NCBI GenBank assembly: GCA_900016865.1
Contig: FIZI01000013.1
Location: forward strand, 62,001 to 126,000
DNA: 64,000 nucleotides
DNA from: an uncultured Clostridia bacterium
Lineage (GTDB): Bacteria > Bacillota > DTU014
Direction: 5' to 3'
Below are positions 1 to 64,000 of the stretch, piece after piece. The notes beneath the pieces are model-generated. The model searched no databases. It had not been told where the DNA came from and was given only the letters and a program-made list of their open reading frames with translations. The first letter of the stretch is position 1. Each line of letters opens with the position of its first letter. Position numbers and translations under genes: made by a program.

Positions 1-359
1 CCGGGCTGGGAGTGCTCAATCGCAGGCCTGATGCGAGATGGCGCAAGACCCCTGATGATATTGGGCAGCTTGTGGAACTTCAGAAGTCCATTCTCAAGGC
101 TATGGCCCAATGTGTGAAGCCAGGAGGAGTACTCGTCTACTCGACGTGCACGATTGTGCGAGAAGAGAACGACGACGTAATCGATTGGTTTCTCGAGGAC
201 AATAGAGATTTCCGCCCATCGCCCATCGGCGATTTCTTGCCCACGTCGCTGCTTGCCCTCGGTGGCCTTCGCACAACGGACGACCATTCTATTCGCCTTT
301 CGCCGCCTTTGCATGGCATAGATGGATTCTACATCGCACGTCTTGTGCGGCTTCAGTGA
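1..359 (+). CDS. rsmB: 16S rRNA m5C967 methyltransferase RsmB, C-terminal part (5' truncated by window edge)
   Basis: The reading frame is open from base 3 to a TGA at 357-359 and lacks its start, which lies outside the window. The visible 118 codons hold two signature pieces of the RsmB/NOP2 family: GLGVLNRRPDARWRK just after the substrate-binding loop, and YSTCT with the Cys used in catalysis on the target cytosine. The family uses S-adenosylmethionine to methylate C967 of 16S rRNA. In B. subtilis the gene is followed by rlmN-prpC-prkC; here the next gene is spoIVB and that block lies 25 kb further on. About 200 bp without a gene follow the stop, and I see no convincing terminator in them. 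Confidence 0.93.
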   Translation, partial: GLGVLNRRPDARWRKTPDDIGQLVELQKSILKAMAQCVKPGGVLVYSTCTIVREENDDVIDWFLEDNRDFRPSPIGDFLPTSLLALGGLRTTDDHSIRLSPPLHGIDGFYIARLVRLQ

Positions 360-564
360 TGCCATTTCCTCTTTTCCATCAACACACCACTTCCATCACT
401 TTTTCTTCGCATAGCGCGGTGCACGAACGGATACGATAGCGATACAACGAGAGCCTAAGAAGCCTTTGTCCCGCGTGCCTTTGAGCCCGTCCCACGTGGT
501 TTCTACATCTATGCGCACTGTTGGTTGCATTTGAAAGCAAGTTGATCCACAGGGGTGGTAATCT

Positions 565-1938
565 GTGAGACGGGTCGTTTTGTACCTTCTGACCTTCGTC
601 GTGTGCGTAATGGCAGTGTCTGTTGTCTCGCCCGAAATGCGCGAGACACTGGGATTTCCCGTGTACATGACAATGAACGAGGGCGATGTCAGCCTCATTC
701 AGTCATGGCTGCCCTTTGACATGCACATCTCAGCCGACCAAGGTCAGGTCATAAAGGTAAACGACAGTGTCCTCACTGGCGATATGAGAGTTCAAGCCGG
801 GACTCCCATATCTATCGAGCCGCTTAAGTCCGGCGTGGTCAACCTCGAGATGAAGCTCTTTGGGTTGATCCCCATCAGACGGATTGCGGTCAGCGTATTC
901 CCCAAGGCGGAGGTCGTGGTTGGTGGGCATTCAATAGGGGTGCTCCTGGCATCTCGTGGAGTCATAGTGACTGACTATTCCTCACTGGTAGATGTCAGTG
1001 GCAGACGGGTGAGTCCGGGCAAAGCAGCCGGAATCCAGATAGGCGACGTTATCGTAGAAGTCAATGGAGTAGCGGTTGACACAGTCGAGGATATTGAACG
1101 AGAGATCAACGCACCGAGTGTTCACGGCTCCGGAGAGAGGACAATGAGATTGACTGTGATAAGGAATGGGGAACAGTTGGTGCTCACTGTGACACCAGCA
1201 CTCTGTGAGATTGAAGACGAGGCGGCCGGCACCATGAAAACGCGCTACAGGCTCGGGCTGTACGTTAGGGACAGCGCCGCCGGGGTTGGGACGCTGACAT
1301 TCTATCATCTGGAGACCGGCACATACGGGGCTTTGGGACACTCCGTGACAGACATAGCCGGTAAGAACCAGGTTGATATAACGGATGGCAAGATTGTGCG
1401 AGCGTTCATAACCGGTGTGTACTACGGCACAGGCGGAAGGCCGGGTGAAAAGATGGGCACGTTCAGCGGACTTGGCGACGTCCTAGGTGATATTAGGCGC
1501 AATACCGAATGCGGTATTTATGGTGTCGCCAGTGTTCCATTTACGAATCCGATATACCCCGACCCGATACCAGTAGCGTCTGTGTCCGATGTCAAAGAAG
1601 GTCCGGCCAAGATGCTGACTGTAGTCAGTGGATCAACAATCGAGGAGTTCGATGTGTATATCGAAAAGATACAGCGGCAGTCCAAGCCAGATACCAAAGG
1701 CCTGGTCATACGCACGACAGACCCGCAGCTACTCTCCAGGACAGGGGGCATAGTGCAGGGAATGAGCGGAAGCCCGATAGTGCAGGATGGCAAGTTGGTC
1801 GGTGCAGTGACTCACGTCCTTGTTTCTGACCCTGCCAGAGGCTATGGAGTGCTTGCAGAGTGGATGCTGCTGCAAGCAGGGATTGGCGAACGCAACGCGG
1901 AGCCGAGCCTATCATCTGCGCTCCCAATGAGTGTTTAG
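565..1938 (+). CDS. spoIVB: SpoIVB peptidase (S55 family), sporulation signalling protease
   Basis: 457 codons from a GTG preceded by AGGGGTGG at 551-558. The order is an N-terminal membrane anchor (residues about 4-20), a PDZ domain (about 125-210, with GIQIGDVIVEVNG) and an S55 serine peptidase domain with GALGHSVTD (His259) and GMSGSP (399-404), the expected catalytic His and Ser motifs. In the family the protein is made in the forespore, crosses into the intermembrane space and cleaves SpoIVFA so that SpoIVFB can process pro-SigK. Length is close to the B. subtilis protein (426 aa). It normally sits between recN and spo0A; neither is present here. Confidence 0.96.
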   Translation: MRRVVLYLLTFVVCVMAVSVVSPEMRETLGFPVYMTMNEGDVSLIQSWLPFDMHISADQGQVIKVNDSVLTGDMRVQAGTPISIEPLKSGVVNLEMKLFGLIPIRRIAVSVFPKAEVVVGGHSIGVLLASRGVIVTDYSSLVDVSGRRVSPGKAAGIQIGDVIVEVNGVAVDTVEDIEREINAPSVHGSGERTMRLTVIRNGEQLVLTVTPALCEIEDEAAGTMKTRYRLGLYVRDSAAGVGTLTFYHLETGTYGALGHSVTDIAGKNQVDITDGKIVRAFITGVYYGTGGRPGEKMGTFSGLGDVLGDIRRNTECGIYGVASVPFTNPIYPDPIPVASVSDVKEGPAKMLTVVSGSTIEEFDVYIEKIQRQSKPDTKGLVIRTTDPQLLSRTGGIVQGMSGSPIVQDGKLVGAVTHVLVSDPARGYGVLAEWMLLQAGIGERNAEPSLSSALPMSV

Positions 1939-2007
1939 CTGTCCCGCTGACATGCTGACACCGGTGTTTATCGGCTGTTGCTAAATGTAGAATAGGTGGT
2001 TCTTCGT

Positions 2008-3132
2008 ATGCATTTTAGCGGCAGAGCAAGGATAGACAAGAAGACCAAAGAGTTATGCAGGAGAATAGGGGCTCACGAGATAGCCGTCATCGATCATCAA
2101 GACATTGATGAAGTGGCGGCTATCTCATTGGTAGAATGCAGAGTCAAAGGAGTCATCAACCTGTCAGAGTCTATGACTGGGCGGTATCCTAGCCAAGGAG
2201 CACTAGTCCTGCTTTCGGCAGGCATTCCTGTGGTAGACAATGTCGGGCAAGAGGTTCTCAGAAGCCTGAGAGAAGGCGACGAGATTACGGTTGCCGATGG
2301 AGTAGTGTACAAATCCGGTGAAGCTATAGGCCGAGGGCAGGAGTTGAGCCTGGAGTCCGTCAAGCAGAGGATGAAGGAAACTGAGGGCAGCATGTCTGCC
2401 GTACTCAGGCAGTTTGTTGAAAATACGGTCGACTGGATCGGCACTGAGATGGACACTCTGCTAGGGCACATTGATTTCCCAAAGCTTAAGACCCGTATAG
2501 AAGGCCGTCATTGCCTGATAGTTGTTCGAGGGGCCAACTACAGGGAGGATCTCGAAGCTATCTCTTCATATATCCGAGACATGAAGCCGGTGTTAATCGG
2601 AGTTGACGGAGGTGCCGACGCTCTCTTGGAGCTGGGCTACAGGCCCGACATCGTGGTTGGCGACATGGACAGCGTGTCTGACAAAGCCCTCGAGCTCGCC
2701 GGAGAGCTCGTAGTTCACGCATACGTCAGCGGAGAAGCTCCGGGGATGGGCCGCATCAACAAACTAGGGCTCGAGGCTCACTCTGTCGCCTCTCCAGGCA
2801 CGAGTGAAGACGTCGCGATGCTGATGGCATATGACAAGGGAGCAGAACTCATAGTGGCGGTGGGCACCCATTCCAATATTGTCGATTTCCTCGAAAAGGG
2901 TCGCAAGGGTATGTCAAGCACGTTTCTGGTCAGGCTAAGAGTGGGGACCAGGCTCGTGGACGCCAGGGGAGTCAGCAAGCTGTACAAGACCAGGGTGCCG
3001 ACTACCCGATTGCTGCCGCTATTCCTTGCTGCGCTGATGCCAATGGCACTTGTTTATCGCTTCTCTACATGGTTCAGTCAAATAGTGGACCTCCTCATTA
3101 TCAGGCTTAGAGTGTTGTGGAGAATGCTCTGA
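2008..3132 (+). CDS. steA: SteA-like cytokinetic/envelope protein with thiamin-pyrophosphokinase-like fold
   Basis: 374 codons from an ATG that has AGGTGG at 1994-1999, eight bases away; a GTG at 1996 overlaps that site and is less likely. The middle holds a TPPK-like nucleotide-binding region: GVDGGADALLELGY followed by GDMDSVSD, then TSEDVAMLMAYDKGAE. Two hydrophobic segments near the C-terminus (about residues 331-365) suggest membrane anchoring. Actinobacterial SteA works with SteB in peptidoglycan assembly at the septum. The next gene is a SteB/MctB homologue 21 bp away, so the pair is conserved. A thiamin role is unlikely because of the extra N-terminal domain and membrane segments. Confidence 0.82.
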   Translation: MHFSGRARIDKKTKELCRRIGAHEIAVIDHQDIDEVAAISLVECRVKGVINLSESMTGRYPSQGALVLLSAGIPVVDNVGQEVLRSLREGDEITVADGVVYKSGEAIGRGQELSLESVKQRMKETEGSMSAVLRQFVENTVDWIGTEMDTLLGHIDFPKLKTRIEGRHCLIVVRGANYREDLEAISSYIRDMKPVLIGVDGGADALLELGYRPDIVVGDMDSVSDKALELAGELVVHAYVSGEAPGMGRINKLGLEAHSVASPGTSEDVAMLMAYDKGAELIVAVGTHSNIVDFLEKGRKGMSSTFLVRLRVGTRLVDARGVSKLYKTRVPTTRLLPLFLAALMPMALVYRFSTWFSQIVDLLIIRLRVLWRML

Positions 3133-3153
3133 TATGGGCACGGGTGACTTCGA

Positions 3154-3981
3154 GTGCTTGACATGAGGTATCACATAGTCAGCCTTGTAGCTGTGTTTCT
3201 TGCGCTGGGGCTGGGGATTCTGATAGGAACGATAATGGTGCAGGATCCCGATGTGTTGGAGGCTCAAGACAGCTTGATCAAACAGCTGTCCGATGACCTC
3301 AAGCGGTTGGATGCGCAGAATGCACAGGACCGAGAGAGACTTGAGGCCGTACGGGCACTTCACGATGAGTTGGAATCGTGGGCCAACGAGATGTTTCCCT
3401 TGTTGGTGTCCAATCGGTTGTTTGGCCGTCAGATAGCGCTGGTGTGCCTGGATGGGGCAGAGACAAGCGAGGAGACGGTTGCAATCAGAGAGACATTGTC
3501 GGCTGCAGGGGCTTTGACACGGGTGGTGACTTTTTTGCGTCCCGTTTCAGACCTGCTAGTATGGCTAGAGGACTACAGTTTCGGAATCGATAGCTCTCCG
3601 AATCGGAACAGCGATACTTCGAAGGCTGCTTTAGTGCTCGCCTACTCTGTTGTTGCAGGATACGACAGCGTACTATCCGGGCAATTGGTCGAAGCAGGGC
3701 TTCTTGAGATCGATGGGCCAAGCGACAGTAGTCGGATCGACTCCGTAGTAGTTGTCAGTGGACCCAACTCGGCAGTCTTACCTGTCAAGACGCTCGTTGA
3801 TGCACTCGGCGAATATACAGTTCTGCTAGTCGGTAGTGCTTTCAGGGAGAGTGAGTTTAAGCCGACAAGTGAAAAAGCCGATAGCAGCGTTACAGTGATG
3901 GACGGTCCCAAAACGATTCCTCAGAGGTACAAGTTGGTTATGTCTCTTGCCGGTGGAGAGAGGAGGTTAGGGTCTCGCTGA
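3154..3981 (+). CDS. SteB/MctB-family membrane protein (annotated elsewhere as copper transporter)
   Basis: 275 codons from GTG with GGGTGA at 3142-3147; an ATG at 3163 is the alternative. The N-terminus has the family signature, a charged MRYH followed by one membrane helix ending in ALGLGILIGT (residues 4-25), then a coiled coil (about 35-75) rich in Leu, Gln and Arg, then a Rossmann-like extracytoplasmic domain. Mycobacterial MctB was linked to copper tolerance, while its corynebacterial homologue SteB partners SteA in cell-envelope assembly. The position directly after steA favours the envelope role. No metal-binding Cys or His cluster is visible. Confidence 0.8.
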   Translation: MLDMRYHIVSLVAVFLALGLGILIGTIMVQDPDVLEAQDSLIKQLSDDLKRLDAQNAQDRERLEAVRALHDELESWANEMFPLLVSNRLFGRQIALVCLDGAETSEETVAIRETLSAAGALTRVVTFLRPVSDLLVWLEDYSFGIDSSPNRNSDTSKAALVLAYSVVAGYDSVLSGQLVEAGLLEIDGPSDSSRIDSVVVVSGPNSAVLPVKTLVDALGEYTVLLVGSAFRESEFKPTSEKADSSVTVMDGPKTIPQRYKLVMSLAGGERRLGSR

Positions 3982-4664
3982 GGCGCATTCCAGCACTCAG
4001 TGTAGGGGTCCTCATCCCTGCACATAACGAAGGAGACACAGTAGCCCTGACATTGCGCTCACTTGCACGGTTGCCCGGGTTGCGCAGGCTGATATTGGTG
4101 GATGACGGCTCTGACGATGATACAGTGCAAAAGGCGCGATCAATGGGCGCTCATGTGATCAGGATGACTGAGCAGAGTGGTAAGGGAGCCGCTGTGCGGC
4201 GCGGTCTCGATTACCTATCCGACTGTCCTTTTGTACTGCTGCTGGACGCGGACCTCGGCGACACATCAGCGCAGGCTTGGCGCTTGTTGCGCCCTGTGAT
4301 CAATGGAAGTGCCGATGTGACTGTAGCGCGATTCAGCAGACAAGCGGCGGGTTCAGGTTTTGGGATTGTCAAAGCCGTGGCTCGGACGGCCGTCAGCATT
4401 CTCGCAGGCGCTCGAGTCGAAAGCGTGCTATCCGGACAGCGGGCTCTGTCTCAAAAGGCACTCAAATCAGTGAGTAGATTTGATGATGGATACGGCTTGG
4501 AGACCGGTATGATAATAGATCTTCTGAGACATGGCATGAGGGTAGTAGAGGTCGATGTGGACATGAAACACAAGGATTACGGAAGGACCCTTCACGGCTT
4601 TTGTCATAGAGGGCGCCAGCTGCTAGACATTGCCGTAGCAGTCGCTTCACGAGCATGCCTCTGA
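3978..4664 (+). CDS. family 2 glycosyltransferase, probable CTG start
   Basis: The frame encodes a GT-A fold transferase: VGVLIPAHNEGDTVALTLRSL, LILVDDGSDDDT and the metal-binding LLDADLGD. The first ATG/GTG/TTG codon in the frame is TTG at 4053, which would delete the first beta strand and the AHNEGDT nucleotide-sugar motif. A CTG at 3978 overlaps the stop of the preceding gene, with AGGAGG at 3961-3966, and is the most plausible start (228 codons). The stop overlaps the ATG of the next gene, so translation is probably coupled. It likely transfers a sugar to a lipid carrier or wall precursor; donor and acceptor are unknown. Confidence 0.82.
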   Translation: MRRIPALSVGVLIPAHNEGDTVALTLRSLARLPGLRRLILVDDGSDDDTVQKARSMGAHVIRMTEQSGKGAAVRRGLDYLSDCPFVLLLDADLGDTSAQAWRLLRPVINGSADVTVARFSRQAAGSGFGIVKAVARTAVSILAGARVESVLSGQRALSQKALKSVSRFDDGYGLETGMIIDLLRHGMRVVEVDVDMKHKDYGRTLHGFCHRGRQLLDIAVAVASRACL

Positions 4665-5479
4665 CTGTACTTGTTCTCTCTGTAGTCTTGACTACATCGA
4701 CAGCTTCGTGGCTACTGCAGGACTCAGTGCCTCACGCACTGGAACGTTCCGGGATGCTGCGGGCCAATTACAAGGGCGCACATGTGGCGCCAGCGCTGGG
4801 CATAGTGATTGCTCTCTCGGCGATTGCAGGCTACAGCATGTTGGCTGCTTTAACGCGTGCTGACGAGAGGACTTTGGCAGTTGTCCTGGGGATGGTTGTA
4901 TCAGCCTTCATCGGATTGCTTGACGATGTGGCAGGCAGGGACTCAGGCAAGGGCTTTCACGGCCATTTTGGACGACCCTTCAGTGCACGAGGTGTAAGCA
5001 CTGGTGTCCTAAAGGCCGTGTTCGTTTCCTTGGCAGCAGTCATTGCATCAAGGTCAGTGTTTGGCCCGCCGTGGCAAGTCCTTCTCAGAGCGGCCGGAAT
5101 CGCACTTACTGCCAATTTGTTCAACCTGTTGGACCTGCGTCCCGGGCGCTGTATCAAGGTATATCTCGCGGTTTCTGCACTGGCAGCAGTGTCGCTTGAG
5201 TTCGACGTTCTCAAGTACGCTCCGGTAGTTGTCGGGGCAGTCATGGTGCTGCGTGCAGACCTACAGGCAAGAGCCATGCTGGGCGACTGTGGGTCCAACT
5301 TGCTCGGGTTTGTGGCTGGCTGTCAAGTCACGCTGACCGCGCCGATCTGGTTTGCGGCGGTGTGGTTAGGTGCCGTGTTGATTCTCAACGTCGCCTCTGA
5401 GAAGTACTCGTTCACATCCGTTATCGAGTCAAACCGAGTGCTTCGATGGCTGGACATGCTCGGGCGAGTTGACGACTAG
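4655..5479 (+). CDS. MraY/WecA-like polyprenyl-phosphate sugar-1-phosphate transferase (GT4 family membrane protein)
   Basis: 274 codons starting at an ATG inside the preceding gene. About eight hydrophobic segments are visible. The motifs are those of the polyprenyl-phosphate N-acetylhexosamine-1-phosphate transferases: FIGLLDDVAG (about residues 85-95), NLFNLLDLRPGR (about 150-161) and MLGDCGSN (about 208-215). The His-rich loop typical of MraY and the HxxHR loop of WecA are not seen, and it is shorter than MraY (about 320-360 aa). This suggests a specialised relative, perhaps making a lipid-linked sugar for the adjacent glycosyltransferase. Whether it could serve as MraY is open; no mraY lies in the dcw cluster downstream. 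Confidence 0.8.
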   Translation: MPLTVLVLSVVLTTSTASWLLQDSVPHALERSGMLRANYKGAHVAPALGIVIALSAIAGYSMLAALTRADERTLAVVLGMVVSAFIGLLDDVAGRDSGKGFHGHFGRPFSARGVSTGVLKAVFVSLAAVIASRSVFGPPWQVLLRAAGIALTANLFNLLDLRPGRCIKVYLAVSALAAVSLEFDVLKYAPVVVGAVMVLRADLQARAMLGDCGSNLLGFVAGCQVTLTAPIWFAAVWLGAVLILNVASEKYSFTSVIESNRVLRWLDMLGRVDD

Positions 5480-5584
5480 AGCGATTTGACAGCCGTAGCC
5501 GCCAGCTCGCAGGACTTCGCAGCAGGATGTTATCGGAGACAGTAGAAGTGTACGATGAACCGCTGGTAGTCTACAGGAGGGGCC

Positions 5585-8137
5585 GTGTTGTCTAAATTGC
5601 CGCAAAAGATCAAGAACTACTTCACGCCAGAAGCCGTTCAGGCTCTCAGGGATGCGATCGCAGAGGTCGGCGGCAACGAGCTCTTCGCGGTGGGCCGCCT
5701 GGATGACCGGGATATCATCGCGTCCGTAACTGTAGTTGCCCGAGGGTCAAGAACTGCAGTCCCTGCGCTTGATCAGGCGGCCACAGCCGGGGAGGTTGTG
5801 ATTCACAACCATCCATCCGGGGATCTTACACCGTCAGAGGCCGATCTCAGGGTTGCCTCCAGGCTCGGCAATCAAGGCATAGGGTTTATTATTGTAAGCA
5901 ATGAAGTGGACGACCTCTATGCCGTTGTCGAGGTCATTCAGGTGAGGGCTAGAAGGGCCGATGAGGAGAAGTCATTCGTACGAGCGTTGCTTGGACCATC
6001 AGGCCCGATCGCCTCAAGCCTGCCTGCGTACGAGCACCGTGAAGAACAGCTGCTGATGGCAGACGACGTAACAGACGCGGTGTTTGGAAACAAGTACGCT
6101 GTACTGGAGGCAGGCACAGGAACAGGCAAGTCCTTGGCCTACTTGGTGCCGTGTATAGTCTGGTCTCAGCGGACCAACAAGAGGGTTGTAGTTTCAACCA
6201 ATACGATCAATCTTCAAGAGCAGCTTGCGTTTAAGGACATACCTTTCCTGAAGGCCAACTTGGGTATTGAGTTTGAAGCTGTCTTGATGAAGGGGCGCAG
6301 CAATTACGTATGCCTGCGCAAGATCGAGAATTTGCGCATCGGGTCTGATTCGTATTTAGATGAAGATGAACTGCCACTGCTTAACGCTATTGTAGAGATC
6401 GTGGAGAACGACAAGATAGGGTCGAGGTCCGAATTTCCCATACAAGTCTCGGGCGAGATCTGGGAGCGGGTGTGCTCTGAGCCGGACACTTGTCTGCGTA
6501 GCCGTTGTCCGTTTGTGGACTCGTGCTACTATCTTTCTATGCGCAGACATGCACAACAAGCGGACATCGTCATAGCCAACCACCACTTGCTTTTGGCAGA
6601 TCTGAGCGTCAGAGAGGCTGTTGAGGCGGACATCGATATGGCGGTATTGCCTAGGTATGACTGTGTGGTGTTTGACGAAGCTCACCGCTTGGGCGACATT
6701 GTTCATGAGTACTTGGGCGATTTGGTTAGCACGACTCAGATAGAGCGGGCGCTTCGCCGCCTGTGGCGTCGACCGGCCTCCAAGTCGTCGGGTCCGGAGA
6801 CAGGCACACTGATTCGACTGGTCCATGTGCTTTCGTCGACTGATGGGATCCCTCAACTGTCACGGTCGCGAGCCCTCAGCATCATAAACACCTCGCTTGT
6901 CGGCAATATAGCGAGGGCGCTCGATCTGGTAAGCAGCCTTAGGGCTAAACTGGCCGGTTTTTTTGCAAGCGTGCCCGAGGAGGAGCAGACTAGCGCCATC
7001 CGTCTGACCCGCGAATTACTGGGCGACCCACTGTTTCGCCGGGTGAACGACGAGGTCGACAAGCTGGTCTTTGTGATTGAGGAGATCGCGCAGCAGCTCG
7101 ATGAAGTTCATCGGCACGTTGTTCCGTATGAGGAGGATCTTGACAGGGCTGAGCCCGGGCTTTGCCAAGAGATCAGGGCATTGTCAGAGCGGTGCGGTTC
7201 TCAAGCTACAGTGCTGAGGTCAGTCGTGAAGCCCCCTTTGGAGTCGTCGGTTCACTGGATTGACAGGACTGGAACAGCGCAGAGAAGCAACTACGTGTTT
7301 CACTCTGCGCCTGTTGAGCTTGGCAGTTCGTTTGTCGACTCAGTTCTTAGCCGTCTAAGCTCTGCAGTGTTTACATCTGCGACCTTGACGGTTCAGGGTT
7401 CTTTTGATTTTTTCAAGCGCAGTTTGGGGATGGATACTCTTCCAACAGCTAGGTTTATCGAGAGGTCGATCGAGTCGCCGTTTGACTTCAAAAATCAGGT
7501 CCTGCTGTGCGTTGCCTCCAACATGCCTTCACCTGATTCTTCTGAGTTCTACGAGTGCCTATCAGAAGCTTTATGCAGGATAATTGCGGCTTCATCGGGC
7601 AGGGCTTTTGTGCTCTTTACATCTCATTCGGCTATGAGGCGAGCTGCAGCGGAGTGCCGGCCTTTCCTGTCTGATCAGGGATATCGGCTCTTGGTCCAGG
7701 GCGAGGCCGGGCGTCATCACCTAATTAACATGTTCCGCGACGACATACCTTCAGTACTGTTTGGGACCGACAGCTTCTGGGAAGGAGTGGACGTTAGGGG
7801 GTCCTCCTTATCATCAGTGATCATGGTCAAGCTGCCCTTCAGGGTCCCAACTGAACCGTTGCTTCAGGCCAAGCTAGAGGCTATCCAAGCCAGAGGAGGC
7901 GACCCGTTTAGAGAGTTGTCGCTTCCAGAGGCTGTGATTAGATTCAGACAAGGATTTGGCAGGTTGATTCGTTCCAGGGATGACATGGGTGGTGTCACCG
8001 TGCTTGATTCCAGGTTGGTCAAGAGGAGGTATGGCCGAGCCTTTCTGGGATCCCTCCCTCGCTGTACTACCCTGGTTGGCAGCATCGATGAGATCGAATC
8101 CGGCCTGCGGCAGTGGCTGGCTGCCCAACAAACATAA
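5585..8137 (+). CDS. dinG: DinG-type FeS DNA helicase with N-terminal RadC-like JAMM domain
   Basis: 850 codons from GTG with AGGAGGGG at 5575-5582. Residues 1-125 form a RadC/JAMM domain with His74, His76, Ser84 and Asp87 in the spacing H-x-H-x7-S-x2-D. From residue 145 follows an XPD/DinG superfamily 2 helicase: Walker A EAGTGTGKS at 175-183, four clustered Cys for an iron-sulfur cluster in the region of CLRSRCPFVDSC, the DEAH box VVFDEAHRL, and C-terminal motifs GTDSFWEGVDVRG and RFRQGFGRLIRSR. B. subtilis DinG carries an exonuclease domain at this place instead. Likely function: 5'-3' unwinding of damaged or structured DNA; the JAMM role is unknown. Confidence 0.93.
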   Translation: MLSKLPQKIKNYFTPEAVQALRDAIAEVGGNELFAVGRLDDRDIIASVTVVARGSRTAVPALDQAATAGEVVIHNHPSGDLTPSEADLRVASRLGNQGIGFIIVSNEVDDLYAVVEVIQVRARRADEEKSFVRALLGPSGPIASSLPAYEHREEQLLMADDVTDAVFGNKYAVLEAGTGTGKSLAYLVPCIVWSQRTNKRVVVSTNTINLQEQLAFKDIPFLKANLGIEFEAVLMKGRSNYVCLRKIENLRIGSDSYLDEDELPLLNAIVEIVENDKIGSRSEFPIQVSGEIWERVCSEPDTCLRSRCPFVDSCYYLSMRRHAQQADIVIANHHLLLADLSVREAVEADIDMAVLPRYDCVVFDEAHRLGDIVHEYLGDLVSTTQIERALRRLWRRPASKSSGPETGTLIRLVHVLSSTDGIPQLSRSRALSIINTSLVGNIARALDLVSSLRAKLAGFFASVPEEEQTSAIRLTRELLGDPLFRRVNDEVDKLVFVIEEIAQQLDEVHRHVVPYEEDLDRAEPGLCQEIRALSERCGSQATVLRSVVKPPLESSVHWIDRTGTAQRSNYVFHSAPVELGSSFVDSVLSRLSSAVFTSATLTVQGSFDFFKRSLGMDTLPTARFIERSIESPFDFKNQVLLCVASNMPSPDSSEFYECLSEALCRIIAASSGRAFVLFTSHSAMRRAAAECRPFLSDQGYRLLVQGEAGRHHLINMFRDDIPSVLFGTDSFWEGVDVRGSSLSSVIMVKLPFRVPTEPLLQAKLEAIQARGGDPFRELSLPEAVIRFRQGFGRLIRSRDDMGGVTVLDSRLVKRRYGRAFLGSLPRCTTLVGSIDEIESGLRQWLAAQQT

Positions 8138-8222
8138 CCGGTGCTTATTTCGAATAAACTGCACTAGGGCTGCATGGATCATGATGTCTGGCTAGATGCT
8201 TTGGCTCTTGGAGGGTGCCTCG

Positions 8223-9020
8223 ATGGTGATCAGGATACGTCGACCTATTCTCGCTTTGTTTCTCGTCTTGGCGATCATGACTTTGGTGAACATCGCTCAG
8301 TTTTCTTTGTTCCCAGTCATCAAGTCCGCTGTTTCTTCTCAGATGGGCAGGAAAATACCAGTCTACAGCGTTGATGTCCCCGACAAGAGAGTGTCCGTAA
8401 CTCTGGACGCGACGTGGGGAGCAAAGCAGACGGCTGACTTGCTTGCCGTTCTTGACAAGCATGGCGTCAAGGCAACGTTTTTCTTAGCGGGCTACTGGAT
8501 AGAAGAGTATCCTGATCACGTCCGGATGATCGCATCCAAAGGACACGAGATAGGCAATCACACGTATTCGCATCCTCATCTGAATTCGCTCGATATTGAG
8601 TCGATAAAGAAGGAGCTCAATAGGTGCAGTGACATGATAGAAAATCTGACCGGCACGAGGCCGACCCTTTTTCGCCCGCCTTTTGGCGAGTACAGCAACA
8701 AGGTGATCGAGGCGGCGGAAGCCTGCGGGCTTGAGACTATCCAGTGGGATGTGGATTCGCTGGATTGGCAAAACCTCAGTGCATCGGCCATCCAATCGCG
8801 AGTCCTTAGCAGAGTGCAGCCCGGATCGATCATACTGTTCCACAACAACGGGCTCCACACAGTCGAGGCCCTTGATGCAGTGATACGCGAGCTTAAGAGC
8901 AGAGGGTATGAGTTTGTCCCGGTATCGTCACTCCTCTTAGAGGGCAATACCTATGTTGATCACACAGGAAGACAGAGGCTTAGATCGAGCGCGGGTACAG
9001 CGTCTAGATCGGAGGTATAG
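8223..9020 (+). CDS. polysaccharide deacetylase (NodB fold), PdaB-like membrane-anchored
   Basis: 265 codons from ATG 8223, seven bases after GGAGGG (8210-8215); an upstream ATG at 8196 has no such site. One membrane helix (about residues 7-27) precedes a NodB domain: VSVTLDATWG carrying the catalytic-base Asp, GNHTYSH with the two metal His, LFRPPFGEYS, WDVDSLDW and IILFHNNG. The second Asp of the usual TFDDG motif is replaced, as in PdaB-type sporulation proteins. It probably removes acetyl groups from peptidoglycan or a related glycan outside the membrane. It is followed four bases later by a second deacetylase-like gene. Confidence 0.88.
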   Translation: MVIRIRRPILALFLVLAIMTLVNIAQFSLFPVIKSAVSSQMGRKIPVYSVDVPDKRVSVTLDATWGAKQTADLLAVLDKHGVKATFFLAGYWIEEYPDHVRMIASKGHEIGNHTYSHPHLNSLDIESIKKELNRCSDMIENLTGTRPTLFRPPFGEYSNKVIEAAEACGLETIQWDVDSLDWQNLSASAIQSRVLSRVQPGSIILFHNNGLHTVEALDAVIRELKSRGYEFVPVSSLLLEGNTYVDHTGRQRLRSSAGTASRSEV

Positions 9021-9023
9021 TCG

Positions 9024-10034
9024 ATGAGGCTGTTGCGCAGGTTTGGATGCCGATTCGTTGTGATCCGATTAGAGCTGGTTCTCATCTACTCCATCTTGTT
9101 GCTCATGCTGGTACTGCAAGTGGGGTTGGGTGTATCGTATGACAAGTTGTTGAGGGCTTTCAACGGAGTGCCTCGAGGAGTCGTTTTTGAAGGCCGTGAC
9201 GTATCAGGCCGCTACCGCGATGAGCTCTACGACCTTGTCCAACGCTATGCGTTAGATTTTGATCTTGAGTCCGCAAGTGCGGTGGCTGCGCTGTACGACT
9301 CTAGTGTAGACCACGCTGCAGCAGCTATTGATGTCGAAGCTACTGTGCAGCGGATCCTCAAAGCTCAGCCGGGATCTTATGTCACCGCGGTGATCGCTCG
9401 CGAGGTACAGCGGCCGGACCCGCGCACTGCCACGGACATCAGGCGTGTTGATATCGATCACAAGGCCGTTGCGTTTGCAGTCAATGTCGCTTGGGGCGAC
9501 GAGTACATCGAACCCATGCTCGACCTGTTTGACAGATACGATGCAAGGGCGACTTTCTTTTTTGTCGGCACCTGGGCCCGCAGTCGTCCTGACCTGGTAA
9601 AGGTGATTGCTGAAGCCGGCCACGAGATAGCCAACCACGGGTACGAGCATGTACATGTTTCGAATGCTAGTGCTACGACAATCAAGAAGCTGGTTCAGGA
9701 TAACCAGAATCTCCTGCACTCGATTACCGGTGTCAAGACTCGCCTGTTCGCTCCGCCTTACGGGGAGGTCAACCCTGTAATAGTGAGGGCTGCGGCCGAG
9801 GTTGGGCATTACACAATTATGTGGGATGTGGACACCATCGATTGGCAACTCCCTTCTCCATCTGTCATTACATCTCGAGTCGTCTCCAAGATTCGGCCAG
9901 GGTCAATAGTCCTCATGCATCCGACAGCTCCAACTGTCGAGGCGCTCAGTAAGATATTCGAGACTCTGTCCTCGCAAGGCTACCGAGTGGTGACGGTGTC
10001 CGACCTCATTGATGCAGCCCAAATGCAAGAATGA
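9024..10034 (+). CDS. ylxY: YlxY-type polysaccharide deacetylase-like protein, catalytic residues altered
   Basis: 336 codons from ATG with GGAGG at 9011-9015. A membrane helix near residues 14-33 is followed by a spacer of about 120 residues and a NodB fold. The metal His are kept (ANHGYEH), as are WDVDTIDW and the His of VLMHPTA. The catalytic-base Asp is Asn (FAVNVAWGDEY) and the Arg of the RPPFG motif is Ala (LFAPPYGE). The same changes are, as I recall, typical of the YlxY family, which lies just upstream of mlpA in B. subtilis as it does here. Activity is therefore doubtful; a glycan-binding or spore-envelope role is possible. A 190-bp gap follows in which I see no gene. Confidence 0.86.
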   Translation: MRLLRRFGCRFVVIRLELVLIYSILLLMLVLQVGLGVSYDKLLRAFNGVPRGVVFEGRDVSGRYRDELYDLVQRYALDFDLESASAVAALYDSSVDHAAAAIDVEATVQRILKAQPGSYVTAVIAREVQRPDPRTATDIRRVDIDHKAVAFAVNVAWGDEYIEPMLDLFDRYDARATFFFVGTWARSRPDLVKVIAEAGHEIANHGYEHVHVSNASATTIKKLVQDNQNLLHSITGVKTRLFAPPYGEVNPVIVRAAAEVGHYTIMWDVDTIDWQLPSPSVITSRVVSKIRPGSIVLMHPTAPTVEALSKIFETLSSQGYRVVTVSDLIDAAQMQE

Positions 10035-10225
10035 CGCTGCCTGTCCAGCCTCCTGTTAGTGTTCCTGCCTGACCTGCCGAAGTTCCTTCCAGTTGACAAG
10101 AGGAGGATTCTGTCTCTCCGCCATCGAACTTGTTACGTCTGTATGCGTATCTGAGTTAGTTCATCTAGTCGGTGCTCTCAAGAACGCCCGTTGTGCGCAC
10201 TTGTTGATGAAGGGAAGTTGCATTA

Positions 10226-11503
10226 GTGTACGACGTTACTGTACTGCCCAACGGGGTCATGGTCGTTACTGAAGTCGTGCCCCATGTTAGGTCTGTGTCG
10301 GTGGGCTTTTGGGTCAAAGCTGGGAGTCGAATGGAGAGTCCACGTGTGCGCGGTGTGTCTCACTTGATCGAGCATATGCTGTTCAAAGGGACTCCATCTC
10401 GTACGGCCAAGCAGATCGCTGAAGAAATGGACAGTATTGGCGGACAGCTCAATGCCTATACGTCGAAGGAATACACGTGCTACTACGCGAAGTGCCTGGA
10501 TTCTCACTTGCATGTGGCTGTCGGAATTCTCTCCGACATACTCAAGGATTCCCTGTTGGATGAGGCCGACATAGAGAAGGAGAAGAGCGTCGTCCTCGAA
10601 GAGATTGGTATGTGTGAGGACAATCCGGACGAGTTGGCCCATGATCTGATCTTTAGGGCGCTCTGGGGAGATGACCAGTTGGGAGTCAATACCCTCGGAG
10701 AGCGAGCCACAGTGAGATCGTTGACTAGGGACAACCTAGTCTCATACATGGACAACTGGTATCGCCCGGGCAACCTCTTTGTCGTTGCAGTGGGCAATGT
10801 CTCTCATAGAGATCTAGTTCAGCTTGTCTCGAAGTACCTCGGCGACCTTGAGGGCCCAATCGTCAATACGGCTTTCTCTACGCCCAAGACCGTTGGTGAT
10901 GTATTGACAGTCGAGCGAGACACGGAGCAGGTTCACCTTTGCATAGCAACCTCTGGGGCTTCCCGCGTTGATCCTCAGAGATATCCTGTTGCTGTGTTGG
11001 ATGGGCTCTTGGGTGGAAGCATGAGTTCGAGGCTCTTTCAACACCTGCGTGAGGAACGCGGCTTGGTCTATTCAACCTACAGCTACAACGTATGTTATTC
11101 GGACACCGGGCTGTTCGGGGTGTACGCCGGCATGTCGGCGGAGCAGTTTGAACAGGTCGTAGGGCTCATTATGGCCGAGCTGGACGCAATCATGAAAAGC
11201 GACATCAGGGAAGACGAGGTCACCCGAGCCAAGGAGCAGCTAAAAGGCAACTTGGTTATAAGCCTTGAAAACACAGGCAATCGCATGAGCCGTCTGGCCA
11301 AGCTCGCGATGTTCCATCAGAGACTGACAGCACCTGATGAGCTTGTTCGGAGAATCGACGCAGTGACTCTCGATGACGTAGTCGAGGTGGCCCAGGCTAT
11401 GTTCAGTCAGTCCAAACTTGCGATATCTGCAGTCGGGCCCATCGACTCAAGTATGAGTAAACTGTTAAACTCCACTAGCCGCCGTTTCTGGCGCACAAGA
11501 TAG
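10226..11503 (+). CDS. mlpA: M16-family zinc peptidase (MlpA/YmxG)
   Basis: 425 codons from GTG with AGGGAAG at 10211-10217. Residues 46-50 read HLIEH, the inverted zinc motif HxxEH of pitrilysin-type peptidases, and a distal acidic ligand is expected in VVLEEIGMCEDNPDE about 75 residues later. The second half repeats the M16 fold without the zinc motif, as in MPP-beta-like enzymes. The gene order ylxY-mlpA then the dipicolinate/aspartate genes equals B. subtilis, where MlpA has been linked to control of extracellular proteases. Cytoplasmic; no signal peptide is visible. Confidence 0.93.
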   Translation: MYDVTVLPNGVMVVTEVVPHVRSVSVGFWVKAGSRMESPRVRGVSHLIEHMLFKGTPSRTAKQIAEEMDSIGGQLNAYTSKEYTCYYAKCLDSHLHVAVGILSDILKDSLLDEADIEKEKSVVLEEIGMCEDNPDELAHDLIFRALWGDDQLGVNTLGERATVRSLTRDNLVSYMDNWYRPGNLFVVAVGNVSHRDLVQLVSKYLGDLEGPIVNTAFSTPKTVGDVLTVERDTEQVHLCIATSGASRVDPQRYPVAVLDGLLGGSMSSRLFQHLREERGLVYSTYSYNVCYSDTGLFGVYAGMSAEQFEQVVGLIMAELDAIMKSDIREDEVTRAKEQLKGNLVISLENTGNRMSRLAKLAMFHQRLTAPDELVRRIDAVTLDDVVEVAQAMFSQSKLAISAVGPIDSSMSKLLNSTSRRFWRTR

Positions 11504-11519
11504 TGCTAGGAGCATAGGG

Positions 11520-11582
11520 ATGAGGAAAATCGAGAGCGATGACATCTCTAGGCCGATGTGTGGTCTCCGGAGCGACCGTTGA
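11520..11582 (+). CDS. possible 20-residue peptide ORF
   Basis: An ATG with AGGAG at 11508-11512, seven bases upstream, opens a 20-codon frame (MRKIESDDISRPMCGLRSDR) that ends in TGA 17 codons before nothing else recognisable. It begins 17 bases after the stop of the M16 peptidase gene. It may be a real small gene, the broken start of a lost gene in the place where B. subtilis has ymxH and spoVFA, or chance. Its last five bases overlap the 13-bp inverted repeat at 11578. Confidence 0.25.
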   Translation: MRKIESDDISRPMCGLRSDR

Positions 11583-11621
11583 GCCAACTCGGAGCCATGG
11601 ACGACGGAGAGTTGGCTCAAC
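11578..11621. repeat. 13-bp perfect inverted repeat
   Basis: GTTGAGCCAACTC at 11578-11590 is exactly inverted at 11609-11621 with an 18-base loop. No T-run follows, so it is not a standard terminator. Part of the loop (CGGAGCCATGGACGACGG, from 11590) recurs imperfectly just downstream (CGGAGCCAAGGACGGCGG, from 11631). It could mark a terminated mlpA transcript, a protein site or the scar of a mobile or lost element. Confidence 0.6.
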
Positions 11622-11689
11622 CACAGCGAGCGGAGCCAAGGACGGCGGGATGAGCGGGAAGCAGAGGAGGCCGGTGTTCGACAGAGTGG

Positions 11690-11718
11690 TTGACAATACT
11701 GCGTCTTTAGTAGAGAAT
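11690..11718 (+). promoter_or_regulatory. candidate sigma-A promoter of the riboswitch-controlled dap operon
   Basis: A consensus -35 TTGACA (11690-11695) is separated by 17 bases from GAGAAT (11713-11718), which matches the -10 consensus at four of six positions. Transcription would start near 11725, about 25 bases before the lysine riboswitch. The placement supports the call; the -10 is weak. Confidence 0.55.
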
Positions 11719-11748
11719 GTGTTCAAGATGTAATCGATGGTTTTGTGA

Positions 11749-11944
11749 GTCGGATAGAGGAGCAGGCCGCCAAGAGTAGCCGGGTGTTGCGGGGGCATCA
11801 CCGCTAGGGCATCCGGTGAAAGGGGCGTCTGCCGAAGTCCGGATCCGGGATGCAGGTTTCGGGCTGGGCGTGCAGTGAACAACTGCACGACTGTCACACA
11901 CTGTCACACGCAGAATTCTGTAGTGTGTGGAGCGCTATCATGAC
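11749..11944 (+). promoter_or_regulatory. lysine riboswitch (L box)
   Basis: The stretch reproduces the conserved blocks of the L box in order, as I recall them from the B. subtilis lysC leader: GATAGAGGAGC and AAGAGTA at the 5' side, GGTGAAAGGGGC followed by GCCGAAG, GGGCTGG, a GTGCAGTGAACAACTGCAC hairpin with CTGTCAC, and TGTGGAGCGCTATC at the 3' side. GATAG (11753-11757) pairs with CTATC (11935-11939) and GTC (11749-11751) with GAC (11942-11944) to close the basal helix. An intrinsic terminator follows at 12042. Lysine binding would therefore stop transcription before dapB, fitting the DAP/lysine genes that follow. Confidence 0.92.
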
Positions 11945-12041
11945 GGTTGCGACTACTCCCCGGAGCGCGGCCAGTGAGCCCAGGGAGACTCTTAACCAGT
12001 TGCCGCTAGCTTGTCACTGAGCCAAGCGGTTCACGAGGAGA

Positions 12042-12078
12042 AGTTGGTCCGCCTGATGGTTAGCGACCAGCTTTTTTT
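12042..12078 (+). terminator. intrinsic terminator of the lysine riboswitch expression platform
   Basis: AGTTGGTC (12042-12049) pairs along its whole length, with one G-U pair, with GACCAGCT (12065-12072), and seven T follow (12072-12078). It lies 98 bases after the riboswitch aptamer and 38 bases before the dapB start, as expected for transcriptional attenuation. I could not identify the antiterminator pairing by eye. Confidence 0.8.
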
Positions 12079-12115
12079 GGTCTATCAGGTATCGCGAGGA
12101 TGGTGAATAGAGGCA

Positions 12116-12919
12116 TTGAGCCGGCATAGGGTTGTAGTGGTTGGAGCATGTGGCAAGATGGGTTCAGAAGTGGTTAGAGCAGTTACGTCACAGGGCGACA
12201 TGGAGCTTGTCGGTGCAGTCGACGTTGTCAACTGTGGAGAGGACATCGGTCAGCTCGTCGGACTTGGGCCACTCGGGGTCCCAGTAGTCTCAGACCTGAC
12301 AGAATGCCTCAAGACGGTCGGGGCCACTCACGCGGTCGATTTCACGACACCGCGCAGTGTAAAGAAAAACGCCACAGCAATGCTGAACGCAGGTGTGAGG
12401 CCGGTAGTGGGAACGACAGGGCTCAGCCAGGATGATATCGAGGAGCTAACGGAGCTGTCTGAGCGTCAGAATCTCGGTGGTGTGATCGCTCCGAACTTCG
12501 CGATCGGAGCCGCACTTATGATGAAGTTTGCTGTAGAAGCAAGCAAGTATTTCCCCAGTGTCGAAATAGTTGAGCTCCACCACGACCGCAAACTGGATGC
12601 GCCGTCCGGGACCGCTATCAGGACTGCAGAGATGATCGTCACTGCCGGGCGAAGGCCGACTTCAAGGGACGTATCCGAAATCGAGTCGCTTTCGGGAGCA
12701 AGAGGCGGAGCGTTGGAGGGGATCCGCATTCACAGCATAAGGCTTCCCGGCCTGATTGCTCACCAGGAGGTCATACTGGGGAACGAAGGGCAGATCCTTA
12801 CTATCCGCCATGATTCCACGAGCCGGACGTCGTTTATGCCCGGCGTGATTCTCGCTATCAGGCGAGTGACTGATTTGGATCGGCTTGTCTACGGGATGGA
12901 AAGCCTTCTTGACCTTTGA
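12116..12919 (+). CDS. dapB: 4-hydroxy-tetrahydrodipicolinate reductase DapB
   Basis: 267 codons. The frame is closed upstream by a TGA at 12104-12106, so TTG 12116 is the only start that keeps the N-terminal strand; its ribosome site (AGAGG at 12109-12113) is unusually close. The Rossmann motif VVVGACGKMGSEV binds NAD(P)H, VVGTTGL is conserved, and ELHHDRKLDAPSGTA is the substrate-binding signature with the catalytic His and Lys. It reduces dihydrodipicolinate toward meso-DAP and lysine. It is the first gene after the lysine riboswitch and occupies the place where B. subtilis has spoVFA. Confidence 0.96.
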   Translation: MSRHRVVVVGACGKMGSEVVRAVTSQGDMELVGAVDVVNCGEDIGQLVGLGPLGVPVVSDLTECLKTVGATHAVDFTTPRSVKKNATAMLNAGVRPVVGTTGLSQDDIEELTELSERQNLGGVIAPNFAIGAALMMKFAVEASKYFPSVEIVELHHDRKLDAPSGTAIRTAEMIVTAGRRPTSRDVSEIESLSGARGGALEGIRIHSIRLPGLIAHQEVILGNEGQILTIRHDSTSRTSFMPGVILAIRRVTDLDRLVYGMESLLDL

Positions 12920-13049
12920 GCTAGGCTCCAGGCACCTCAGCTAGCGCGTTCACATAGTATCTTAGAGGGAGTATAGACGACAGTGTGAACTCTCCCAGCG
13001 TTGCTTGGCAGCTGGCCAAGTAGGCCCTTGTCTGTGGGAGGTGCCTTGA

Positions 13050-13637
13050 GTGCGTTTCAAAGGTAGGAAGATCGGATTCGCATTGACTGGGTCGCACTGC
13101 ACCATTCCTGAGGTCCTTCCGGTGATCGAGAGTCTGGTCAAAGACGGTGCAGGGGTGCTTGCCATAGTGTCCGAGTCGGTCAGAGATACCGACACTAGGT
13201 TCGGCACTGCGGAGGAGCTTATGAGATCGCTAGCGCGGATCACTGGTGCTCAGCCCATATCGACTGTAGCAGAAGCCGAGCCACTCGGCCCAAAGAGGTT
13301 GCTGGACTGTCTGGTGATTGCTCCGTGCACCGGAAACACTGCTGCCAGATTGGCCAATGGCATAGTGGACGGGCCTGTCACCATGGCTGCAAAGGCTCAG
13401 CTCCGAAACAAGAGACCGGTAGTGATAGCCATATCTACGAATGACGGCCTCGGGCTAAATGCGAAGAACATCGGGGTTCTGCTGAATACACCTGACATAT
13501 ACATGGTGCCTTACAGGCAGGATAACCCGGCCGAAAAACCCAAGTCTATTGTTGCTTTGATGCATAGAATCCCGGACACTATTGAGTCGGCAATTAACGG
13601 AAAGCAGATCCAGCCGATTATCGTAGGCCCATGCTGA
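13050..13637 (+). CDS. spoVFB: dipicolinate synthase subunit B (SpoVFB/DpaB)
   Basis: 195 codons from GTG, eight bases after GGAGG (13037-13041). A flavoprotein-like fold is seen: KIGFALTGSHCTIPEV at the start, CLVIAPCTGNTAARLANGIVDGPVTMAAKA in the middle (the region that resembles flavin-binding decarboxylases) and RPVVIAISTNDGLG. In spore formers DpaA and DpaB together oxidise dihydrodipicolinate to dipicolinic acid in the mother cell. No dpaA lies in this window. A 130-bp gap before the gene may hold a sporulation promoter, but none is clear. Confidence 0.95.
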   Translation: MRFKGRKIGFALTGSHCTIPEVLPVIESLVKDGAGVLAIVSESVRDTDTRFGTAEELMRSLARITGAQPISTVAEAEPLGPKRLLDCLVIAPCTGNTAARLANGIVDGPVTMAAKAQLRNKRPVVIAISTNDGLGLNAKNIGVLLNTPDIYMVPYRQDNPAEKPKSIVALMHRIPDTIESAINGKQIQPIIVGPC

Positions 13638-13712
13638 TCAGATGCTTCAATAGGTTGTTGCTGGGTCTGCGGCGAATAGGCGTGAAGAGGGGCGCAGAGG
13701 GGGACTAGATAC

Positions 13713-14747
13713 GTGAAAAGGTACAACGTTGCTATTGTGGGAGCTACTGGAGCTGTTGGCAAGGAACTCATAACTCTGCTTGGGGAACGCAAGTTCCCTC
13801 TCAAGTCACTGAGGTTGTTGGCCTCGAGCAGGTCTAAAGGAATGACCATGGATACGCCAATGGGGCCGGTGGTTGTCGAAGAGACGACGTCAGAGTCGTT
13901 TGATGGAATAGATGTGGCTTTCTTTAGCGCAGGCGGATCTGTATCGAAGCAGTTCGCACCGATTGCCGTGCAGAGCGGAGCACTTGTCATAGACAACACC
14001 AGCGCTTTTAGGTTGGATCCGGATGTGCCACTTGTGGTGCCTGAGGTTAACGCTGAAGCGGTCCGCCATCACAAAGGCGTGATCTCCAATCCCAACTGCT
14101 CCACGACGATTATGGCAGTCGCCATTAAGCCAATACACGATCAGGCCAAGATTAAGCGAATCGTAGTCTCAACTTACCAAGCGGTGTCCGGTGCAGGCGT
14201 CAAGGCGATCACTGCTTTGGAGCACGAAAGCCGGAGCCACCTTGCTGGAGAGCCAGTAGAGCCGGCAGTTTTGCCGTACGCATCCGCTCCAACACATCAC
14301 CAGATCGCTTTCAACCTCATCCCGCACATCGATGTGTTCGACGAGATGGGATACACCAAGGAAGAATGGAAGATGGTCAAGGAGACCCAGAAGATAATGA
14401 ATTGCCCAGAGATGGCCATTACAGCCACAACCGTTCGTGTTCCGGTGTTTCGGTGCCACTCAGAATCGATAAACATCGAGACCGAAAGGAAGCTGACTGC
14501 TTCAGAGGCTCGTGAGATCCTGAGCCAGGCTTCGGGTATCAAGGTGGTGGATGATCCAGAGCAGTGTATCTATCCAATGCCCGCGCATCTGTCCGGCAGT
14601 GACGAAGTGTTCGTTGGCAGGATCAGAGAAGACAACTCGATCGAAAAAGGGTTGAACTTGTGGGTGGTGGGTGACCAGATACGAAAGGGTGCTGCTTTGA
14701 ACTCCCTTCAGATAGTTGAGTACATGATCTCAGAGGCCCTCGTGTGA
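13713..14747 (+). CDS. asd: aspartate-semialdehyde dehydrogenase
   Basis: 344 codons from GTG 13713 with a purine-rich GAGGGGG about ten bases upstream. The N-terminus has the NADP-binding GATGAVGKEL (10-19), and SNPNCSTT carries the catalytic Cys129. HQIAFNLIPHID and the late VGDQIRKGAALN are family motifs. It converts aspartyl phosphate to aspartate semialdehyde, the branch compound for DAP, lysine, threonine and methionine. The next gene, aspartokinase, begins eleven bases after its stop. Confidence 0.97.
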   Translation: MKRYNVAIVGATGAVGKELITLLGERKFPLKSLRLLASSRSKGMTMDTPMGPVVVEETTSESFDGIDVAFFSAGGSVSKQFAPIAVQSGALVIDNTSAFRLDPDVPLVVPEVNAEAVRHHKGVISNPNCSTTIMAVAIKPIHDQAKIKRIVVSTYQAVSGAGVKAITALEHESRSHLAGEPVEPAVLPYASAPTHHQIAFNLIPHIDVFDEMGYTKEEWKMVKETQKIMNCPEMAITATTVRVPVFRCHSESINIETERKLTASEAREILSQASGIKVVDDPEQCIYPMPAHLSGSDEVFVGRIREDNSIEKGLNLWVVGDQIRKGAALNSLQIVEYMISEALV

Positions 14748-14757
14748 GGTGGGTAAC

Positions 14758-15975
14758 ATGGGACTGGTTGTTCAGAAGTTCGGAGGTACGTCGCTCGCAA
14801 CCCTCGAGGGCCGTGAGCGTGTAGCAGACATAGTCTGCCGCACCGTTGCGCAAGGCTATGATGTGGTGGTTGTTGTCTCTGCGATTGGACGTTACCCCGA
14901 TGCGTACTCGACAGACGGGCTCCTCAAGCTCGTTGAAGGCTATGCAGAGTGGCAGGATCTGCGAGAGAAGGACCTGTTGATGTCTTGCGGAGAAGTCATC
15001 TCTGCCGTCGTTATGGCGCACCTTCTAAGGAGTAAGGGATGCAAGGCAGCTGCTCTCACCGGCGGTCAGGCTGGAGTGACAACGACTCGTGATCATTGCG
15101 ACGCCCACATTACAAGAGTAGATACTGATAGAATCCGGCGCCATTTGATGCGACAAGAGATCGTGGTAGTCGCAGGGTTTCAGGGCGTGACAGAAGATGG
15201 AGAAGTCACCACTTTGGGCCGCGGGGGCAGCGACACTACGGCTGCGGCTCTTGGTGTCGCACTGAAGGCCGATCGCATTGAGGTCTATACGGATGTCAAT
15301 GGGATCATGACTGCCGACCCGCGTCTTGTCAAGTCGGCAACGACTGTAAGCTGCTTAAGCTACAGAGAGGTTTGCGAGATGGCGGAGATGGGAGCCAGGG
15401 TAATACACCCGAGAGCAGTTGAAATCGCGATGGAGGGCGGATTGCCTATAGTGATACGCAGTACCTTTAGTGACGATGAAGGGACTCAAGTCGGTGCGGT
15501 TCCGGGAACACCCGGAGTTGTCGAGATAGGAAGCGACCGAGTGGTGACCAGTATTGCTCACATCGCCAACCTCGCTCAAGTGCGGGTTGTGGCCGAGGGT
15601 GACAAACCTCTGCCTGCGCGTGAGCTTTTCAGGAGTCTTGCCAACGTCGGTGTAAGTGTTGATCTGATAAATCTGTCGCCACACGATGCTTCGTTTACCA
15701 TTCGCTCTGCCGAAGCTGAGAAGGCTTCAGCAGCGTTGCGAGATTTGGGACTCAATTTTGTCGTTGAAGACGGGTTTGCCAAAGTCTCGGCTGTCGGTGC
15801 AGGAATGCGAGGAGTGCCGGGCGTGATGGCTGCCATTGTTGAAGCGCTGACGGACGCAGGGATTAGGATCTATCAGACCGCCGACTCTCACACGAGTATA
15901 TCTTGCCTCGTGCGCATGGAGGACATGGAGGCTGCGGCAGTCGCGTTGCACGACAGATTCAGGCTTTCGAAGTAA
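14758..15975 (+). CDS. dapG: aspartokinase with C-terminal ACT domains
   Basis: 405 codons from ATG 14758 behind GAGGTGGG (14746-14753); GTG 14749 overlaps that site. The kinase domain opens with VVQKFGGTSLA and contains the nucleotide and aspartate motifs TTLGRGGSDTTA and YTDVNGIMTADPR. Two ACT domains fill residues about 260-405. It phosphorylates aspartate, the first step of the pathway. By order (asd-dapG-dapA) it matches B. subtilis DapG, which is feedback controlled by meso-DAP; the effector here cannot be read from sequence. Confidence 0.96.
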   Translation: MGLVVQKFGGTSLATLEGRERVADIVCRTVAQGYDVVVVVSAIGRYPDAYSTDGLLKLVEGYAEWQDLREKDLLMSCGEVISAVVMAHLLRSKGCKAAALTGGQAGVTTTRDHCDAHITRVDTDRIRRHLMRQEIVVVAGFQGVTEDGEVTTLGRGGSDTTAAALGVALKADRIEVYTDVNGIMTADPRLVKSATTVSCLSYREVCEMAEMGARVIHPRAVEIAMEGGLPIVIRSTFSDDEGTQVGAVPGTPGVVEIGSDRVVTSIAHIANLAQVRVVAEGDKPLPARELFRSLANVGVSVDLINLSPHDASFTIRSAEAEKASAALRDLGLNFVVEDGFAKVSAVGAGMRGVPGVMAAIVEALTDAGIRIYQTADSHTSISCLVRMEDMEAAAVALHDRFRLSK

Positions 15976-15995
15976 GACCGGGGAGGGATAGCACC

Positions 15996-16877
15996 ATGGC
16001 AGACTTTGGAGCGCTCCTGGTAGCTATGGTTACGCCGATGAACAAGGACATGAGTGTCGACATTGCCGGCGCACGTGAGTTGGCGAGACGGTTGGTAGAT
16101 GATGGCTGTGACGGACTTGTTGTGTCCGGTTCGACAGGCGAATCGTCTGCCTTGACTGACAGTGAGAAAGTCGCACTTTTTGAAGCAGTTGTTGAGGAGG
16201 TAGGCGGTAAAGCTGCTGTGATAGCCGGTACAGGCACTTATTGCACAGCCCAGAGTATTGAACTGACGCGCAGTGCAGAGAGAGTCGGAGTCGATGGGAT
16301 CATGCTTGTGACTCCCTACTACAACAAGCCTCCTCAGAGAGCACTTGTTGAGCACTTCTCATCAATCGCGGCGTCTACGTCCTTGCCTGTCATCCTTTAC
16401 AATGTTCCTTCCAGGACTGCGTGCAACATGGCGCCGGAGACAGTAGCGGAGTTGAGCCGGATCAAGAACATCGCTGGCATCAAAGAGGCTAGCGGAGACA
16501 TGACTCAGGTCTCTTGGATCAGAGCCATGACCAGCAGTGACTTCGCCATCTATAGCGGCAACGATGCTGATACCTTGCCAGTGTTGGCTCTCGGAGGGCG
16601 AGGCGTCATCAGCGTTGCTGGCAATCTAGTTTCCAGGACCATGAAGGCAATGATAGAGTCTTTCGAGGCTGGAAACACCCCAAAGGCCAGGGATCTGCAC
16701 CTGAAGCTGCTGCCTTTGTTTGAAGCTCTATTTGTCGAGTCCAACCCAATACCTGTGAAGTACGCGATGAGTCTTCTAGGGATGCCGGCTGGGCCTCTTC
16801 GCCTTCCGCTCGTCGAGATCTCGGACGCGGCTGCGAAAGAAGTCCGTGACGCACTGAGCGGCCTCGGTTTGATCTAG
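15996..16877 (+). CDS. dapA: 4-hydroxy-tetrahydrodipicolinate synthase DapA
   Basis: 293 codons from ATG 15996 with GGGGAGGG at 15980-15987; the length matches the family. It is a TIM-barrel class I aldolase with GSTGES (45-50), Tyr135 in ILYNVPSRT and the Schiff-base Lys163 in AGIKEASGD. It condenses pyruvate with aspartate semialdehyde. The product goes both to DapB (lysine, DAP) and to dipicolinate synthase during sporulation. It appears to end the riboswitch operon, since a promoter and a terminator follow before RNase J. Confidence 0.97.
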   Translation: MADFGALLVAMVTPMNKDMSVDIAGARELARRLVDDGCDGLVVSGSTGESSALTDSEKVALFEAVVEEVGGKAAVIAGTGTYCTAQSIELTRSAERVGVDGIMLVTPYYNKPPQRALVEHFSSIAASTSLPVILYNVPSRTACNMAPETVAELSRIKNIAGIKEASGDMTQVSWIRAMTSSDFAIYSGNDADTLPVLALGGRGVISVAGNLVSRTMKAMIESFEAGNTPKARDLHLKLLPLFEALFVESNPIPVKYAMSLLGMPAGPLRLPLVEISDAAAKEVRDALSGLGLI

Positions 16878-16901
16878 ACTGAGACATCTCTGTCAGTCTT
16901 G

Positions 16902-16930
16902 TTGAGCAGAGTATACCTATGAGGTATAAT
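16902..16930 (+). promoter_or_regulatory. sigma-A promoter of the RNase J gene
   Basis: TTGAGC (16902-16907), a 17-base spacer and a perfect TATAAT (16925-16930) lie 25 bases after the dapA stop. Transcription should start near 16937 and give a leader of about 112 nt before the RNase J start codon. Confidence 0.78.
16912..16928. promoter_or_regulatory. operator-like palindrome over the RNase J promoter
   Basis: TATACCT (16912-16918) is exactly inverted at AGGTATA (16922-16928) around a 3-base centre. The repeat covers the end of the spacer and four bases of the -10 box, where a bound repressor would block RNA polymerase. No regulator for it is known from the window. Confidence 0.5.
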
Positions 16931-16962
16931 AGCTACCGGGAGCACTAGTCAAGCTAGTCTCA

Positions 16963-17020
16963 CCTTCGAGAAGGTACCGGTTTCAATCGTTGAAGTTGGT
17001 CTTCTCGAAGGCGTTTTTTT
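16963..17020 (+). terminator. intrinsic terminator within the RNase J leader
   Basis: CCTTCGAGAAG (16963-16973) pairs perfectly with CTTCTCGAAGG (17001-17011); an inner TTCAA/TTGAA helix lies in the loop and seven T follow at 17014-17020. It ends dap operon transcripts, but it also lies downstream of the RNase J promoter, so RNase J transcripts must read through it. Confidence 0.88.
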
Positions 17021-17048
17021 GCAGTTAGGATGGTGATTGTAACAAGGC

Positions 17049-18722
17049 ATGTCAACAGCAAGGGACGAGAAGGTCTCAATAATCCCTCTAGGCGGGGTTG
17101 GCGAAATCGGAAAGAACATGTTCGTCATCAGATACCGCGATGATATCATTGTGATCGATTGCGGACTGATGTTTCCTGAAGACGAGATGCTAGGGGTCGA
17201 CTATGTGATCCCTGATATAACGTATTTGAGAGAGCACCGAGACAAGGTCCTGGGCATATTCATCACTCATGGACACGAGGACCACATAGGTGCTCTTCCT
17301 TACGTGCTCAAGGAACTGTCGGTTCCCGTGTACGGTCCGAGATTGGCATTGGCGCTAGTGGAGGCAAGACTAAAGGAGAGGAATCAAGACTTCCCGGTAG
17401 ATCCGGTGTATGTGAAAGCAGGCCAGAAGGTGAGATGCGGGCCTTTCAAGGTCGAGTTTATTCACGTCAACCACAGCATCTCCGACGTGCTGGCAATGGC
17501 TATAACTACGCCTGCAGGTGTGATAATCCACACGGCAGATTTCAAGTTCGACCAGACGCCGATTGACGGAATAGTCACCGACTACCATACCTTTGCTGAG
17601 TACGGCAGCAAGGGAGTCTTGGTTTTGATGTCGGACAGCACCAACGCTGAAAGGCCTGGATATACGCTCTCAGAACGGCAAGTGTCGCAAGCCTTTGACG
17701 ACGCGTTCAGGGCTGCTCCCGGCCGGATTATCGTTGCCACGTTTTCTTCGAATATCCATCGCATTCAGCAGGTAGTAGACGCAACTCATCACTACGGCAG
17801 AAAGCTTTGCATGCTTGGCCGCAGCATGGTCAATGTTGCGAGGACTGCCTCCGAACTGGGCTATTTGTCGATTCCTGATGGGATTCTCGTCAGCGAAGAA
17901 GAACTAAATAGGCACGATGACAGCCGAATGGTGCTCCTTACTACCGGCAGCCAGGGAGAGCCCATGGCGGCTTTGTCGCGCATGGCAATGGGATCGCACC
18001 GTTCTGTGTCCATCAAGCGGGGGGACACGGTCATAATCTCCGCGTCGCCGATACCGGGCAACGAGAAATCAGTTGGCACGAACATCAATCGCCTCTTTAA
18101 GCTGGGCGCTGAAGTCATATATGAAGCCGTGTCCGGCGTACATGTGTCCGGCCACGCAAGCCAAGAAGAGCTCAAGCTGATGCTGAATCTCACTCGGCCT
18201 AAGTACTTCGTCCCCATTCACGGCGAGTACAGGCATCTCGTCAAGCATGCCAGGCTTGCGCGAGAGGTCGGTATACCGGAAGACAGGATATTTATTCCTG
18301 AGATCGGATCTGTACTTGAGTTTGATTCGAAATCAGGCAGAGTCGCGGGCCAAGTGCCCGGAGGCAGGGTGATTGTAGACGGGCTCGGAGTGGGCGATGT
18401 AGGTAGTGTCGTACTTCGAGATCGGCGACAGCTCTCGCAGGATGGAATCGTGGTAGTCATTGTCACAGTGGACAAGGAGACTGGAGACATGCTCGGAACG
18501 CCGGAAGTCATAACGCGGGGCTTCATCTATGTCCGCGAGTCTGAGGAGTTCATCGACGCCACGCGGGAATTCGTCAAGAGTATAGTGCGTCAGCGCACGA
18601 GCGGAAAGGTTCCGCCGGATTGGCAGGCGTTGCGAGGAACCGTAAGAGACTCGCTGGCTTCGTACTTCTATGAAAAGACCCTGAGACAGCCGATGATTCT
18701 GCCTGTAGTAGTCGAGGTATGA
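17049..18722 (+). CDS. rnj: ribonuclease J
   Basis: 557 codons. ATG 17049 is fixed by an in-frame TAA just upstream; AAGG lies very close to it, so initiation may be weak. A metallo-beta-lactamase/beta-CASP fold is seen: THGHEDH (residues 73-79, zinc ligands), HTADFKFD, SDSTNAERPG, and the C-terminal HVSGHASQEEL with PIHGEYRHL. RNase J acts as 5' exonuclease and endonuclease on mRNA and in rRNA maturation. The position after dapA equals B. subtilis rnjB. The leader carries a promoter, a palindrome and a terminator. Confidence 0.97.
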   Translation: MSTARDEKVSIIPLGGVGEIGKNMFVIRYRDDIIVIDCGLMFPEDEMLGVDYVIPDITYLREHRDKVLGIFITHGHEDHIGALPYVLKELSVPVYGPRLALALVEARLKERNQDFPVDPVYVKAGQKVRCGPFKVEFIHVNHSISDVLAMAITTPAGVIIHTADFKFDQTPIDGIVTDYHTFAEYGSKGVLVLMSDSTNAERPGYTLSERQVSQAFDDAFRAAPGRIIVATFSSNIHRIQQVVDATHHYGRKLCMLGRSMVNVARTASELGYLSIPDGILVSEEELNRHDDSRMVLLTTGSQGEPMAALSRMAMGSHRSVSIKRGDTVIISASPIPGNEKSVGTNINRLFKLGAEVIYEAVSGVHVSGHASQEELKLMLNLTRPKYFVPIHGEYRHLVKHARLAREVGIPEDRIFIPEIGSVLEFDSKSGRVAGQVPGGRVIVDGLGVGDVGSVVLRDRRQLSQDGIVVVIVTVDKETGDMLGTPEVITRGFIYVRESEEFIDATREFVKSIVRQRTSGKVPPDWQALRGTVRDSLASYFYEKTLRQPMILPVVVEV

Positions 18723-18747
18723 CTATAACGAATGCGGAGGGATTGGC

Positions 18748-19581
18748 TTGACCTATCTGGACGCGATCCTGCTTGGCTTGGTCCAGGGTCTCACGGAGTT
18801 CCTGCCTGTCAGCAGTTCTGGACATCTCGTCATTACCCGTCATCTCTTGGATGTCCCAACCGGTGGGATCGTCTTCGAAGTGGTCGTTCATCTGGGCACG
18901 GCACTAGCTGTGTGCGTGTTCATGAGGCGCAAGATACTCGAAGTGCTGGCAGGGCTTCTCCGGTTGGTGAGGGCGATTGCACGCCGTTCTGGCGTAGCGA
19001 GAGTGATCGACTCGGATCCCGGCGCGAGGTTGGGACTTCTAGTTGCCGTTTCGGCAGTACCTACCGGCTTGATTGGTTTGTTTCTCAACGATCTCGCAGC
19101 CCGTCTGTTTGAGAGTACTCTGGTAGTCGGCATTGGGCTTCTTGTGACCGGTGTTCTCTTACAAGTCAGCCAGAGGTTTACAGGCGGTGGCAAGGATGTC
19201 CGGGATGTCAGTTGGTTCGATGCCCTCGTGGCGGGGGTTGCACAGGGGTGTGCGATAGTTCCTGGCCTGTCGAGGTCCGGGACTACTGTGTCTGCTTCGC
19301 TACTGCTCGGGCTGACGCGAGAGACTGCCGCAGAGCTGTCGTTCCTCATGTCCATCCCGGTGATTCTTGGAGCTGCGGCAGTTGAGTTGTTAGACTACGC
19401 AGCAGACCCGGTCGTATCAGTCACATGGGCTCATTTATTGTTGGGAGCGGCTGTTGCGGCGGTTTCAGGGTACGTGGCAATCAGTGTCTTCATGAACCAG
19501 ATCAAGAAGGGCCGTCTTGCAGTGTTCTCCTGGTATTGCTTTGCAGTAGGTGCTATCGTGATACTGATGTGGGGACTGTGA
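18748..19581 (+). CDS. uppP: undecaprenyl-diphosphatase UppP (BacA)
   Basis: 277 codons from TTG, six bases after GGAGGG (18736-18741). Motifs of the family are EFLPVSSSGHL near residues 17-27 and PGLSRSGTT near 172-180, which form the active site at the membrane surface. About eight membrane segments are visible. It removes a phosphate from undecaprenyl diphosphate so the lipid carrier can be reused for wall synthesis; loss gives bacitracin sensitivity in other bacteria. It is not part of this locus in B. subtilis. Confidence 0.95.
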   Translation: MTYLDAILLGLVQGLTEFLPVSSSGHLVITRHLLDVPTGGIVFEVVVHLGTALAVCVFMRRKILEVLAGLLRLVRAIARRSGVARVIDSDPGARLGLLVAVSAVPTGLIGLFLNDLAARLFESTLVVGIGLLVTGVLLQVSQRFTGGGKDVRDVSWFDALVAGVAQGCAIVPGLSRSGTTVSASLLLGLTRETAAELSFLMSIPVILGAAAVELLDYAADPVVSVTWAHLLLGAAVAAVSGYVAISVFMNQIKKGRLAVFSWYCFAVGAIVILMWGL

Positions 19582-19654
19582 CGTTGCGCCCGCATGCGCG
19601 TTTGGCTTCGGCAGGAGACTACACCCGTAGGTGGAATCTGTTCGTGAGTGATGC

Positions 19655-19711
19655 AACTGCGGTTCTTACAAACGCAGTTATGCTTGATGCGCTTCATTGT
19701 CTGTGCGCATC
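19655..19711 (+). repeat. two consecutive hairpins before the Na/Pi transporter gene
   Basis: AACTGCG (19655-19661) pairs with CGCAGTT (19673-19679), and GATGCGC (19686-19692) with GCGCATC (19705-19711), both without mismatch. No T-run follows either. The second ends three bases before the AGGGGAGA ribosome site of the next gene, so it could influence initiation or mRNA stability. Confidence 0.5.
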
Positions 19712-19729
19712 AAAAGGGGAGATGAATGC

Positions 19730-21415
19730 TTGGAGAAATCCGTGATCTTCGGGTTCCTTGGCGGCCTGGGGCTCTTCTTGTATGGTATGTCGATCATGAG
19801 CGATGGCCTGCAGAAAGCCGCCGGGGATCGGATGCGTCGAATACTGGAGGCCCTCACAGGGAAAGTGTGGAAAGGTGTCCTGGTAGGGACACTTGTCACG
19901 GCTGTGATACAAAGCAGTTCGGCTGCTACAGTAATGCTGGTCAGCTTCGTCAACGCAGGCTTGATGACGCTCCGTCAGGCTATAGGCGTCATTTACGGCG
20001 CCAATATCGGAACGACTATTACAGCCCAGATCATTGCGTTTAAGCTGACCGACTGGGCCCTTCCAGCAATAGGTATAGGGTTCTTGATCACTCTGATAGC
20101 GAAAAGACGGACACACAGGTACACTGGACAAATCATTCTTGGGTTTGGGCTTCTCTTTTTGGGAATGGAAGTGATGAAGGAGGCGGCTACGCCTCTTGAG
20201 CAGTCGCCGGTTTTTGCTGGATGGATTGCTCAACTGTCCGGCAAACCGTTGGTCGGCGTGCTTGTCGGGGTGGTGTTTACCGCTCTCATTCAGAGCAGCT
20301 CTGCTACGACCGGAGTGCTGCTCGCCATTGCCGCCAAAGGGCTTATATCGCTCGAGGCCGCTATTCCTGTGTTATTTGGCGCCAACATAGGCACATGCGT
20401 AACCGCGTTGCTCGCTAGTATTGGCACCAGCCGGACTGCCAAGAGGACAGCGGTGGCTCACGTTGTGTTCAACTCAGTTGGAACAGTGGTTTTCCTGTTG
20501 TTTCGTCAGCCGTTTACACAGGCAGTGCTTATGGTCAGCCGCACCGACGATCTGCCAAGGTTGATAGCGAATTCACACACTCTGTTTAACGTTGCAAACA
20601 CCCTCATATGGTTGCCTCTTACAGGCGTCATGGTGAAAATCGTTACCAGCCTAGTGCGCGGCCCTGAGATCGAGATAGCTGCAGATGCCAAGTACCTCGA
20701 CCACAGGATGCTGGACACTCCGTCTGTAGCTCTACAGATGGCTGTAAAAGAAGCGACTCACATGGCGGATCTAGTCAAGCAGATGCTGGCAAAGACTCGC
20801 GAAGCGTTTTTTGACGGAAATACCGGACAGCTCGAGGACGTGGATAACATTGAAGACAAGGTGGACAGGCTGAAGGATCAGACAATCGTCTACCTGTCAA
20901 CTCTGCTCTCTCAGAGGACCTTGACTCGAGCGCAGTCATCTAAACTGGCGGGATTGATGCACGCGATCAGTGACATTGAGCGATTGGCTGACCACACTCA
21001 GAACATAGGAGGGTACGCGTTGGAGAAGTCCGGCAAGAGCCTTCCGTTTTCTGAAGACGCCATTCAGGAGCTGGCGCGGGTGTATGACAGCGTGGTAGAG
21101 CTCTTTGACATAAGTGTGGAAGGGTTAGCAGCCTGGGATAAGTCGAAGCTGGACCGAGTGTGGGAGTATGAAGACTGGATAGATAACGCCAAGGACACCC
21201 TGAGGAGTAATCACATCGTCCGTCTCAATAAAGGGACGTGTTTCCCCGGATCCGGGATTGTTTTCATAGAGGTGATCAACAACCTGGAGCGCATGGCGGA
21301 CCACTGTATCAATATTGCTGAGGCAGTCCTGAACCACAAGGGCCCTCCTACTTCGGACGAGGAGAACGGCCATGACCACATTGCGATATCCGACTGGTTT
21401 GGAAGAGCTGATTAG
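19730..21415 (+). CDS. Na+/phosphate cotransporter family protein with PhoU-like tail
   Basis: 561 codons from TTG 19730, eight bases after AGGGGAGA (19714-19721). The membrane half (residues 1-315) has the inverted repeat typical of NptA/PNaS proteins, each copy carrying QSSSA (VIQSSSAATVM and LIQSSSATTGV) and a GANIGT motif. Residues 340-545 form two helical PhoU-like domains. The family moves phosphate with sodium or acts in phosphate signalling. It separates uppP from ftsK; a functional link is not evident. Confidence 0.93.
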   Translation: MEKSVIFGFLGGLGLFLYGMSIMSDGLQKAAGDRMRRILEALTGKVWKGVLVGTLVTAVIQSSSAATVMLVSFVNAGLMTLRQAIGVIYGANIGTTITAQIIAFKLTDWALPAIGIGFLITLIAKRRTHRYTGQIILGFGLLFLGMEVMKEAATPLEQSPVFAGWIAQLSGKPLVGVLVGVVFTALIQSSSATTGVLLAIAAKGLISLEAAIPVLFGANIGTCVTALLASIGTSRTAKRTAVAHVVFNSVGTVVFLLFRQPFTQAVLMVSRTDDLPRLIANSHTLFNVANTLIWLPLTGVMVKIVTSLVRGPEIEIAADAKYLDHRMLDTPSVALQMAVKEATHMADLVKQMLAKTREAFFDGNTGQLEDVDNIEDKVDRLKDQTIVYLSTLLSQRTLTRAQSSKLAGLMHAISDIERLADHTQNIGGYALEKSGKSLPFSEDAIQELARVYDSVVELFDISVEGLAAWDKSKLDRVWEYEDWIDNAKDTLRSNHIVRLNKGTCFPGSGIVFIEVINNLERMADHCINIAEAVLNHKGPPTSDEENGHDHIAISDWFGRAD

Positions 21416-21442
21416 GCAGCGGAGACACGTGAGGTGTCAATC

Positions 21443-23944
21443 ATGCTGAGATCCCTAAAGAGGCGTCGCCCGCGACCGTCTAGCGGCGACTCACAGCCAA
21501 AGAAAAGGCGGTCGTTTTGGGCAGCCGTCTCGCGTGAAGCGTTTGCTCTGACAGTCGTTGTGTTTGGCCTGCTGAGTGCCGCGTCCTTGATCCATCCTGC
21601 AGTCGTCGATGACTATGAAGTGACCGGCGTTGTCACCCGTTCGCTCTATGGTTTTTACAGGCAGTGGTTTGGTGTCCTTCAGTTGATCCCGCCTCTGCTC
21701 ATCTGCGTGCTGGGTGTGCGTATGCTCTTTGGGCCTGCGACTTTGCGACTGTACAGGTGCGCGCTCGGGATATACCTCATTTCCTTTTCGATTAGCTCGA
21801 TTCTGCACATGGCGCTTGGTCCCGGTGCCGGAGTCGACGGCTTGTATCCTGCGGGCTTGTTCGGCAAGTTCAACCATGACTTGCTGGTTCCCGGCCTGTT
21901 TGACAGCTGGGGAGGCGCGATCGTTTTCTGCTGTATTGGACTCTTGGGTGCATCTATACTCATTGGTGCGCCTGTGTCCAAGATGGCAGCTTCATCGTGG
22001 CGAGTGCTTGGCAGCAGGCTGCGTTCACTGGCAGTGTACGCAGCCAGTGCCGGGCGTTCTCTGGTTAGGGCCGTAGGCGGTTTCTTGCGTTGGATGGCCG
22101 ACATCCCCAATCGAGTAGGGCTGCTCTTGAGAAGTCTGTGGACACGGGTTAGGTCGAGGTTCACTCCTCGTACGCATCCGGATGAAATGGCCCGGCACAA
22201 GAGGGTCTCCACTCAGGTCGCGGCCACGACAGAGACCGTGGACTCGCGTTCGCAGACGCAGCATAGGTCCGATACAGCCAAATCCGAGAGGCATGAGGGA
22301 ACCATACTGGACAAGCCTAGTGATGCTGACGACAGCGAGCAAGACAAAAGCGAAACCATTGTCCGTCAGTCGGCTAAGCAACGGCCATCTCAGAAGGCGC
22401 TTTTTTCGCCTGAGGAGCTGAGCCCGCTTCCGCCTGTGTCGCTTCTTGATCCCGGCAGCGAGGATGAACTGGGCAGGATTGTGGATCAGAGCGATCTGTT
22501 GGTGAAGACATTGAGAAGCTTCGACGTCGAAGCTAAGGTCATAAACAGGATGGTAGGGCCTGTCGTCACTAGGTACGAACTGTCGCCTGCACCTGGGGAG
22601 CGAGTAAGCAAGATCGTGCGGCTTGCAGACGACATAGCCTTATCCCTAGCTGCAAGCGCGATCAGGATCGAGGCGCCCATACCCGGGAAGGCCGCGATTG
22701 GCATTGAGGTTCCAAACAAGGAGCCGACGCTCGTCCGTCTCAGGCAAATTATAGAGACTCCTGAGTTCCAGAACTCCCGGTCCAAACTGGCTGTGGCTCT
22801 TGGCATGGACATTGCAGGAAGAAGCATCGTCGGCGACCTGATCAGAATGGTTCACTTGCTAGTAGCGGGAGCGACCGGCTCAGGTAAGTCCGTCTGCTTG
22901 AACACTCTGATAGTAAGCATACTGATGAAGGCGACTCCAGAAGAGGTTAAGTTGCTGCTAATAGACCCCAAGCGAGTAGAGCTGTCTATGTACGACGGTA
23001 TACCGCACCTGATGGCGCCCGTGATTACTGACCCCAAGAAGGCCGCAGGTTACTTGCTTTGGGTCGTCGAGCAGATGGAAAATCGCTACAAGCTATTCCA
23101 TGCCGCAGGAGTTCGAAACATCGAGCGGTACAACGCGTTGTGTGCGGCCAGCTCAGGGGAAGATGCACCGAAGCCGCTGCCTTATTATGTGGTGGTAATC
23201 GACGAACTCGCAGATATGATGATGGTAGCACAGGCTGAAGTCGAGGCTTCTATCAGCAGGCTGGCGTTTATGGCCAGGGCTGCGGGCATTCACTTGGTGA
23301 TGGCAACTCAGAGGCCGTCTGCAGACGTAGTGACCGGGATCATCAAGGCGAACATACCATCCAGGATAGCGTTTTCGGTCTCCTCGGGGATCGACTCTCG
23401 GATTATCCTCGACGCCGTCGGTGCCGAGAAACTGTTGGGCAGAGGCGATATGCTCTATCTGCCCAACGGAGCTGCAAAGCCAGTGAGAGTGCAGGGCGCC
23501 TATATCTCCGATGAAGAGATCCAGCGCCTGACAGATTACTTGAGAAATCTAGGCAATCCTCAGTATGAGGCTGAGAGTAGAGAACTGAAGGAAGTCCGAA
23601 GCAACGGTGCAGCCGGATCTGACGAAGAAGAAGACGAGTATTTCCGCGAAGCGGTGAAACTGGTGATTGAGACCGGACAAGCCTCTGTCTCTATGCTTCA
23701 GCGCAGATTTCCAATCGGATATTCGCGGGCGGGGCGCCTTATAGATGCCATGGAAGAGAAAGGGATAGTCGGGCCTCATGAAGGCAGCAAGCCCCGCAGA
23801 GTGCTCTACGAACGAGGCGAGTGGCGGCGATGGCTGCCCTCGGAGGCCGATGCTGAGTCTATCCAGCATCGCCTGAGTGCCAGCGGCAGGATAGGCCAAG
23901 GCGATGATGAGGCTGACTGGTCGGAGCTTGAGAATGAGGAATAG
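21443..23944 (+). CDS. ftsK: DNA translocase FtsK/SpoIIIE
   Basis: 833 codons from ATG 21443 with GAGGTG at 21431-21436 (GTG 21434 lies inside that site). Four membrane helices in residues about 30-175, a low-complexity charged linker (about 240-330), then the RecA-like motor with Walker A GATGSGKS at 476-483 and VVIDELADMM. A winged-helix gamma domain at the C-terminus (about 730-800, SMLQRRFPIGYSRAGRLIDAM in two parts) reads polar DNA motifs. It pumps the chromosome through the septum in division or into the forespore. The position matches spoIIIE of B. subtilis. Confidence 0.96.
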   Translation: MLRSLKRRRPRPSSGDSQPKKRRSFWAAVSREAFALTVVVFGLLSAASLIHPAVVDDYEVTGVVTRSLYGFYRQWFGVLQLIPPLLICVLGVRMLFGPATLRLYRCALGIYLISFSISSILHMALGPGAGVDGLYPAGLFGKFNHDLLVPGLFDSWGGAIVFCCIGLLGASILIGAPVSKMAASSWRVLGSRLRSLAVYAASAGRSLVRAVGGFLRWMADIPNRVGLLLRSLWTRVRSRFTPRTHPDEMARHKRVSTQVAATTETVDSRSQTQHRSDTAKSERHEGTILDKPSDADDSEQDKSETIVRQSAKQRPSQKALFSPEELSPLPPVSLLDPGSEDELGRIVDQSDLLVKTLRSFDVEAKVINRMVGPVVTRYELSPAPGERVSKIVRLADDIALSLAASAIRIEAPIPGKAAIGIEVPNKEPTLVRLRQIIETPEFQNSRSKLAVALGMDIAGRSIVGDLIRMVHLLVAGATGSGKSVCLNTLIVSILMKATPEEVKLLLIDPKRVELSMYDGIPHLMAPVITDPKKAAGYLLWVVEQMENRYKLFHAAGVRNIERYNALCAASSGEDAPKPLPYYVVVIDELADMMMVAQAEVEASISRLAFMARAAGIHLVMATQRPSADVVTGIIKANIPSRIAFSVSSGIDSRIILDAVGAEKLLGRGDMLYLPNGAAKPVRVQGAYISDEEIQRLTDYLRNLGNPQYEAESRELKEVRSNGAAGSDEEEDEYFREAVKLVIETGQASVSMLQRRFPIGYSRAGRLIDAMEEKGIVGPHEGSKPRRVLYERGEWRRWLPSEADAESIQHRLSASGRIGQGDDEADWSELENEE

Positions 23945-24039
23945 AAGCGAGGCTGAAGGACTTCATCTGCAGCTTAGAGAAAGCTAAGGTGGGTTTGATG
24001 CTTGCTCAGCCGTAGAGCGTTGTCTTGGAGGCGAGAGTA

Positions 24040-24594
24040 GTGCAGGAGATAGGCGATCTGCTTAGGGAGGCCAGGGAGTCAAAAGGTATGACTCTACAGG
24101 ACTTAGAGCGAGCTACCATGATTCGCCGCAAGTATCTGGAGGCTATCGAGAGCGGTGACGTCAGTAAGTTGCCTGGCGAGGTCCAGCTGCGAGGCTTCGT
24201 TAGAATCTACGCGGCTGCCGTAGGGTTGGATCCCGATGAGGTGATGAACCGGTACAGGGAAGCCAGAGGATCAACATACACAGCAGCCGAGGATACACTA
24301 ACACATGAAAAAACTGAGATTTTGGTGGTCGAAGAACGGAGACCGATCAAGATCATCCTTGCAGCTATAGTGCTTCTCGCTGTTTTTGTGCTTGTCGCAG
24401 GTGCGGTCTATTACTTCCTGGTCTGTAGCAACCCGCAGGACAGCTCAGCGCACGTTGTCCTGCTGCAAACAGTCGGTCTTAACCTCCATATATTGCGCAG
24501 TGAGCCTGCAGGCATTGGTGGCACTAGTGCAATCACATATAAGACACAAGAGGATACTGCACAGACTGCACGAATATCTCTCGAGTCGATTTGA
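24040..24594 (+). CDS. rodZ: RodZ/YmfM-like helix-turn-helix membrane protein
   Basis: 184 codons from GTG 24040, eight bases after GGAGG (24027-24031). Residues 1-75 are an HTH_25 domain ([42 protein letters not shown]). A membrane helix spans about 107-128. The outer part is only about 55 residues and lacks the usual C-terminal beta domain, so this is a short RodZ. The family links MreB filaments to the wall-synthesis machinery. In B. subtilis ymfM also follows the spoIIIE region and precedes cinA-recA. Confidence 0.82.
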
Positions 24595-24623
24595 TCGAAC
24601 AAGACTCTAAAGGAGTGGTTTAT

Positions 24624-24899
24624 GTGACAAAGACTGATTTGATGACCGCAGTTTGTGAGAACACGGGCCTCAAGCGAAAAGACGTGGAGAAGGTTGTAAA
24701 CGCAGTATTTTCTGAGATTCAAGGGGCTTTGGCACGCGGCGAGAAGGTTCAGCTGGTTGGTTTTGGGACATTCTTGGTAAGGCAGCGGTCTGCTCGTGTC
24801 GGCCGGAACCCACAGAGCGGAGAGGAGATCCACATACCCGAATCCAGAGTTCCTGCATTTAAGCCGGGTAAGGCGCTCAAAGACGCAGTTGCGAAGTAA
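24624..24899 (+). CDS. hup: HU-family DNA-binding protein
   Basis: 91 codons from GTG 24624 with AAGGAG at about 24610-24615. It matches HU along its length: [33 protein letters not shown], the DNA-embracing arm [16 protein letters not shown] and [12 protein letters not shown]. It bends and compacts DNA as a dimer. It begins 29 bases after the rodZ-like gene and is followed by a terminator. Confidence 0.97.
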
Positions 24900-24939
24900 G
24901 GGCTGACTCACCTCAGCGAGGTGCCTTTCTCAGTATGTT

Positions 24940-24997
24940 ATCCGCCACTTGGGCTAGGACCGACTGGTGCTTCCGACAAGTGGCGGATGTTGTTTTT
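24940..24997 (+). terminator. intrinsic terminator after HU
   Basis: ATCCGCCACTT (24940-24950) pairs perfectly with AAGTGGCGGAT (24978-24988), followed by GTTGTTTTT. A smaller hairpin, CACCTC/GAGGTG, lies at 24910-24924. The stem has a 27-base loop. It separates HU from thioredoxin. Confidence 0.85.
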
Positions 24998-25067
24998 GAA
25001 ATGGCTAGAGCAGTAAGATTCTTCGATTCGCTCATTGGACACACTAGCAGAGGAGGAGTTGATTGGC

Positions 25068-25388
25068 GTGGCTGAAATCGTGCTGACGGATGAGAATTTC
25101 GCAAGAGAGGTGTTGGAGTCAGAAGAGCCCGTGATGGTGGATTTCTGGGCGGAGTGGTGCGGCCCTTGCAGAATGCTGAGTCCGATTGTGTCCGAGCTGG
25201 CGCAGGAGTACGAGGCGAAGGTAAAGGTATGCAAGTTGAACGTCGATGAAAACCCAGAAACTGCTTCTCAGTTCGGCATTATGAGCATTCCTACAGTGAT
25301 TTTCTTCAAGAACGGCACTGTTGTCAATAAGGTTGTGGGACTCTGCTCCAAGTCAGATCTAAAGAAGCAGCTCGACGATCTGCTCTAG
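25068..25388 (+). CDS. trxA: thioredoxin
   Basis: 106 codons from GTG 25068, nine bases after AGGAGGAG (25051-25058). Residues 30-34 are WCGPC with the two redox Cys (31 and 34); VDFWAEW, LNVDENPE, SIPTVIFFKNG with the cis-Pro and VVGLCSKSDL are typical. It reduces protein disulfides. It follows a terminator, so it should have its own promoter; the best I see is TTGTTT (24990) with TAAGAT (25014) at 18-base spacing, which is weak. Its stop overlaps a GTG, but rlmN probably starts later. Confidence 0.97.
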   Translation: MAEIVLTDENFAREVLESEEPVMVDFWAEWCGPCRMLSPIVSELAQEYEAKVKVCKLNVDENPETASQFGIMSIPTVIFFKNGTVVNKVVGLCSKSDLKKQLDDLL

Positions 25389-25423
25389 TGCATCTATTCC
25401 TATCCGGTTGGAGGAGACAGGTC

Positions 25424-26461
25424 TTGCCTGAGACAAGAGACCTTTTGGATCTCACTGACGAGGAGCTGGATTGCTGGCTCAAAGAGAGAGGGTATCCTCG
25501 TTATCGGAGAGACCAGATTCTAGCCTGGGTGTTTGATAGATTGGTAACTGATTTCGAGGATATGACGAATGTTCCGAGACCGATGAGGAGTGATCTGAGT
25601 CAGTCATTTCACATCGCCTGCAGCAAGGTTGTCGCGGTCCGCAAGTCGGCGGATGATGCGGCATCCAAGTTGTTGATCCTTCTCGAGGATGGTCAGAAGA
25701 TTGAGACGGTCATCATGCGGTATAGGTACGGGATCTCGGCGTGTGTTTCGTCGCAGGTGGGGTGTAAGATTGGGTGTGCATTCTGCGCATCGGGGGCATC
25801 GGGATTCGTCAGAGATCTGACTGCAGGTGAAATGGTCGGCCAGGTGCTAGCGGCCAACAGGAGCCTTGGCAGCGATGAGCGGGTTTCGAGTATCGTTGTG
25901 ATGGGAATGGGAGAGCCGCTTGACAACTTCGATGCGCTTGTTAAGTTCATGGAGTTGATCCATGACAGCGATAGGACAGGCATCGGTTACAGACGGATTA
26001 CGGTATCGACATCGGGCCTCGTCCCAAAGATTCTGGAGTTGGCTTCGCTGCGCCTCCCTGTGACCCTGGCTGTCTCGCTTCACGCCCCGGACGATTTGCT
26101 CAGGAACAGACTTGTACCGCTAAACCGAGTCTATCCCGTATCCACATTGATCGAGGCCGCAGGGCAGTACGCAGAGACGACGGGAAGGAGAGTTACGTTC
26201 GAATACGCTCTGATAAGGCGGGTCAACGACTCGGATGAGTGCGCCCGCAGCCTTGCCAGGCTGATCAAAGGCATGCTTTGCCATGTTAACCTCATACCCC
26301 TCAATCCAGTTAGCGGCATCGCGCTTGAGAGGAGCGATCGCGTCCAGGCGTTTCATGATCTACTACAGAACGAAGGCATTGACGTCACAATACGACGAGA
26401 GCTCGGAATTGACATTGACGCAGCTTGCGGCCAGCTGCGGCGAAGGCACGCTGAACCTTGA
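25424..26461 (+). CDS. rlmN: 23S rRNA/tRNA adenine-C2 methyltransferase RlmN
   Basis: 345 codons from TTG 25424, eight bases after GGAGGA (25410-25415). It is a radical-SAM enzyme with the cluster motif CKIGCAFC (Cys114, 118, 121), VVMGMGEPLDN, the SAM region ITVSTSGLVPKI, and the late Cys in IDAACGQLR that resolves the methyl transfer intermediate. It methylates A2503 of 23S rRNA and A37 of some tRNAs. It starts the conserved block rlmN-prpC-prkC-rsgA-rpe. Confidence 0.96.
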   Translation: MPETRDLLDLTDEELDCWLKERGYPRYRRDQILAWVFDRLVTDFEDMTNVPRPMRSDLSQSFHIACSKVVAVRKSADDAASKLLILLEDGQKIETVIMRYRYGISACVSSQVGCKIGCAFCASGASGFVRDLTAGEMVGQVLAANRSLGSDERVSSIVVMGMGEPLDNFDALVKFMELIHDSDRTGIGYRRITVSTSGLVPKILELASLRLPVTLAVSLHAPDDLLRNRLVPLNRVYPVSTLIEAAGQYAETTGRRVTFEYALIRRVNDSDECARSLARLIKGMLCHVNLIPLNPVSGIALERSDRVQAFHDLLQNEGIDVTIRRELGIDIDAACGQLRRRHAEP

Positions 26462-26550
26462 CTGCCATAATTGAAAAACGTAAGATAGAAATGGTCTCTT
26501 TCGGGAGTACGTTGGAGTTGCCGACTACCTATGCTGGGTTGAGGTATACA

Positions 26551-27309
26551 ATGATGAGATTTGTAACAGGTCATAGGAGTGATCGCGGACTGGTCAGGGA
26601 CGTCAACGAGGATGCATTTCTCGTTGACGACCATTTTCTGGCTGTAGCCGATGGCATGGGCGGACATCAGGCCGGTGAGGTAGCCAGCAAGATGGCCATA
26701 GACTTGTTGGAGTCATTAACGACTCGTCAGTCTATGCCTACAACCGACGAGGAATGGCGTGAGCTGATTCAAACGGTCAACAAGGCGGTGCTGGACGCGG
26801 GCAGATTTGACCGCCGTCGCAGAGGCATGGGCACGACTCTCACTTTGACCGCTCTAATAGACAACAGGCTTGTTGTTGTGCATGTTGGTGACAGCCGAGC
26901 ATATCTTCTCAGAGATGGACAGGTGCAGCAGTTGACTGAGGACCATTCGCTGGTTCAGTCCCTCGTGTCGACGGGTACAATCACCGAAGAAGAGGCTATG
27001 CGGCATAGCAGCCGCAATGTGATAACCAGTGCGATCGGCATAGACAAGATCCCAAGGATCGATGTCATGAGGTACGCTGTTCAGCCGCTCGATGTCGTCA
27101 TAGTCTGCACGGACGGGCTGAGCGGCCTGGTCACCGACGAAGAGATCCAAGCGCTTGCAACTGAAACGATTGCAGGCCTAAATGACCCTCTGGCAAGCCC
27201 TCAAGCAGTAGCGGACGCTCTGGTGTCCAAGGCTCTTGAGAGGGGTGGGTCTGACAACATAACAGTGTTGGTAGGGTTGGTTATGTCAGAGACGAAAGGT
27301 GACGCTTGA
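26551..27309 (+). CDS. prpC: PP2C-type protein phosphatase (PrpC/Stp)
   Basis: 252 codons from ATG 26551 (or ATG 26554) with GAGGT at 26541-26545. PPM motifs with metal-binding Asp are present: DRGLVRDVNEDAF, VADGMGGHQAGE, GMGTTLT, VGDSRAYLLR, CTDGLSGLV and GGSDNITVLV. It reverses PrkC phosphorylation on Ser/Thr. Its stop overlaps the ATG of the kinase gene, so the two are made together. Confidence 0.96.
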   Translation: MMRFVTGHRSDRGLVRDVNEDAFLVDDHFLAVADGMGGHQAGEVASKMAIDLLESLTTRQSMPTTDEEWRELIQTVNKAVLDAGRFDRRRRGMGTTLTLTALIDNRLVVVHVGDSRAYLLRDGQVQQLTEDHSLVQSLVSTGTITEEEAMRHSSRNVITSAIGIDKIPRIDVMRYAVQPLDVVIVCTDGLSGLVTDEEIQALATETIAGLNDPLASPQAVADALVSKALERGGSDNITVLVGLVMSETKGDA

Positions 27310-29375
27310 TGGTAGGACGCCTGTTGGGTGGCAGGTACAGGGTCTTGGACAAGGTAGGCGAAGGCGGGATGGCCGTCGTCTACAAGGCTCAGTGTACTCT
27401 TCTCAATCGCATAGTCGCAGTAAAGGTCCTAAAGAGCCAGTACGGCAATGACGCAGACTTCGTCGAGCGGTTTAAGCGCGAAGCGCAGGCAGCTGCAAGT
27501 CTGTCCCATCCAAACATAGTAAACATCTACGATGTAGGCAACGACAATGGTAGTCATTACATCGTGATGGAGTACGTGCGCGGTGAGACTCTCAGAGATA
27601 TCATCAAGCAGAGGGCGCCACTGACTATCCGCGACACCCTGGCCTATGCTTGTCAGATCCTGCTTGCTCTCGACCACGCGCACTCGAATTCGATTGTCCA
27701 CAGGGATATCAAGCCTCACAACATCATTGTGACAGATGACGGCGATGTAAAAGTCACCGACTTCGGCATAGCTCGTGCGACGAATGCAACGAGTTTCACA
27801 GAGGCCGGAGTGGTAATGGGCACGGTCGCTTACTTTTCGCCTGAGCAGGCGAAAGGCAGGGATATAGGGCCGCACTCGGACATCTATGCCTTGGGCGTAG
27901 TGATGTACGAGATGCTTACAGGCAGGGTGCCCTTTAGAGGCGACAGTGCAATTGCAGTGGCGTTGCAGCACATTCAGGACCAACCGAGATCGCCAAGCCG
28001 TATCAACCCCTCAATACCCAAGCCTCTGGAGAGGCTCGTCTTGCGCGCTCTAGCCAAGGATCCTCGAGCGAGATATCCCTCGGCTCAAGCTATGCTTGAG
28101 GACCTCAAGTGCATCGAGCCGCCGGATGAGGATTATGACGGACGCACCAAGCGCATGGGCCAGGTGCTCACTGTTGATCAGGACGAAGAGGACGAGTCAG
28201 TAGAGGAACACACACAGACTGTCGATCTTGGGCCTAGGAGTGAGATGGACAAGTTCGTCCGCAGGTCTCTGAGAGAACGTTCGATGAGATCCAGCAAGAG
28301 GGAGGTTTCGCCTGCATCCGAAGGCGAGTCGGTTCAGTGGCCTGATCCTGTGGACAAGCCGGACAAGCAGGCCCGTAGAAGGGGAGGCTTTCAACGGGTC
28401 GCCATATTTGGACTCATAATGCTCATTTTCCTTGCTGTAGGCTTCATGGCTGCATACGCGCTCAGGAGCTTTTTGGTGGTCCCTGAAGTCAGCACACCTC
28501 ACCTCATTGGGAGGCATCGCGAGGACGCAGAGCGGCTTGCGGCCGCGTACGGATTGAAGATTGAGGTGATCAACAGGGAGTACAGCGACCGGATCGAAGT
28601 TGATCACGTCTTGGCTCAGAGCCCCTCTCCGGGGATGGTTCTCAAGAGGGGCAACAGCATCAAGCTGACGTTGAGCAATGGAATCAAGCTCACCAGCGTC
28701 CCCAATGTGATAAACATGACCAGGCGGGATGCAGAGGTGATCTTGAGCGAGATGGGGTTGTCCGTTGCTGAATATGAGTATGAGTATAGTGACACTGTTC
28801 TTCGAGGGCGAGTGATCTCTCAGGATCCAGAACCAAACCGAACAGTCGCTTATAACTCCGGTGTGAGACTTGTGTTTAGCAGTGGTCCGCGCCCGGCGTC
28901 TGTAGTAGTGCCGGAAGTTGTTGGAGCTACTGCTGAGTACGCAGCTCAGTTGCTTCAGGAGTCTGGACTTCAGGTTTCGTTTGAGTATGAGATCAATCCC
29001 GTCTACCCAGATGGGACAGTGGCCAGCCAGAAGCCTGAAGGCGGCGAAGAGGTCCTTCCGGGTATGGTGGTTGTACTGACTGTGGCCAAGGAGGTCGGCA
29101 CCGCGGGTACCGGTGGAGAGTCTGCGGTCGCTGCAGCTTATCAAAAGGTCAGCTATACGGTATCGATGCCTGAGGGTGCGAGTGAAGGAGGCCCCGTGCT
29201 GGCCCAGCTCATAGAGATCCGGGTTACCGATTTCTACGGCACGACTACGCAGTACAGCCGCTGGCACCAACCCGGAGATGAAATCGTTCAGCCGATACTC
29301 GTTCATGGCGATTGGGTTATCCAAGTCTTCCAGGACGGTGTTGTTATGCAGGAACAGACTGGAACTGTTAACTAG
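27309..29375 (+). CDS. prkC: PASTA-domain Ser/Thr protein kinase PrkC
   Basis: 688 codons from ATG 27309, which shares a base with the prpC stop; AAAGGTGA at 27296 serves it. The kinase domain (residues 1-270) has GEGGMAVVYKA, catalytic Lys39, HRDIKPHN (131-138) and DFG (151-153). A membrane helix lies at about 364-385. Outside are three PASTA repeats (about 390-590), which in the family bind wall muropeptides, then about 90 residues of a non-PASTA domain. It is expected to link wall state to growth, division and spore germination. Confidence 0.96.
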   Translation: MVGRLLGGRYRVLDKVGEGGMAVVYKAQCTLLNRIVAVKVLKSQYGNDADFVERFKREAQAAASLSHPNIVNIYDVGNDNGSHYIVMEYVRGETLRDIIKQRAPLTIRDTLAYACQILLALDHAHSNSIVHRDIKPHNIIVTDDGDVKVTDFGIARATNATSFTEAGVVMGTVAYFSPEQAKGRDIGPHSDIYALGVVMYEMLTGRVPFRGDSAIAVALQHIQDQPRSPSRINPSIPKPLERLVLRALAKDPRARYPSAQAMLEDLKCIEPPDEDYDGRTKRMGQVLTVDQDEEDESVEEHTQTVDLGPRSEMDKFVRRSLRERSMRSSKREVSPASEGESVQWPDPVDKPDKQARRRGGFQRVAIFGLIMLIFLAVGFMAAYALRSFLVVPEVSTPHLIGRHREDAERLAAAYGLKIEVINREYSDRIEVDHVLAQSPSPGMVLKRGNSIKLTLSNGIKLTSVPNVINMTRRDAEVILSEMGLSVAEYEYEYSDTVLRGRVISQDPEPNRTVAYNSGVRLVFSSGPRPASVVVPEVVGATAEYAAQLLQESGLQVSFEYEINPVYPDGTVASQKPEGGEEVLPGMVVVLTVAKEVGTAGTGGESAVAAAYQKVSYTVSMPEGASEGGPVLAQLIEIRVTDFYGTTTQYSRWHQPGDEIVQPILVHGDWVIQVFQDGVVMQEQTGTVN

Positions 29376-29426
29376 AGTCATTGCGGCGTCTAACACAAGA
29401 GGAATTGGAGGAATCGGAGGTAAGGT

Positions 29427-30299
29427 ATGCGGCGTCAAGGAACCGTGATGCGTGCGTTTGGAGGGTTCTACTACGTTCTGGTTGAGTCCGGATTCTTGAC
29501 CTGCAAACCAAGAGGCAAACTTAGGCTTGAGAAAGACGAGATACTTGTTGGCGACAGGGTCGAGGTCTCTGCTGTTGACGATGACACGGGTATCATCGAG
29601 CAGGTGTTTGACAGAAAGACAGTGCTTTCCCGCCCGAAAATCGCAAACGTAGACCTGACTGTGGTGGTAATTGCGGCTAAGAACCCGGACCCGTCAACGC
29701 TTCTTGTTGACAGATATTTGGCATTGGTGGCTCACCACGGACTTGAGGCCGTCCTTTGTATCAATAAGGCCGATCTCGTAGACGAAAGCGCGATCCAATC
29801 CCTTTTCGACATCTACCGATCCGCTGGATACGATGTCTTTGTTACTGCCGCGATATATGGCCACGGCATTGACGAACTCCGGCAGCGACTGTCCGAGACT
29901 ACGTCTGTGTTGGCTGGCCCCTCAGGTGTCGGCAAGTCTGTCATCTTCAAGGCGCTTTGCCCCGAAGCCGAGGCAAAGATCGGCGAGGTCAGCAGAAGGA
30001 CCGGCAGAGGGAGACACACGACGAGGCATGCACAGCTCGTCCGCGTTGAGGGAGGAGGGCTCGTGGCAGATTCCCCCGGGTTTTCCTATCTTCGCCTTGA
30101 CGGTATCTCTTCTTCTGATCTGAGACTTCTCTATCAGGAGTTCAGGCTTTACATGCAACAGTGCAAGTTCAAGTCATGCTTGCATCGAGCAGAACCGGAA
30201 TGTGCAGTCAAAGAGGCTGTCGAAAGCGGCCGCATTCACCGCGAGCGATACGAGAACTACCTCAAGCTGCTGTCGGAGATTGAGCTAGACCAGGGGTGA
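29427..30299 (+). CDS. rsgA: ribosome small-subunit GTPase RsgA
   Basis: 290 codons from ATG, six bases after CGGAGG (29415-29420). An OB domain (1-65) is followed by a circularly permuted GTPase: NKAD at 113-116 precedes the P-loop GPSGVGKS at 164-171, then HTTRHAQLV. A zinc knuckle CKFKSCLHRAEPEC follows. It helps mature the 30S subunit. It is often a PrkC substrate in Bacillota, in agreement with its position after prkC. Confidence 0.97.
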   Translation: MRRQGTVMRAFGGFYYVLVESGFLTCKPRGKLRLEKDEILVGDRVEVSAVDDDTGIIEQVFDRKTVLSRPKIANVDLTVVVIAAKNPDPSTLLVDRYLALVAHHGLEAVLCINKADLVDESAIQSLFDIYRSAGYDVFVTAAIYGHGIDELRQRLSETTSVLAGPSGVGKSVIFKALCPEAEAKIGEVSRRTGRGRHTTRHAQLVRVEGGGLVADSPGFSYLRLDGISSSDLRLLYQEFRLYMQQCKFKSCLHRAEPECAVKEAVESGRIHRERYENYLKLLSEIELDQG

Positions 30300-30306
30300 G
30301 TATTCT

Positions 30307-30969
30307 GTGATAAAGATCGCACCATCGATTCTGGCTGCGGATCCGCTTAGGATCGCTGATGATGTTGACCGTATTCCAAATGCAGACTATATCCATATCG
30401 ATGTCATGGACGGTAGGTTTGTCCCAAATCTCACATTTGGGCCATCAGTAGTCCGGGCACTGCGCAAGCATTGCAATAGCTTCCTGGACACGCATCTCAT
30501 GGTGGAGTCGCCTGAGAGGTTTATACCCGATTTTGCAGAGGCTGGATCCGATGGGATTACAGTTCACGTAGAACCTACGCACCACATCAACAGGCTCCTC
30601 CAGATGATCCGCGAACTCGGGTGCAAACCGGGGGTGTCTATCAATCCCGGCACGCCTGTTGTTGCCGTTCGAGAGATCCTCGATATGGTTTCTATGGTCT
30701 TGGTCATGACTGTGAATCCCGGATACGGCGGACAGACGCTGATTCGTTCTACGCTGCAAAAGGTCCGTGAGCTTGCGGACCTTAGGAGTTCATTGGGACT
30801 GTCGTTTGAGATACAAGTCGATGGAGGAGTCACTATCGAAAACGTTCACGAATACGCAGCAGCAGGTGCGGACGTCATTGTCGCAGGTACAGCCGTGTTT
30901 GGCTCCGACGATCCCGCAGCGGCAGTCGAGCGGCTCCGCACTCTCGCATCTCGTGCCAGGCAGAGGTAG
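30307..30969 (+). CDS. rpe: ribulose-phosphate 3-epimerase
   Basis: 220 codons from GTG, seven bases after the rsgA stop, with AGGGGTGAG overlapping it. A TIM barrel with the expected motifs: IAPSILAADP, YIHIDVMDGRFVPNLTFGP, LDTHLMVE, MTVNPGYGGQ and IQVDGGV, including the metal-binding His and Asp. It interconverts ribulose- and xylulose-5-phosphate in the pentose phosphate pathway. It closes the rlmN-rpe block. Confidence 0.97.
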   Translation: MIKIAPSILAADPLRIADDVDRIPNADYIHIDVMDGRFVPNLTFGPSVVRALRKHCNSFLDTHLMVESPERFIPDFAEAGSDGITVHVEPTHHINRLLQMIRELGCKPGVSINPGTPVVAVREILDMVSMVLVMTVNPGYGGQTLIRSTLQKVRELADLRSSLGLSFEIQVDGGVTIENVHEYAAAGADVIVAGTAVFGSDDPAAAVERLRTLASRARQR

Positions 30970-31329
30970 CCGGATTGGCCCTCGGCCTGGGCCTCGATCT
31001 TGCCGATTAGGTTGGCCTTTTCTGTCTTGATCGGTTCTGCCCACCGTCTTCCGCAGGTGTACTCGTTGTGTGATCGAGCCATCATCTCTCAAGACTACGC
31101 AAATGGCTTTGATATTTCAGCTCCAAAATAAGTAAGGATTTCATAGCTTACATCGTATGAGTAACCGATTGCCAGTATGGCCCGAAAGTGTCATTCCAGC
31201 CGGAAGGATAGATTTTGCGCGTTGTCGAATTACCAGCTAGACCTAGTTATAAGCGGCCGTATGCAAGAATATGGATCCATACGATCTGGTGCTGAAACAT
31301 GCGGCTCCTTGCCGGCTGGAGGTGGCACC
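30970..31329. other. 360-bp intergenic region without a recognisable gene
   Basis: No coding frame here resembles a protein; frames in all directions are compositionally odd. A small hairpin (GGCCC 30977-30981 / GGGCC 30989-30993) and a CCTTTTCTG stretch after rpe could be a weak terminator. A 12-bp palindrome TATGGATCCATA at 31270-31281 lies about 50 bases before the next gene. TATAAG near 31250 could be a -10 box, but no matching -35 is clear. Confidence 0.5.
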
Positions 31330-31878
31330 GTGAGGATATGCGGTATCAACGTACTTGTTGTACTAGTAGTTTTTGCCTTGACGTTGTCGGCCTTGGTGTA
31401 CGCCAGGGAATACGAACGGACCGTGAATGTGGATAAACCGATTGAGGCTGCCCTGAACTCTGAACAGTGGGTGCAGGATTACGAGTTGCGCAGCGGCGAT
31501 CGTGAGATTGTCATCTATCCTTCGTGGTCTGGAGTGTTTCCCGCGAGACTGGAGCATCTGCTTCACAGGCTGTCGCGCATTGCGACCGACCGATATGAGC
31601 TGGTCACCATCGCAGACTCGCGAACCGCACGACTCGAGGAGCAGTTCTACCACGCCCATCTGGTGGTCAATCAGGCCCTGTTGACAGGCGATCTCTTGGC
31701 TATGGAGCGTGAACTTGACTCGTTTGCAGCAACCAACGGACTCGACTGTGTGCGAGCGTGGTTTCTTGGCGAATTTGTTCTCGTTCTAGTCAAGGACGGC
31801 GACAGTTTCATGTATGAGGCTGTCGGTCAACCTAAGGCCCGAGATGGAGGCCTTGCTGTGAGGTTTGAAGGAAAATGA
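31330..31878 (+). CDS. unknown single-pass membrane protein, partner of the FtsH-like gene
   Basis: 182 codons from GTG 31330 with GGAGGTGG at 31318-31325; the frame is open further upstream but without a good start. One hydrophobic helix at residues 5-24 is a signal anchor; the rest (about 155 residues) is predicted outside or peripheral, with a mixed alpha/beta pattern and no Cys pair or known motif (SGDREIVIYPSWSG, LEHLLHRLSR, FLGEFVLVLVKDGD). I do not recognise a family. Its stop overlaps the ATG of the FtsH-like protease, which suggests coupled translation and a joint role. Confidence 0.7.
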   Translation: MRICGINVLVVLVVFALTLSALVYAREYERTVNVDKPIEAALNSEQWVQDYELRSGDREIVIYPSWSGVFPARLEHLLHRLSRIATDRYELVTIADSRTARLEEQFYHAHLVVNQALLTGDLLAMERELDSFAATNGLDCVRAWFLGEFVLVLVKDGDSFMYEAVGQPKARDGGLAVRFEGK

Positions 31879-33395
31879 GGGTTCCAAAGTTCTCAGTCAA
31901 TACGTTAATCGAGATAGCTGTCGGAGCGTTTGCAGCAGTCTTGACAGCACTTGCTCTAGAAGGTGTCAGTTTGGGTCCCTTTTTCATACTGGGTGGACTA
32001 ACCGCCCTGGTATACCTCACATTTGGGGGCCGCGTAGGTGCCCAGGCTGCGGGAGGATTGCAGGGCAATCCAACCAGCATACCGGCTGTCAAGTTTGACG
32101 ACATCGGTGGACAGGAGAGCGCGAAGCGCGAGCTTTGCGAGGGTTTGGAGTTCATAAATGACCCCGAACGTGTCAGAGATCTCGGAATCAGGCCGCTCAA
32201 AGGCCTATTGCTTGTTGGCCCTCCGGGAACCGGCAAGACCATGCTTGCCAAGGCAGCTGCAAACTACACCAACTCTGTCTTCATACCGGTCAGCGGAAGT
32301 GAATTCGTTGAGATCTATGCCGGAGTAGGGGCCAAGAGGGTCAGGCAGGTGTTTGCCAATGCGAGAAAGCAAGCGAAAAAGTCGACTGGCAGCGCTGTCG
32401 TATTCATAGATGAGATAGATGTCCTCGGAGGCCATCGCGGAAAACACTCCAGTCATCTCGAATACGACCAGACTCTCAACCAACTGCTAGTCGAGATGGA
32501 CGGAATCTCTACTGCAGACGACACCAGGATACTCGTCATTGCTGCGACCAACAGAGTCGACTTGCTTGACCCGGCACTCTTGCGGCCGGGACGCTTCGAC
32601 AGAATCATCAGAGTAGACTTGCCCGAAAAGGAAGGGCGCCTCAAGATCCTGCAGATTCACACGCGGAACAAGCCCATAGCCGAAGACGTAGACCTAGAAG
32701 TAATCGCACAGGAGACATACGGATTTTCAGGAGCTCATCTGGAAAGCTTGGCTAACGAAGCAGCCATACTCGCCTTGAGATCGTCTGAAGACAGTGTGCG
32801 CATGGCTCACTTCCGCGAAGCTATCGAAAAAGTCATGATGGGTGAGAAGACCGACCGTCAGCCTTCTAGAGCTGAGCTGGAGCGGATAGCGGTTCACGAA
32901 ATAGGGCACGGTCTTGTTGGGGAGATTGTCAGGCCTGGATCGGTGTCGTCTGTAGCGATCACTCCTCGAAGCAATGCGCTGGGATATGTGCGAAATGCTC
33001 CTCGGGACGATATGTACCTGTATACTAAAGAGCACCTGGAGGGTCAGATCAAGATCTGCCTCGCAGGGTGCATTGCAGAGGACGTCGTGTGCGGCAGCCG
33101 GAGCACGGGCGCTGCAAGCGACTTCGAGCAAGCGTTTAAGTTCGCTCGACAGATTATCGATTCCGGCATGTCAGAACTTGGAATAGTCAGCCGCGATGAC
33201 TTGCCTCGGGCAACATACAACCGAACCTTGACTCAGATCATATCTAAGCAGGAGGACATAGTGCGGAGTTACGTCGAAGGAGCGAAGAATCGGATCTTTG
33301 AGGCAAGTCGCGAACTGATAAAGCGCGAGCGCATCTCAGGCGACGAGCTTAGGAGACTCCTGGCGCTGCAAGATACAGAATGCATCGGTGCCTGA
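31875..33395 (+). CDS. short FtsH-like membrane AAA+ zinc protease
   Basis: 506 codons from ATG overlapping the previous stop. Two membrane helices (about residues 10-55) have almost no loop between them, so the usual FtsH periplasmic domain is absent. The AAA domain has Walker A GPPGTGKT (115-122), Walker B VVFIDEIDVLGG, and the SRH region VIAATNRVDLLDPALLRPGRFD. The M41 protease has HEIGH at 341-345 and the third ligand in TGAASDFEQA. It is about 130 residues shorter than housekeeping FtsH and is likely a second paralogue. The substrate is unknown. Confidence 0.88.
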   Translation: MRVPKFSVNTLIEIAVGAFAAVLTALALEGVSLGPFFILGGLTALVYLTFGGRVGAQAAGGLQGNPTSIPAVKFDDIGGQESAKRELCEGLEFINDPERVRDLGIRPLKGLLLVGPPGTGKTMLAKAAANYTNSVFIPVSGSEFVEIYAGVGAKRVRQVFANARKQAKKSTGSAVVFIDEIDVLGGHRGKHSSHLEYDQTLNQLLVEMDGISTADDTRILVIAATNRVDLLDPALLRPGRFDRIIRVDLPEKEGRLKILQIHTRNKPIAEDVDLEVIAQETYGFSGAHLESLANEAAILALRSSEDSVRMAHFREAIEKVMMGEKTDRQPSRAELERIAVHEIGHGLVGEIVRPGSVSSVAITPRSNALGYVRNAPRDDMYLYTKEHLEGQIKICLAGCIAEDVVCGSRSTGAASDFEQAFKFARQIIDSGMSELGIVSRDDLPRATYNRTLTQIISKQEDIVRSYVEGAKNRIFEASRELIKRERISGDELRRLLALQDTECIGA

Positions 33396-33512
33396 AGAAC
33401 TGCGGCCCAAGCGTACGATAGGGTGACAGAATGCCTAAGGGCTGCAGCAGTAGGATAAGAGGATAACGAGCCCATTCGACGAAGCTAATCCAATCGGCGA
33501 GGTGGTGTTCGT

Positions 33513-34772
33513 TTGATTGCAGAGATCGTTTCGGTAGGTACCGAGCTCTTGCTTGGCCAGATAGTGAATACGAATTCAACCTACATCAGCCAAAGGCTGG
33601 CTGAGTTGGGCATCGACGTGTACTTCCAGTCATGTGTAGGTGACAATCTGCTGAGGCTTCAGTCTGTTGTTCTTCAGGCGCTGAGCAGGTCGGACATAGT
33701 CATTGTCACCGGCGGCCTCGGCCCAACCGACGACGACTTGACTGTGAGTGCAGTAGCAGGCGTCTTGAACCGAGAGCTGGTCTTCTCACAAGAGGTGCTT
33801 GCCGACATAGAGAGGTATTTCAGCAAAACAGGCAGGCAGGCGCCGGAGACCAATGTCAAGCAGGCCTATGTCATTGAAGACTGCAACATAATCCGGAACA
33901 AGATCGGAACTGCACCGGGCCAGATAGTCGAAGACAGCGGCAAGGTCATAGTGCTTCTCCCAGGTGTTCCTAGAGAGATGACCTGGATGATGGAAACCAG
34001 TGTTATCCCTTACCTTAAGGAAAAGCGCCTTGCAGGAAGCGGGGTCATTAGCTCCAGGGTTGTGCGGGTTGTAGGGATCGGCGAGTCCGCTCTTGTGGAG
34101 GAGTTAGACGATATCATGAGCACTCAGACCAATCCGACGATTGCCCCGATTGCTCACGATGGGCTTATCGACCTCAGGATCACTGCCAAAGCGCCTGACC
34201 AAGTTTCGGCTGATCGGATGCTGTCTGATGTTGCGCGGAAGCTTGAGGGGCGTCTTGGCGAGCTGATATACGGGTACGACAACGATCGACTGGCGGAGGT
34301 CGTCGGCCACCTGCTTGCTGAGAGACGGCTTTCGTTGGCTCTGGCGGAGTCGTGCACCGGAGGACTCCTTGGCCAACTTATTACCAGTATTCCCGGCAGT
34401 TCTGAGTATTTCCTCGGTGGCGTTGTTGCTTACAGCAACGAGTCCAAGATGAAGCTTCTCGGAGTGAGAGACCAAGTGCTTGCCAGCTATGGTGCAGTAA
34501 GCAGGCAGACTGCGATTGCCATGGCCAGCGGTGTCAGAAATCTGTTCGATGCGTCGGTAGCTGTGTCAGTGACCGGCCTCGCAGGGCCTGGAGGTGGAAC
34601 CGCCACGAAACCTGTCGGCCTAGTCTTTATCGCGGTCATCTGCAACTCGTTGGTGGCGGTGGGCAAGTTTCTGTTCAACGGCGATCGTGACCAAGTGAGG
34701 CACCGCACTGCTGTGGCCGCGCTGAACCTCTTAAGGAAGTCGCTGCTAGCTAGCGGGACCGCGAAAGGCTAG
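33513..34772 (+). CDS. cinA: CinA: competence/damage-inducible protein with nicotinamide-nucleotide amidase domain
   Basis: 419 codons from TTG, six bases after GAGGTGGT (33499-33506). The N-terminal MoCF/COG1058 domain starts IAEIVSVGTELLLGQIVNTN and has the GGLGPTDDD motif. The C-terminal domain (about 255-415) has LALAESCTGGLLGQLIT and VTGLAGPGGG, the signature of NMN/PncC amidases. It recycles pyridine nucleotides. The order cinA-recA-rny-ymdB-spoVS equals B. subtilis. Confidence 0.96.
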   Translation: MIAEIVSVGTELLLGQIVNTNSTYISQRLAELGIDVYFQSCVGDNLLRLQSVVLQALSRSDIVIVTGGLGPTDDDLTVSAVAGVLNRELVFSQEVLADIERYFSKTGRQAPETNVKQAYVIEDCNIIRNKIGTAPGQIVEDSGKVIVLLPGVPREMTWMMETSVIPYLKEKRLAGSGVISSRVVRVVGIGESALVEELDDIMSTQTNPTIAPIAHDGLIDLRITAKAPDQVSADRMLSDVARKLEGRLGELIYGYDNDRLAEVVGHLLAERRLSLALAESCTGGLLGQLITSIPGSSEYFLGGVVAYSNESKMKLLGVRDQVLASYGAVSRQTAIAMASGVRNLFDASVAVSVTGLAGPGGGTATKPVGLVFIAVICNSLVAVGKFLFNGDRDQVRHRTAVAALNLLRKSLLASGTAKG

Positions 34773-34795
34773 TGGTATTGACCCTGTTGGATGAT

Positions 34796-34847
34796 CTTGT
34801 TTGGTAGGTGCAGGAAGCACCTATCACTTGTCGAAGTGTTAAACAAG
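34796..34847 (+). other. three-way-junction fold in the recA leader
   Basis: An outer helix CTTGTTT (34796-34802)/AAACAAG (34841-34847) encloses two hairpins: TAGGTGC/GCACCTA (34805-34811, 34817-34823, loop AGGAA) and CACTT/AAGTG (34825-34829, 34834-34838, loop GTCG). All pairs are Watson-Crick. It ends 24 bases before the recA start. I cannot assign it to a known RNA family. Confidence 0.55.
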
Positions 34848-34871
34848 ACGACTAGTGCGAGGTGTTCGACT

Positions 34872-35903
34872 ATGAATGAGGATAGGCTAAAGGCTGTCGA
34901 ATCAGCCGTGGCTCAGATAGAGCGACAGTTCGGAAAAGGCTCGATAATGCGGCTTGGAGAGGCTTCTGCGAAGCTCCAGGTCGAAGTCATTCCTACTGGG
35001 TCAGTGGCTCTCGATATAGCCTTGGGAGTTGGGGGCATGCCCAGAGGGAGGATTGTTGAGATCTTCGGGCCGGAGTCGTCAGGCAAGACTACCGTCGCCT
35101 TGCACGTAGTCGCCGAAGCACAAAAGGCCGGGGGGATTGCCGCATATATTGATGCAGAGCACGCACTCGATCCGGTATATGCCCGCAAGCTCGGTGTTGA
35201 CGTAGACAATCTCTTGATTTCGCAGCCCGACACCGGAGAGCAGGCTCTGGAGATCTGTGAGGCGTTGATTCGCAGTGGAGCCATAGATGTCGTGGTTGTA
35301 GACTCAGTTGCGGCTCTGGTGCCTCGGGCAGAGATTGACGGCGAGATGGGGGATTCTCATGTCGGATTGCAGGCCCGGTTGATGAGCCAGGCAATGCGCA
35401 AGCTTGCCGGAGTAGTGAGCAAGTCGAGGACCTGTGCGATATTCATCAACCAGATTCGTGAGAAGGTAGGTGTGATGTTCGGCAATCCCGAGGTCACGCC
35501 GGGCGGCCGGGCGCTGAAGTTCTACGCTTCGATCAGACTGGATATCAGGAGAGTCGAGACGATAAAGCAGGGCAACCAGCCGATCGGCAGTAGGACGCGA
35601 GCTCGGGTAGTGAAAAACAAGATCGCTTCACCTTTCAAAGAGGCGGAGTTTGACATCATGTTTGGTGAAGGGATCTCCCGAGAAGGCAGTATTTTGGACG
35701 TAGCTGAGGCACATAAAGTGGTTGACAAGAGCGGCGCTTGGTATTCATACGGCGATCTCAGGCTCGGGCAGGGTAAGGAAAACGCGAGGCAGTTTCTAAA
35801 AGAGAATCCTGAGGTTCTCGCAGAGATCGAACAAAAGGTCAGGGAGTTGACAGGCGTTACCGGCTCATTCAAGACCGAGGACTCACAGGGGCAGACAGAT
35901 TAG
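34872..35903 (+). CDS. recA: recombinase RecA
   Basis: 343 codons from ATG, seven bases after GAGGTG (34859-34864). Walker [10 protein letters not shown] at 66-74, the MAW region, [19 protein letters not shown], the loop L2 region [17 protein letters not shown] and the C-terminal KENPEV are all present. It forms filaments on single-stranded DNA for repair and SOS signalling. I found no CGAAC-N4-GTTCG operator upstream, which is unusual for a Gram-positive recA. A compact RNA-like fold lies in the leader. Confidence 0.98.
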
Positions 35904-35968
35904 CCCGTATGCAGGCCTGGGTACAGGAGCCGCGTTTTAGCCCATTTTGGGCCTAATGCAGGGGTTTC

Positions 35969-35997
35969 TTGACACCCACATCCGAAAGATATACAAT
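35969..35997 (+). promoter_or_regulatory. strong sigma-A promoter of the RNase Y gene
   Basis: TTGACA (35969-35974), exactly 17 bases, then TACAAT (35992-35997): eleven of twelve consensus bases. Transcription should start near 36004, about 190 bases before the coding region of RNase Y. It is the best sigma-A site in the window. Confidence 0.85.
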
Positions 35998-36003
35998 AAC
36001 CGC

Positions 36004-36195
36004 GTACCTTACCACCGTTTTTGAGGCCATAGGAGACAACGGTCGTGGAAAACCGACGGATTCTGACCTAGGCCGACGTTGGCGGCATCTACAGGGTTTA
36101 TCGGGTTCAATTTACAGCGTTCGGCCAAAGGTTGCTGCGCCGCCGGCCTTCTGTGCCGGCATTGGGCGCGTGGAGAGCTAGGGGGGTGTACACTT
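36004..36195 (+). promoter_or_regulatory. long leader of the RNase Y mRNA
   Basis: About 190 bases between the predicted transcription start and the first residues that look like RNase Y. It contains a GC-rich hairpin (GCCGG near 36142 with CCGGC near 36156) and several purine-rich bulges, and ends with AGGGGGG at 36180-36186. No known riboswitch pattern was recognised and no T-run terminator is present. Confidence 0.45.
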
Positions 36196-36222
36196 ATCGA
36201 GGGTCAGGTATTCCCATACGTT

Positions 36223-37731
36223 GTGGTCGCTTTGGCATCCCTTGGACTAGGATATCTGATTCGAAGATTCCTTGGTGAGTTAAAGAAGGGCAGTGCCGAG
36301 CAGCAGGCCAGAAGTATTATTGAAGAAGCGGAGAAGCTAGCTGAGGCAAAGCAGCGCGAAATGCTGCTTGAGGTTAAGGAAGACATCCACAGACTCAGAA
36401 CCGAATTGGATAGAGAAAGTCGCGAGAGGCGCCTGGAGCTCCAGAGAGCTGAAAACCGCAACATCCAGAAGGAGGAGGCGCTTGACCGCAAGCTCGCGGC
36501 CGTGGAGAAACGTGAGGAGCGGATTGCACAGCGTGAAGCAGAGATCGAGAAACTGAAAAGGGAGATCGAGCAGATCAAGGCTGAGCAACGCAAGAAATTG
36601 GAGGAGATAGCAGACCTGACGACAGAACAAGCCAGGCAACTGCTACTTGATGAGGTCCGCAAAGAGACCGAACACGAGGCGGCTGCCATGATAAAGAGCG
36701 TAGAGATACGTGCCAGGGACGAGGCGGACAAGAGGGCTCGGGAGATTGTGTCCCTCGCCATTCAAAGGTGCGCGGCAGACCACGTCGTAGACACCACAGT
36801 ATCTGTTGTGCCGTTGCCCAATGACGAGATGAAGGGTAGGATCATTGGCAGAGAGGGTAGGAATATCCGGGCTCTTGAGACCTTGACTGGCATTGACTTG
36901 ATTATTGATGACACTCCTGAGGCTGTCATTTTATCCGGGTTTGATCCTGTAAGGCGTGAAGTAGCCCGGATCGCACTGGAGCGATTGATCAGTGACGGGC
37001 GTATTCACCCGGCTAGGATCGAAGAGATGGTGGAGAAGGCGAGAAAAGAAGTCGAGGCTGTTATACGCGAGGAAGGCGAAAAGGCTGCGTTTGATACGGG
37101 TGTCCACGGTCTGCATCCTGAGATCGTCAGGCTCTTGGGCAGGCTTAAGTACCGCAGCAGCTACGGGCAGAATGTCTTGCAGCACTCCATTGAGGTCTCT
37201 TATCTGGCTGCAATGATGGCCGCCGAACTGGGAGCCGATGAAAACCTTGCCAGAAGAGCCGGGCTTCTTCACGATATCGGAAAGGCTGTCGACCACGAAG
37301 TTGAAGGGCCGCATGCTAAGATCGGAGCAGACATACTTAAGCGTTATCACGAGTCGCCACAGGTGATTCATGCGGTTTTGGCACACCATGATGAGACTGA
37401 GGCAAAGACGGTTGAGGCGTGCTTGGTCCAGGCTGCAGACGCCATTTCAGCTGCGAGGCCCGGTGCAAGACGAGAGACGCTCGAGGCGTACATCAAGCGC
37501 CTGGAGAAGCTCGAAGAGATCGCCGGATCGCTTGAGGGTGTAGACAAGGTCTATGCGATTCAGGCAGGCCGCGAGATCAGAGTTATGGTCAAACCCGAAA
37601 AGATTGACGACGTTGCGGCGATCAAGGTTTCGCGAGATATCGTCAAGCGGATCGAAGAAGAACTCGAATATCCGGGGCAGATAAAGGTGACTGTAATCAG
37701 AGAGACTCGCGCTGTCGAATACGCCAAGTAG
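36223..37731 (+). CDS. rny: ribonuclease Y (start uncertain)
   Basis: From GTG 36223 there are 502 codons; the family has about 520. The residues just upstream in frame ([10 protein letters not shown]) complete the N-terminal membrane helix, and ATC 36196 lies nine bases after AGGGGGG, so the true start may be a non-standard codon there. A TTG at 36079 would add unlikely sequence. A long coiled coil (about 25-190) leads to a KH domain ([15 protein letters not shown]) and an HD domain ([12 protein letters not shown]). RNase Y begins mRNA decay at the membrane. It has its own promoter and leader. Confidence 0.9.
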
Positions 37732-37773
37732 ATTGCCTCGCAGCCGATGTGGGCACTGAGTGCTGTAGTGATT

Positions 37774-37835
37774 CGGTAGAGGCACTACCGTCGTTCAGGA
37801 GTCAGGGACACTGTTGATGTCCTCGGCTCCTGAAC
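37774..37835 (+). repeat. two back-to-back hairpins between rny and ymdB
   Basis: CGGTAG/CTACCG (37774-37790, loop AGGCA) is followed two bases later by GTTCAGGAG (37793-37801) paired with CTCCTGAAC (37827-37835), which encloses an inner GACA/TGTC helix. Neither has a T-run, so read-through into ymdB is likely. They could be RNase processing or mRNA-stability elements. Confidence 0.55.
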
Positions 37836-37907
37836 ATGTGCAACTGCCACGACGTGCAGAGATACCTGTCTCGGGCCTCAATGGACCTGCAGAGAGGCGG
37901 TTTTGTA

Positions 37908-38687
37908 GTGAATATACTTGCTATTGGTGATGTTGTTGGTGAGGTAGGGCGAAAAGCCGTAAGGCAAGCCTTGCCCAAGGTCATCCGCGACCACCAAATC
38001 GACTTCGTATTTGCCAACGGTGAGAACGCCAGCGGAGGGTTGGGATTGGCGCCAAGGGAGGCGAAGGAGCTTCTTGACTACGGTGTCCACGTTCTCACAG
38101 GGGGTAATCATACGTTCCGCTTTAGTGAGATCTACAATGAACTCGATACCAATCCTCGCCTTGTCAGGCCCGCCAACTACCCTCCAGGTGCTCCTGGCCG
38201 CGGGGTTGTGCTCTTTCCTGACGAGATCAACCCTGAGGTGGCAGTAATCAACCTGATCGGACGCACATTCATGGAGCCTGTAGACTGTCCGTTTCAGTCC
38301 GCTGACGAAATTCTCTCGCAGCTTGATGACAGAATCCGAGTCATATTAGTTGATGTGCACGCTGAAGCTACGTCAGAAAAGCAGGCTCTTGGATGGTATC
38401 TCAACGGACGAGTTACAGGAGTAATAGGAACCCACACACACGTACAGACTGCTGATGAGAGGATCTTGGATCGCGGGACCGCGTACATCACTGACGTAGG
38501 AATGTGCGGCCCAGTGGATTCGGTGCTGGGGATTGAGGTGGATGTCATCCTTCGCAGGTTCAAGACCCAGCTTCCGGCCAGGTTTGCGGTAGCCAAAGGA
38601 CGGGCAGTCTTTTCTGCACTGCTTATTGAATGCAATGATCAGGGCCGGGCTACATCCGTTGAGAGGATTAGCGTCATCATAGACTAG
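37908..38687 (+). CDS. ymdB: YmdB-family metallophosphoesterase (2',3'-cyclic nucleotide phosphodiesterase)
   Basis: 259 codons from GTG 37908, seven bases after GAGAGGCGG (37892-37900). The N-terminus MNILAIGDVVGEVGRKAV and the metal-binding motifs FANGENASGGLG, LTGGNHTF, DVHAEATSEK and GTHTHVQTAD define the family. In B. subtilis it interacts with RNase Y and affects biofilm and motility gene expression. It lies directly after rny here too. Confidence 0.95.
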   Translation: MNILAIGDVVGEVGRKAVRQALPKVIRDHQIDFVFANGENASGGLGLAPREAKELLDYGVHVLTGGNHTFRFSEIYNELDTNPRLVRPANYPPGAPGRGVVLFPDEINPEVAVINLIGRTFMEPVDCPFQSADEILSQLDDRIRVILVDVHAEATSEKQALGWYLNGRVTGVIGTHTHVQTADERILDRGTAYITDVGMCGPVDSVLGIEVDVILRRFKTQLPARFAVAKGRAVFSALLIECNDQGRATSVERISVIID

Positions 38688-38826
38688 AAACCGCTCGGGG
38701 AGGCGTTCAGATCAGGTACCGCGCGCTGGAACAAAAGAGGAATTATCGCGGCGGTGAGTAATATATATAGTGGTGGAAGGGAGGGACCTCGGCACGTCAC
38801 AGAGGCAGCAAGGAGGTAACCCCGAG

Positions 38827-39087
38827 ATGGAAGTACTGAGAGTGTCTGCAAAGTCGAATCCAAATTCTGTAGCAGGAGCTCTTGCCGGGGTGCTGCGGGA
38901 GCGCGGCGGTGCGGAGATTCAGGCGATTGGTGCTGGCGCTCTGAATCAAGCTGTCAAGGCAGTAGCCATTGCTCGTGGCTTTGTTGCTCCAAGTGGTGTC
39001 GATCTGATTTGCATACCTGCTTTCACCGATATTGTGATCGACGGAGAGGAGAGGACCGCGATCAAGCTCATCGTTCAACCTCGGTAA
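38827..39087 (+). CDS. spoVS: stage V sporulation protein S
   Basis: 86 codons from ATG with a strong AGGAGGT at 38812-38818; length and sequence match SpoVS closely (EVLRVSAKSNPNSVAGALAG, IQAIGAGALNQAVKA, FTDIVIDGEERTAIK). It is an Alba-like small protein needed for coat formation and completion of septation in sporulating B. subtilis. It is followed by a hairpin and a terminator. Confidence 0.97.
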   Translation: MEVLRVSAKSNPNSVAGALAGVLRERGGAEIQAIGAGALNQAVKAVAIARGFVAPSGVDLICIPAFTDIVIDGEERTAIKLIVQPR

Positions 39088-39088
39088 T

Positions 39089-39150
39089 CTGGTGGGACAT
39101 CCACCAGGCAGCAATCCTTGGGCCCTCGCCGCAGCTGGCGAGGTTTCTTT
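39089..39150 (+). terminator. intrinsic terminator after spoVS
   Basis: CCTCGCC (39124-39130) pairs with GGCGAGG (39137-39143) and TTTCTTT follows (39144-39150). A further hairpin, CTGGTGG/CCACCAG, lies at 39089-39107 directly after the spoVS stop. Confidence 0.75.
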
Positions 39151-39279
39151 GTACATGGAGTTTAGACAGGCTGCACGCGGCATTTATGGCTAATGTTACT
39201 GGCAGGTGCAGCGCTTTAGTTCGTGAATTGATTAGATGGGATTTAGGGGTGGCTAACGATCTACGAGGAGCCGATAGCT

Positions 39280-39798
39280 ATGTATGAAGGGGAGTCTGTC
39301 ATTCTCCGTCCGGTTGATGCCTCGGATGAGCCACTCCTTTTGGAATGGGACAATGACGACGAGCTCAATCTCTTGATGGGAACCGATGTCCTGGTCGACC
39401 TCAAGGACCACTTCAGCTTATGCGACGGCCGCAGCTGCATTAGACTGATGATAGAGACTAAGGCCGGAGCCGTCATCGGAAATGTGGATCTCATTCGAAT
39501 ACACTGGCGGCGCAAGGAAGCGGAGCTAGTTGCTCGAATTGGCAGAAAAGACTATTGGAATCAAGGCTATGGCTCTGACGCGGTGAGTACTCTTCTGCGA
39601 GTGGCATTCTCCAAGTTCGGGCTAAAAAGCGTGTATCTCAGAGTTTACAGGTCCAACAAGAGAGCGGTGCGCTGCTACGAGAAGTGCGGGTTTCGAAAAG
39701 AAGGCGTAGTGGTGCGGGCGTCACGGAGCGGGCCGATAGAGATAGTGCTAATGAGTGCTTCTGCGTCTGAGTTGGCCTCCAATGCGGCTGCCAGCTGA
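39280..39798 (+). CDS. GNAT-family N-acetyltransferase (RimJ/RimL-like)
   Basis: 172 codons from ATG, nine bases after CGAGGAG (39264-39270). The N-terminus SVILRPVDASDEPLLLEWDND and the acetyl-CoA region (AELVARIGRKDYWNQGYGSDAVS, LRVYRSNKRAVRCYEKCGFRK in adjoining strands) are typical of RimL/SpeG-type acetyltransferases. The target, a protein N-terminus or a small amine, cannot be told. It is flanked by terminators on both sides and so forms its own unit. Confidence 0.88.
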   Translation: MYEGESVILRPVDASDEPLLLEWDNDDELNLLMGTDVLVDLKDHFSLCDGRSCIRLMIETKAGAVIGNVDLIRIHWRRKEAELVARIGRKDYWNQGYGSDAVSTLLRVAFSKFGLKSVYLRVYRSNKRAVRCYEKCGFRKEGVVVRASRSGPIEIVLMSASASELASNAAAS

Positions 39799-39829
39799 TT
39801 TTCATAACTTGCCAAGAAGCTAGAACAAA

Positions 39830-39875
39830 AGGGACGGAATCGCGAGTATCTGCGACTTCGTCCCTTCATCTTTTT
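39830..39875 (+). terminator. intrinsic terminator after the acetyltransferase gene
   Basis: AGGGACGGAATCGC (39830-39843) pairs with GCGACTTCGTCCCT (39852-39865) with one G-U pair and one mismatch; five T follow at 39871-39875. It separates the acetyltransferase from the dcw cluster. Confidence 0.85.
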
Positions 39876-39933
39876 CAACCAATCTTTGGCGCAAGGGAGG
39901 ATTAGTAGACTTTGTGGAGAATTGATCCGATAA

Positions 39934-39968
39934 AGTGGCACCTAGTGGACCATAGTGGACTTGGGTGG
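39934..39968 (+). promoter_or_regulatory. MraZ-type operator: four GTGG boxes at 10-bp spacing
   Basis: AGTGG occurs at 39934, 39944 and 39954 and GGTGG at 39964, an exact 10-bp period that puts all boxes on one face of the helix. The last overlaps the GGAGGA ribosome site of mraZ. MraZ in other bacteria represses its own operon by binding short GTGG/TGGG repeats upstream of mraZ. One more GTGG is at 39914. I could not place a clear sigma-A promoter. Confidence 0.75.
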
Positions 39969-39984
39969 AGGACCGGTTCACACC

Positions 39985-40416
39985 ATGCTTATCGGTGAGT
40001 ATCGCCACAGCCTCGACGAGAAGGGCAGGCTGACTATGCCAAGCCGGTACAGAGAGCTGCTGGGCAAGTCGTTTATCCTCACAAAGGGATTGGACGGCTG
40101 TCTCTTTGTGTACCCTATTCAGGAGTGGCAGTCACTACTCAACGATATCCAGGCATTGCCTTTGACCAATCCTTCTGCACGCGCCTTTGTCCGGATCTTC
40201 TTGGCAGGGGCATGCGAGCCCGAGCTGGACAAGCAGGGCAGGTTTGTAATTCCTCCTAGCCTGCGGGAATACGCGTCTCTTGAACGCGAGTTGGTGATCT
40301 GCGGCGTAGGTAGTCGCCTCGAGATTTGGAGCGCGGAACGTTGGGATAAGTACGTCGAGTCCGCAAGTCCATCCTTTAGTGAGATCGCGTCAGAGCTTGT
40401 GAATCTGGGGATCTAG
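39985..40416 (+). CDS. mraZ: transcriptional regulator MraZ
   Basis: 143 codons from ATG 39985; the GGAGGA at 39967-39972 is rather far (12 bases), but the start MLIGEYRHSLDEKGRLTMP is exactly that of the family. Two AbrB-like repeats each carry the D-x3-R signature (LDEKGRLTMP and LDKQGRFVIP). It assembles into rings and binds repeated boxes upstream of its own gene, controlling the dcw cluster. Such boxes lie just upstream. Confidence 0.97.
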   Translation: MLIGEYRHSLDEKGRLTMPSRYRELLGKSFILTKGLDGCLFVYPIQEWQSLLNDIQALPLTNPSARAFVRIFLAGACEPELDKQGRFVIPPSLREYASLERELVICGVGSRLEIWSAERWDKYVESASPSFSEIASELVNLGI

Positions 40417-40475
40417 ACCTGGACATGTGCCAAAGGATCCATCAATAGACTGGCGCAGTGAGGCGGGAGTCTGCG

Positions 40476-41441
40476 ATGAACGAATTCCATCATATCCCTG
40501 TGCTTTTGCAGGAGACGTTAGAGATACTCGACTGCAAGCCGGGCGACGTAGTGTTGGATGCAACAATAGGCGGTGCAGGTCACAGTTCAGAGATTGTCAA
40601 GCTTATCAGGCCCGGAGGCCGCCTCATTGGAGTTGACAGAGACCCGGATGCCATCAGGGCAGCCCTGACTCGCCTTGCTGAACACGGTGACATGGTTACT
40701 GTTGTCCACGGCAACTTCCGCGACCTGGACACAATCCTCGAGCGATTAGGCATTGATGCTGTCGACAAGGTGCTTTTTGACTTCGGCGTGTCGTCACACC
40801 AGCTTGACGACGCTAACCGGGGGTTTAGTTACTGGCAGGATGATGCACAGCTCGACATGCGAATGGACAAGTCAACCGGACTGTCCGCCAAGGAATTGAT
40901 TAACACAGCGTCTCGTGAAGAACTGGCCTCGATCATAAGGAGATACGGGGAAGAGCCGTTTGCCGGCCGAATCGCGAGTCTAATTGTGAAGAGACGCGAG
41001 TTTGAGCCAATAGAGACTGTTGGGCAGCTCGTTGAAATAGTCAAGGCAGCAATTCCTGCACGTTTCAGGCGTCGCGGAGGCCATCCTGCTCGCAAGACGT
41101 TTCAAGCGCTCAGGATCGCGGTCAACAGTGAGTTGGAGGCCATAGAGATTGCTCTTGACTCGGCATTTTCCATGCTGGCCGAGGGCGGGGTTGTTGCTGC
41201 GATCTCCTTTCATTCACTCGAAGACCGTATCGTGAAGACGAAGTTCCGTGAGTTTGCGAGGCCATGCACGTGCCCGCCGGATGCGCCGATTTGCACGTGC
41301 GCAGGGATTGCTAGGGCCGAGCTGTTGACGAAGAGAGGAATCGTGCCGTCGGAGCGTGAGATTTCTCTCAATCCTAGAGCTAGAAGCGCTCGACTTAGAG
41401 CCGTTCGCAAGGTTCTATTCGCTTCTGGGGGTGAATACTGA
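40476..41441 (+). CDS. rsmH: 16S rRNA m4C1402 methyltransferase RsmH (MraW)
   Basis: 321 codons from ATG 40476 behind GGCGGGAG (40462-40469). HIPVLLQE and the SAM motif VVLDATIGGAGHS begin the protein; FDFGVSSHQLDDANRGFSY, RFRRRGGHPARKTFQALRI and ISFHSLEDRIVK follow. A Cys-rich piece CTCPPDAPICTC near the end is common in Bacillota. It methylates the P-site cytosine of 16S rRNA. The stop overlaps ftsL. Confidence 0.97.
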   Translation: MNEFHHIPVLLQETLEILDCKPGDVVLDATIGGAGHSSEIVKLIRPGGRLIGVDRDPDAIRAALTRLAEHGDMVTVVHGNFRDLDTILERLGIDAVDKVLFDFGVSSHQLDDANRGFSYWQDDAQLDMRMDKSTGLSAKELINTASREELASIIRRYGEEPFAGRIASLIVKRREFEPIETVGQLVEIVKAAIPARFRRRGGHPARKTFQALRIAVNSELEAIEIALDSAFSMLAEGGVVAAISFHSLEDRIVKTKFREFARPCTCPPDAPICTCAGIARAELLTKRGIVPSEREISLNPRARSARLRAVRKVLFASGGEY

Positions 41442-41794
41442 TGGTATCGGCTAGGCGAATGCATCGCTGGAGGCCCTTGAGTGGAAGCAAGCCGGGCAGG
41501 AGCAGTCCTGTGATGCCGACATGGGTAAAGAGAATGCTTGCAATGCTCTTGGTCGCTTTCACGTTCTTGGGCATCCTCTTGCCCTACCTCTGGATCCAGG
41601 CAGAGATCAATGAAGCTTCTGCTGAAAGACGCACTTGGAGCAGGATTCTAAACGAGACTATTGAAGAGCACCAAGCACTGCAGTTTAGGTTGTCTGAATT
41701 GCAGTCTGCGCGCAGGATAGAGCAGGTGGCAATCGAGAGGCTGGGAATGGAGAAGCCGACTCAGGTCATTCACGTTGAACCGACACTGCATTAG
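41441..41794 (+). CDS. ftsL: FtsL-like septum protein
   Basis: 117 codons from ATG overlapping the rsmH stop, with GGGGGTGA at 41427. A basic cytoplasmic tail (1-30), one membrane helix (about 31-51) and a leucine-rich coiled coil (about 55-95) end in RLGMEKPTQVIHVEP, the usual FtsL ending. In the divisome FtsL forms a complex with DivIB/FtsQ and DivIC. A 135-bp gap follows in which I see no gene. Confidence 0.9.
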   Translation: MVSARRMHRWRPLSGSKPGRSSPVMPTWVKRMLAMLLVAFTFLGILLPYLWIQAEINEASAERRTWSRILNETIEEHQALQFRLSELQSARRIEQVAIERLGMEKPTQVIHVEPTLH

Positions 41795-41929
41795 TTAGCC
41801 GGCAGACATATCAGCTCGCCTTGTCGCGTCCTTGTGTTCTCTTGGATGGCTTCCTCTCGCTCGGCTTTCGTTTGCTTCGAGCACACGCCACGGGTATTTT
41901 GTGGTTGCGCTTGACTTGGGGGGACTACC

Positions 41930-43846
41930 TTGCCGGATCATACTGCTGTAGTTGTCCGTAAGCGGATTGTCTTCGTCCTGTTTGCACTGTCGCTGGTGAT
42001 GTTCGCCCTCGTCTGTCGCTTGTTCTATTTGCAGGTCATTCGCAATGAGTGGTTGCGCCAGATGGCTCTGGACCAGAGATATGCGACTTTGTATGAAGAC
42101 TCCCGGAGAGGACCGATTTATGATGTTCGTTTTCGAAAGCTCGCAGTCAGTATGAGTGCGGAGTCTATAGTTGCCATCCCAGCCCAGATCAGTGATGCGC
42201 GAGATACTGCCGCCAAGTTGTCAGAAGTTCTCGACATGGACTATCAATCGGTGTATGCCAAGTTAACTCAACCCCTTGCGAGTGTGTACATAAAACGGCG
42301 GGTGGATCAGGAGACAGCTCAAGCTGTCAAAGAGCTGAGACTTCCCGGCATTGTGTTCACTGAGAAGGGAGAGCGCTTTTATCCGTCAGGGTCAATAGCA
42401 AGCCATGTTCTCGGAATTGTTGGAACCGACAATCAAGGGCTGGAGGGCCTAGAGCTGGAGTATGACGAGTATCTCTCGGGAAAGAGGGGAAGGCGCAGGT
42501 CAGAAGTAGATGCTAGAGGACGGGACATACCTCTGGGCGAAAAGGAGTACATCCCGCCTGAGGATGGGTATGGCATCGTGCTCACAATCGATGAGCGGAT
42601 CCAGATGATAGCCGAGCGAGAGATCGAACGTGCAGTCGTCGAAGCTAACGCGGCTCGCGGAACGATCATAATGATGAACCCCAAGACCGGAGGGATCCTT
42701 GCCTTGGCTACGTACCCGTCCTTTGACCTAACTGATTGGCGGAATACAACAGCTGAGCAGCGCAGGATGTGGCCCCTGCTTGATGCGTACGAGCCGGGCT
42801 CGACATTCAAGATTGTCACGGCAGCTGCTGTGCTGGATTCTGGTACCCGGTCTGTTTACTCCACCTTCGATGACATCGGGTATGTCCTTGTTGACGGGCA
42901 TCGCCTCAGATGCTGGAGAGCTGGCGGACACGGACATCAAACCTTTGTAGAGACTATGGAGAACTCCTGTAACCCCGCGTTTGCCACGTACGCGAGGGAA
43001 ATGGGCGTTGACGTATTCTACAGATATATAAGAGCGTTTGGCTTTGGATTGCCCACTGGTATAGATTTTCCAGGAGACAGTACGGCGAAGGGAATGCTTC
43101 AGTCAGAAAAAACTGTAGGAGCTGTAGGGATTGCCACGATTGGATTCGGCCAGGGAATAGCAGTCACCCCTCTGCAGTTGTTACAGGCGATCGCGACTGT
43201 AGCAAACGGAGGTACCATGATGAAACCTCGCTTGGTTGAGGCAGTAGTCGATGAGAGATTGCAGATAGTCGAGAAGTTTCCACCGGTGAGCGTTCGTCAG
43301 GTGATCTCTCCATCGACAGCTCAAATTCTGAACGAAGTTCTCGTATCAGTGGTTGAGAACGGATCCGGCACGAGGGCCCAAATCCCCGGCTATCTGGTCG
43401 CAGGAAAAACTGGCACAGCTCAAAAGGTCGATCACAGAGGTGGGTACGGCGACAAGAGAGTGGCGTCCTTTGGGGGATACGCACCTGCAGACGATCCGGT
43501 CGTCGCTGCTCTAGTCATTATTGATGAGCCCAATACTTACACAACCTACGGCGGTGTCCTTGCCGCTCCTGCTTTTCAGGCCGCGGTATCTGATGCTTTG
43601 AGGCTCCTGGGAGTGCCCCCGAATCGTCCGGTTGCAGAGACGGTTGCCAAACCAAATCAGGTCTATGTTCCCGATGTCCGCAACTACCCTGTGGTCGAAG
43701 CTGCTGAAAAGGCCAAGGAGGCCGGTTTGGGATTGAGAATTGTCGGGGGCCAGGGCAACATCGTCTTGTCTCAAAATCCTGTTCCCGGAGCTGCTGTACA
43801 GCTCAACACAGTCGTGAATGTGGTTGTAGGAGATGATCCGGAATAG
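41930..43846 (+). CDS. ftsI: class B penicillin-binding protein with PASTA domain (FtsI/PbpB/SpoVD type)
   Basis: 638 codons from TTG behind GGGGGGAC. One membrane helix (about 12-32), a dimerisation region, then the transpeptidase with the active-site Ser291 in GSTFK (290-294), NSCN and KTG (493-495). One PASTA domain ends the protein (about 580-636, VYVPDVRNYPVVEA). It cross-links septal peptidoglycan with FtsW. B. subtilis has two such genes here (pbpB, spoVD); only one is present, so it may serve both growth and spore cortex. Confidence 0.95.
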   Translation: MPDHTAVVVRKRIVFVLFALSLVMFALVCRLFYLQVIRNEWLRQMALDQRYATLYEDSRRGPIYDVRFRKLAVSMSAESIVAIPAQISDARDTAAKLSEVLDMDYQSVYAKLTQPLASVYIKRRVDQETAQAVKELRLPGIVFTEKGERFYPSGSIASHVLGIVGTDNQGLEGLELEYDEYLSGKRGRRRSEVDARGRDIPLGEKEYIPPEDGYGIVLTIDERIQMIAEREIERAVVEANAARGTIIMMNPKTGGILALATYPSFDLTDWRNTTAEQRRMWPLLDAYEPGSTFKIVTAAAVLDSGTRSVYSTFDDIGYVLVDGHRLRCWRAGGHGHQTFVETMENSCNPAFATYAREMGVDVFYRYIRAFGFGLPTGIDFPGDSTAKGMLQSEKTVGAVGIATIGFGQGIAVTPLQLLQAIATVANGGTMMKPRLVEAVVDERLQIVEKFPPVSVRQVISPSTAQILNEVLVSVVENGSGTRAQIPGYLVAGKTGTAQKVDHRGGYGDKRVASFGGYAPADDPVVAALVIIDEPNTYTTYGGVLAAPAFQAAVSDALRLLGVPPNRPVAETVAKPNQVYVPDVRNYPVVEAAEKAKEAGLGLRIVGGQGNIVLSQNPVPGAAVQLNTVVNVVVGDDPE

Positions 43847-45258
43847 TGAGAGCCATGTCCGTGTTAACGATCGCCAATATGCTCGGTGGCGAGGTGGCTG
43901 TTGGTGACCCGTGTTCCACAGCTAGTGAGGTCTGCACTGACTCCAGATCAATCAAAGCCGGAGACATGTTCATAGCCCTACGGGGTGAGAGGTTCGACGG
44001 CCACGATTACATAATCGAGAGCATGGAGTCGGGCGCGTCTGGAGTCGTGGCTGAGAGCCTTACCAGAGAGCAGACTGAAGTCATCCTAGAGCGGCAGGGG
44101 TTTGGCATATTAGTCGAAGACACACTGAAGGCACTGCAGTCCCTGGCGAGCCGCTACCGTCAAACTCTGGATGTCACGTGCATTGCCATAACTGGCAGCA
44201 CAGGAAAGACGACTGTCAAAGACATGGTGAAATCAGTCTTGTCCGCTGCTATGCCCACTGTGGCGACTGAACGTAGCATGAACAACGAGATTGGACTCCC
44301 CTTGACTATTCTAAACGCCACTGACGATACTCGGTTTCTGGTGCTCGAGTTGGGTATGAGAGGGCTCGGCCAGATCGAGGAGCTAAGCGCGATTGCCAAG
44401 CCTGACATCGGTGTCATAACCAACGTAAATGACACTCACATCGAGCTACTGGGCAGTAGAGAGAGGATTGCTCAGGCCAAATCGGAGTTGGTCGAGGCGA
44501 TTCCAGAAAGCGGCGGAGTGGTCCTAAACGGGGATGATCCTTTAGTAATGTCTATGGCGGACAAATGCAGAGGCCGCGTAGTCACAGTGGGCCTAAGCGA
44601 CCATTGTGATATTCGTGCAACCGAGGTCTCCAGTATAGGAGCTCTGGGAGTCAAGTTCCGGGTCGAATCGCCTGAGCCTTTGGAAGAAGTGATAGTAGGC
44701 ATCCCGGGCGTGCACAATGTCTCCAACGCACTGCTAGCGCTTGGGGTTTGCTATCTCCTCGGTTGTCCGTTGAGAGAAGGATCCCGCCGTCTTGAAAACA
44801 TCTCAAGGTCTGGCATGAGGTTGGACATCAAGCCTGCTCGTAAGGGTGTTACTGTGATAGATGACTCCTACAACGCATCGCCCGTATCCATGCTAGCTGC
44901 ACTGCGAACGCTGATGGAGGTTGGCTCGAGTGGGAGGACAATCGCAGTCCTCGGCGACATGCTGGAGCTGGGAACGATGAGCGAAGAGGAGCACAGGCGA
45001 ATCGGCCGCTTCATTGCAGATGCAGGACCCGATATCACATTGACCGTCGGAGGCCACGCCAGGCTTATCAGTGAAGAGATACATAGATCAGGCAGTGGTC
45101 GGGTGTCCGAGTCCTTTGGGACGACAGAAGAGGCGAGCCAAAGGCTAAGGGAGCTCCTCCAGCCTGGTGATACAGTGCTGATAAAGGGCTCAAGAAGCAT
45201 GCGCATGGATTGCATAGTAGGGGACCTAGACGTTTACCTCGGCCACAGGAAGTCATGA
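43846..45258 (+). CDS. murF: UDP-MurNAc-tripeptide--D-Ala-D-Ala ligase MurF
   Basis: 470 codons from GTG overlapping the previous stop; ATG 43855 is the alternative. Mur ligase motifs are TDSRSIKAGDMFIAL, the P-loop ITGSTGKTTVKD, ATERSMNNEIGLP, ELGMRGLGQI and VIDDSYNASPVSM, the last typical of MurF rather than MurE. It adds D-Ala-D-Ala to the wall precursor. MurE, MraY and MurD genes, which normally flank it, are not here. Confidence 0.95.
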   Translation: MRAMSVLTIANMLGGEVAVGDPCSTASEVCTDSRSIKAGDMFIALRGERFDGHDYIIESMESGASGVVAESLTREQTEVILERQGFGILVEDTLKALQSLASRYRQTLDVTCIAITGSTGKTTVKDMVKSVLSAAMPTVATERSMNNEIGLPLTILNATDDTRFLVLELGMRGLGQIEELSAIAKPDIGVITNVNDTHIELLGSRERIAQAKSELVEAIPESGGVVLNGDDPLVMSMADKCRGRVVTVGLSDHCDIRATEVSSIGALGVKFRVESPEPLEEVIVGIPGVHNVSNALLALGVCYLLGCPLREGSRRLENISRSGMRLDIKPARKGVTVIDDSYNASPVSMLAALRTLMEVGSSGRTIAVLGDMLELGTMSEEEHRRIGRFIADAGPDITLTVGGHARLISEEIHRSGSGRVSESFGTTEEASQRLRELLQPGDTVLIKGSRSMRMDCIVGDLDVYLGHRKS

Positions 45259-45277
45259 TTGACGATGAGGTGGTACT

Positions 45278-46393
45278 TTGCGCAGACTTGTACAGACCCG
45301 AGACAAGGGTCCGGATTTGTTGATCTTTGCGTCTGCGTTGGCGCTGCTGACCATCGGCTTGGTCATGGTGTTCAGTGCTAGTTCGCCCATGGCTTTTCAC
45401 GAATTCGGCGATTCGACGTATTTCGTGAAAAGGCAGCTGTTCTGGGCGTTGCTCGGCACTGTCGCTATGATTGCTACTATGAACATAGACTACCATCTCT
45501 ACCGCCGGTTCGCAGTAGCTGTCTACGCCGTTGCTGTCGGGTTGCTGGGCCTGGTCCTCATCCCTGCGGTTGGAACAGTGGCAGGAGGTGCCAGACGCTG
45601 GATTGTGCTAGGCGGGTTTGTGCGAATCCAGCCGTCGGAGGTTGCCAAAGTCGCGATTATCATTGTGCTGGCTGCGTACATGAGCAGTATCGGCCCGCGC
45701 ATGCAGCGGTTCCTGACTGGTGTAGTCATTCCGATCGCGCTTGTGGCTGTGCCTCTAGCCCTAATCGTAGCAGAGCCGGACCTTGGAACCGCAGTAGCAA
45801 TCCTGGCTGTATGTGTGATCATGCTCTTTTTGGGAGGTGCGAGACTGACCCACCTGCTGCTCCTAGTCCCACCTGCTGTGGCTGGTTTGGTCTTGCTCAT
45901 CGTCACTGAGGAATACCGCTTCAGAAGGTACATGGCCTTCATAGACCCCTGGCAAGATCCTTTGGATACCGGGTGGCATGTTATTCAGTCGTTGCTGGCA
46001 CTTGGTTCAGGAGGTTTGTTTGGACTGGGGCTCGGGATGAGTCGGCAGAAGTATCATTATCTTCCCGAAACGCATACGGATTTCATTTATTCGATTCTTG
46101 GGGAAGAACTCGGGTTTGTCGGCTGCGCTGCAGTGATAGCGCTGTTCTTTGTCTTCGCGTGGAGAGGGATGAGGGCCGCACTGAGAGCTCCCGACCGCTT
46201 TGGCGGGCTGCTGTGCGCAGGCCTTACTTGCATGATAGTGTTTCAGGCGTTGATGAACATAGGTGTGGTCACCTCTTCAATACCCATTACGGGCATATCG
46301 CTGCCGTTCATCAGTGCTGGGGGTTCATCGCTTACTGTGGCTATGGCCTCGGTCGGCGTCATCCTAAACGTGTCGCGTCGGGCGATTGAGTAG
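45278..46393 (+). CDS. ftsW: FtsW/SpoVE-type SEDS peptidoglycan polymerase
   Basis: 371 codons from TTG with GAGGTGG at 45267-45273. About ten membrane helices. The SEDS signatures are GARRWI, RIQPSEVAKVAIII, AEPDLGTA, the HTDFIYSILGEELGFVG loop and PITGISLPFISAGGSS near the end. It polymerises lipid II at the septum together with the class B PBP two genes upstream. The two lie around murF with murD and mraY missing. Confidence 0.95.
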   Translation: MRRLVQTRDKGPDLLIFASALALLTIGLVMVFSASSPMAFHEFGDSTYFVKRQLFWALLGTVAMIATMNIDYHLYRRFAVAVYAVAVGLLGLVLIPAVGTVAGGARRWIVLGGFVRIQPSEVAKVAIIIVLAAYMSSIGPRMQRFLTGVVIPIALVAVPLALIVAEPDLGTAVAILAVCVIMLFLGGARLTHLLLLVPPAVAGLVLLIVTEEYRFRRYMAFIDPWQDPLDTGWHVIQSLLALGSGGLFGLGLGMSRQKYHYLPETHTDFIYSILGEELGFVGCAAVIALFFVFAWRGMRAALRAPDRFGGLLCAGLTCMIVFQALMNIGVVTSSIPITGISLPFISAGGSSLTVAMASVGVILNVSRRAIE

Positions 46394-46539
46394 CGGCATA
46401 GACGCACGCCGACGACTTGGTGGACAAGCCTTTCACGCGTGTGTAGTCGCACGCGGCGAATGACGAAGGCATATCATATCATTGTCAACAGATCCTACTA
46501 CGGCAGACTTGGCGCCATATCTTAGGAGGCAGTAGAATT

Positions 46540-47925
46540 TTGAACAACGTGGCCAACTTGACGCAAGTCCATTTTGTCGGTATAGGTGGTACGGGCATGA
46601 GCCCTCTTGCAAAGATCCTCTTGCAATCGGGAATCGAGGTTACGGGCTCAGACTGTAAGGAGTCTCCATATCTCAACGATCTCAAACAAGAAGGGGCAGC
46701 CGTTCACATCGGTCACTCTGCAGACAATCTGGACTCCCCGGATTTAGTGGTGGTATCGCTCGCAGTCGACCCGTCAAACCCGGAGGTGATCGAGGCCGGG
46801 AGGCGCGGGATAAGAGTGGTGACTAGAGCACAGCTCCTTGGGAAGCTGTTCAACGAAAAAAAAGGCATTGGAGTCAGCGGAACGCACGGAAAGACCACTA
46901 CCGCCTCTATGATAGCCTACATACTCATGATGGCCGGCAAGGACCCGACCATCGCAGTTGGCGGTGAAATCATTGACCTCGGGTGCGGAGGGAGGCTCGG
47001 AAGCGGCGAGTGCTTTGTTGCTGAGGCAGATGAAGCGTACAAGTCGTTTTTTGAGTTGAAGCCGCTCATCAGTATCATCACGAGTGTGGACGAAGACCAT
47101 GTCGACCATTACGGGTCATTTGAGGACGTAATCTCCGGTTTTTCTCGGTATGCAAGCCAGACGCGCAAGGGCGGTTGGTTGATAGCCTGCGCGGACGACG
47201 AGGCTGTTCTGCGAGCTATTGAGAGATATGGCGGGAACCTGATTCTATATGGCACGGCCTCCGGAGACTATGTCGTCAGTGATTGCAGGTTTGCGGACGG
47301 CCGCTGGCGTTTTGTGCTCAAACACGGTCCCGAGCACATTGAGGTATCTCTACTGATCCCGGGCCTGCACAATGCGTTGAATGCAACAGCAGCGCTTGCA
47401 GCATGCGCTCTTGTTGGGGTGGACCTCAGAGAAGCCGTATCAATCCTTGGGCAGTTCCGCGGGGCCAGGCGTCGCAGCGAACTGATCGGCTCAGTCGGTG
47501 GGATCGCAGTCTACGATGACTATGCTCACCACCCGTCTGAGATCCGTGCGACTCTGCGGGCCTTTCGCACGGAACATTCAGGCAGGCTTATTGCCGTCTT
47601 TCAGCCCCAAAGGTTTTCAAGGACCAAACTCCTGATGAAACACTTTGCGGAAGCGTTTGCAGATGCGGACCTCGTACTGATCGATGACATATTCTATAGA
47701 GGAACGGGCGAATCGCCCTTGAGTGGTGTCAGTTCGCATCGACTCGCAGAGTTGGTCCGATCAGTCTCGAACAAACCCACGCTATACATACCTGGAAAAC
47801 CGGAAATCGTGAGGTTCTTGTCCGAGCATGTGCAGGAAGGTGACGTCGTAATAACGATGGGAGCCGGAGACATCAGAGAATGTGCTGAGAAGTTGGTTGA
47901 AATCCTAGGAGGCACGCCGGCATGA
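46540..47925 (+). CDS. murC: UDP-N-acetylmuramate--L-alanine ligase MurC
   Basis: 461 codons from TTG with AGGAGG at 46524-46529. HFVGIGGTGMSPLA and GSDCKES start the protein; the P-loop is GVSGTHGKTTTASM; EADEAYKSF, DDYAHHPSEI and FQPQRFSRT follow. It adds L-Ala to UDP-MurNAc. A 146-bp gap before it holds no gene. It overlaps murB by four bases. Confidence 0.96.
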   Translation: MNNVANLTQVHFVGIGGTGMSPLAKILLQSGIEVTGSDCKESPYLNDLKQEGAAVHIGHSADNLDSPDLVVVSLAVDPSNPEVIEAGRRGIRVVTRAQLLGKLFNEKKGIGVSGTHGKTTTASMIAYILMMAGKDPTIAVGGEIIDLGCGGRLGSGECFVAEADEAYKSFFELKPLISIITSVDEDHVDHYGSFEDVISGFSRYASQTRKGGWLIACADDEAVLRAIERYGGNLILYGTASGDYVVSDCRFADGRWRFVLKHGPEHIEVSLLIPGLHNALNATAALAACALVGVDLREAVSILGQFRGARRRSELIGSVGGIAVYDDYAHHPSEIRATLRAFRTEHSGRLIAVFQPQRFSRTKLLMKHFAEAFADADLVLIDDIFYRGTGESPLSGVSSHRLAELVRSVSNKPTLYIPGKPEIVRFLSEHVQEGDVVITMGAGDIRECAEKLVEILGGTPA

Positions 47926-48830
47926 ATGTTGATGCAGTGACGCGAGAGTTGATGTCCACTACAAGAGGCACATTGCTGGTCAGTGAGCCCATGAGCAGTC
48001 ATACCAGCTTTCGAATTGGCGGACCTGCAGACGTCTTTTTCGTTCCTTCAGACGAAGAAGACATTAGGGTCGCCTTGAGATCCTGCAGCCAACATGGCGT
48101 ACCTGTCACAGTGATTGGCGGAGGAACCAATCTTCTCGTTTCGGACTTGGGTATAGAAGGGTTGGTACTGCGCATTGAGGGATGCTTGGCTCAGGTTACG
48201 GTTCAAGGCAACTACATCACAGCAGGGGCGGGCGCACCGCTTTGCCGCGTTGCATCGGTTGCAGCTGAGCACTCCCTGACTGGCCTAGAGTTTGCTGTTG
48301 GGATTCCCGGGACTGTTGCAGGTGCCGTGGCAATGAACTCCGCAGCACACGGACGAAGCATGAGCGATGTTGTCAGCAGCGTCAGAGTACTCCGGTTGGA
48401 CGGGACAGAGGTAGTCCTGCAAGCCAATGAATGCGAGTTCGGTGAGAAAACGAGCGCGTTTCAAAGAGGCGAACTCATTATTCTGGAGGTGATTCTGCGC
48501 CTAAGTGCGGGAGACCAAGAAGAGATAAGACGTCTCCGGGATCGGTATGCCAGAGACAGACGTGCGAAGCAGCCTCTAAATTATCCAAGCGCAGGGTGTG
48601 TCTTTAGAAATCCGGCTGGAGGAGGAGCTGGAAGATATATTGATCAGGCAGGATGCAAGGGCCTGAGGGTGGGTGACGCAGAGGTTTCCCGTTTGCATGC
48701 CAATTTCATAGTGAATCTGGGCTGTGCCACGGCCAGTGATGTGACGCAGCTGATCGAGCAGGTTCAGAAATTGGTGATTGACAAGGTGGGTGTCAGGCTG
48801 GAACCCGAGATTAGGTTCATCGGGAGGTAG
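47922..48830 (+). CDS. murB: UDP-N-acetylenolpyruvoylglucosamine reductase MurB
   Basis: 302 codons from ATG, eight bases after AGGAGGC (47907-47913). FAD-binding motifs are SFRIGGPADVF, IGGGTNLLVSD and GIPGTVAGAVAMN; the catalytic part has PLNYPSAGCVFRNP with the proton-donor Ser and ends in LEPEIRFIGR. It reduces the MurA product to UDP-MurNAc with NADPH. It sits just before murA, so both first committed steps are adjacent. Confidence 0.96.
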   Translation: MNVDAVTRELMSTTRGTLLVSEPMSSHTSFRIGGPADVFFVPSDEEDIRVALRSCSQHGVPVTVIGGGTNLLVSDLGIEGLVLRIEGCLAQVTVQGNYITAGAGAPLCRVASVAAEHSLTGLEFAVGIPGTVAGAVAMNSAAHGRSMSDVVSSVRVLRLDGTEVVLQANECEFGEKTSAFQRGELIILEVILRLSAGDQEEIRRLRDRYARDRRAKQPLNYPSAGCVFRNPAGGGAGRYIDQAGCKGLRVGDAEVSRLHANFIVNLGCATASDVTQLIEQVQKLVIDKVGVRLEPEIRFIGR

Positions 48831-48855
48831 CCGGCATCCCGAGGAGGCAGCTAAG

Positions 48856-50103
48856 ATGAGGTTTTCAATCGTCGGCGGTACCAGGCTGTCTGGCACCGTG
48901 AAGATCAGTGGTGCCAAGAACTCTGTGTTAAAACTCATGGCCATGTCCTTGATGGCAAACGACCGATGCGTCATTCGCAATGTTCCAAGAATCTTGGACG
49001 TTCAGACGATGAAGGGAGTGATAGAGGCACTCGGTGCCCGGGTAGAGTGGCATGATGACGTGATGGAGATCACTCCACCCGAGCACCTTGGAACAGAGGC
49101 TCCAGAGGAATTGGTGCGCGGCATGCGTGCATCCATTCAGATCATGGGGCCGCTACTCGCCAAGGTCGGTGAGGTGCACATAGCTCAACCGGGGGGCTGC
49201 AGCATCGGACATCGTCCGGTCGACTTCCATCTGAGAGGGTTCAGGGCTATGGGCGCTGAAGTAGAGGAACGATACGGCTATATGCGGGCTCGAGCTGACA
49301 AGCTGAAGGGCGCTACCGTATTCTTGGACTTTCCCAGCGTCGGCGCAACTGAGAACTTAATGGCTGCCGCAGCCTTGGCAGAGGGAACTACAGTCATATG
49401 CAACGCGGCTCGCGAGCCGGAAATAGTTGACCAGCAGAACTTCCTAAACCTCATGGGCGCTAAGGTGCGGGGCGCAGGTACAGGGCAGATTGTTGTAGAA
49501 GGCGTGAAAGAACTCGCCGGAGTCGACTACACGGTAATCCCGGATCGGATCGAAGCCGGGACAATGATGGTAGCTGCAGCTATCACTGGCGGCCATGTTA
49601 CGCTGCAGGACGTCGAGCCGGACCACCTAGGATTCCTAGTAGCCAAACTGAGGGAGATGGGGGTAAGTGTAGAGATCTCTCGAAACCAGATAGACTGCTA
49701 TGCAGATCGGCCGATCCGCGGGGCTACTGTGCGGTCCATGCCATATCCCGGCTTTGCTACGGACCTTCAGCCGAGCATAGCGGCACTCGCTTCTGTCGCG
49801 GAGGGATGCAGTGTTCTTATCGAAACGATTTACTCCAATAGATTCCACTACTTGGAGGAAATGCGGAAGATGGGTGCGAAAGTGATTATAGAGCACTCAA
49901 CAGCAGTCATCCGAGGAGTCGACAGACTTACCGGGACAAACGTCTGTGCTCCAGACCTACGGGGCGGTGCTGCATTAGTGCTATGTGCTTTGGCTGCTGA
50001 CGGACACACCGTAGTTGACAACATAGAGTTGATCGATCGAGGATACGAGCAGTTTGAGCAGAAGCTCTCGGGCCTGGGCGCCAGAATCATTCGAACCGAG
50101 TGA
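48856..50103 (+). CDS. murA: UDP-N-acetylglucosamine 1-carboxyvinyltransferase MurA
   Basis: 415 codons from ATG 48856, eight bases after GAGGAGGC (48841). KISGAKNSVLKLMAMSL is the N-terminal signature, and PGGCSIGHRPVDFHL holds the catalytic Cys115, the residue alkylated by fosfomycin in sensitive enzymes. Later DRIEAGTMM and PYPGFATDLQ are conserved. It transfers enolpyruvate from PEP to UDP-GlcNAc. The stop overlaps the divIB/ftsQ start. Confidence 0.97.
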   Translation: MRFSIVGGTRLSGTVKISGAKNSVLKLMAMSLMANDRCVIRNVPRILDVQTMKGVIEALGARVEWHDDVMEITPPEHLGTEAPEELVRGMRASIQIMGPLLAKVGEVHIAQPGGCSIGHRPVDFHLRGFRAMGAEVEERYGYMRARADKLKGATVFLDFPSVGATENLMAAAALAEGTTVICNAAREPEIVDQQNFLNLMGAKVRGAGTGQIVVEGVKELAGVDYTVIPDRIEAGTMMVAAAITGGHVTLQDVEPDHLGFLVAKLREMGVSVEISRNQIDCYADRPIRGATVRSMPYPGFATDLQPSIAALASVAEGCSVLIETIYSNRFHYLEEMRKMGAKVIIEHSTAVIRGVDRLTGTNVCAPDLRGGAALVLCALAADGHTVVDNIELIDRGYEQFEQKLSGLGARIIRTE

Positions 50104-50822
50104 ATGGAAGTGACGTTGTCTTGGACGACAGGCTGTTTACGACAGCGGTTACGATCGTTCTAGTATGCATTGCTGCATTATCATTAATGTACTCATCGGC
50201 CTTTACCGTCTCTGAGATCAATGTTGTTGGCAACTCGTACTTCACTGATGCCGAAGTCGTCGCCATGGCCGGACTAACCGACCCAGTGAACTTGTTCAGG
50301 GTCAACGTGCGAGAGTGTGAAGCGCGACTTAAGAAGTCGAGCAAGATCGAAGAAGCAGTAGTTCGAAAGGTGCTGCCAAATACTCTGACCATAGATGTAA
50401 TCGAGCGTACCGGGGTAGGCTTGATCCGCTATAACGGAATCTTTTGCGAAATCGATGCCAATGGGGTAGTGATCACAGATGTGCTTGATCCCGTGAGGGT
50501 TGAGCTGCCCGTACTTACAGGCCTGCAGCCTACTTACTTGGCAAGCGGTGAGAAGGCTCAGCCGGCTCGGATCGTGGAAGCGGCGAAAATTGCGGGCGAC
50601 ATCGATTTTGCGGTTCGAAGAGTCCTGCGCGAGCTCAACATTGCCGATCCAAACAACGTGGTCGGGTATCTTGTGAACGGCGCAATGGTGGTCTTTGGCG
50701 ACAGTCGGGATATGTCATACAAGTGCGGTGTGTTGGAGTCTATCCTTGAGGATGCACGAAGGAGAGGGGTCACTCTTGACTATGTCGATGTCAGCGTTCC
50801 TTCGGCCGCGATAGCACGTTGA
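50100..50822 (+). CDS. ftsQ: cell division protein FtsQ/DivIB
   Basis: 240 codons from GTG overlapping the murA stop. A short tail, one membrane helix (about 13-32), a POTRA domain (about 33-102, INVVGNSYFTDAEVVAMAGL, VRKVLPNTLTIDVIER) and a beta domain follow. It bridges early and late divisome proteins with FtsL. No clear ribosome site is seen, so initiation probably depends on coupling with murA. A gap of 131 bp leads to ftsA. Confidence 0.93.
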   Translation: MNGSDVVLDDRLFTTAVTIVLVCIAALSLMYSSAFTVSEINVVGNSYFTDAEVVAMAGLTDPVNLFRVNVRECEARLKKSSKIEEAVVRKVLPNTLTIDVIERTGVGLIRYNGIFCEIDANGVVITDVLDPVRVELPVLTGLQPTYLASGEKAQPARIVEAAKIAGDIDFAVRRVLRELNIADPNNVVGYLVNGAMVVFGDSRDMSYKCGVLESILEDARRRGVTLDYVDVSVPSAAIAR

Positions 50823-50953
50823 GAGCTTCCTCATGGGCGCCCGGAGACAGGTCAATGGTGTGGAGGAGAAGCACAAACAGTGTGGAAAATAGTCAATGCC
50901 GTCTGGACCAAAGAGGTTAGTAGACTTGTTCTTAGTCAGGAGGAACAGCGCGA

Positions 50954-52180
50954 GTGGCTCAGCAGATCGCACTAGGAGTGGATATAGGCACGAGCCATAC
51001 GAAGCTGGTAGCCGGTTACGTCGATTCCAGCGATACACTGAACGTCATTGCACACGTATCCGGGCCTTCGGAGGGTGTGAAGAAGGGTTCAATCGCGAAT
51101 CTAGAGGCGGCTTCTGAATGTGTTTCTGTTGTGTTGGACGAGTTCAAGAGGCAGTGTGAGGTTAGGCCTGATATCTGCCTTTCATCTATAGATGGGACAA
51201 GCATCAAGTCAACTAACGGATCTGGTTCAGTCGCGATCGAGGGGTCGGGATTAGTATCAGAGACAGATGTGCGTCGCGCAATTGACGCTTCTGCCGCGCT
51301 CACGCTGAAGTCGAGCGACGCGGTGCTCCATCTGATACCACGGGCATTTACTCTCGACGATTACAGCGGTATCGAATCACCGTTGGGTATGATAGGCAGT
51401 CGCCTGTCTGTAGACACACATATCATGATCGTCTCTCAAGCTGCCGCCAGCAGCAGGGTCAGGGCATTTGACAGAGCCAGGTTGAGGGTGGCAGGCTTAG
51501 TGGCACATGGAATCGCGTCTGCCGAAGGTGTCCTTGGCAATGATGAACGGGATCTCGGAGTCTGTCTAGTCGATATTGGGGCGGGTACAACCAATCTGGT
51601 AGTGTACAAAGGGTCCGGAATCGTGCACAGCTCAACTATAGCCCTTGGTGGCGCAAACATCACTAATGATCTCGCGATAGGCCTAGGTATCCACTTTTCT
51701 GCAGCTGAGAAGCTGAAAATCACGCTTTCGGACCTCTCGCGATTTGACAACGCAGATCAGGAGATGTTTGCAGATATAGACTTGGCGAGGTCATTGAGTG
51801 ATGCCGACCTATCTCATGTCGGCGATATTGTCAAGGCGCGTCTCTCTGAGATTTTTGAGCTGATCGTATCTGATCTCAGAGATGCAGGAGTTCACCGGCA
51901 TATTCCGGCGGGGCTTGTGATCACAGGCGGCACCGCGAATATCGTCGGGTTGGCTCAATTTGCGTCTGAAGTAACAGGTTATAGGTGCACGTGTGCTACG
52001 CCACGGCGTGTCCTGCGGAGTGTGAATGTATCCGCGAAGCCTGAGTATTCGTCTGCAGCCGGTTTGGTCCGCATAGCCTTTTCAGATAAGGCTCTCAGCA
52101 CGGTGCGAGAGATCGACACGACCCAACCTCGAGGCTTGGCTCGTCGAGCTCGCAGTGTTGTTAGGAGATTGCTGAGTTGA
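50954..52180 (+). CDS. ftsA: cell division protein FtsA
   Basis: 408 codons from GTG, nine bases after AGGAGGA (50938-50944). The actin fold shows LGVDIGTSHTKLVAG (phosphate 1), CLVDIGAGTTNLVVYKG (phosphate 2) and GLVITGGTANIVG (adenosine). The C-terminus ends in an amphipathic helix GLARRARSVVRRLLS, the membrane anchor. It tethers FtsZ to the membrane. SepF, a second tether, is encoded 7 kb downstream. Confidence 0.94.
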   Translation: MAQQIALGVDIGTSHTKLVAGYVDSSDTLNVIAHVSGPSEGVKKGSIANLEAASECVSVVLDEFKRQCEVRPDICLSSIDGTSIKSTNGSGSVAIEGSGLVSETDVRRAIDASAALTLKSSDAVLHLIPRAFTLDDYSGIESPLGMIGSRLSVDTHIMIVSQAAASSRVRAFDRARLRVAGLVAHGIASAEGVLGNDERDLGVCLVDIGAGTTNLVVYKGSGIVHSSTIALGGANITNDLAIGLGIHFSAAEKLKITLSDLSRFDNADQEMFADIDLARSLSDADLSHVGDIVKARLSEIFELIVSDLRDAGVHRHIPAGLVITGGTANIVGLAQFASEVTGYRCTCATPRRVLRSVNVSAKPEYSSAAGLVRIAFSDKALSTVREIDTTQPRGLARRARSVVRRLLS

Positions 52181-52262
52181 CCTGTGGATGCGTTTTGGGT
52201 GTAGCTTCGGAGCGTGTACTCATTTGCAGTCTTGCGAGTTCAAAGGAACGGAGGAGATTTGA

Positions 52263-53324
52263 GTGACGGACGGCAGTCTCGTAGAGGCGACAAGGGACCA
52301 AAGCTTCGCACGCCTTAAGGTTATAGGCATTGGTGGCGGCGGGTGCAATGCTGTCAATAGGATGATCGAGAGCGGTTTGAAAGGTGTGGACTTCATAGCC
52401 GTCAATACCGATGTGCAGGCTCTCAACAACTCCAAGGCACCAGTTCAGCTCAAGATTGGATATGAGCTGACAAAGGGGCTTGGAGCGGGTGCTGACCCTG
52501 AGATAGGCAGACAAGCTGCCGAGGAGAGCGCCGAGGAGATAAAACAGAGCCTTGAAGGCGCAGACATGGTTTTTATAACTGCCGGTATGGGTGGGGGCAC
52601 GGGTACAGGCGGTGCGCCAGTGGTGGCCCGGATCGCCAAAGAGCTGGGAGCTCTCACAGTGGGTGTTGTGACCCGCCCATTCACCTTCGAAGGGAAACCA
52701 AGATGCAACCAGGCTGAGATAGGTGTCAAGAACCTTCGCGATACGGTAGATACTCTGATCACGATCCCCAACGACAGGCTTCTTCAGGTCGTAGAGAAGC
52801 GCACATCGGTGCTCGAAGCATTCCGAATGGCCGACGATGTCCTGCGTCAGGGTGTCCAAGGAATTGCAGATCTGATCATGATTCCGGGGTTGATAAACCT
52901 CGACTTTGCGGACGTCCGGACGATCATGACAGACGCAGGTTCAGCACTGATGGGCATTGGAGAAGCTTCAGGAGAAGACCGTGCGGTTCAGGCTGCCAAG
53001 TCGGCTATCTCTAGCCCGCTCCTTGAGGCTTCGATCGAAGGAGCGAAAGGCGTGCTAATGAGTATTACTGGCGGGCCTGACCTAGGCTTGTTTGAGGTGA
53101 ACGAAGCTGCAGCTGTCATATCTGAGGCCGCAGACCCTGACGCCAACATCATCTTTGGAGCAGTGATCGATGACAGCATGGGCGACAGCATACGCATTAC
53201 TGTGATCGGCACCGGGTTTGGAGACAAGAAGCGAAGAAAGGTCGGCTTTGGAGAGGTCGAAATGCGGCCTTTCATTGCCGACGATTTAGACATCCCTGCG
53301 TTCTTGCGCAAGCCAAAGAAGTGA
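52263..53324 (+). CDS. ftsZ: cell division GTPase FtsZ
   Basis: 353 codons from GTG with GGAGGAG at about 52251. [14 protein letters not shown], the tubulin signature GGGTGTGG (110-117), NTDVQAL, and the [11 protein letters not shown] loop are present. The C-terminal peptide [10 protein letters not shown], which binds FtsA and SepF, is intact after a short linker. It builds the Z-ring at mid-cell, and near the pole at sporulation. It ends the dcw cluster. Confidence 0.98.
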
Positions 53325-53408
53325 GACGGATAGGGAGGGATCGCGCACGTAACCGGTAAGTATACGGAATGGCTGCCGAACGTGTTCGATCGCAGGGGCT
53401 GATTAGCG

Positions 53409-54323
53409 GTGGGAGGATCGTCAGGCATATCCTTGATTGTTACAGGCGTTGTGACTAACTTCGCCATGACCTACGTCATGCTGTGGGCGTCTGCAGAGAT
53501 AACTGGGCGCCGTAAGATAGGCTACCGGCTCTTGCTGGGTGCAGTCACGGCTAGTGCGTTCTTGGTAGTGATCTTGTTGCTAGTCGGGTACGGCATCATA
53601 GGGTTTCGTTCGGTCGCGTCTGTCTTGATTGCGGTATTGTCCGTGCTCGCGGCAGTGGTGGTTTCCTTTGGCCCGCTCAAGCTCGCAGAGCTCATAAGAC
53701 TGTCAGCTCTGGCACTCTTTTTTTCCTGGTTTGCCGGTGGAGTCACCATCGCAGTCAACCTATACACTGGAGGATGGATGGGTGGCAGCGGTTGGGATAT
53801 GGTGACTAGTCTGATAATCGCCGTGGGCTCAGTCCTCTTGGTGGCTGAACTCGGTTGGGGGGTTGTCCATAGGCGAATGCGGGACTCGCTCTATTTCGTG
53901 CCGATCAGGATACTCCTCTGCGATCAGAAACTTGAAACCAACGCTCTTATAGACACAGGAAATCAGTTGCGAGATCCGCTTACCGGCGCTCCAGTAGTCA
54001 TTGTGGAGCTTGAGCTCTTGAAGAGGGTCATTCCCAGGGAGATCCTGGACGCCTTTGAGAGTAAAGCGGAGTCTCCTTATGAGTTGCTCGCCATCCTATC
54101 ATCGTTTCCTGAGTGGGCTAGGCGAATCCGGCTGATCCCGTTCAGCTCTCTGGGCAAGGACAAGGGTATACTGGTTGGGATTCGTCCAGATGCTCTGGAA
54201 ATACTTGAGGGAGATGTTGGCTTCTCTGTCACTAACGTCGTGCTCGGTGTGCATCCCAGAAATCTGTCCAGTTCAAGCCAGTACCAGGCATTGCTTCATC
54301 CCGAGCTCTTGGGGGCGGCTTAG
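53409..54323 (+). CDS. spoIIGA: sporulation sigma-E factor-processing peptidase SpoIIGA
   Basis: 304 codons from GTG with AGGGGC at 53394-53399. Five hydrophobic segments in residues about 8-155 precede a cytoplasmic aspartic protease domain with [15 protein letters not shown], whose Asp182 is the likely catalytic residue; [13 protein letters not shown] and GIRPD follow as in the family. On receipt of the SpoIIR signal it cleaves pro-SigE in the mother cell. It is 56 bp before sigE, its substrate. Confidence 0.94.
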
Positions 54324-54379
54324 GCGGGCCTGTCGTCTCAAGGCCGGGTATACTCCAGCCACCTGAGGAGCAAGTCTTT

Positions 54380-55114
54380 ATGTGGACAGTTGTTCGAAGT
54401 CTGAAATGGCGACTGCGTGTGTTGCTGCTGCGCGTCTTTGCCAAGCTGGGGATCTTTCCCGAGCTGGTGATTCATTATGTGGGAAGCGGAGAAGCGCTTC
54501 CCCCGCCGCTAAGCTCAGAGGAGGAGGTCGCTCTCCTCAAGCGTTTGGAGAGAGGCGACTTTCGCGTTCGCGGAGAACTCATCGAGAGGAATCTTCGGCT
54601 GGTTGTGTACATCGCGAAGCGCTTTGAAAACACGGGCGTTTTTATTGAAGACCTAGTGTCCATCGGGACAATAGGCCTGATAAAGGCTGTGAACACCTTT
54701 AAGCCGGAGCGAAACATCAAACTGGCTACATATGCGTCCAGGTGCATTGAGAACGAAATACTGATGTACCTGAGGAGAAACAGCAAGACCAGATCTGAGG
54801 TGTCGTTTGACGAACCGCTTAATATCGATTGGGACGGCAACGAGCTTCTGCTTTCCGACGTTTTGGGAACCGAGAATGACGTCATTTACAGGTGCATAGA
54901 GGACGAAGTTGACAAGTCTCTACTAGCTTCTGCTCTCGGAAGCCTCAATCGCCGGGAGAAGCGTATCATGGAGCTTAGATTTGGGCTCTCCGATGGTGTG
55001 GAGAAGACGCAGAAGGAAGTTGCCGACCTCCTCGGCATTTCTCAGTCCTACATATCCCGACTGGAAAAACGTATAATAAAGAAGCTAAGGCGAGAGATCC
55101 AGAGAATCGAGTAA
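54380..55114 (+). CDS. sigE: RNA polymerase sporulation sigma factor SigE (pro-form)
   Basis: 244 codons from ATG, nine bases after GAGGAG (54365-54370). An amphipathic, basic N-terminal extension of about 30 residues is the pro-sequence removed by SpoIIGA. Region 2 has [24 protein letters not shown] in adjoining parts and [18 protein letters not shown]; region 4.2 has [22 protein letters not shown]. It directs early mother-cell genes. A terminator follows. Confidence 0.97.
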
Positions 55115-55160
55115 CAGCCGGCATTAGCCGACAAATACTGAATTATCGTCTGTCCAAATG

Positions 55161-55187
55161 AAAGCGCTGGTAAAGAGCGCTTTTTTT
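55161..55187 (+). terminator. intrinsic terminator after sigE
   Basis: AAAGCGCT (55161-55168) pairs with AGCGCTTT (55176-55183), and seven T run from 55181 to 55187. It separates sigE (mother cell) from sigG (forespore), as expected for genes used in different compartments. Confidence 0.88.
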
Positions 55188-55391
55188 GTTGGGTATAAAA
55201 GGTTGAGGTCATGTCAATAATGGTACTGTGCTTGACGGAATATGGAAAACCTAGCGGTGCTGGGTTTTGTCTGCGCAAGATGAGCTCTGTCAGGAGTCTT
55301 GTTGTAGTAGGCGTCGGCCGCGTCGAAGGTGTCGGCTCAGGGAGGCCGTGATCCTGGATGCGGGTCTTTTGCCATTGGAGGGGAGCCAGAA

Positions 55392-56159
55392 GTGAACAAG
55401 GTTGAGATCTGCGGGGTCAACACGTCGAAGTTGCCAGTCCTAAAGAGCGCGCAGATGAAAGAGCTGCTGCAGCGGGTGAGACAAGGCGACGAGGACGCGC
55501 GGCGAGAGCTTATCCAGGGAAACCTAAGGCTGGTGCTTAGCGTCATCCAGCGTTTCAACAACAGAGGAGAGTACGTCGATGATCTCTTCCAGGTTGGCTG
55601 CATCGGGCTCATAAAGGCAATCGACAACTTCGACCTCAGCCAGAATGTCAAATTTTCCACGTACGCGGTCCCGATGATAATTGGCGAAATCCGGAGATAC
55701 TTGCGGGACAATAACCCCATACGAGTCAGCAGGTCTTTGCGGGACATAGCTTACAAGGCCCTGCAGGTCAGGGACAGGCTCATCAACAGAGACTCACGAG
55801 AGCCGACCATATCCGAGCTTGCCAACGAACTGGGCATGCCGCGGGAAGAAGTAGTCTATGCGCTTGATGCGATTCAGGAGCCTGTGTCGCTGTTCGAGCC
55901 CATCTATCACGATGGCGGTGACCCCATCTATGTCATGGACCAGGTTGGAGATGACAAGAACGAAGATGCAATCTGGCTGGAGGGTATCGCCATTCGTGAG
56001 GCGATTGAGAAGCTCAACGACAGGGAAAAGCGCATCCTAAAACTGCGGTTCTTCGAAGGGCGAACCCAGATGGAGGTCGCGGATGAGATCGGAATCTCAC
56101 AGGCCCAGGTGTCAAGGCTCGAAAAAGCAGCGCTCAAGCACATGCGCAGGTTTGTTTAG
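55392..56159 (+). CDS. sigG: RNA polymerase sporulation sigma factor SigG
   Basis: 255 codons from GTG 55392 with GGAGGGGAG at 55378. The N-terminus MNKVEICGVNTSKLPVLK is nearly identical to SigG of B. subtilis. Regions 2 (NLRLVLSVIQRF, VDDLFQVGCIGLIKAIDNFD), 3 and 4 (MEVADEIGISQAQVSRLEKA) are complete. It directs late forespore genes, including spoIVB in B. subtilis. The 200 bp upstream should carry a forespore promoter, but I could not define one. Confidence 0.97.
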   Translation: MNKVEICGVNTSKLPVLKSAQMKELLQRVRQGDEDARRELIQGNLRLVLSVIQRFNNRGEYVDDLFQVGCIGLIKAIDNFDLSQNVKFSTYAVPMIIGEIRRYLRDNNPIRVSRSLRDIAYKALQVRDRLINRDSREPTISELANELGMPREEVVYALDAIQEPVSLFEPIYHDGGDPIYVMDQVGDDKNEDAIWLEGIAIREAIEKLNDREKRILKLRFFEGRTQMEVADEIGISQAQVSRLEKAALKHMRRFV

Positions 56160-56175
56160 TTAGGGGTGACCAGGT

Positions 56176-57024
56176 ATGTTTTTTTCTTGCTCGTTTGTCA
56201 AGCGGCTGAACAGAGCCTGTGGGAGAACAGATGTGTCTGAGATTCGCCAAAGGATTCTTACAGCTCTAGCAATCACCCTATTGACTGTGACGTGTGCCGG
56301 CCTGACTAGGTGGATTCCGAGTGCAACAGCTGATTCTGAGTCGAGTCTTGCCGATGCCTTGGTAAGACTGCACGTCATAGCCAACAGCGATACATTTGAG
56401 GACCAGGCGCTGAAGCTAGAGGTAAGGGACGCAGTTCTTGACGCGGCCCGGGAGATCCTTGAGGGTGCGACAGGCAAGAAGGAAGCTATGGAACTAATCT
56501 GCTCACATCTAGACGAGCTCGAGTCAGCTGCTGCCGAGGCCGTGCAACGCGCAGGCTATGATTACAGTGTCTCCGTCTCCAGTGGGCGATTTGGGTTTCC
56601 GGACAGGTCCTATGGAACGCTGTTTGTGCCCGCAGGGGAGTACGATGCCGTCAAGGTTGTCATTGGAGCAGGAAAAGGAAGTAACTGGTGGTGCGTGATG
56701 TTTCCGCCGCTGTGCTTTATAGATGTGTCTTTAGGTCAGACTCAGGCCCAAGCGCCTTCAGCCCCTCATCAGCCGGATGCTGAACTCGGTTTTCGGCTCA
56801 ATACTGAGACATCAATTCGCAGCGACAACGCATTAGAGAGGCTGGAAAGGCAGGTGCAGAGATATGTTGCGTCACTTGAGCAAGGAGGCCCTTCAACGGG
56901 TACGCAGGAAGGCGTCGCCAGTCAAACAGGATTGGTGGCAAGACTAGAGAGTGAAATTGGCAAAATCAAACAACAATTAGGGTCTCAGAAATATGCGATA
57001 CAGTCTTGGCTGTGGTTTTTCTGA
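56176..57024 (+). CDS. spoIIR: stage II sporulation protein R, forespore signal
   Basis: 282 codons from ATG, six bases after GGGGTGA (56163-56169). A hydrophobic helix at about residues 28-48 serves as signal/anchor. LVRLHVIANSDTFEDQALKLEVRD and GSNWWCVMFPPLCF (in parts) are the family signatures. The C-terminus carries about 80 extra residues with low-complexity and helical sequence not found in the 224-residue B. subtilis protein. It is secreted from the forespore and activates SpoIIGA. It lies 16 bp after sigG. Confidence 0.93.
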   Translation: MFFSCSFVKRLNRACGRTDVSEIRQRILTALAITLLTVTCAGLTRWIPSATADSESSLADALVRLHVIANSDTFEDQALKLEVRDAVLDAAREILEGATGKKEAMELICSHLDELESAAAEAVQRAGYDYSVSVSSGRFGFPDRSYGTLFVPAGEYDAVKVVIGAGKGSNWWCVMFPPLCFIDVSLGQTQAQAPSAPHQPDAELGFRLNTETSIRSDNALERLERQVQRYVASLEQGGPSTGTQEGVASQTGLVARLESEIGKIKQQLGSQKYAIQSWLWFF

Positions 57025-57102
57025 TTTGAGCATTCGTTGAACCCTGCACCTTCGGTATGACAGTTGCATAGTGTGTATGAGGAATGCCAGGGGGTATTGA
57101 GT

Positions 57103-57354
57103 ATGCTCATACGCACGTCAGATCTCAAGGTGCGGGAAGTCATTAACATCCGAGATGGGCGCAACCTAGGGGTGGTCACAGACATCGAATTCGACATGGA
57201 AAAGGGAGCTGTCCAATCCATCATAGTGCCGGGTGAGGGCCGTCTATTAGGGCTATTCGGCAGGAGAGGAGACGTTGTCATCCCCTGGCACCGAATACGG
57301 AAGTTCGGTGAAGACGCCATACTTGTTGATGTAGATGATTTCAAAGACGAATAA
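57103..57354 (+). CDS. ylmC: YlmC/YmxH-family PRC-barrel protein
   Basis: 83 codons from ATG 57103, seven bases after AGGGGGT (57089-57095). It is a single PRC-barrel domain: TSDLKVREVINIRDGRNLGVV, DIEFDMEKGAVQSIIVPG and IPWHRIRKFGEDAILVD. Such proteins are conserved in spore formers near mlpA or sigE/sigG; their role is not well defined. It is followed by a terminator and the nrdR promoter. Confidence 0.9.
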   Translation: MLIRTSDLKVREVINIRDGRNLGVVTDIEFDMEKGAVQSIIVPGEGRLLGLFGRRGDVVIPWHRIRKFGEDAILVDVDDFKDE

Positions 57355-57381
57355 GACTGCAGACGGTGCTGATCCGACACC

Positions 57382-57418
57382 AAGGCAGCTGTCGCTCTTT
57401 CAACGACTGCTGCCTTTT
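57382..57418 (+). terminator. intrinsic terminator after ylmC
   Basis: AAGGCAGCTGTCG (57382-57394) pairs with CGACTGCTGCCTT (57404-57416) with a single mismatch; TTTTAGTTTT follows. Confidence 0.82.
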
Positions 57419-57433
57419 AGTTTTGCGATGGGC

Positions 57434-57439
57434 TATAAT
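57434..57439 (+). promoter_or_regulatory. -10 box of the nrdR promoter
   Basis: A perfect TATAAT lies 20 bases before the nrdR start codon. The position 17 bases upstream (57411-57416, TGCCTT) is a poor -35 and falls in the terminator stem. If used, the mRNA would begin only about 14 bases before the start codon. Confidence 0.5.
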
Positions 57440-57459
57440 GGTCTCAGGGAGTGGTAGAC

Positions 57460-57915
57460 GTGAGATGTCCCTTTTGCGGCGAACGAGATACCAAAGTCAC
57501 TGATTCGCGAGCAACCGACGACGGTTGTTCAGTGCGCAGGCGTAGGGAGTGCGTGAAATGCGGCCGAAGGTTTACCACCTATGAGACTGTAGATAGGACG
57601 CCTTTGATCGTGGTCAAAAAAGATGGGAGCCGAGAGGCGTTTGATCGAAACAAGATCCTCACCGGACTCATGAGAGCCTGCGAGAAGCGCCCGGTTTCTG
57701 TGGCAGAGCTTGAGACTTTGGCTACGTCCATTGAGTTGACTCTCCGCAATCAGCTGAAGCCGGAGGTTACGAGCAAAGACATTGGCGAACTCGTCATGGA
57801 GAAACTCAGAGATCTCGACGAGGTAGCTTATGTGCGTTTCGCCTCAGTGTACAGACAATTCAGAGACATCACAAGATTCAAGCAGGAACTCGAGAGCCTG
57901 CTTGAGAAACGATGA
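57460..57915 (+). CDS. nrdR: transcriptional repressor NrdR
   Basis: 151 codons from GTG 57460, eight bases after AGGGAG (57446-57451). A zinc ribbon (CPFC at 3-6, CVKCGRRF near 31-38) precedes an ATP-cone domain ([18 protein letters not shown] and following). The family senses ATP/dATP and represses ribonucleotide reductase genes. No nrd gene is in the window. Confidence 0.97.
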
Positions 57916-57952
57916 CAGATGACTGTCTTGCCTGTATTGGGGGCCATATCGA

Positions 57953-58816
57953 GTGTGGCACATTAGAGAAAGCCATGGAGTCAAGTACCTGCTGAGTGAT
58001 TCTGCGCTTGCAGGCGGATTTGTGGCGGGTTTTACTACCCGGCTTGGCGGCGTCAGCTCGCTGTCGTACAGCTCTTTGAACCTAGGTCTCCATGTAGGTG
58101 ACGCAAGAGAGCGAGTGATAACGAACAGAAGGCGCTTCGCTGCCGCTCTTGGTGTAGACCTTGGGTGCATGGTATTTGCAGAACAAGTGCACTCCAACAG
58201 GGTTGAAATCGTCAATACACAGCATTGTGGAATGGGCGTGCTCGAGCAGGAGACCGCCGTTTCCAAGACTGACGGCCTGATAACGTCAGAAGCCGGTGTT
58301 ATGCTGGTTTTGACGTTTGCCGACTGTGTACCTGTAATCCTGTTTGAACCTGAATCCTCAGTGGCAGCAGTCGTTCATGCAGGGTGGCGCGGCACGGCAG
58401 CCTCTATTGTCAGGACCGCAGTCTCGCTGATCACGGCCAGGTTCAAGGTGAGTCCGATATCTATCCGAGCATTGATCGGGCCGTCAATCGGCCAGTGCTG
58501 CTACGAGGTTTCTTGTGAGGTAGCGGCAAGTGTGCGGTCTGCCAGATTGGCACCGGCTGCAGGCGATGCAGAGAGAAGCGGTGAGCAGGCACAGTGCCCG
58601 AGGGATATAGGTGTAGAGCCGGGACGTCGTGTGCGTCTTGATCTGGCTTCTGAGAACGTCGCCCAACTGCTCGACGCCGGTGTGCCAAGCCGCAACATCG
58701 AGCACTTGAAAACCTGCACGTCCTGCCACAGTGATTTGTTTTTTTCGCACAGAGCTGGCCGGGGAACGACAGGCCGATTTGCGGCGTTTGCCTACATTCC
58801 TCTAGAGGGACTATAA
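57953..58816 (+). CDS. pgeF: YfiH/PgeF-family purine nucleoside phosphorylase-type (polyphenol oxidase domain) protein
   Basis: 287 codons from GTG with GGGGGCC about eight bases upstream. Metal-binding motifs of the family are FAEQVHSNRV, FADCVPVIL, HAGWRGTA and TCTSCHSDLFFS. Members were called laccase-like; some act as purine nucleoside phosphorylases and PgeF corrects faulty wall-precursor peptides in E. coli. In Bacillota it is often found in the ylm/sepF cluster. Residues about 200-225 (GDAERSGEQAQCPRD) form an extra loop. Confidence 0.93.
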   Translation: MWHIRESHGVKYLLSDSALAGGFVAGFTTRLGGVSSLSYSSLNLGLHVGDARERVITNRRRFAAALGVDLGCMVFAEQVHSNRVEIVNTQHCGMGVLEQETAVSKTDGLITSEAGVMLVLTFADCVPVILFEPESSVAAVVHAGWRGTAASIVRTAVSLITARFKVSPISIRALIGPSIGQCCYEVSCEVAASVRSARLAPAAGDAERSGEQAQCPRDIGVEPGRRVRLDLASENVAQLLDAGVPSRNIEHLKTCTSCHSDLFFSHRAGRGTTGRFAAFAYIPLEGL

Positions 58817-58817
58817 T
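58788..58817 (+). promoter_or_regulatory. candidate sigma-A promoter of yggS-sepF
   Basis: TTGCCT (58788-58793), an 18-base spacer and a perfect TATAAT (58812-58817) lie over the end of the preceding gene, 25 bases before the next start codon. The -35 matches at four of six positions. Confidence 0.5.
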
Positions 58818-58842
58818 ATGACTGAAGAAGAGGTGACTGGCT

Positions 58843-59538
58843 ATGGAATCGCTCTCTGAGCGCGTCCAAGCCGTGCAACAGAGAATTCAACGTGCAGCTG
58901 AGTCAGTAGGAAGGAATCCAGAAGACATCACTCTGGTAGCGGTAACAAAGACTATTCCGGCGGACCGAATCCGTGAGTTGCTGGACTTAGGCATAAAGCA
59001 CATTGGAGAAAACAGGGTGCAGGAAGCTCAAGCCAAGATCCCCGAGTTGAAGTCTTACAACGCTACCTGGCACCTCGTGGGACACCTCCAGAGCAACAAG
59101 ATCAACAAGGCCCTCTCGCTGTTTGACATGATTCAGTCGGTTGACAGTAGCCGTCTGGCGGCTGCGATTCAGCTTAGAGCCGAGCGCGACAATGTGGTAG
59201 GAGTGCCGTGCCTTGTTCAGGTCAACGTATCAGGCGAATCAACAAAGCACGGAATCCCTCTGGAGTCAGCGCTGGAGACAATCAGAGAGATAGCTCGGTA
59301 TGATCGGTTGAAGATTCGCGGTCTCATGACCATTGCTCCTTATACTAATGATCCTGAAAGTGTTAGGCCTGTTTTCAGGCAACTCAGATTACTAGCTGAT
59401 CGGATAAGAGACGAACGTATCGACGGAGTCAGTATGGATACGCTGTCAATGGGGATGAGCGGCGACTTTGAAGTTGCAATCCAAGAGGGCTCTACAATGG
59501 TTAGAATAGGATCGTTACTGTTTGGACCTAGGGAGTAA
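58843..59538 (+). CDS. ylmE: YggS/YlmE-family PLP homeostasis protein
   Basis: 231 codons from ATG, eight bases after GAGGTGA (58828-58834). It is a single-domain alanine-racemase-like barrel: LVAVTKTIPADRI with the PLP Lys, HIGENRVQEAQ, WHLVGHLQSNK, CLVQVNVSGESTKHG and LSMGMSGDFEVAI. It binds pyridoxal phosphate and controls its level; no racemase activity is expected. The stop overlaps sepF. Confidence 0.95.
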   Translation: MESLSERVQAVQQRIQRAAESVGRNPEDITLVAVTKTIPADRIRELLDLGIKHIGENRVQEAQAKIPELKSYNATWHLVGHLQSNKINKALSLFDMIQSVDSSRLAAAIQLRAERDNVVGVPCLVQVNVSGESTKHGIPLESALETIREIARYDRLKIRGLMTIAPYTNDPESVRPVFRQLRLLADRIRDERIDGVSMDTLSMGMSGDFEVAIQEGSTMVRIGSLLFGPRE

Positions 59539-59954
59539 TGCCGAATATGAGAGAAGGCATCCTGGATCGGATACTCGCGCTCATGGGCCTTGACGTAGGC
59601 CTGGATCCGGAGGAAAAGATGGTCGAACGCGACGTCAAGGCGACAGAGACGATAAGGGCCGAGTTTGGCGACAAGGTCGTCAGCTTGAGGTCGTCTAGGA
59701 ACACGCGTCTCATGATAGTCGAGCCCAAGGGTTTTAGCGAGGTCCGCAGGATCTGCGATCATCTTCGCAGAAGACGGCCGGTCATCGTCAATGTCAGCGG
59801 ATGTGACTCGGTTACTTCCAGGCGGATCTTGGATTTCGTGATGGGGGCTACGTATGCCATGTCAGGGCATATGCAAAAGATCACGGACGGCGTCTTTTTG
59901 TTCACCTCAGATAACTTCGACATAGTGGAGGAGAAGGCGGCCGATAAAGAATAG
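59538..59954 (+). CDS. sepF: cell division protein SepF
   Basis: 138 codons from ATG overlapping the ylmE stop; ATG 59547 is another option. An amphipathic N-terminal helix (REGILDRILALMGL) binds membrane, a short linker follows, and the SepF core runs from about residue 45 (RLMIVEPKGFSEVRRICD, RRPVIVNVSGCD, RRILDFVMGATYAMSG, GVFLFTSDN). SepF forms rings that bundle FtsZ and anchor it. It provides a second anchor besides FtsA. Confidence 0.95.
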   Translation: MPNMREGILDRILALMGLDVGLDPEEKMVERDVKATETIRAEFGDKVVSLRSSRNTRLMIVEPKGFSEVRRICDHLRRRRPVIVNVSGCDSVTSRRILDFVMGATYAMSGHMQKITDGVFLFTSDNFDIVEEKAADKE

Positions 59955-59972
59955 ACTGCGGGAGTGAAGGCT

Positions 59973-60815
59973 GTGGAGTACTCGTCAGGGGACGGAGCGT
60001 CTCAGACCAACTTGGCCCTTATCGGTGCAGGAGTGATGGGCGAAGCGATTGCTTCGGCTCTTCTCTCTAAGGGAGCTTGTGATCCAAGGCACTTGAGTGT
60101 TAGTGACGTCCGCGACTATCGGCTAGATGCACTTGGACAGCAACTCGGAGTGAACACTTGCAGTTCGAATAGAGAAGCTGTGGCGGGCGCTTCAGTGATA
60201 TTGCTTGCCGTCAAACCACAAGCAATGGATACCGTTTTGAGCGACATCTCTGATGCCATCGGCAGTGACCAGCTGGTGATATCCGTCGCTGCAGGCATAG
60301 ACACTGAGTGGATAGAGCGTCGCCTGCTGCCAGGAGCCCGGGTTGTTCGAGCAATGCCAAATACCCCGGGCATTATTGGTATGGGTATTACGGCAATCAG
60401 TCCGGGGAAGCACGCTACCGAACAAGACGTTTCCGTAACAGAGGGCCTGTTCCGCTGCATGGGCGAGGTAGTGCAAGTCGACGAGACGTTGATGGACGCA
60501 GTGACGGGCTTGAGCGGAAGCGGCCCAGCATACTGCTTTATGTTCATAGAGTCTCTAGCAGAGGCCGGAGTCCTGAACGGGCTTCCTCGCGATGTTGCGC
60601 TCAAGCTGGCTTGCTGGACCGCGATGGGAGCTGCTGCACTGGTGAAAGACTCGGGCGATCACCCGGCGGTTCTCAAGTCCAGGGTAACATCGCCTGCTGG
60701 AACGACCGCGGCCGGCCTTGCTGTACTTGAGCGGATGGGATTTCGTGCGGCAGTGATCGACGCTGTGACATCTGCTGCAAGTCGAAGCAAGCAACTGTCT
60801 TCTCAGGACACATAA
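59973..60815 (+). CDS. proC: pyrroline-5-carboxylate reductase
   Basis: 280 codons from GTG 59973 with GGGAG at 59960-59964; GTG 59964 lies against that site. The Rossmann motif LIGAGVMGEAIASALL, VILLAVKPQ, RAMPNTPGIIGMG and the substrate part LSGSGPAYCFMFIESLAEAG with LKSRVTSPAGTTAAGL are typical. It makes proline with NAD(P)H. Its place between sepF and ylmG is common in Bacillota. Confidence 0.96.
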   Translation: MEYSSGDGASQTNLALIGAGVMGEAIASALLSKGACDPRHLSVSDVRDYRLDALGQQLGVNTCSSNREAVAGASVILLAVKPQAMDTVLSDISDAIGSDQLVISVAAGIDTEWIERRLLPGARVVRAMPNTPGIIGMGITAISPGKHATEQDVSVTEGLFRCMGEVVQVDETLMDAVTGLSGSGPAYCFMFIESLAEAGVLNGLPRDVALKLACWTAMGAAALVKDSGDHPAVLKSRVTSPAGTTAAGLAVLERMGFRAAVIDAVTSAASRSKQLSSQDT

Positions 60816-60829
60816 GCATTGGAGATTGC

Positions 60830-61114
60830 TTGATTGGGGGCTACGTCACCGTGGTGCGAATGCAGCTGTGGAGATTTATAGATCTTTTTCTGAGGATATA
60901 TGAAATACTGATCCTTGCAAGAGTAGTGATGTCATGGGTGCAGATGGAGAGCAACAAACTGTCGGACTTTGTGTATAGAGTTACTGAGCCTGTACTTAGG
61001 CCGATCAGGGAGTTGATCCCTGCTGTTGCAGGAGTGATTGATTTTTCTCCGTTGATAGCGTTCATGCTTTTGACCTTGGTGAGAAGGCTGTTGTTTGCTT
61101 TGTTGGTGTGGTAA
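60830..61114 (+). CDS. ylmG: YggT-family membrane protein (YlmG)
   Basis: 94 codons from TTG with GGAGA just upstream. Two membrane helices (about 15-38 and 69-92) surround the family motif RVVMSWVQ and TEPVLRPIRELIPAVAGVIDFSPLIAF in adjoining parts. YlmG homologues affect division-site or chloroplast nucleoid organisation; the role in Bacillota is unclear. It belongs to the sepF cluster. Confidence 0.93.
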   Translation: MIGGYVTVVRMQLWRFIDLFLRIYEILILARVVMSWVQMESNKLSDFVYRVTEPVLRPIRELIPAVAGVIDFSPLIAFMLLTLVRRLLFALLVW

Positions 61115-61148
61115 CAGCACTCATGTTAAGCAGGCGTAAGGAGGAATT

Positions 61149-61946
61149 ATGCTGATCGATCCTATTGATGTTGTTCCTGTTGATGAGATGTTTGAGTCTG
61201 CGGAGCACAAACAGGTGGCAGCTCGCACCATCGATTATGTCCGAGAGACACTGCAGACCGCCGACTCGCGATTGACCGAGTTTCTCAGTTCAGCAGAGCA
61301 GGATGTGATGCGCTCGGTGTTGCGCAGACTCCCAGATGTCAGATACGTGATGTTCGGAGGCTATCGGGGAGCTGAACGCAAGCGAGCGATTATCATTCCG
61401 TCGTATTTCGTCAATGAATACCTCGACTTCCAGATCGGGGCCATTGAGATCGTGCCCGACACTGATAGAGAGGTGCTTTCGCGCAGCGATTACGAGAAGG
61501 CGCTGTTGGCACTTGGGCTTGACGCCGACAGGTTCGGAGACGTCATAGTGAATGACGACCGTGCCCAGATCTTTGTTGACAGCTCTGTTGAGCAGTTCGT
61601 CGTAGAAAGACTGACCAGGGTTGGACGCTTCAGGGCGACAGTGACTGCGATCGACCCCGAGAGGGTGGACGTGGCCTCTGAAAGCGTTGAGATAGAGCGC
61701 ACAGTTGCGTCGCTGCGCCTTGACTCTGTCGCGGCTGCCGGCTACTCGTCGTCGCGGACCAAAATGGCGAGGGAGATCAAAGCCGGCCAGGTCAAGCTCA
61801 ACTGGAACCTGACAGTCAAGCCTGATGTCGAAGTCAAGACGGGTGATGTCATCTCGATGCGCGGCCGCGGGCGCGTCGTGATAGAGGAAGTTCTTGGAGA
61901 GACGCGGAAAGGCCGTTTGCGCATCCGTCTCAGAAAATCGCTCTAG
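61149..61946 (+). CDS. ylmH: S4-domain RNA-binding protein YlmH
   Basis: 265 codons from ATG with a strong AAGGAGGA eight bases upstream. An N-terminal region (residues 1-165, FGGYRGAERKRAIIIPSYF, VLSRSDYEKALLALGL in parts) is followed by an S4 domain at about 182-262 (RLDSVAAAGYSSSRTKM, IKAGQVKLNWNLTVKPDVEVKTGDVISMRG in parts). YlmH has been linked to rescue of stalled ribosomes and to division. It closes the ylm group. Confidence 0.94.
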   Translation: MLIDPIDVVPVDEMFESAEHKQVAARTIDYVRETLQTADSRLTEFLSSAEQDVMRSVLRRLPDVRYVMFGGYRGAERKRAIIIPSYFVNEYLDFQIGAIEIVPDTDREVLSRSDYEKALLALGLDADRFGDVIVNDDRAQIFVDSSVEQFVVERLTRVGRFRATVTAIDPERVDVASESVEIERTVASLRLDSVAAAGYSSSRTKMAREIKAGQVKLNWNLTVKPDVEVKTGDVISMRGRGRVVIEEVLGETRKGRLRIRLRKSL

Positions 61947-62046
61947 TAGTCTCTATCTGAGCTTCTTGTGGGGAACAATACTTCTGGGCTCTTGGCTAAG
62001 GGCTACAGTCGTATTGCGAGTGAGCGATCAGGTGAATGAGGAAAGC

Positions 62047-62337
62047 GTGAGCAAGCTAAAGGAAGCCATAGCCACTCTCTCTGAGAGACTGGAGAAGGCG
62101 GATTTGGCTGAGTTCGTGCAGTATTACAGGAGACCGGGAAGAGTCTTGTACGTCAACTTCATCGGAGGACTGGCTAGAGGACTCGGAATCGCTATCGGCG
62201 CCACTCTTCTGCTTGCCCTAGTGCTCTACATCCTCACCTTGGTGGTCAATCTCAATTTGCCGGTTATCAGTCGGGCAATCGCTGAAGTAGTGAACTTAGT
62301 GCAGCGGAATCTTGAGGCGCTGGAAACCCTTAGGTGA
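62047..62337 (+). CDS. small membrane protein, DUF5665-like
   Basis: 96 codons from GTG 62047 with GAGGAA at 62038-62043; GTG 62020 and 62032 are alternatives. A charged helix (1-30) is followed by GLARGLGIAIGATLL and one long hydrophobic segment, then a short amphipathic end (AEVVNLVQRNL). This agrees with DUF5665 proteins as I remember them, which are small single-span proteins of Bacillota. No function is known. It lies between ylmH and the DksA-like gene. Confidence 0.7.
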   Translation: MSKLKEAIATLSERLEKADLAEFVQYYRRPGRVLYVNFIGGLARGLGIAIGATLLLALVLYILTLVVNLNLPVISRAIAEVVNLVQRNLEALETLR

Positions 62338-62373
62338 TTGGAGCCTATGTGATCACCGAGGAGGCGAGGCACT

Positions 62374-63021
62374 TTGGATGCGCGCATTGCTAGACGTCTG
62401 AGGCGAAGGCTCTTGTCGCTTCGCAAACAAATGAAGGATCAGCTGGCAGATATGGAGGCCGGCTTGATGGACAGCCCGCAGTCAGTTTGGGCAGGAGAAC
62501 TGTCTGCGTATGACAATCACTCTGCAGACTCTGCCTCTGAGACCTATTTGAGGGCACAAGAGATCGGCCTCATGGACAGCCGCAAGCGGATGCTTGCGAT
62601 GGTTGAGACAGTGATAGCAAAGATGGATGATGGGACTTACGGCCTGTGTGAAAACTGCAAGAAACCGATTCCGAACGAGAGGTTGGAGGCCATTCCATTT
62701 GCAGTTCACTGTAAGGAGTGTCGCGAACTGGCCGAACAGCAGCATGTGTCGCATCTGCGCCCATATGAGGAGAGTCTCATGCGCTCGCTTTTCACAGAGC
62801 TCTTTAGCGATGACACAGAATTCGTTGGAACCACAGGAGAGGATACATGGCAGGATGTAGCTCAATACGGCACATCCGACTCCTACCAGGATGTCGCCAA
62901 CACTACAGACAAGCCAAGGCCGACCGACGCATATATGGACTCTGACGAGGAGGTCGGGGCCGTAGAAGGTGTCGATAGAGTTATCAATGAGGAGCCTCAT
63001 GAAGTTGAAGAGACCGATTAG
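62374..63021 (+). CDS. TraR/DksA C4 zinc-finger protein, YteA type
   Basis: 215 codons from TTG behind GAGGAGG (62359-62365). A helical region contains YDNHSADSASETYLRAQEIG (about 49-68), the sporulation/YteA-type signature. The zinc finger reads CENCKKPIPNERLEAIP and CKEC. The last 85 residues are acidic and low in complexity. DksA relatives act on RNA polymerase, though the Asp pair of the DksA tip is not obvious. The gene overlaps lspA by 23 bases. Confidence 0.9.
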   Translation: MDARIARRLRRRLLSLRKQMKDQLADMEAGLMDSPQSVWAGELSAYDNHSADSASETYLRAQEIGLMDSRKRMLAMVETVIAKMDDGTYGLCENCKKPIPNERLEAIPFAVHCKECRELAEQQHVSHLRPYEESLMRSLFTELFSDDTEFVGTTGEDTWQDVAQYGTSDSYQDVANTTDKPRPTDAYMDSDEEVGAVEGVDRVINEEPHEVEETD

Positions 63022-63505
63022 TTTAGGTTGGAGAGCGGCATACGTTGTTTGTGCCGTCCTCTGCGTGTCAGCTGATCAGTTGACCAAACGCATAATCGAG
63101 CAAAAATTGCCGCTGTATAGCCGGGTGCGTCTGTTTGGGCCCGTGTCCCTGACACACCTGAGGAACTCCGGGGCTGCGTTTGGACTGTTTCAAGGATCCT
63201 CACTGTTGCTGGCAGTCATTGGGTTTGCTGTCTTGGGAGCTGCTGTCGCAATATGGGGTATCGGCTTTGGGAGCACCAAGATGAGATGGGGTTTGGTTTT
63301 CTTGGCTTCGGGCAGCGTCGGGAACCTCATCGACCGACTGGTGCGAGGAGCTGTAGTCGACTTCGTAGATCTCGGGTTTTGGCCCGTGTTCAACCTGGCC
63401 GATGTGCTGATCGTAACAGGTGTCTTGCTGGCACTGTGTGCAGCGCTCTTTGACAAGGACGTCCTAGATCAGCCAGCCGGGCTGTACGACAACAAGGCTG
63501 AATGA
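62999..63505 (+). CDS. lspA: lipoprotein signal peptidase LspA
   Basis: 168 codons from ATG 62999 with GAGGAG at 62989-62994, inside the end of the preceding gene. Four membrane helices. Motifs are VSADQLTKRII, LTHLRNSGAAFGLF, and the catalytic Asp in GNLIDRL and FNLADVLI. It cleaves prolipoprotein signal peptides after Lgt has added diacylglycerol; lgt follows directly, so both steps are encoded together. Confidence 0.96.
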   Translation: MKLKRPISLGWRAAYVVCAVLCVSADQLTKRIIEQKLPLYSRVRLFGPVSLTHLRNSGAAFGLFQGSSLLLAVIGFAVLGAAVAIWGIGFGSTKMRWGLVFLASGSVGNLIDRLVRGAVVDFVDLGFWPVFNLADVLIVTGVLLALCAALFDKDVLDQPAGLYDNKAE

Positions 63506-63518
63506 GAGGCTATCGGTT

Positions 63519-64000
63519 ATGCGGCCTATACTGTTTGAGGTTTTTGGAGTGCCTGTATACTCATACGGATTCGCTCTGGCATTGGCGTTTGCAGTTTCTA
63601 CAGCTGCGGCGGCCCTCGCTTCGCGTAGGCATGGAATTGATCCGGTCCACGTGATTGATTTGGGGATGATCACTTGTGTGTCCTCGATTGTGGGGGCTCG
63701 TCTCGTATTCGTCTTGCTGAACTTGTCCTGGTACCTCGAACATCCCGGCAGCATATTCGTTTTGACAGACGGCGGGCTGTCCTTCCACGGCGGGCTTGCA
63801 GCCGGGATTGTGTCAGGCATACTCTATTGCCGCTTTCGTGGGATCGACAGGTGGCTCATGGCCGACTTGGCTGCTCCGTATATCGCCCTTGGATACTCTA
63901 TCGTGCGGATAGGTTGTTTTCTCCGAGGCTGCTGCTACGGTGTAGCGACTGATGTGCCCTGGGCACTGCCAGCATCTGAGCTGGACGATATCCCGAGACA
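63519..64000 (+). CDS. lgt: prolipoprotein diacylglyceryl transferase Lgt, N-terminal part (cut by window end)
   Basis: The frame from ATG 63519 (GAGAGG about nine bases before) is open to the window end, giving 160 codons. VFGVPVYSYGFALALAF, GGLSFHGGLAAGI and IVRIGCFLRGCCYG are Lgt signatures, including the Arg and the conserved Gly/His residues of the active site. It moves diacylglycerol from phosphatidylglycerol to the lipobox Cys. It starts 13 bases after the lspA stop. Confidence 0.95.
   Translation, partial: MRPILFEVFGVPVYSYGFALALAFAVSTAAAALASRRHGIDPVHVIDLGMITCVSSIVGARLVFVLLNLSWYLEHPGSIFVLTDGGLSFHGGLAAGIVSGILYCRFRGIDRWLMADLAAPYIALGYSIVRIGCFLRGCCYGVATDVPWALPASELDDIPR

Follow-up and report, generated by a model that had tools for sequence, protein, structure and literature searches.

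A lysine switch before DPA-precursor genes is not unusual in itself, since C. difficile carries one before asd-dapA3-dapB1-dapH (CD3224-3227) (PMC11477304). Many riboswitch-controlled dap operons were described by Mukherjee et al. (2017; PMC5584792), none of them with dpa genes, and the strings 'dipicolin' and 'spoV' occur nowhere in the text of that study. In B. subtilis, the dpaAB genes, named spoVFA and spoVFB there, are under SigK control (PMC5629000). A search of the open-access literature found no paper on a lysine riboswitch together with dipicolinate, or together with sporulation and meso-diaminopimelate; because only open-access papers were covered, this negative result is weak evidence of novelty.

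In the window, by which we mean the whole 64 kb stretch of DNA analyzed here, a lysine riboswitch stands before dapB-dpaB-asd-dapG-dapA, and a sigma-K-type site lies inside the operon. The features of the locus are as follows.

11550..11672, + strand: structured dispersed repeat of ~120 bp with outer stem GGTCTCC/GGAGGCC (own-genome similarity search)
11690..11718, + strand: sigma-A-type promoter TTGACA-N17-GAGAAT (promoter scan)
11747..11945, + strand: lysine riboswitch aptamer, RF00168 (Rfam covariance-model search)
11934..12060, + strand: predicted antiterminator, P1 3' strand 11934-11946 with 12049-12060 (equilibrium folding only)
12042..12078, + strand: intrinsic terminator hairpin and U-tract (folding)
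12116..12919, + strand: dapB, 4-hydroxy-tetrahydrodipicolinate reductase, TTG start (TIGR00036, 278.8 bits)
12934..12960, + strand: sigma-K-type promoter-like site between dapB and dpaB, AC-N17-CATAGTAT (motif search)
13050..13637, + strand: dpaB, dipicolinate synthase subunit B (TIGR02852, 273.8 bits; NF006161, 302.1 bits)
13713..14747, + strand: asd, aspartate-semialdehyde dehydrogenase (TIGR01296, 458.1 bits)
14749..15975, + strand: dapG-type aspartate kinase (NF006068, 536.2 bits)
15996..16877, + strand: dapA, 4-hydroxy-tetrahydrodipicolinate synthase, start codon inferred (TIGR00674, 345.6 bits)

The earlier note on this DNA had described the genes as a joint DAP/lysine/dipicolinate operon. 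The identities of dapB, dpaB, asd, dapG, and dapA stood, as each exceeds its curated NCBIfam cut-off, but the dipicolinate part is incomplete, with dpaA located elsewhere both here and in the sister genome. The operon is followed 3' of dapA by an RNase J family gene (rnjA), and an M16-type peptidase gene (called mlpA) and two sporulation-type polysaccharide deacetylase genes lie 5' of the riboswitch. The dapB gene of the operon is the sole dapB in the assembly. Elsewhere in the genome are another aspartate kinase gene, of the PRK09034 type, and two lysA-like genes, all without a lysine riboswitch. The MurE of this genome contains the DNPR motif, which marks DAP-adding enzymes. With the only dapB behind a predicted lysine-OFF switch and a MurE of this kind, the supply of DAP to the cell wall must tolerate repression by lysine.

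The full RF00168 model (1-182) matched the + strand of the leader at 11747-11945 with 99.9 bits, the gathering score being 30 bits. The alignment retains the core blocks AGAGG.GC, GAAAGG, GCCGAAG, CUGGG, ACUGUCAC, and GUGGAG, and the lysine-biosynthesis genes dapB, asd, dapG, and dapA lie downstream of the aptamer. No other Rfam family passes threshold anywhere in the window, and the 2.19 Mb assembly contains no second lysine riboswitch. Upstream of the aptamer, the TTGACA-N17-GAGAAT promoter agrees with the consensus at 10 of 12 positions; the leader region contains two promoter-like sites compared with a mean of 0.4 in shuffles. The riboswitch is an ordinary lysine riboswitch in a somewhat unusual place. 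The earlier note had read a lysine riboswitch with promoter and downstream intrinsic terminator from a span, 11690-12919, that extends from the -35 box through the dapB stop codon, and had proposed a covariance-model search of the leader; all three elements were recovered, the search giving a significant match (E 2.4e-25).

Within the aptamer, a tandem duplication (CTGTCACACA/CTGTCACACG) at window positions 11891-11911 in the P5 strand allows two possible P5 registers. The dispersed repeat between mlpA and the riboswitch promoter is probably not part of the switch. At least eight copies (L128-L135) occur elsewhere in the same genome with 79-81% identity (E below 1e-9), and six pairs of its predicted stem are changed on both sides in a compensatory manner. 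Neither an Rfam match at threshold nor a plasmid match was found for the repeat.

The terminator stem pairs AGUUGGUC (12042-12049) with GACCAGCU (12065-12072) and is followed by UUUUUU, the hairpin and U-tract ending approximately 37 nt upstream of the dapB start. A simple terminator scan missed this hairpin because its loop is longer than 8 nt, and folding recovered it with a probability of 0.91 in the free transcript and 0.95 when P1 was forced, compared with 0.46 when P1 was blocked. By this computation, the expression platform is mutually exclusive with P1. In partial transcripts starting at 11730 and ending at 12062-12070, the P1 3' strand (11934-11946) paired with 12049-12060 in the free fold, and the 5' arm of the terminator was captured by a 17-pair helix (11950-11968/12026-12046); the antiterminator also encloses the helix 11969-11977/12014-12023. 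When transcripts from 11730 reached 12074 or beyond, P1 and the terminator won. All leader folds are equilibrium folds whose outcome varies with the chosen 5' end, and a fold begun at 11747 instead of 11730 kept P1 in the free fold at 12069. Complementarity of P1 to the terminator arm was modestly above chance (47 of 1000 shuffles were as good), and only 9 of 300 shuffles of the antiterminator region folded as well. Another helix, 12004-12011/12058-12065, was rejected as an antiterminator, its computed probability being 0 in all states.

Very probably, the leader is a lysine-OFF transcription-attenuation riboswitch. This mechanism was assigned mainly because of the riboswitch family and anatomy, from which we infer lysine binding and the direction of control, and folding gives consistent support. 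Transcription from the vegetative sigma-A promoter would read through into dapB-dpaB-asd-dapG-dapA to an extent set by attenuation. Bound lysine would hold P1 together and allow the terminator at 12042-12078 to form; without lysine, the P1 3' strand would join the long antiterminator, which would take up the 5' arm of the terminator and let the operon be read.

The arrangement was compared among 80 dpaB loci from a species-level genome collection. The closest locus (L006, 70% identity) apparently comes from the assembly also listed as G001, the one other member of the window's order and class in the collection. This sister locus keeps the order mlpA-dapB-dpaB-asd-dapG-dapA-rnjA and has no lysine riboswitch, the mlpA-dapB spacing being approximately 90 bp versus 612 bp in the window. 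In two loci of other Bacillota, L017 and L033, dapB-dpaA-dpaB-asd-dapG-dapA is directly preceded by a lysine riboswitch and a terminator-like hairpin/T-run. Therefore, the placement recurs in Bacillota and is not conserved within the window's family, in which the sister operon indicates that lysine control is dispensable. With two genomes, a gain in the window cannot be distinguished from a loss in the sister.

The sigma-K consensus is AC-N17-CATANNNTA. The dapB-dpaB gap of the window, 130 bp long, contains AC-N17-CATANNNT at 12934-12960, with a counterpart at the aligned place in the sister; as AC-N17-CATAGTATC, the site at 12934 meets the consensus except for the last base, and the sister version, AC-N17-CATATGAT, is the only strict match there in 10.6 kb. 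Of the genomes examined, six have dpaB immediately after dapB (the window, L006, L020, L021, L025, and L029), and each of them carries a sigma-K-type site in this gap. The strict pattern (spacer 16-18) preceded 22 of 79 first dpa genes versus 10 of 233 control genes (Fisher p 5e-8, relatedness ignored). With seven fixed bases, the motif is short and also arises by chance; the + strand of the 64 kb window matches it six times. A relaxed consensus (best 8-base score) separated dpa genes from controls poorly and was rejected. At dapB-dpaA loci, where the gap is short, we saw no clear sigma-K-type site; in L009 and L017 the pattern is matched within dapB itself. The earlier note had argued that a lysine-OFF switch before dpaB implies either a second sporulation promoter or low lysine at sporulation, and had suggested looking for sigma-E/K sites before dpaB in relatives; the site conserved in the sister, with sigma-K-type sites between dapB and dpaB in further genomes, lends sequence support to the promoter.

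These sites suggest that an internal sigma-K promoter in the dapB-dpaB gap is used in sporulation, which we consider fairly probable. Late in sporulation, this mother-cell promoter would drive dpaB-asd-dapG-dapA whatever the lysine level, and dpaA would be supplied from its own locus. The riboswitch could instead govern the entire operon without any internal promoter, dipicolinate being made because lysine is low at sporulation. The operon genes are indeed closely spaced on one strand, and the dapB-dpaA loci that lack a clear site indicate that some lineages may use the upstream promoter; however, the length of the dapB-dpaB gap, its site shared with the sister, and the similar sites in four further genomes make this reading unlikely. 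Far less credible is a riboswitch that has decayed or is mainly translational, the hairpin at 12042-12078 being irrelevant. The sister does without the riboswitch entirely and the aptamer scores below most other lysine riboswitches found, but every core block is kept, the hairpin and U-tract lie shortly before the start of dapB, and in the folds P1 is in competition with the 5' arm.

The dpaA gene lies on another contig (G000:C32:44568-45404), as it does in the sister G001, so that dpaA is not adjacent to dpaB as in a complete dipicolinate synthase operon. Loss of dpaA was rejected because the gene is present elsewhere in the genome. In both genomes dpaA is directly behind a D-Ala-D-Ala carboxypeptidase gene, and the four remaining genomes with adjacent dapB and dpaB likewise have dpaA at a separate location. 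In all six examined genomes with dapB-dpaB adjacency, dpaA is followed by a homologous gene for a GidA-like (PF01134) FAD oxidoreductase (L002 172-1467, - strand; L112; L145-L148); no such gene was found close to the remaining dpaB loci of the set. That this oxidoreductase is linked to dipicolinate synthesis is a guess. That the pathway is split in this group of spore-formers, with dpaB having stayed in an aspartate operon under lysine and sporulation control and dpaA having moved beside the conserved oxidoreductase, which may be a third dipicolinate component, is a doubtful proposition. A search upstream of dpaA and of the preceding carboxypeptidase gene in the window's genome found no sigma-K site. 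In L145, L146, and L149, sigma-K-type sites (AC-N17/18-CATACAYT) occur just before the relocated dpaA, near 1420 on the dpaA strand.

The locus is a compact example of an operon that a growth-stage metabolite switch and a developmental spore promoter appear to share; the internal promoter, if used, could let the dipicolinate part escape the lysine switch. The leader resembles the B. subtilis lysC L-box (RF00168) in its full aptamer, sigma-A promoter, terminator, P1-competing antiterminator, and aspartate-pathway target, but the switch here governs dapB-dpaB-asd-dapG-dapA, including a dipicolinate synthase subunit gene. As in the asd-dapA-dapB-type operons of Clostridiales (PMC5584792; PMC11477304), a lysine riboswitch precedes several DAP-pathway genes in a spore-former, although those operons are given without dpaB. 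The canonical spoVFA-spoVFB-asd-dapG-dapA operon of Bacilli shares the order dpaB-asd-dapG-dapA and the sigma-K-type site before the dpa genes, whereas in the window dpaA is missing from the operon, dapB is placed in front, and a lysine riboswitch leads the transcript.
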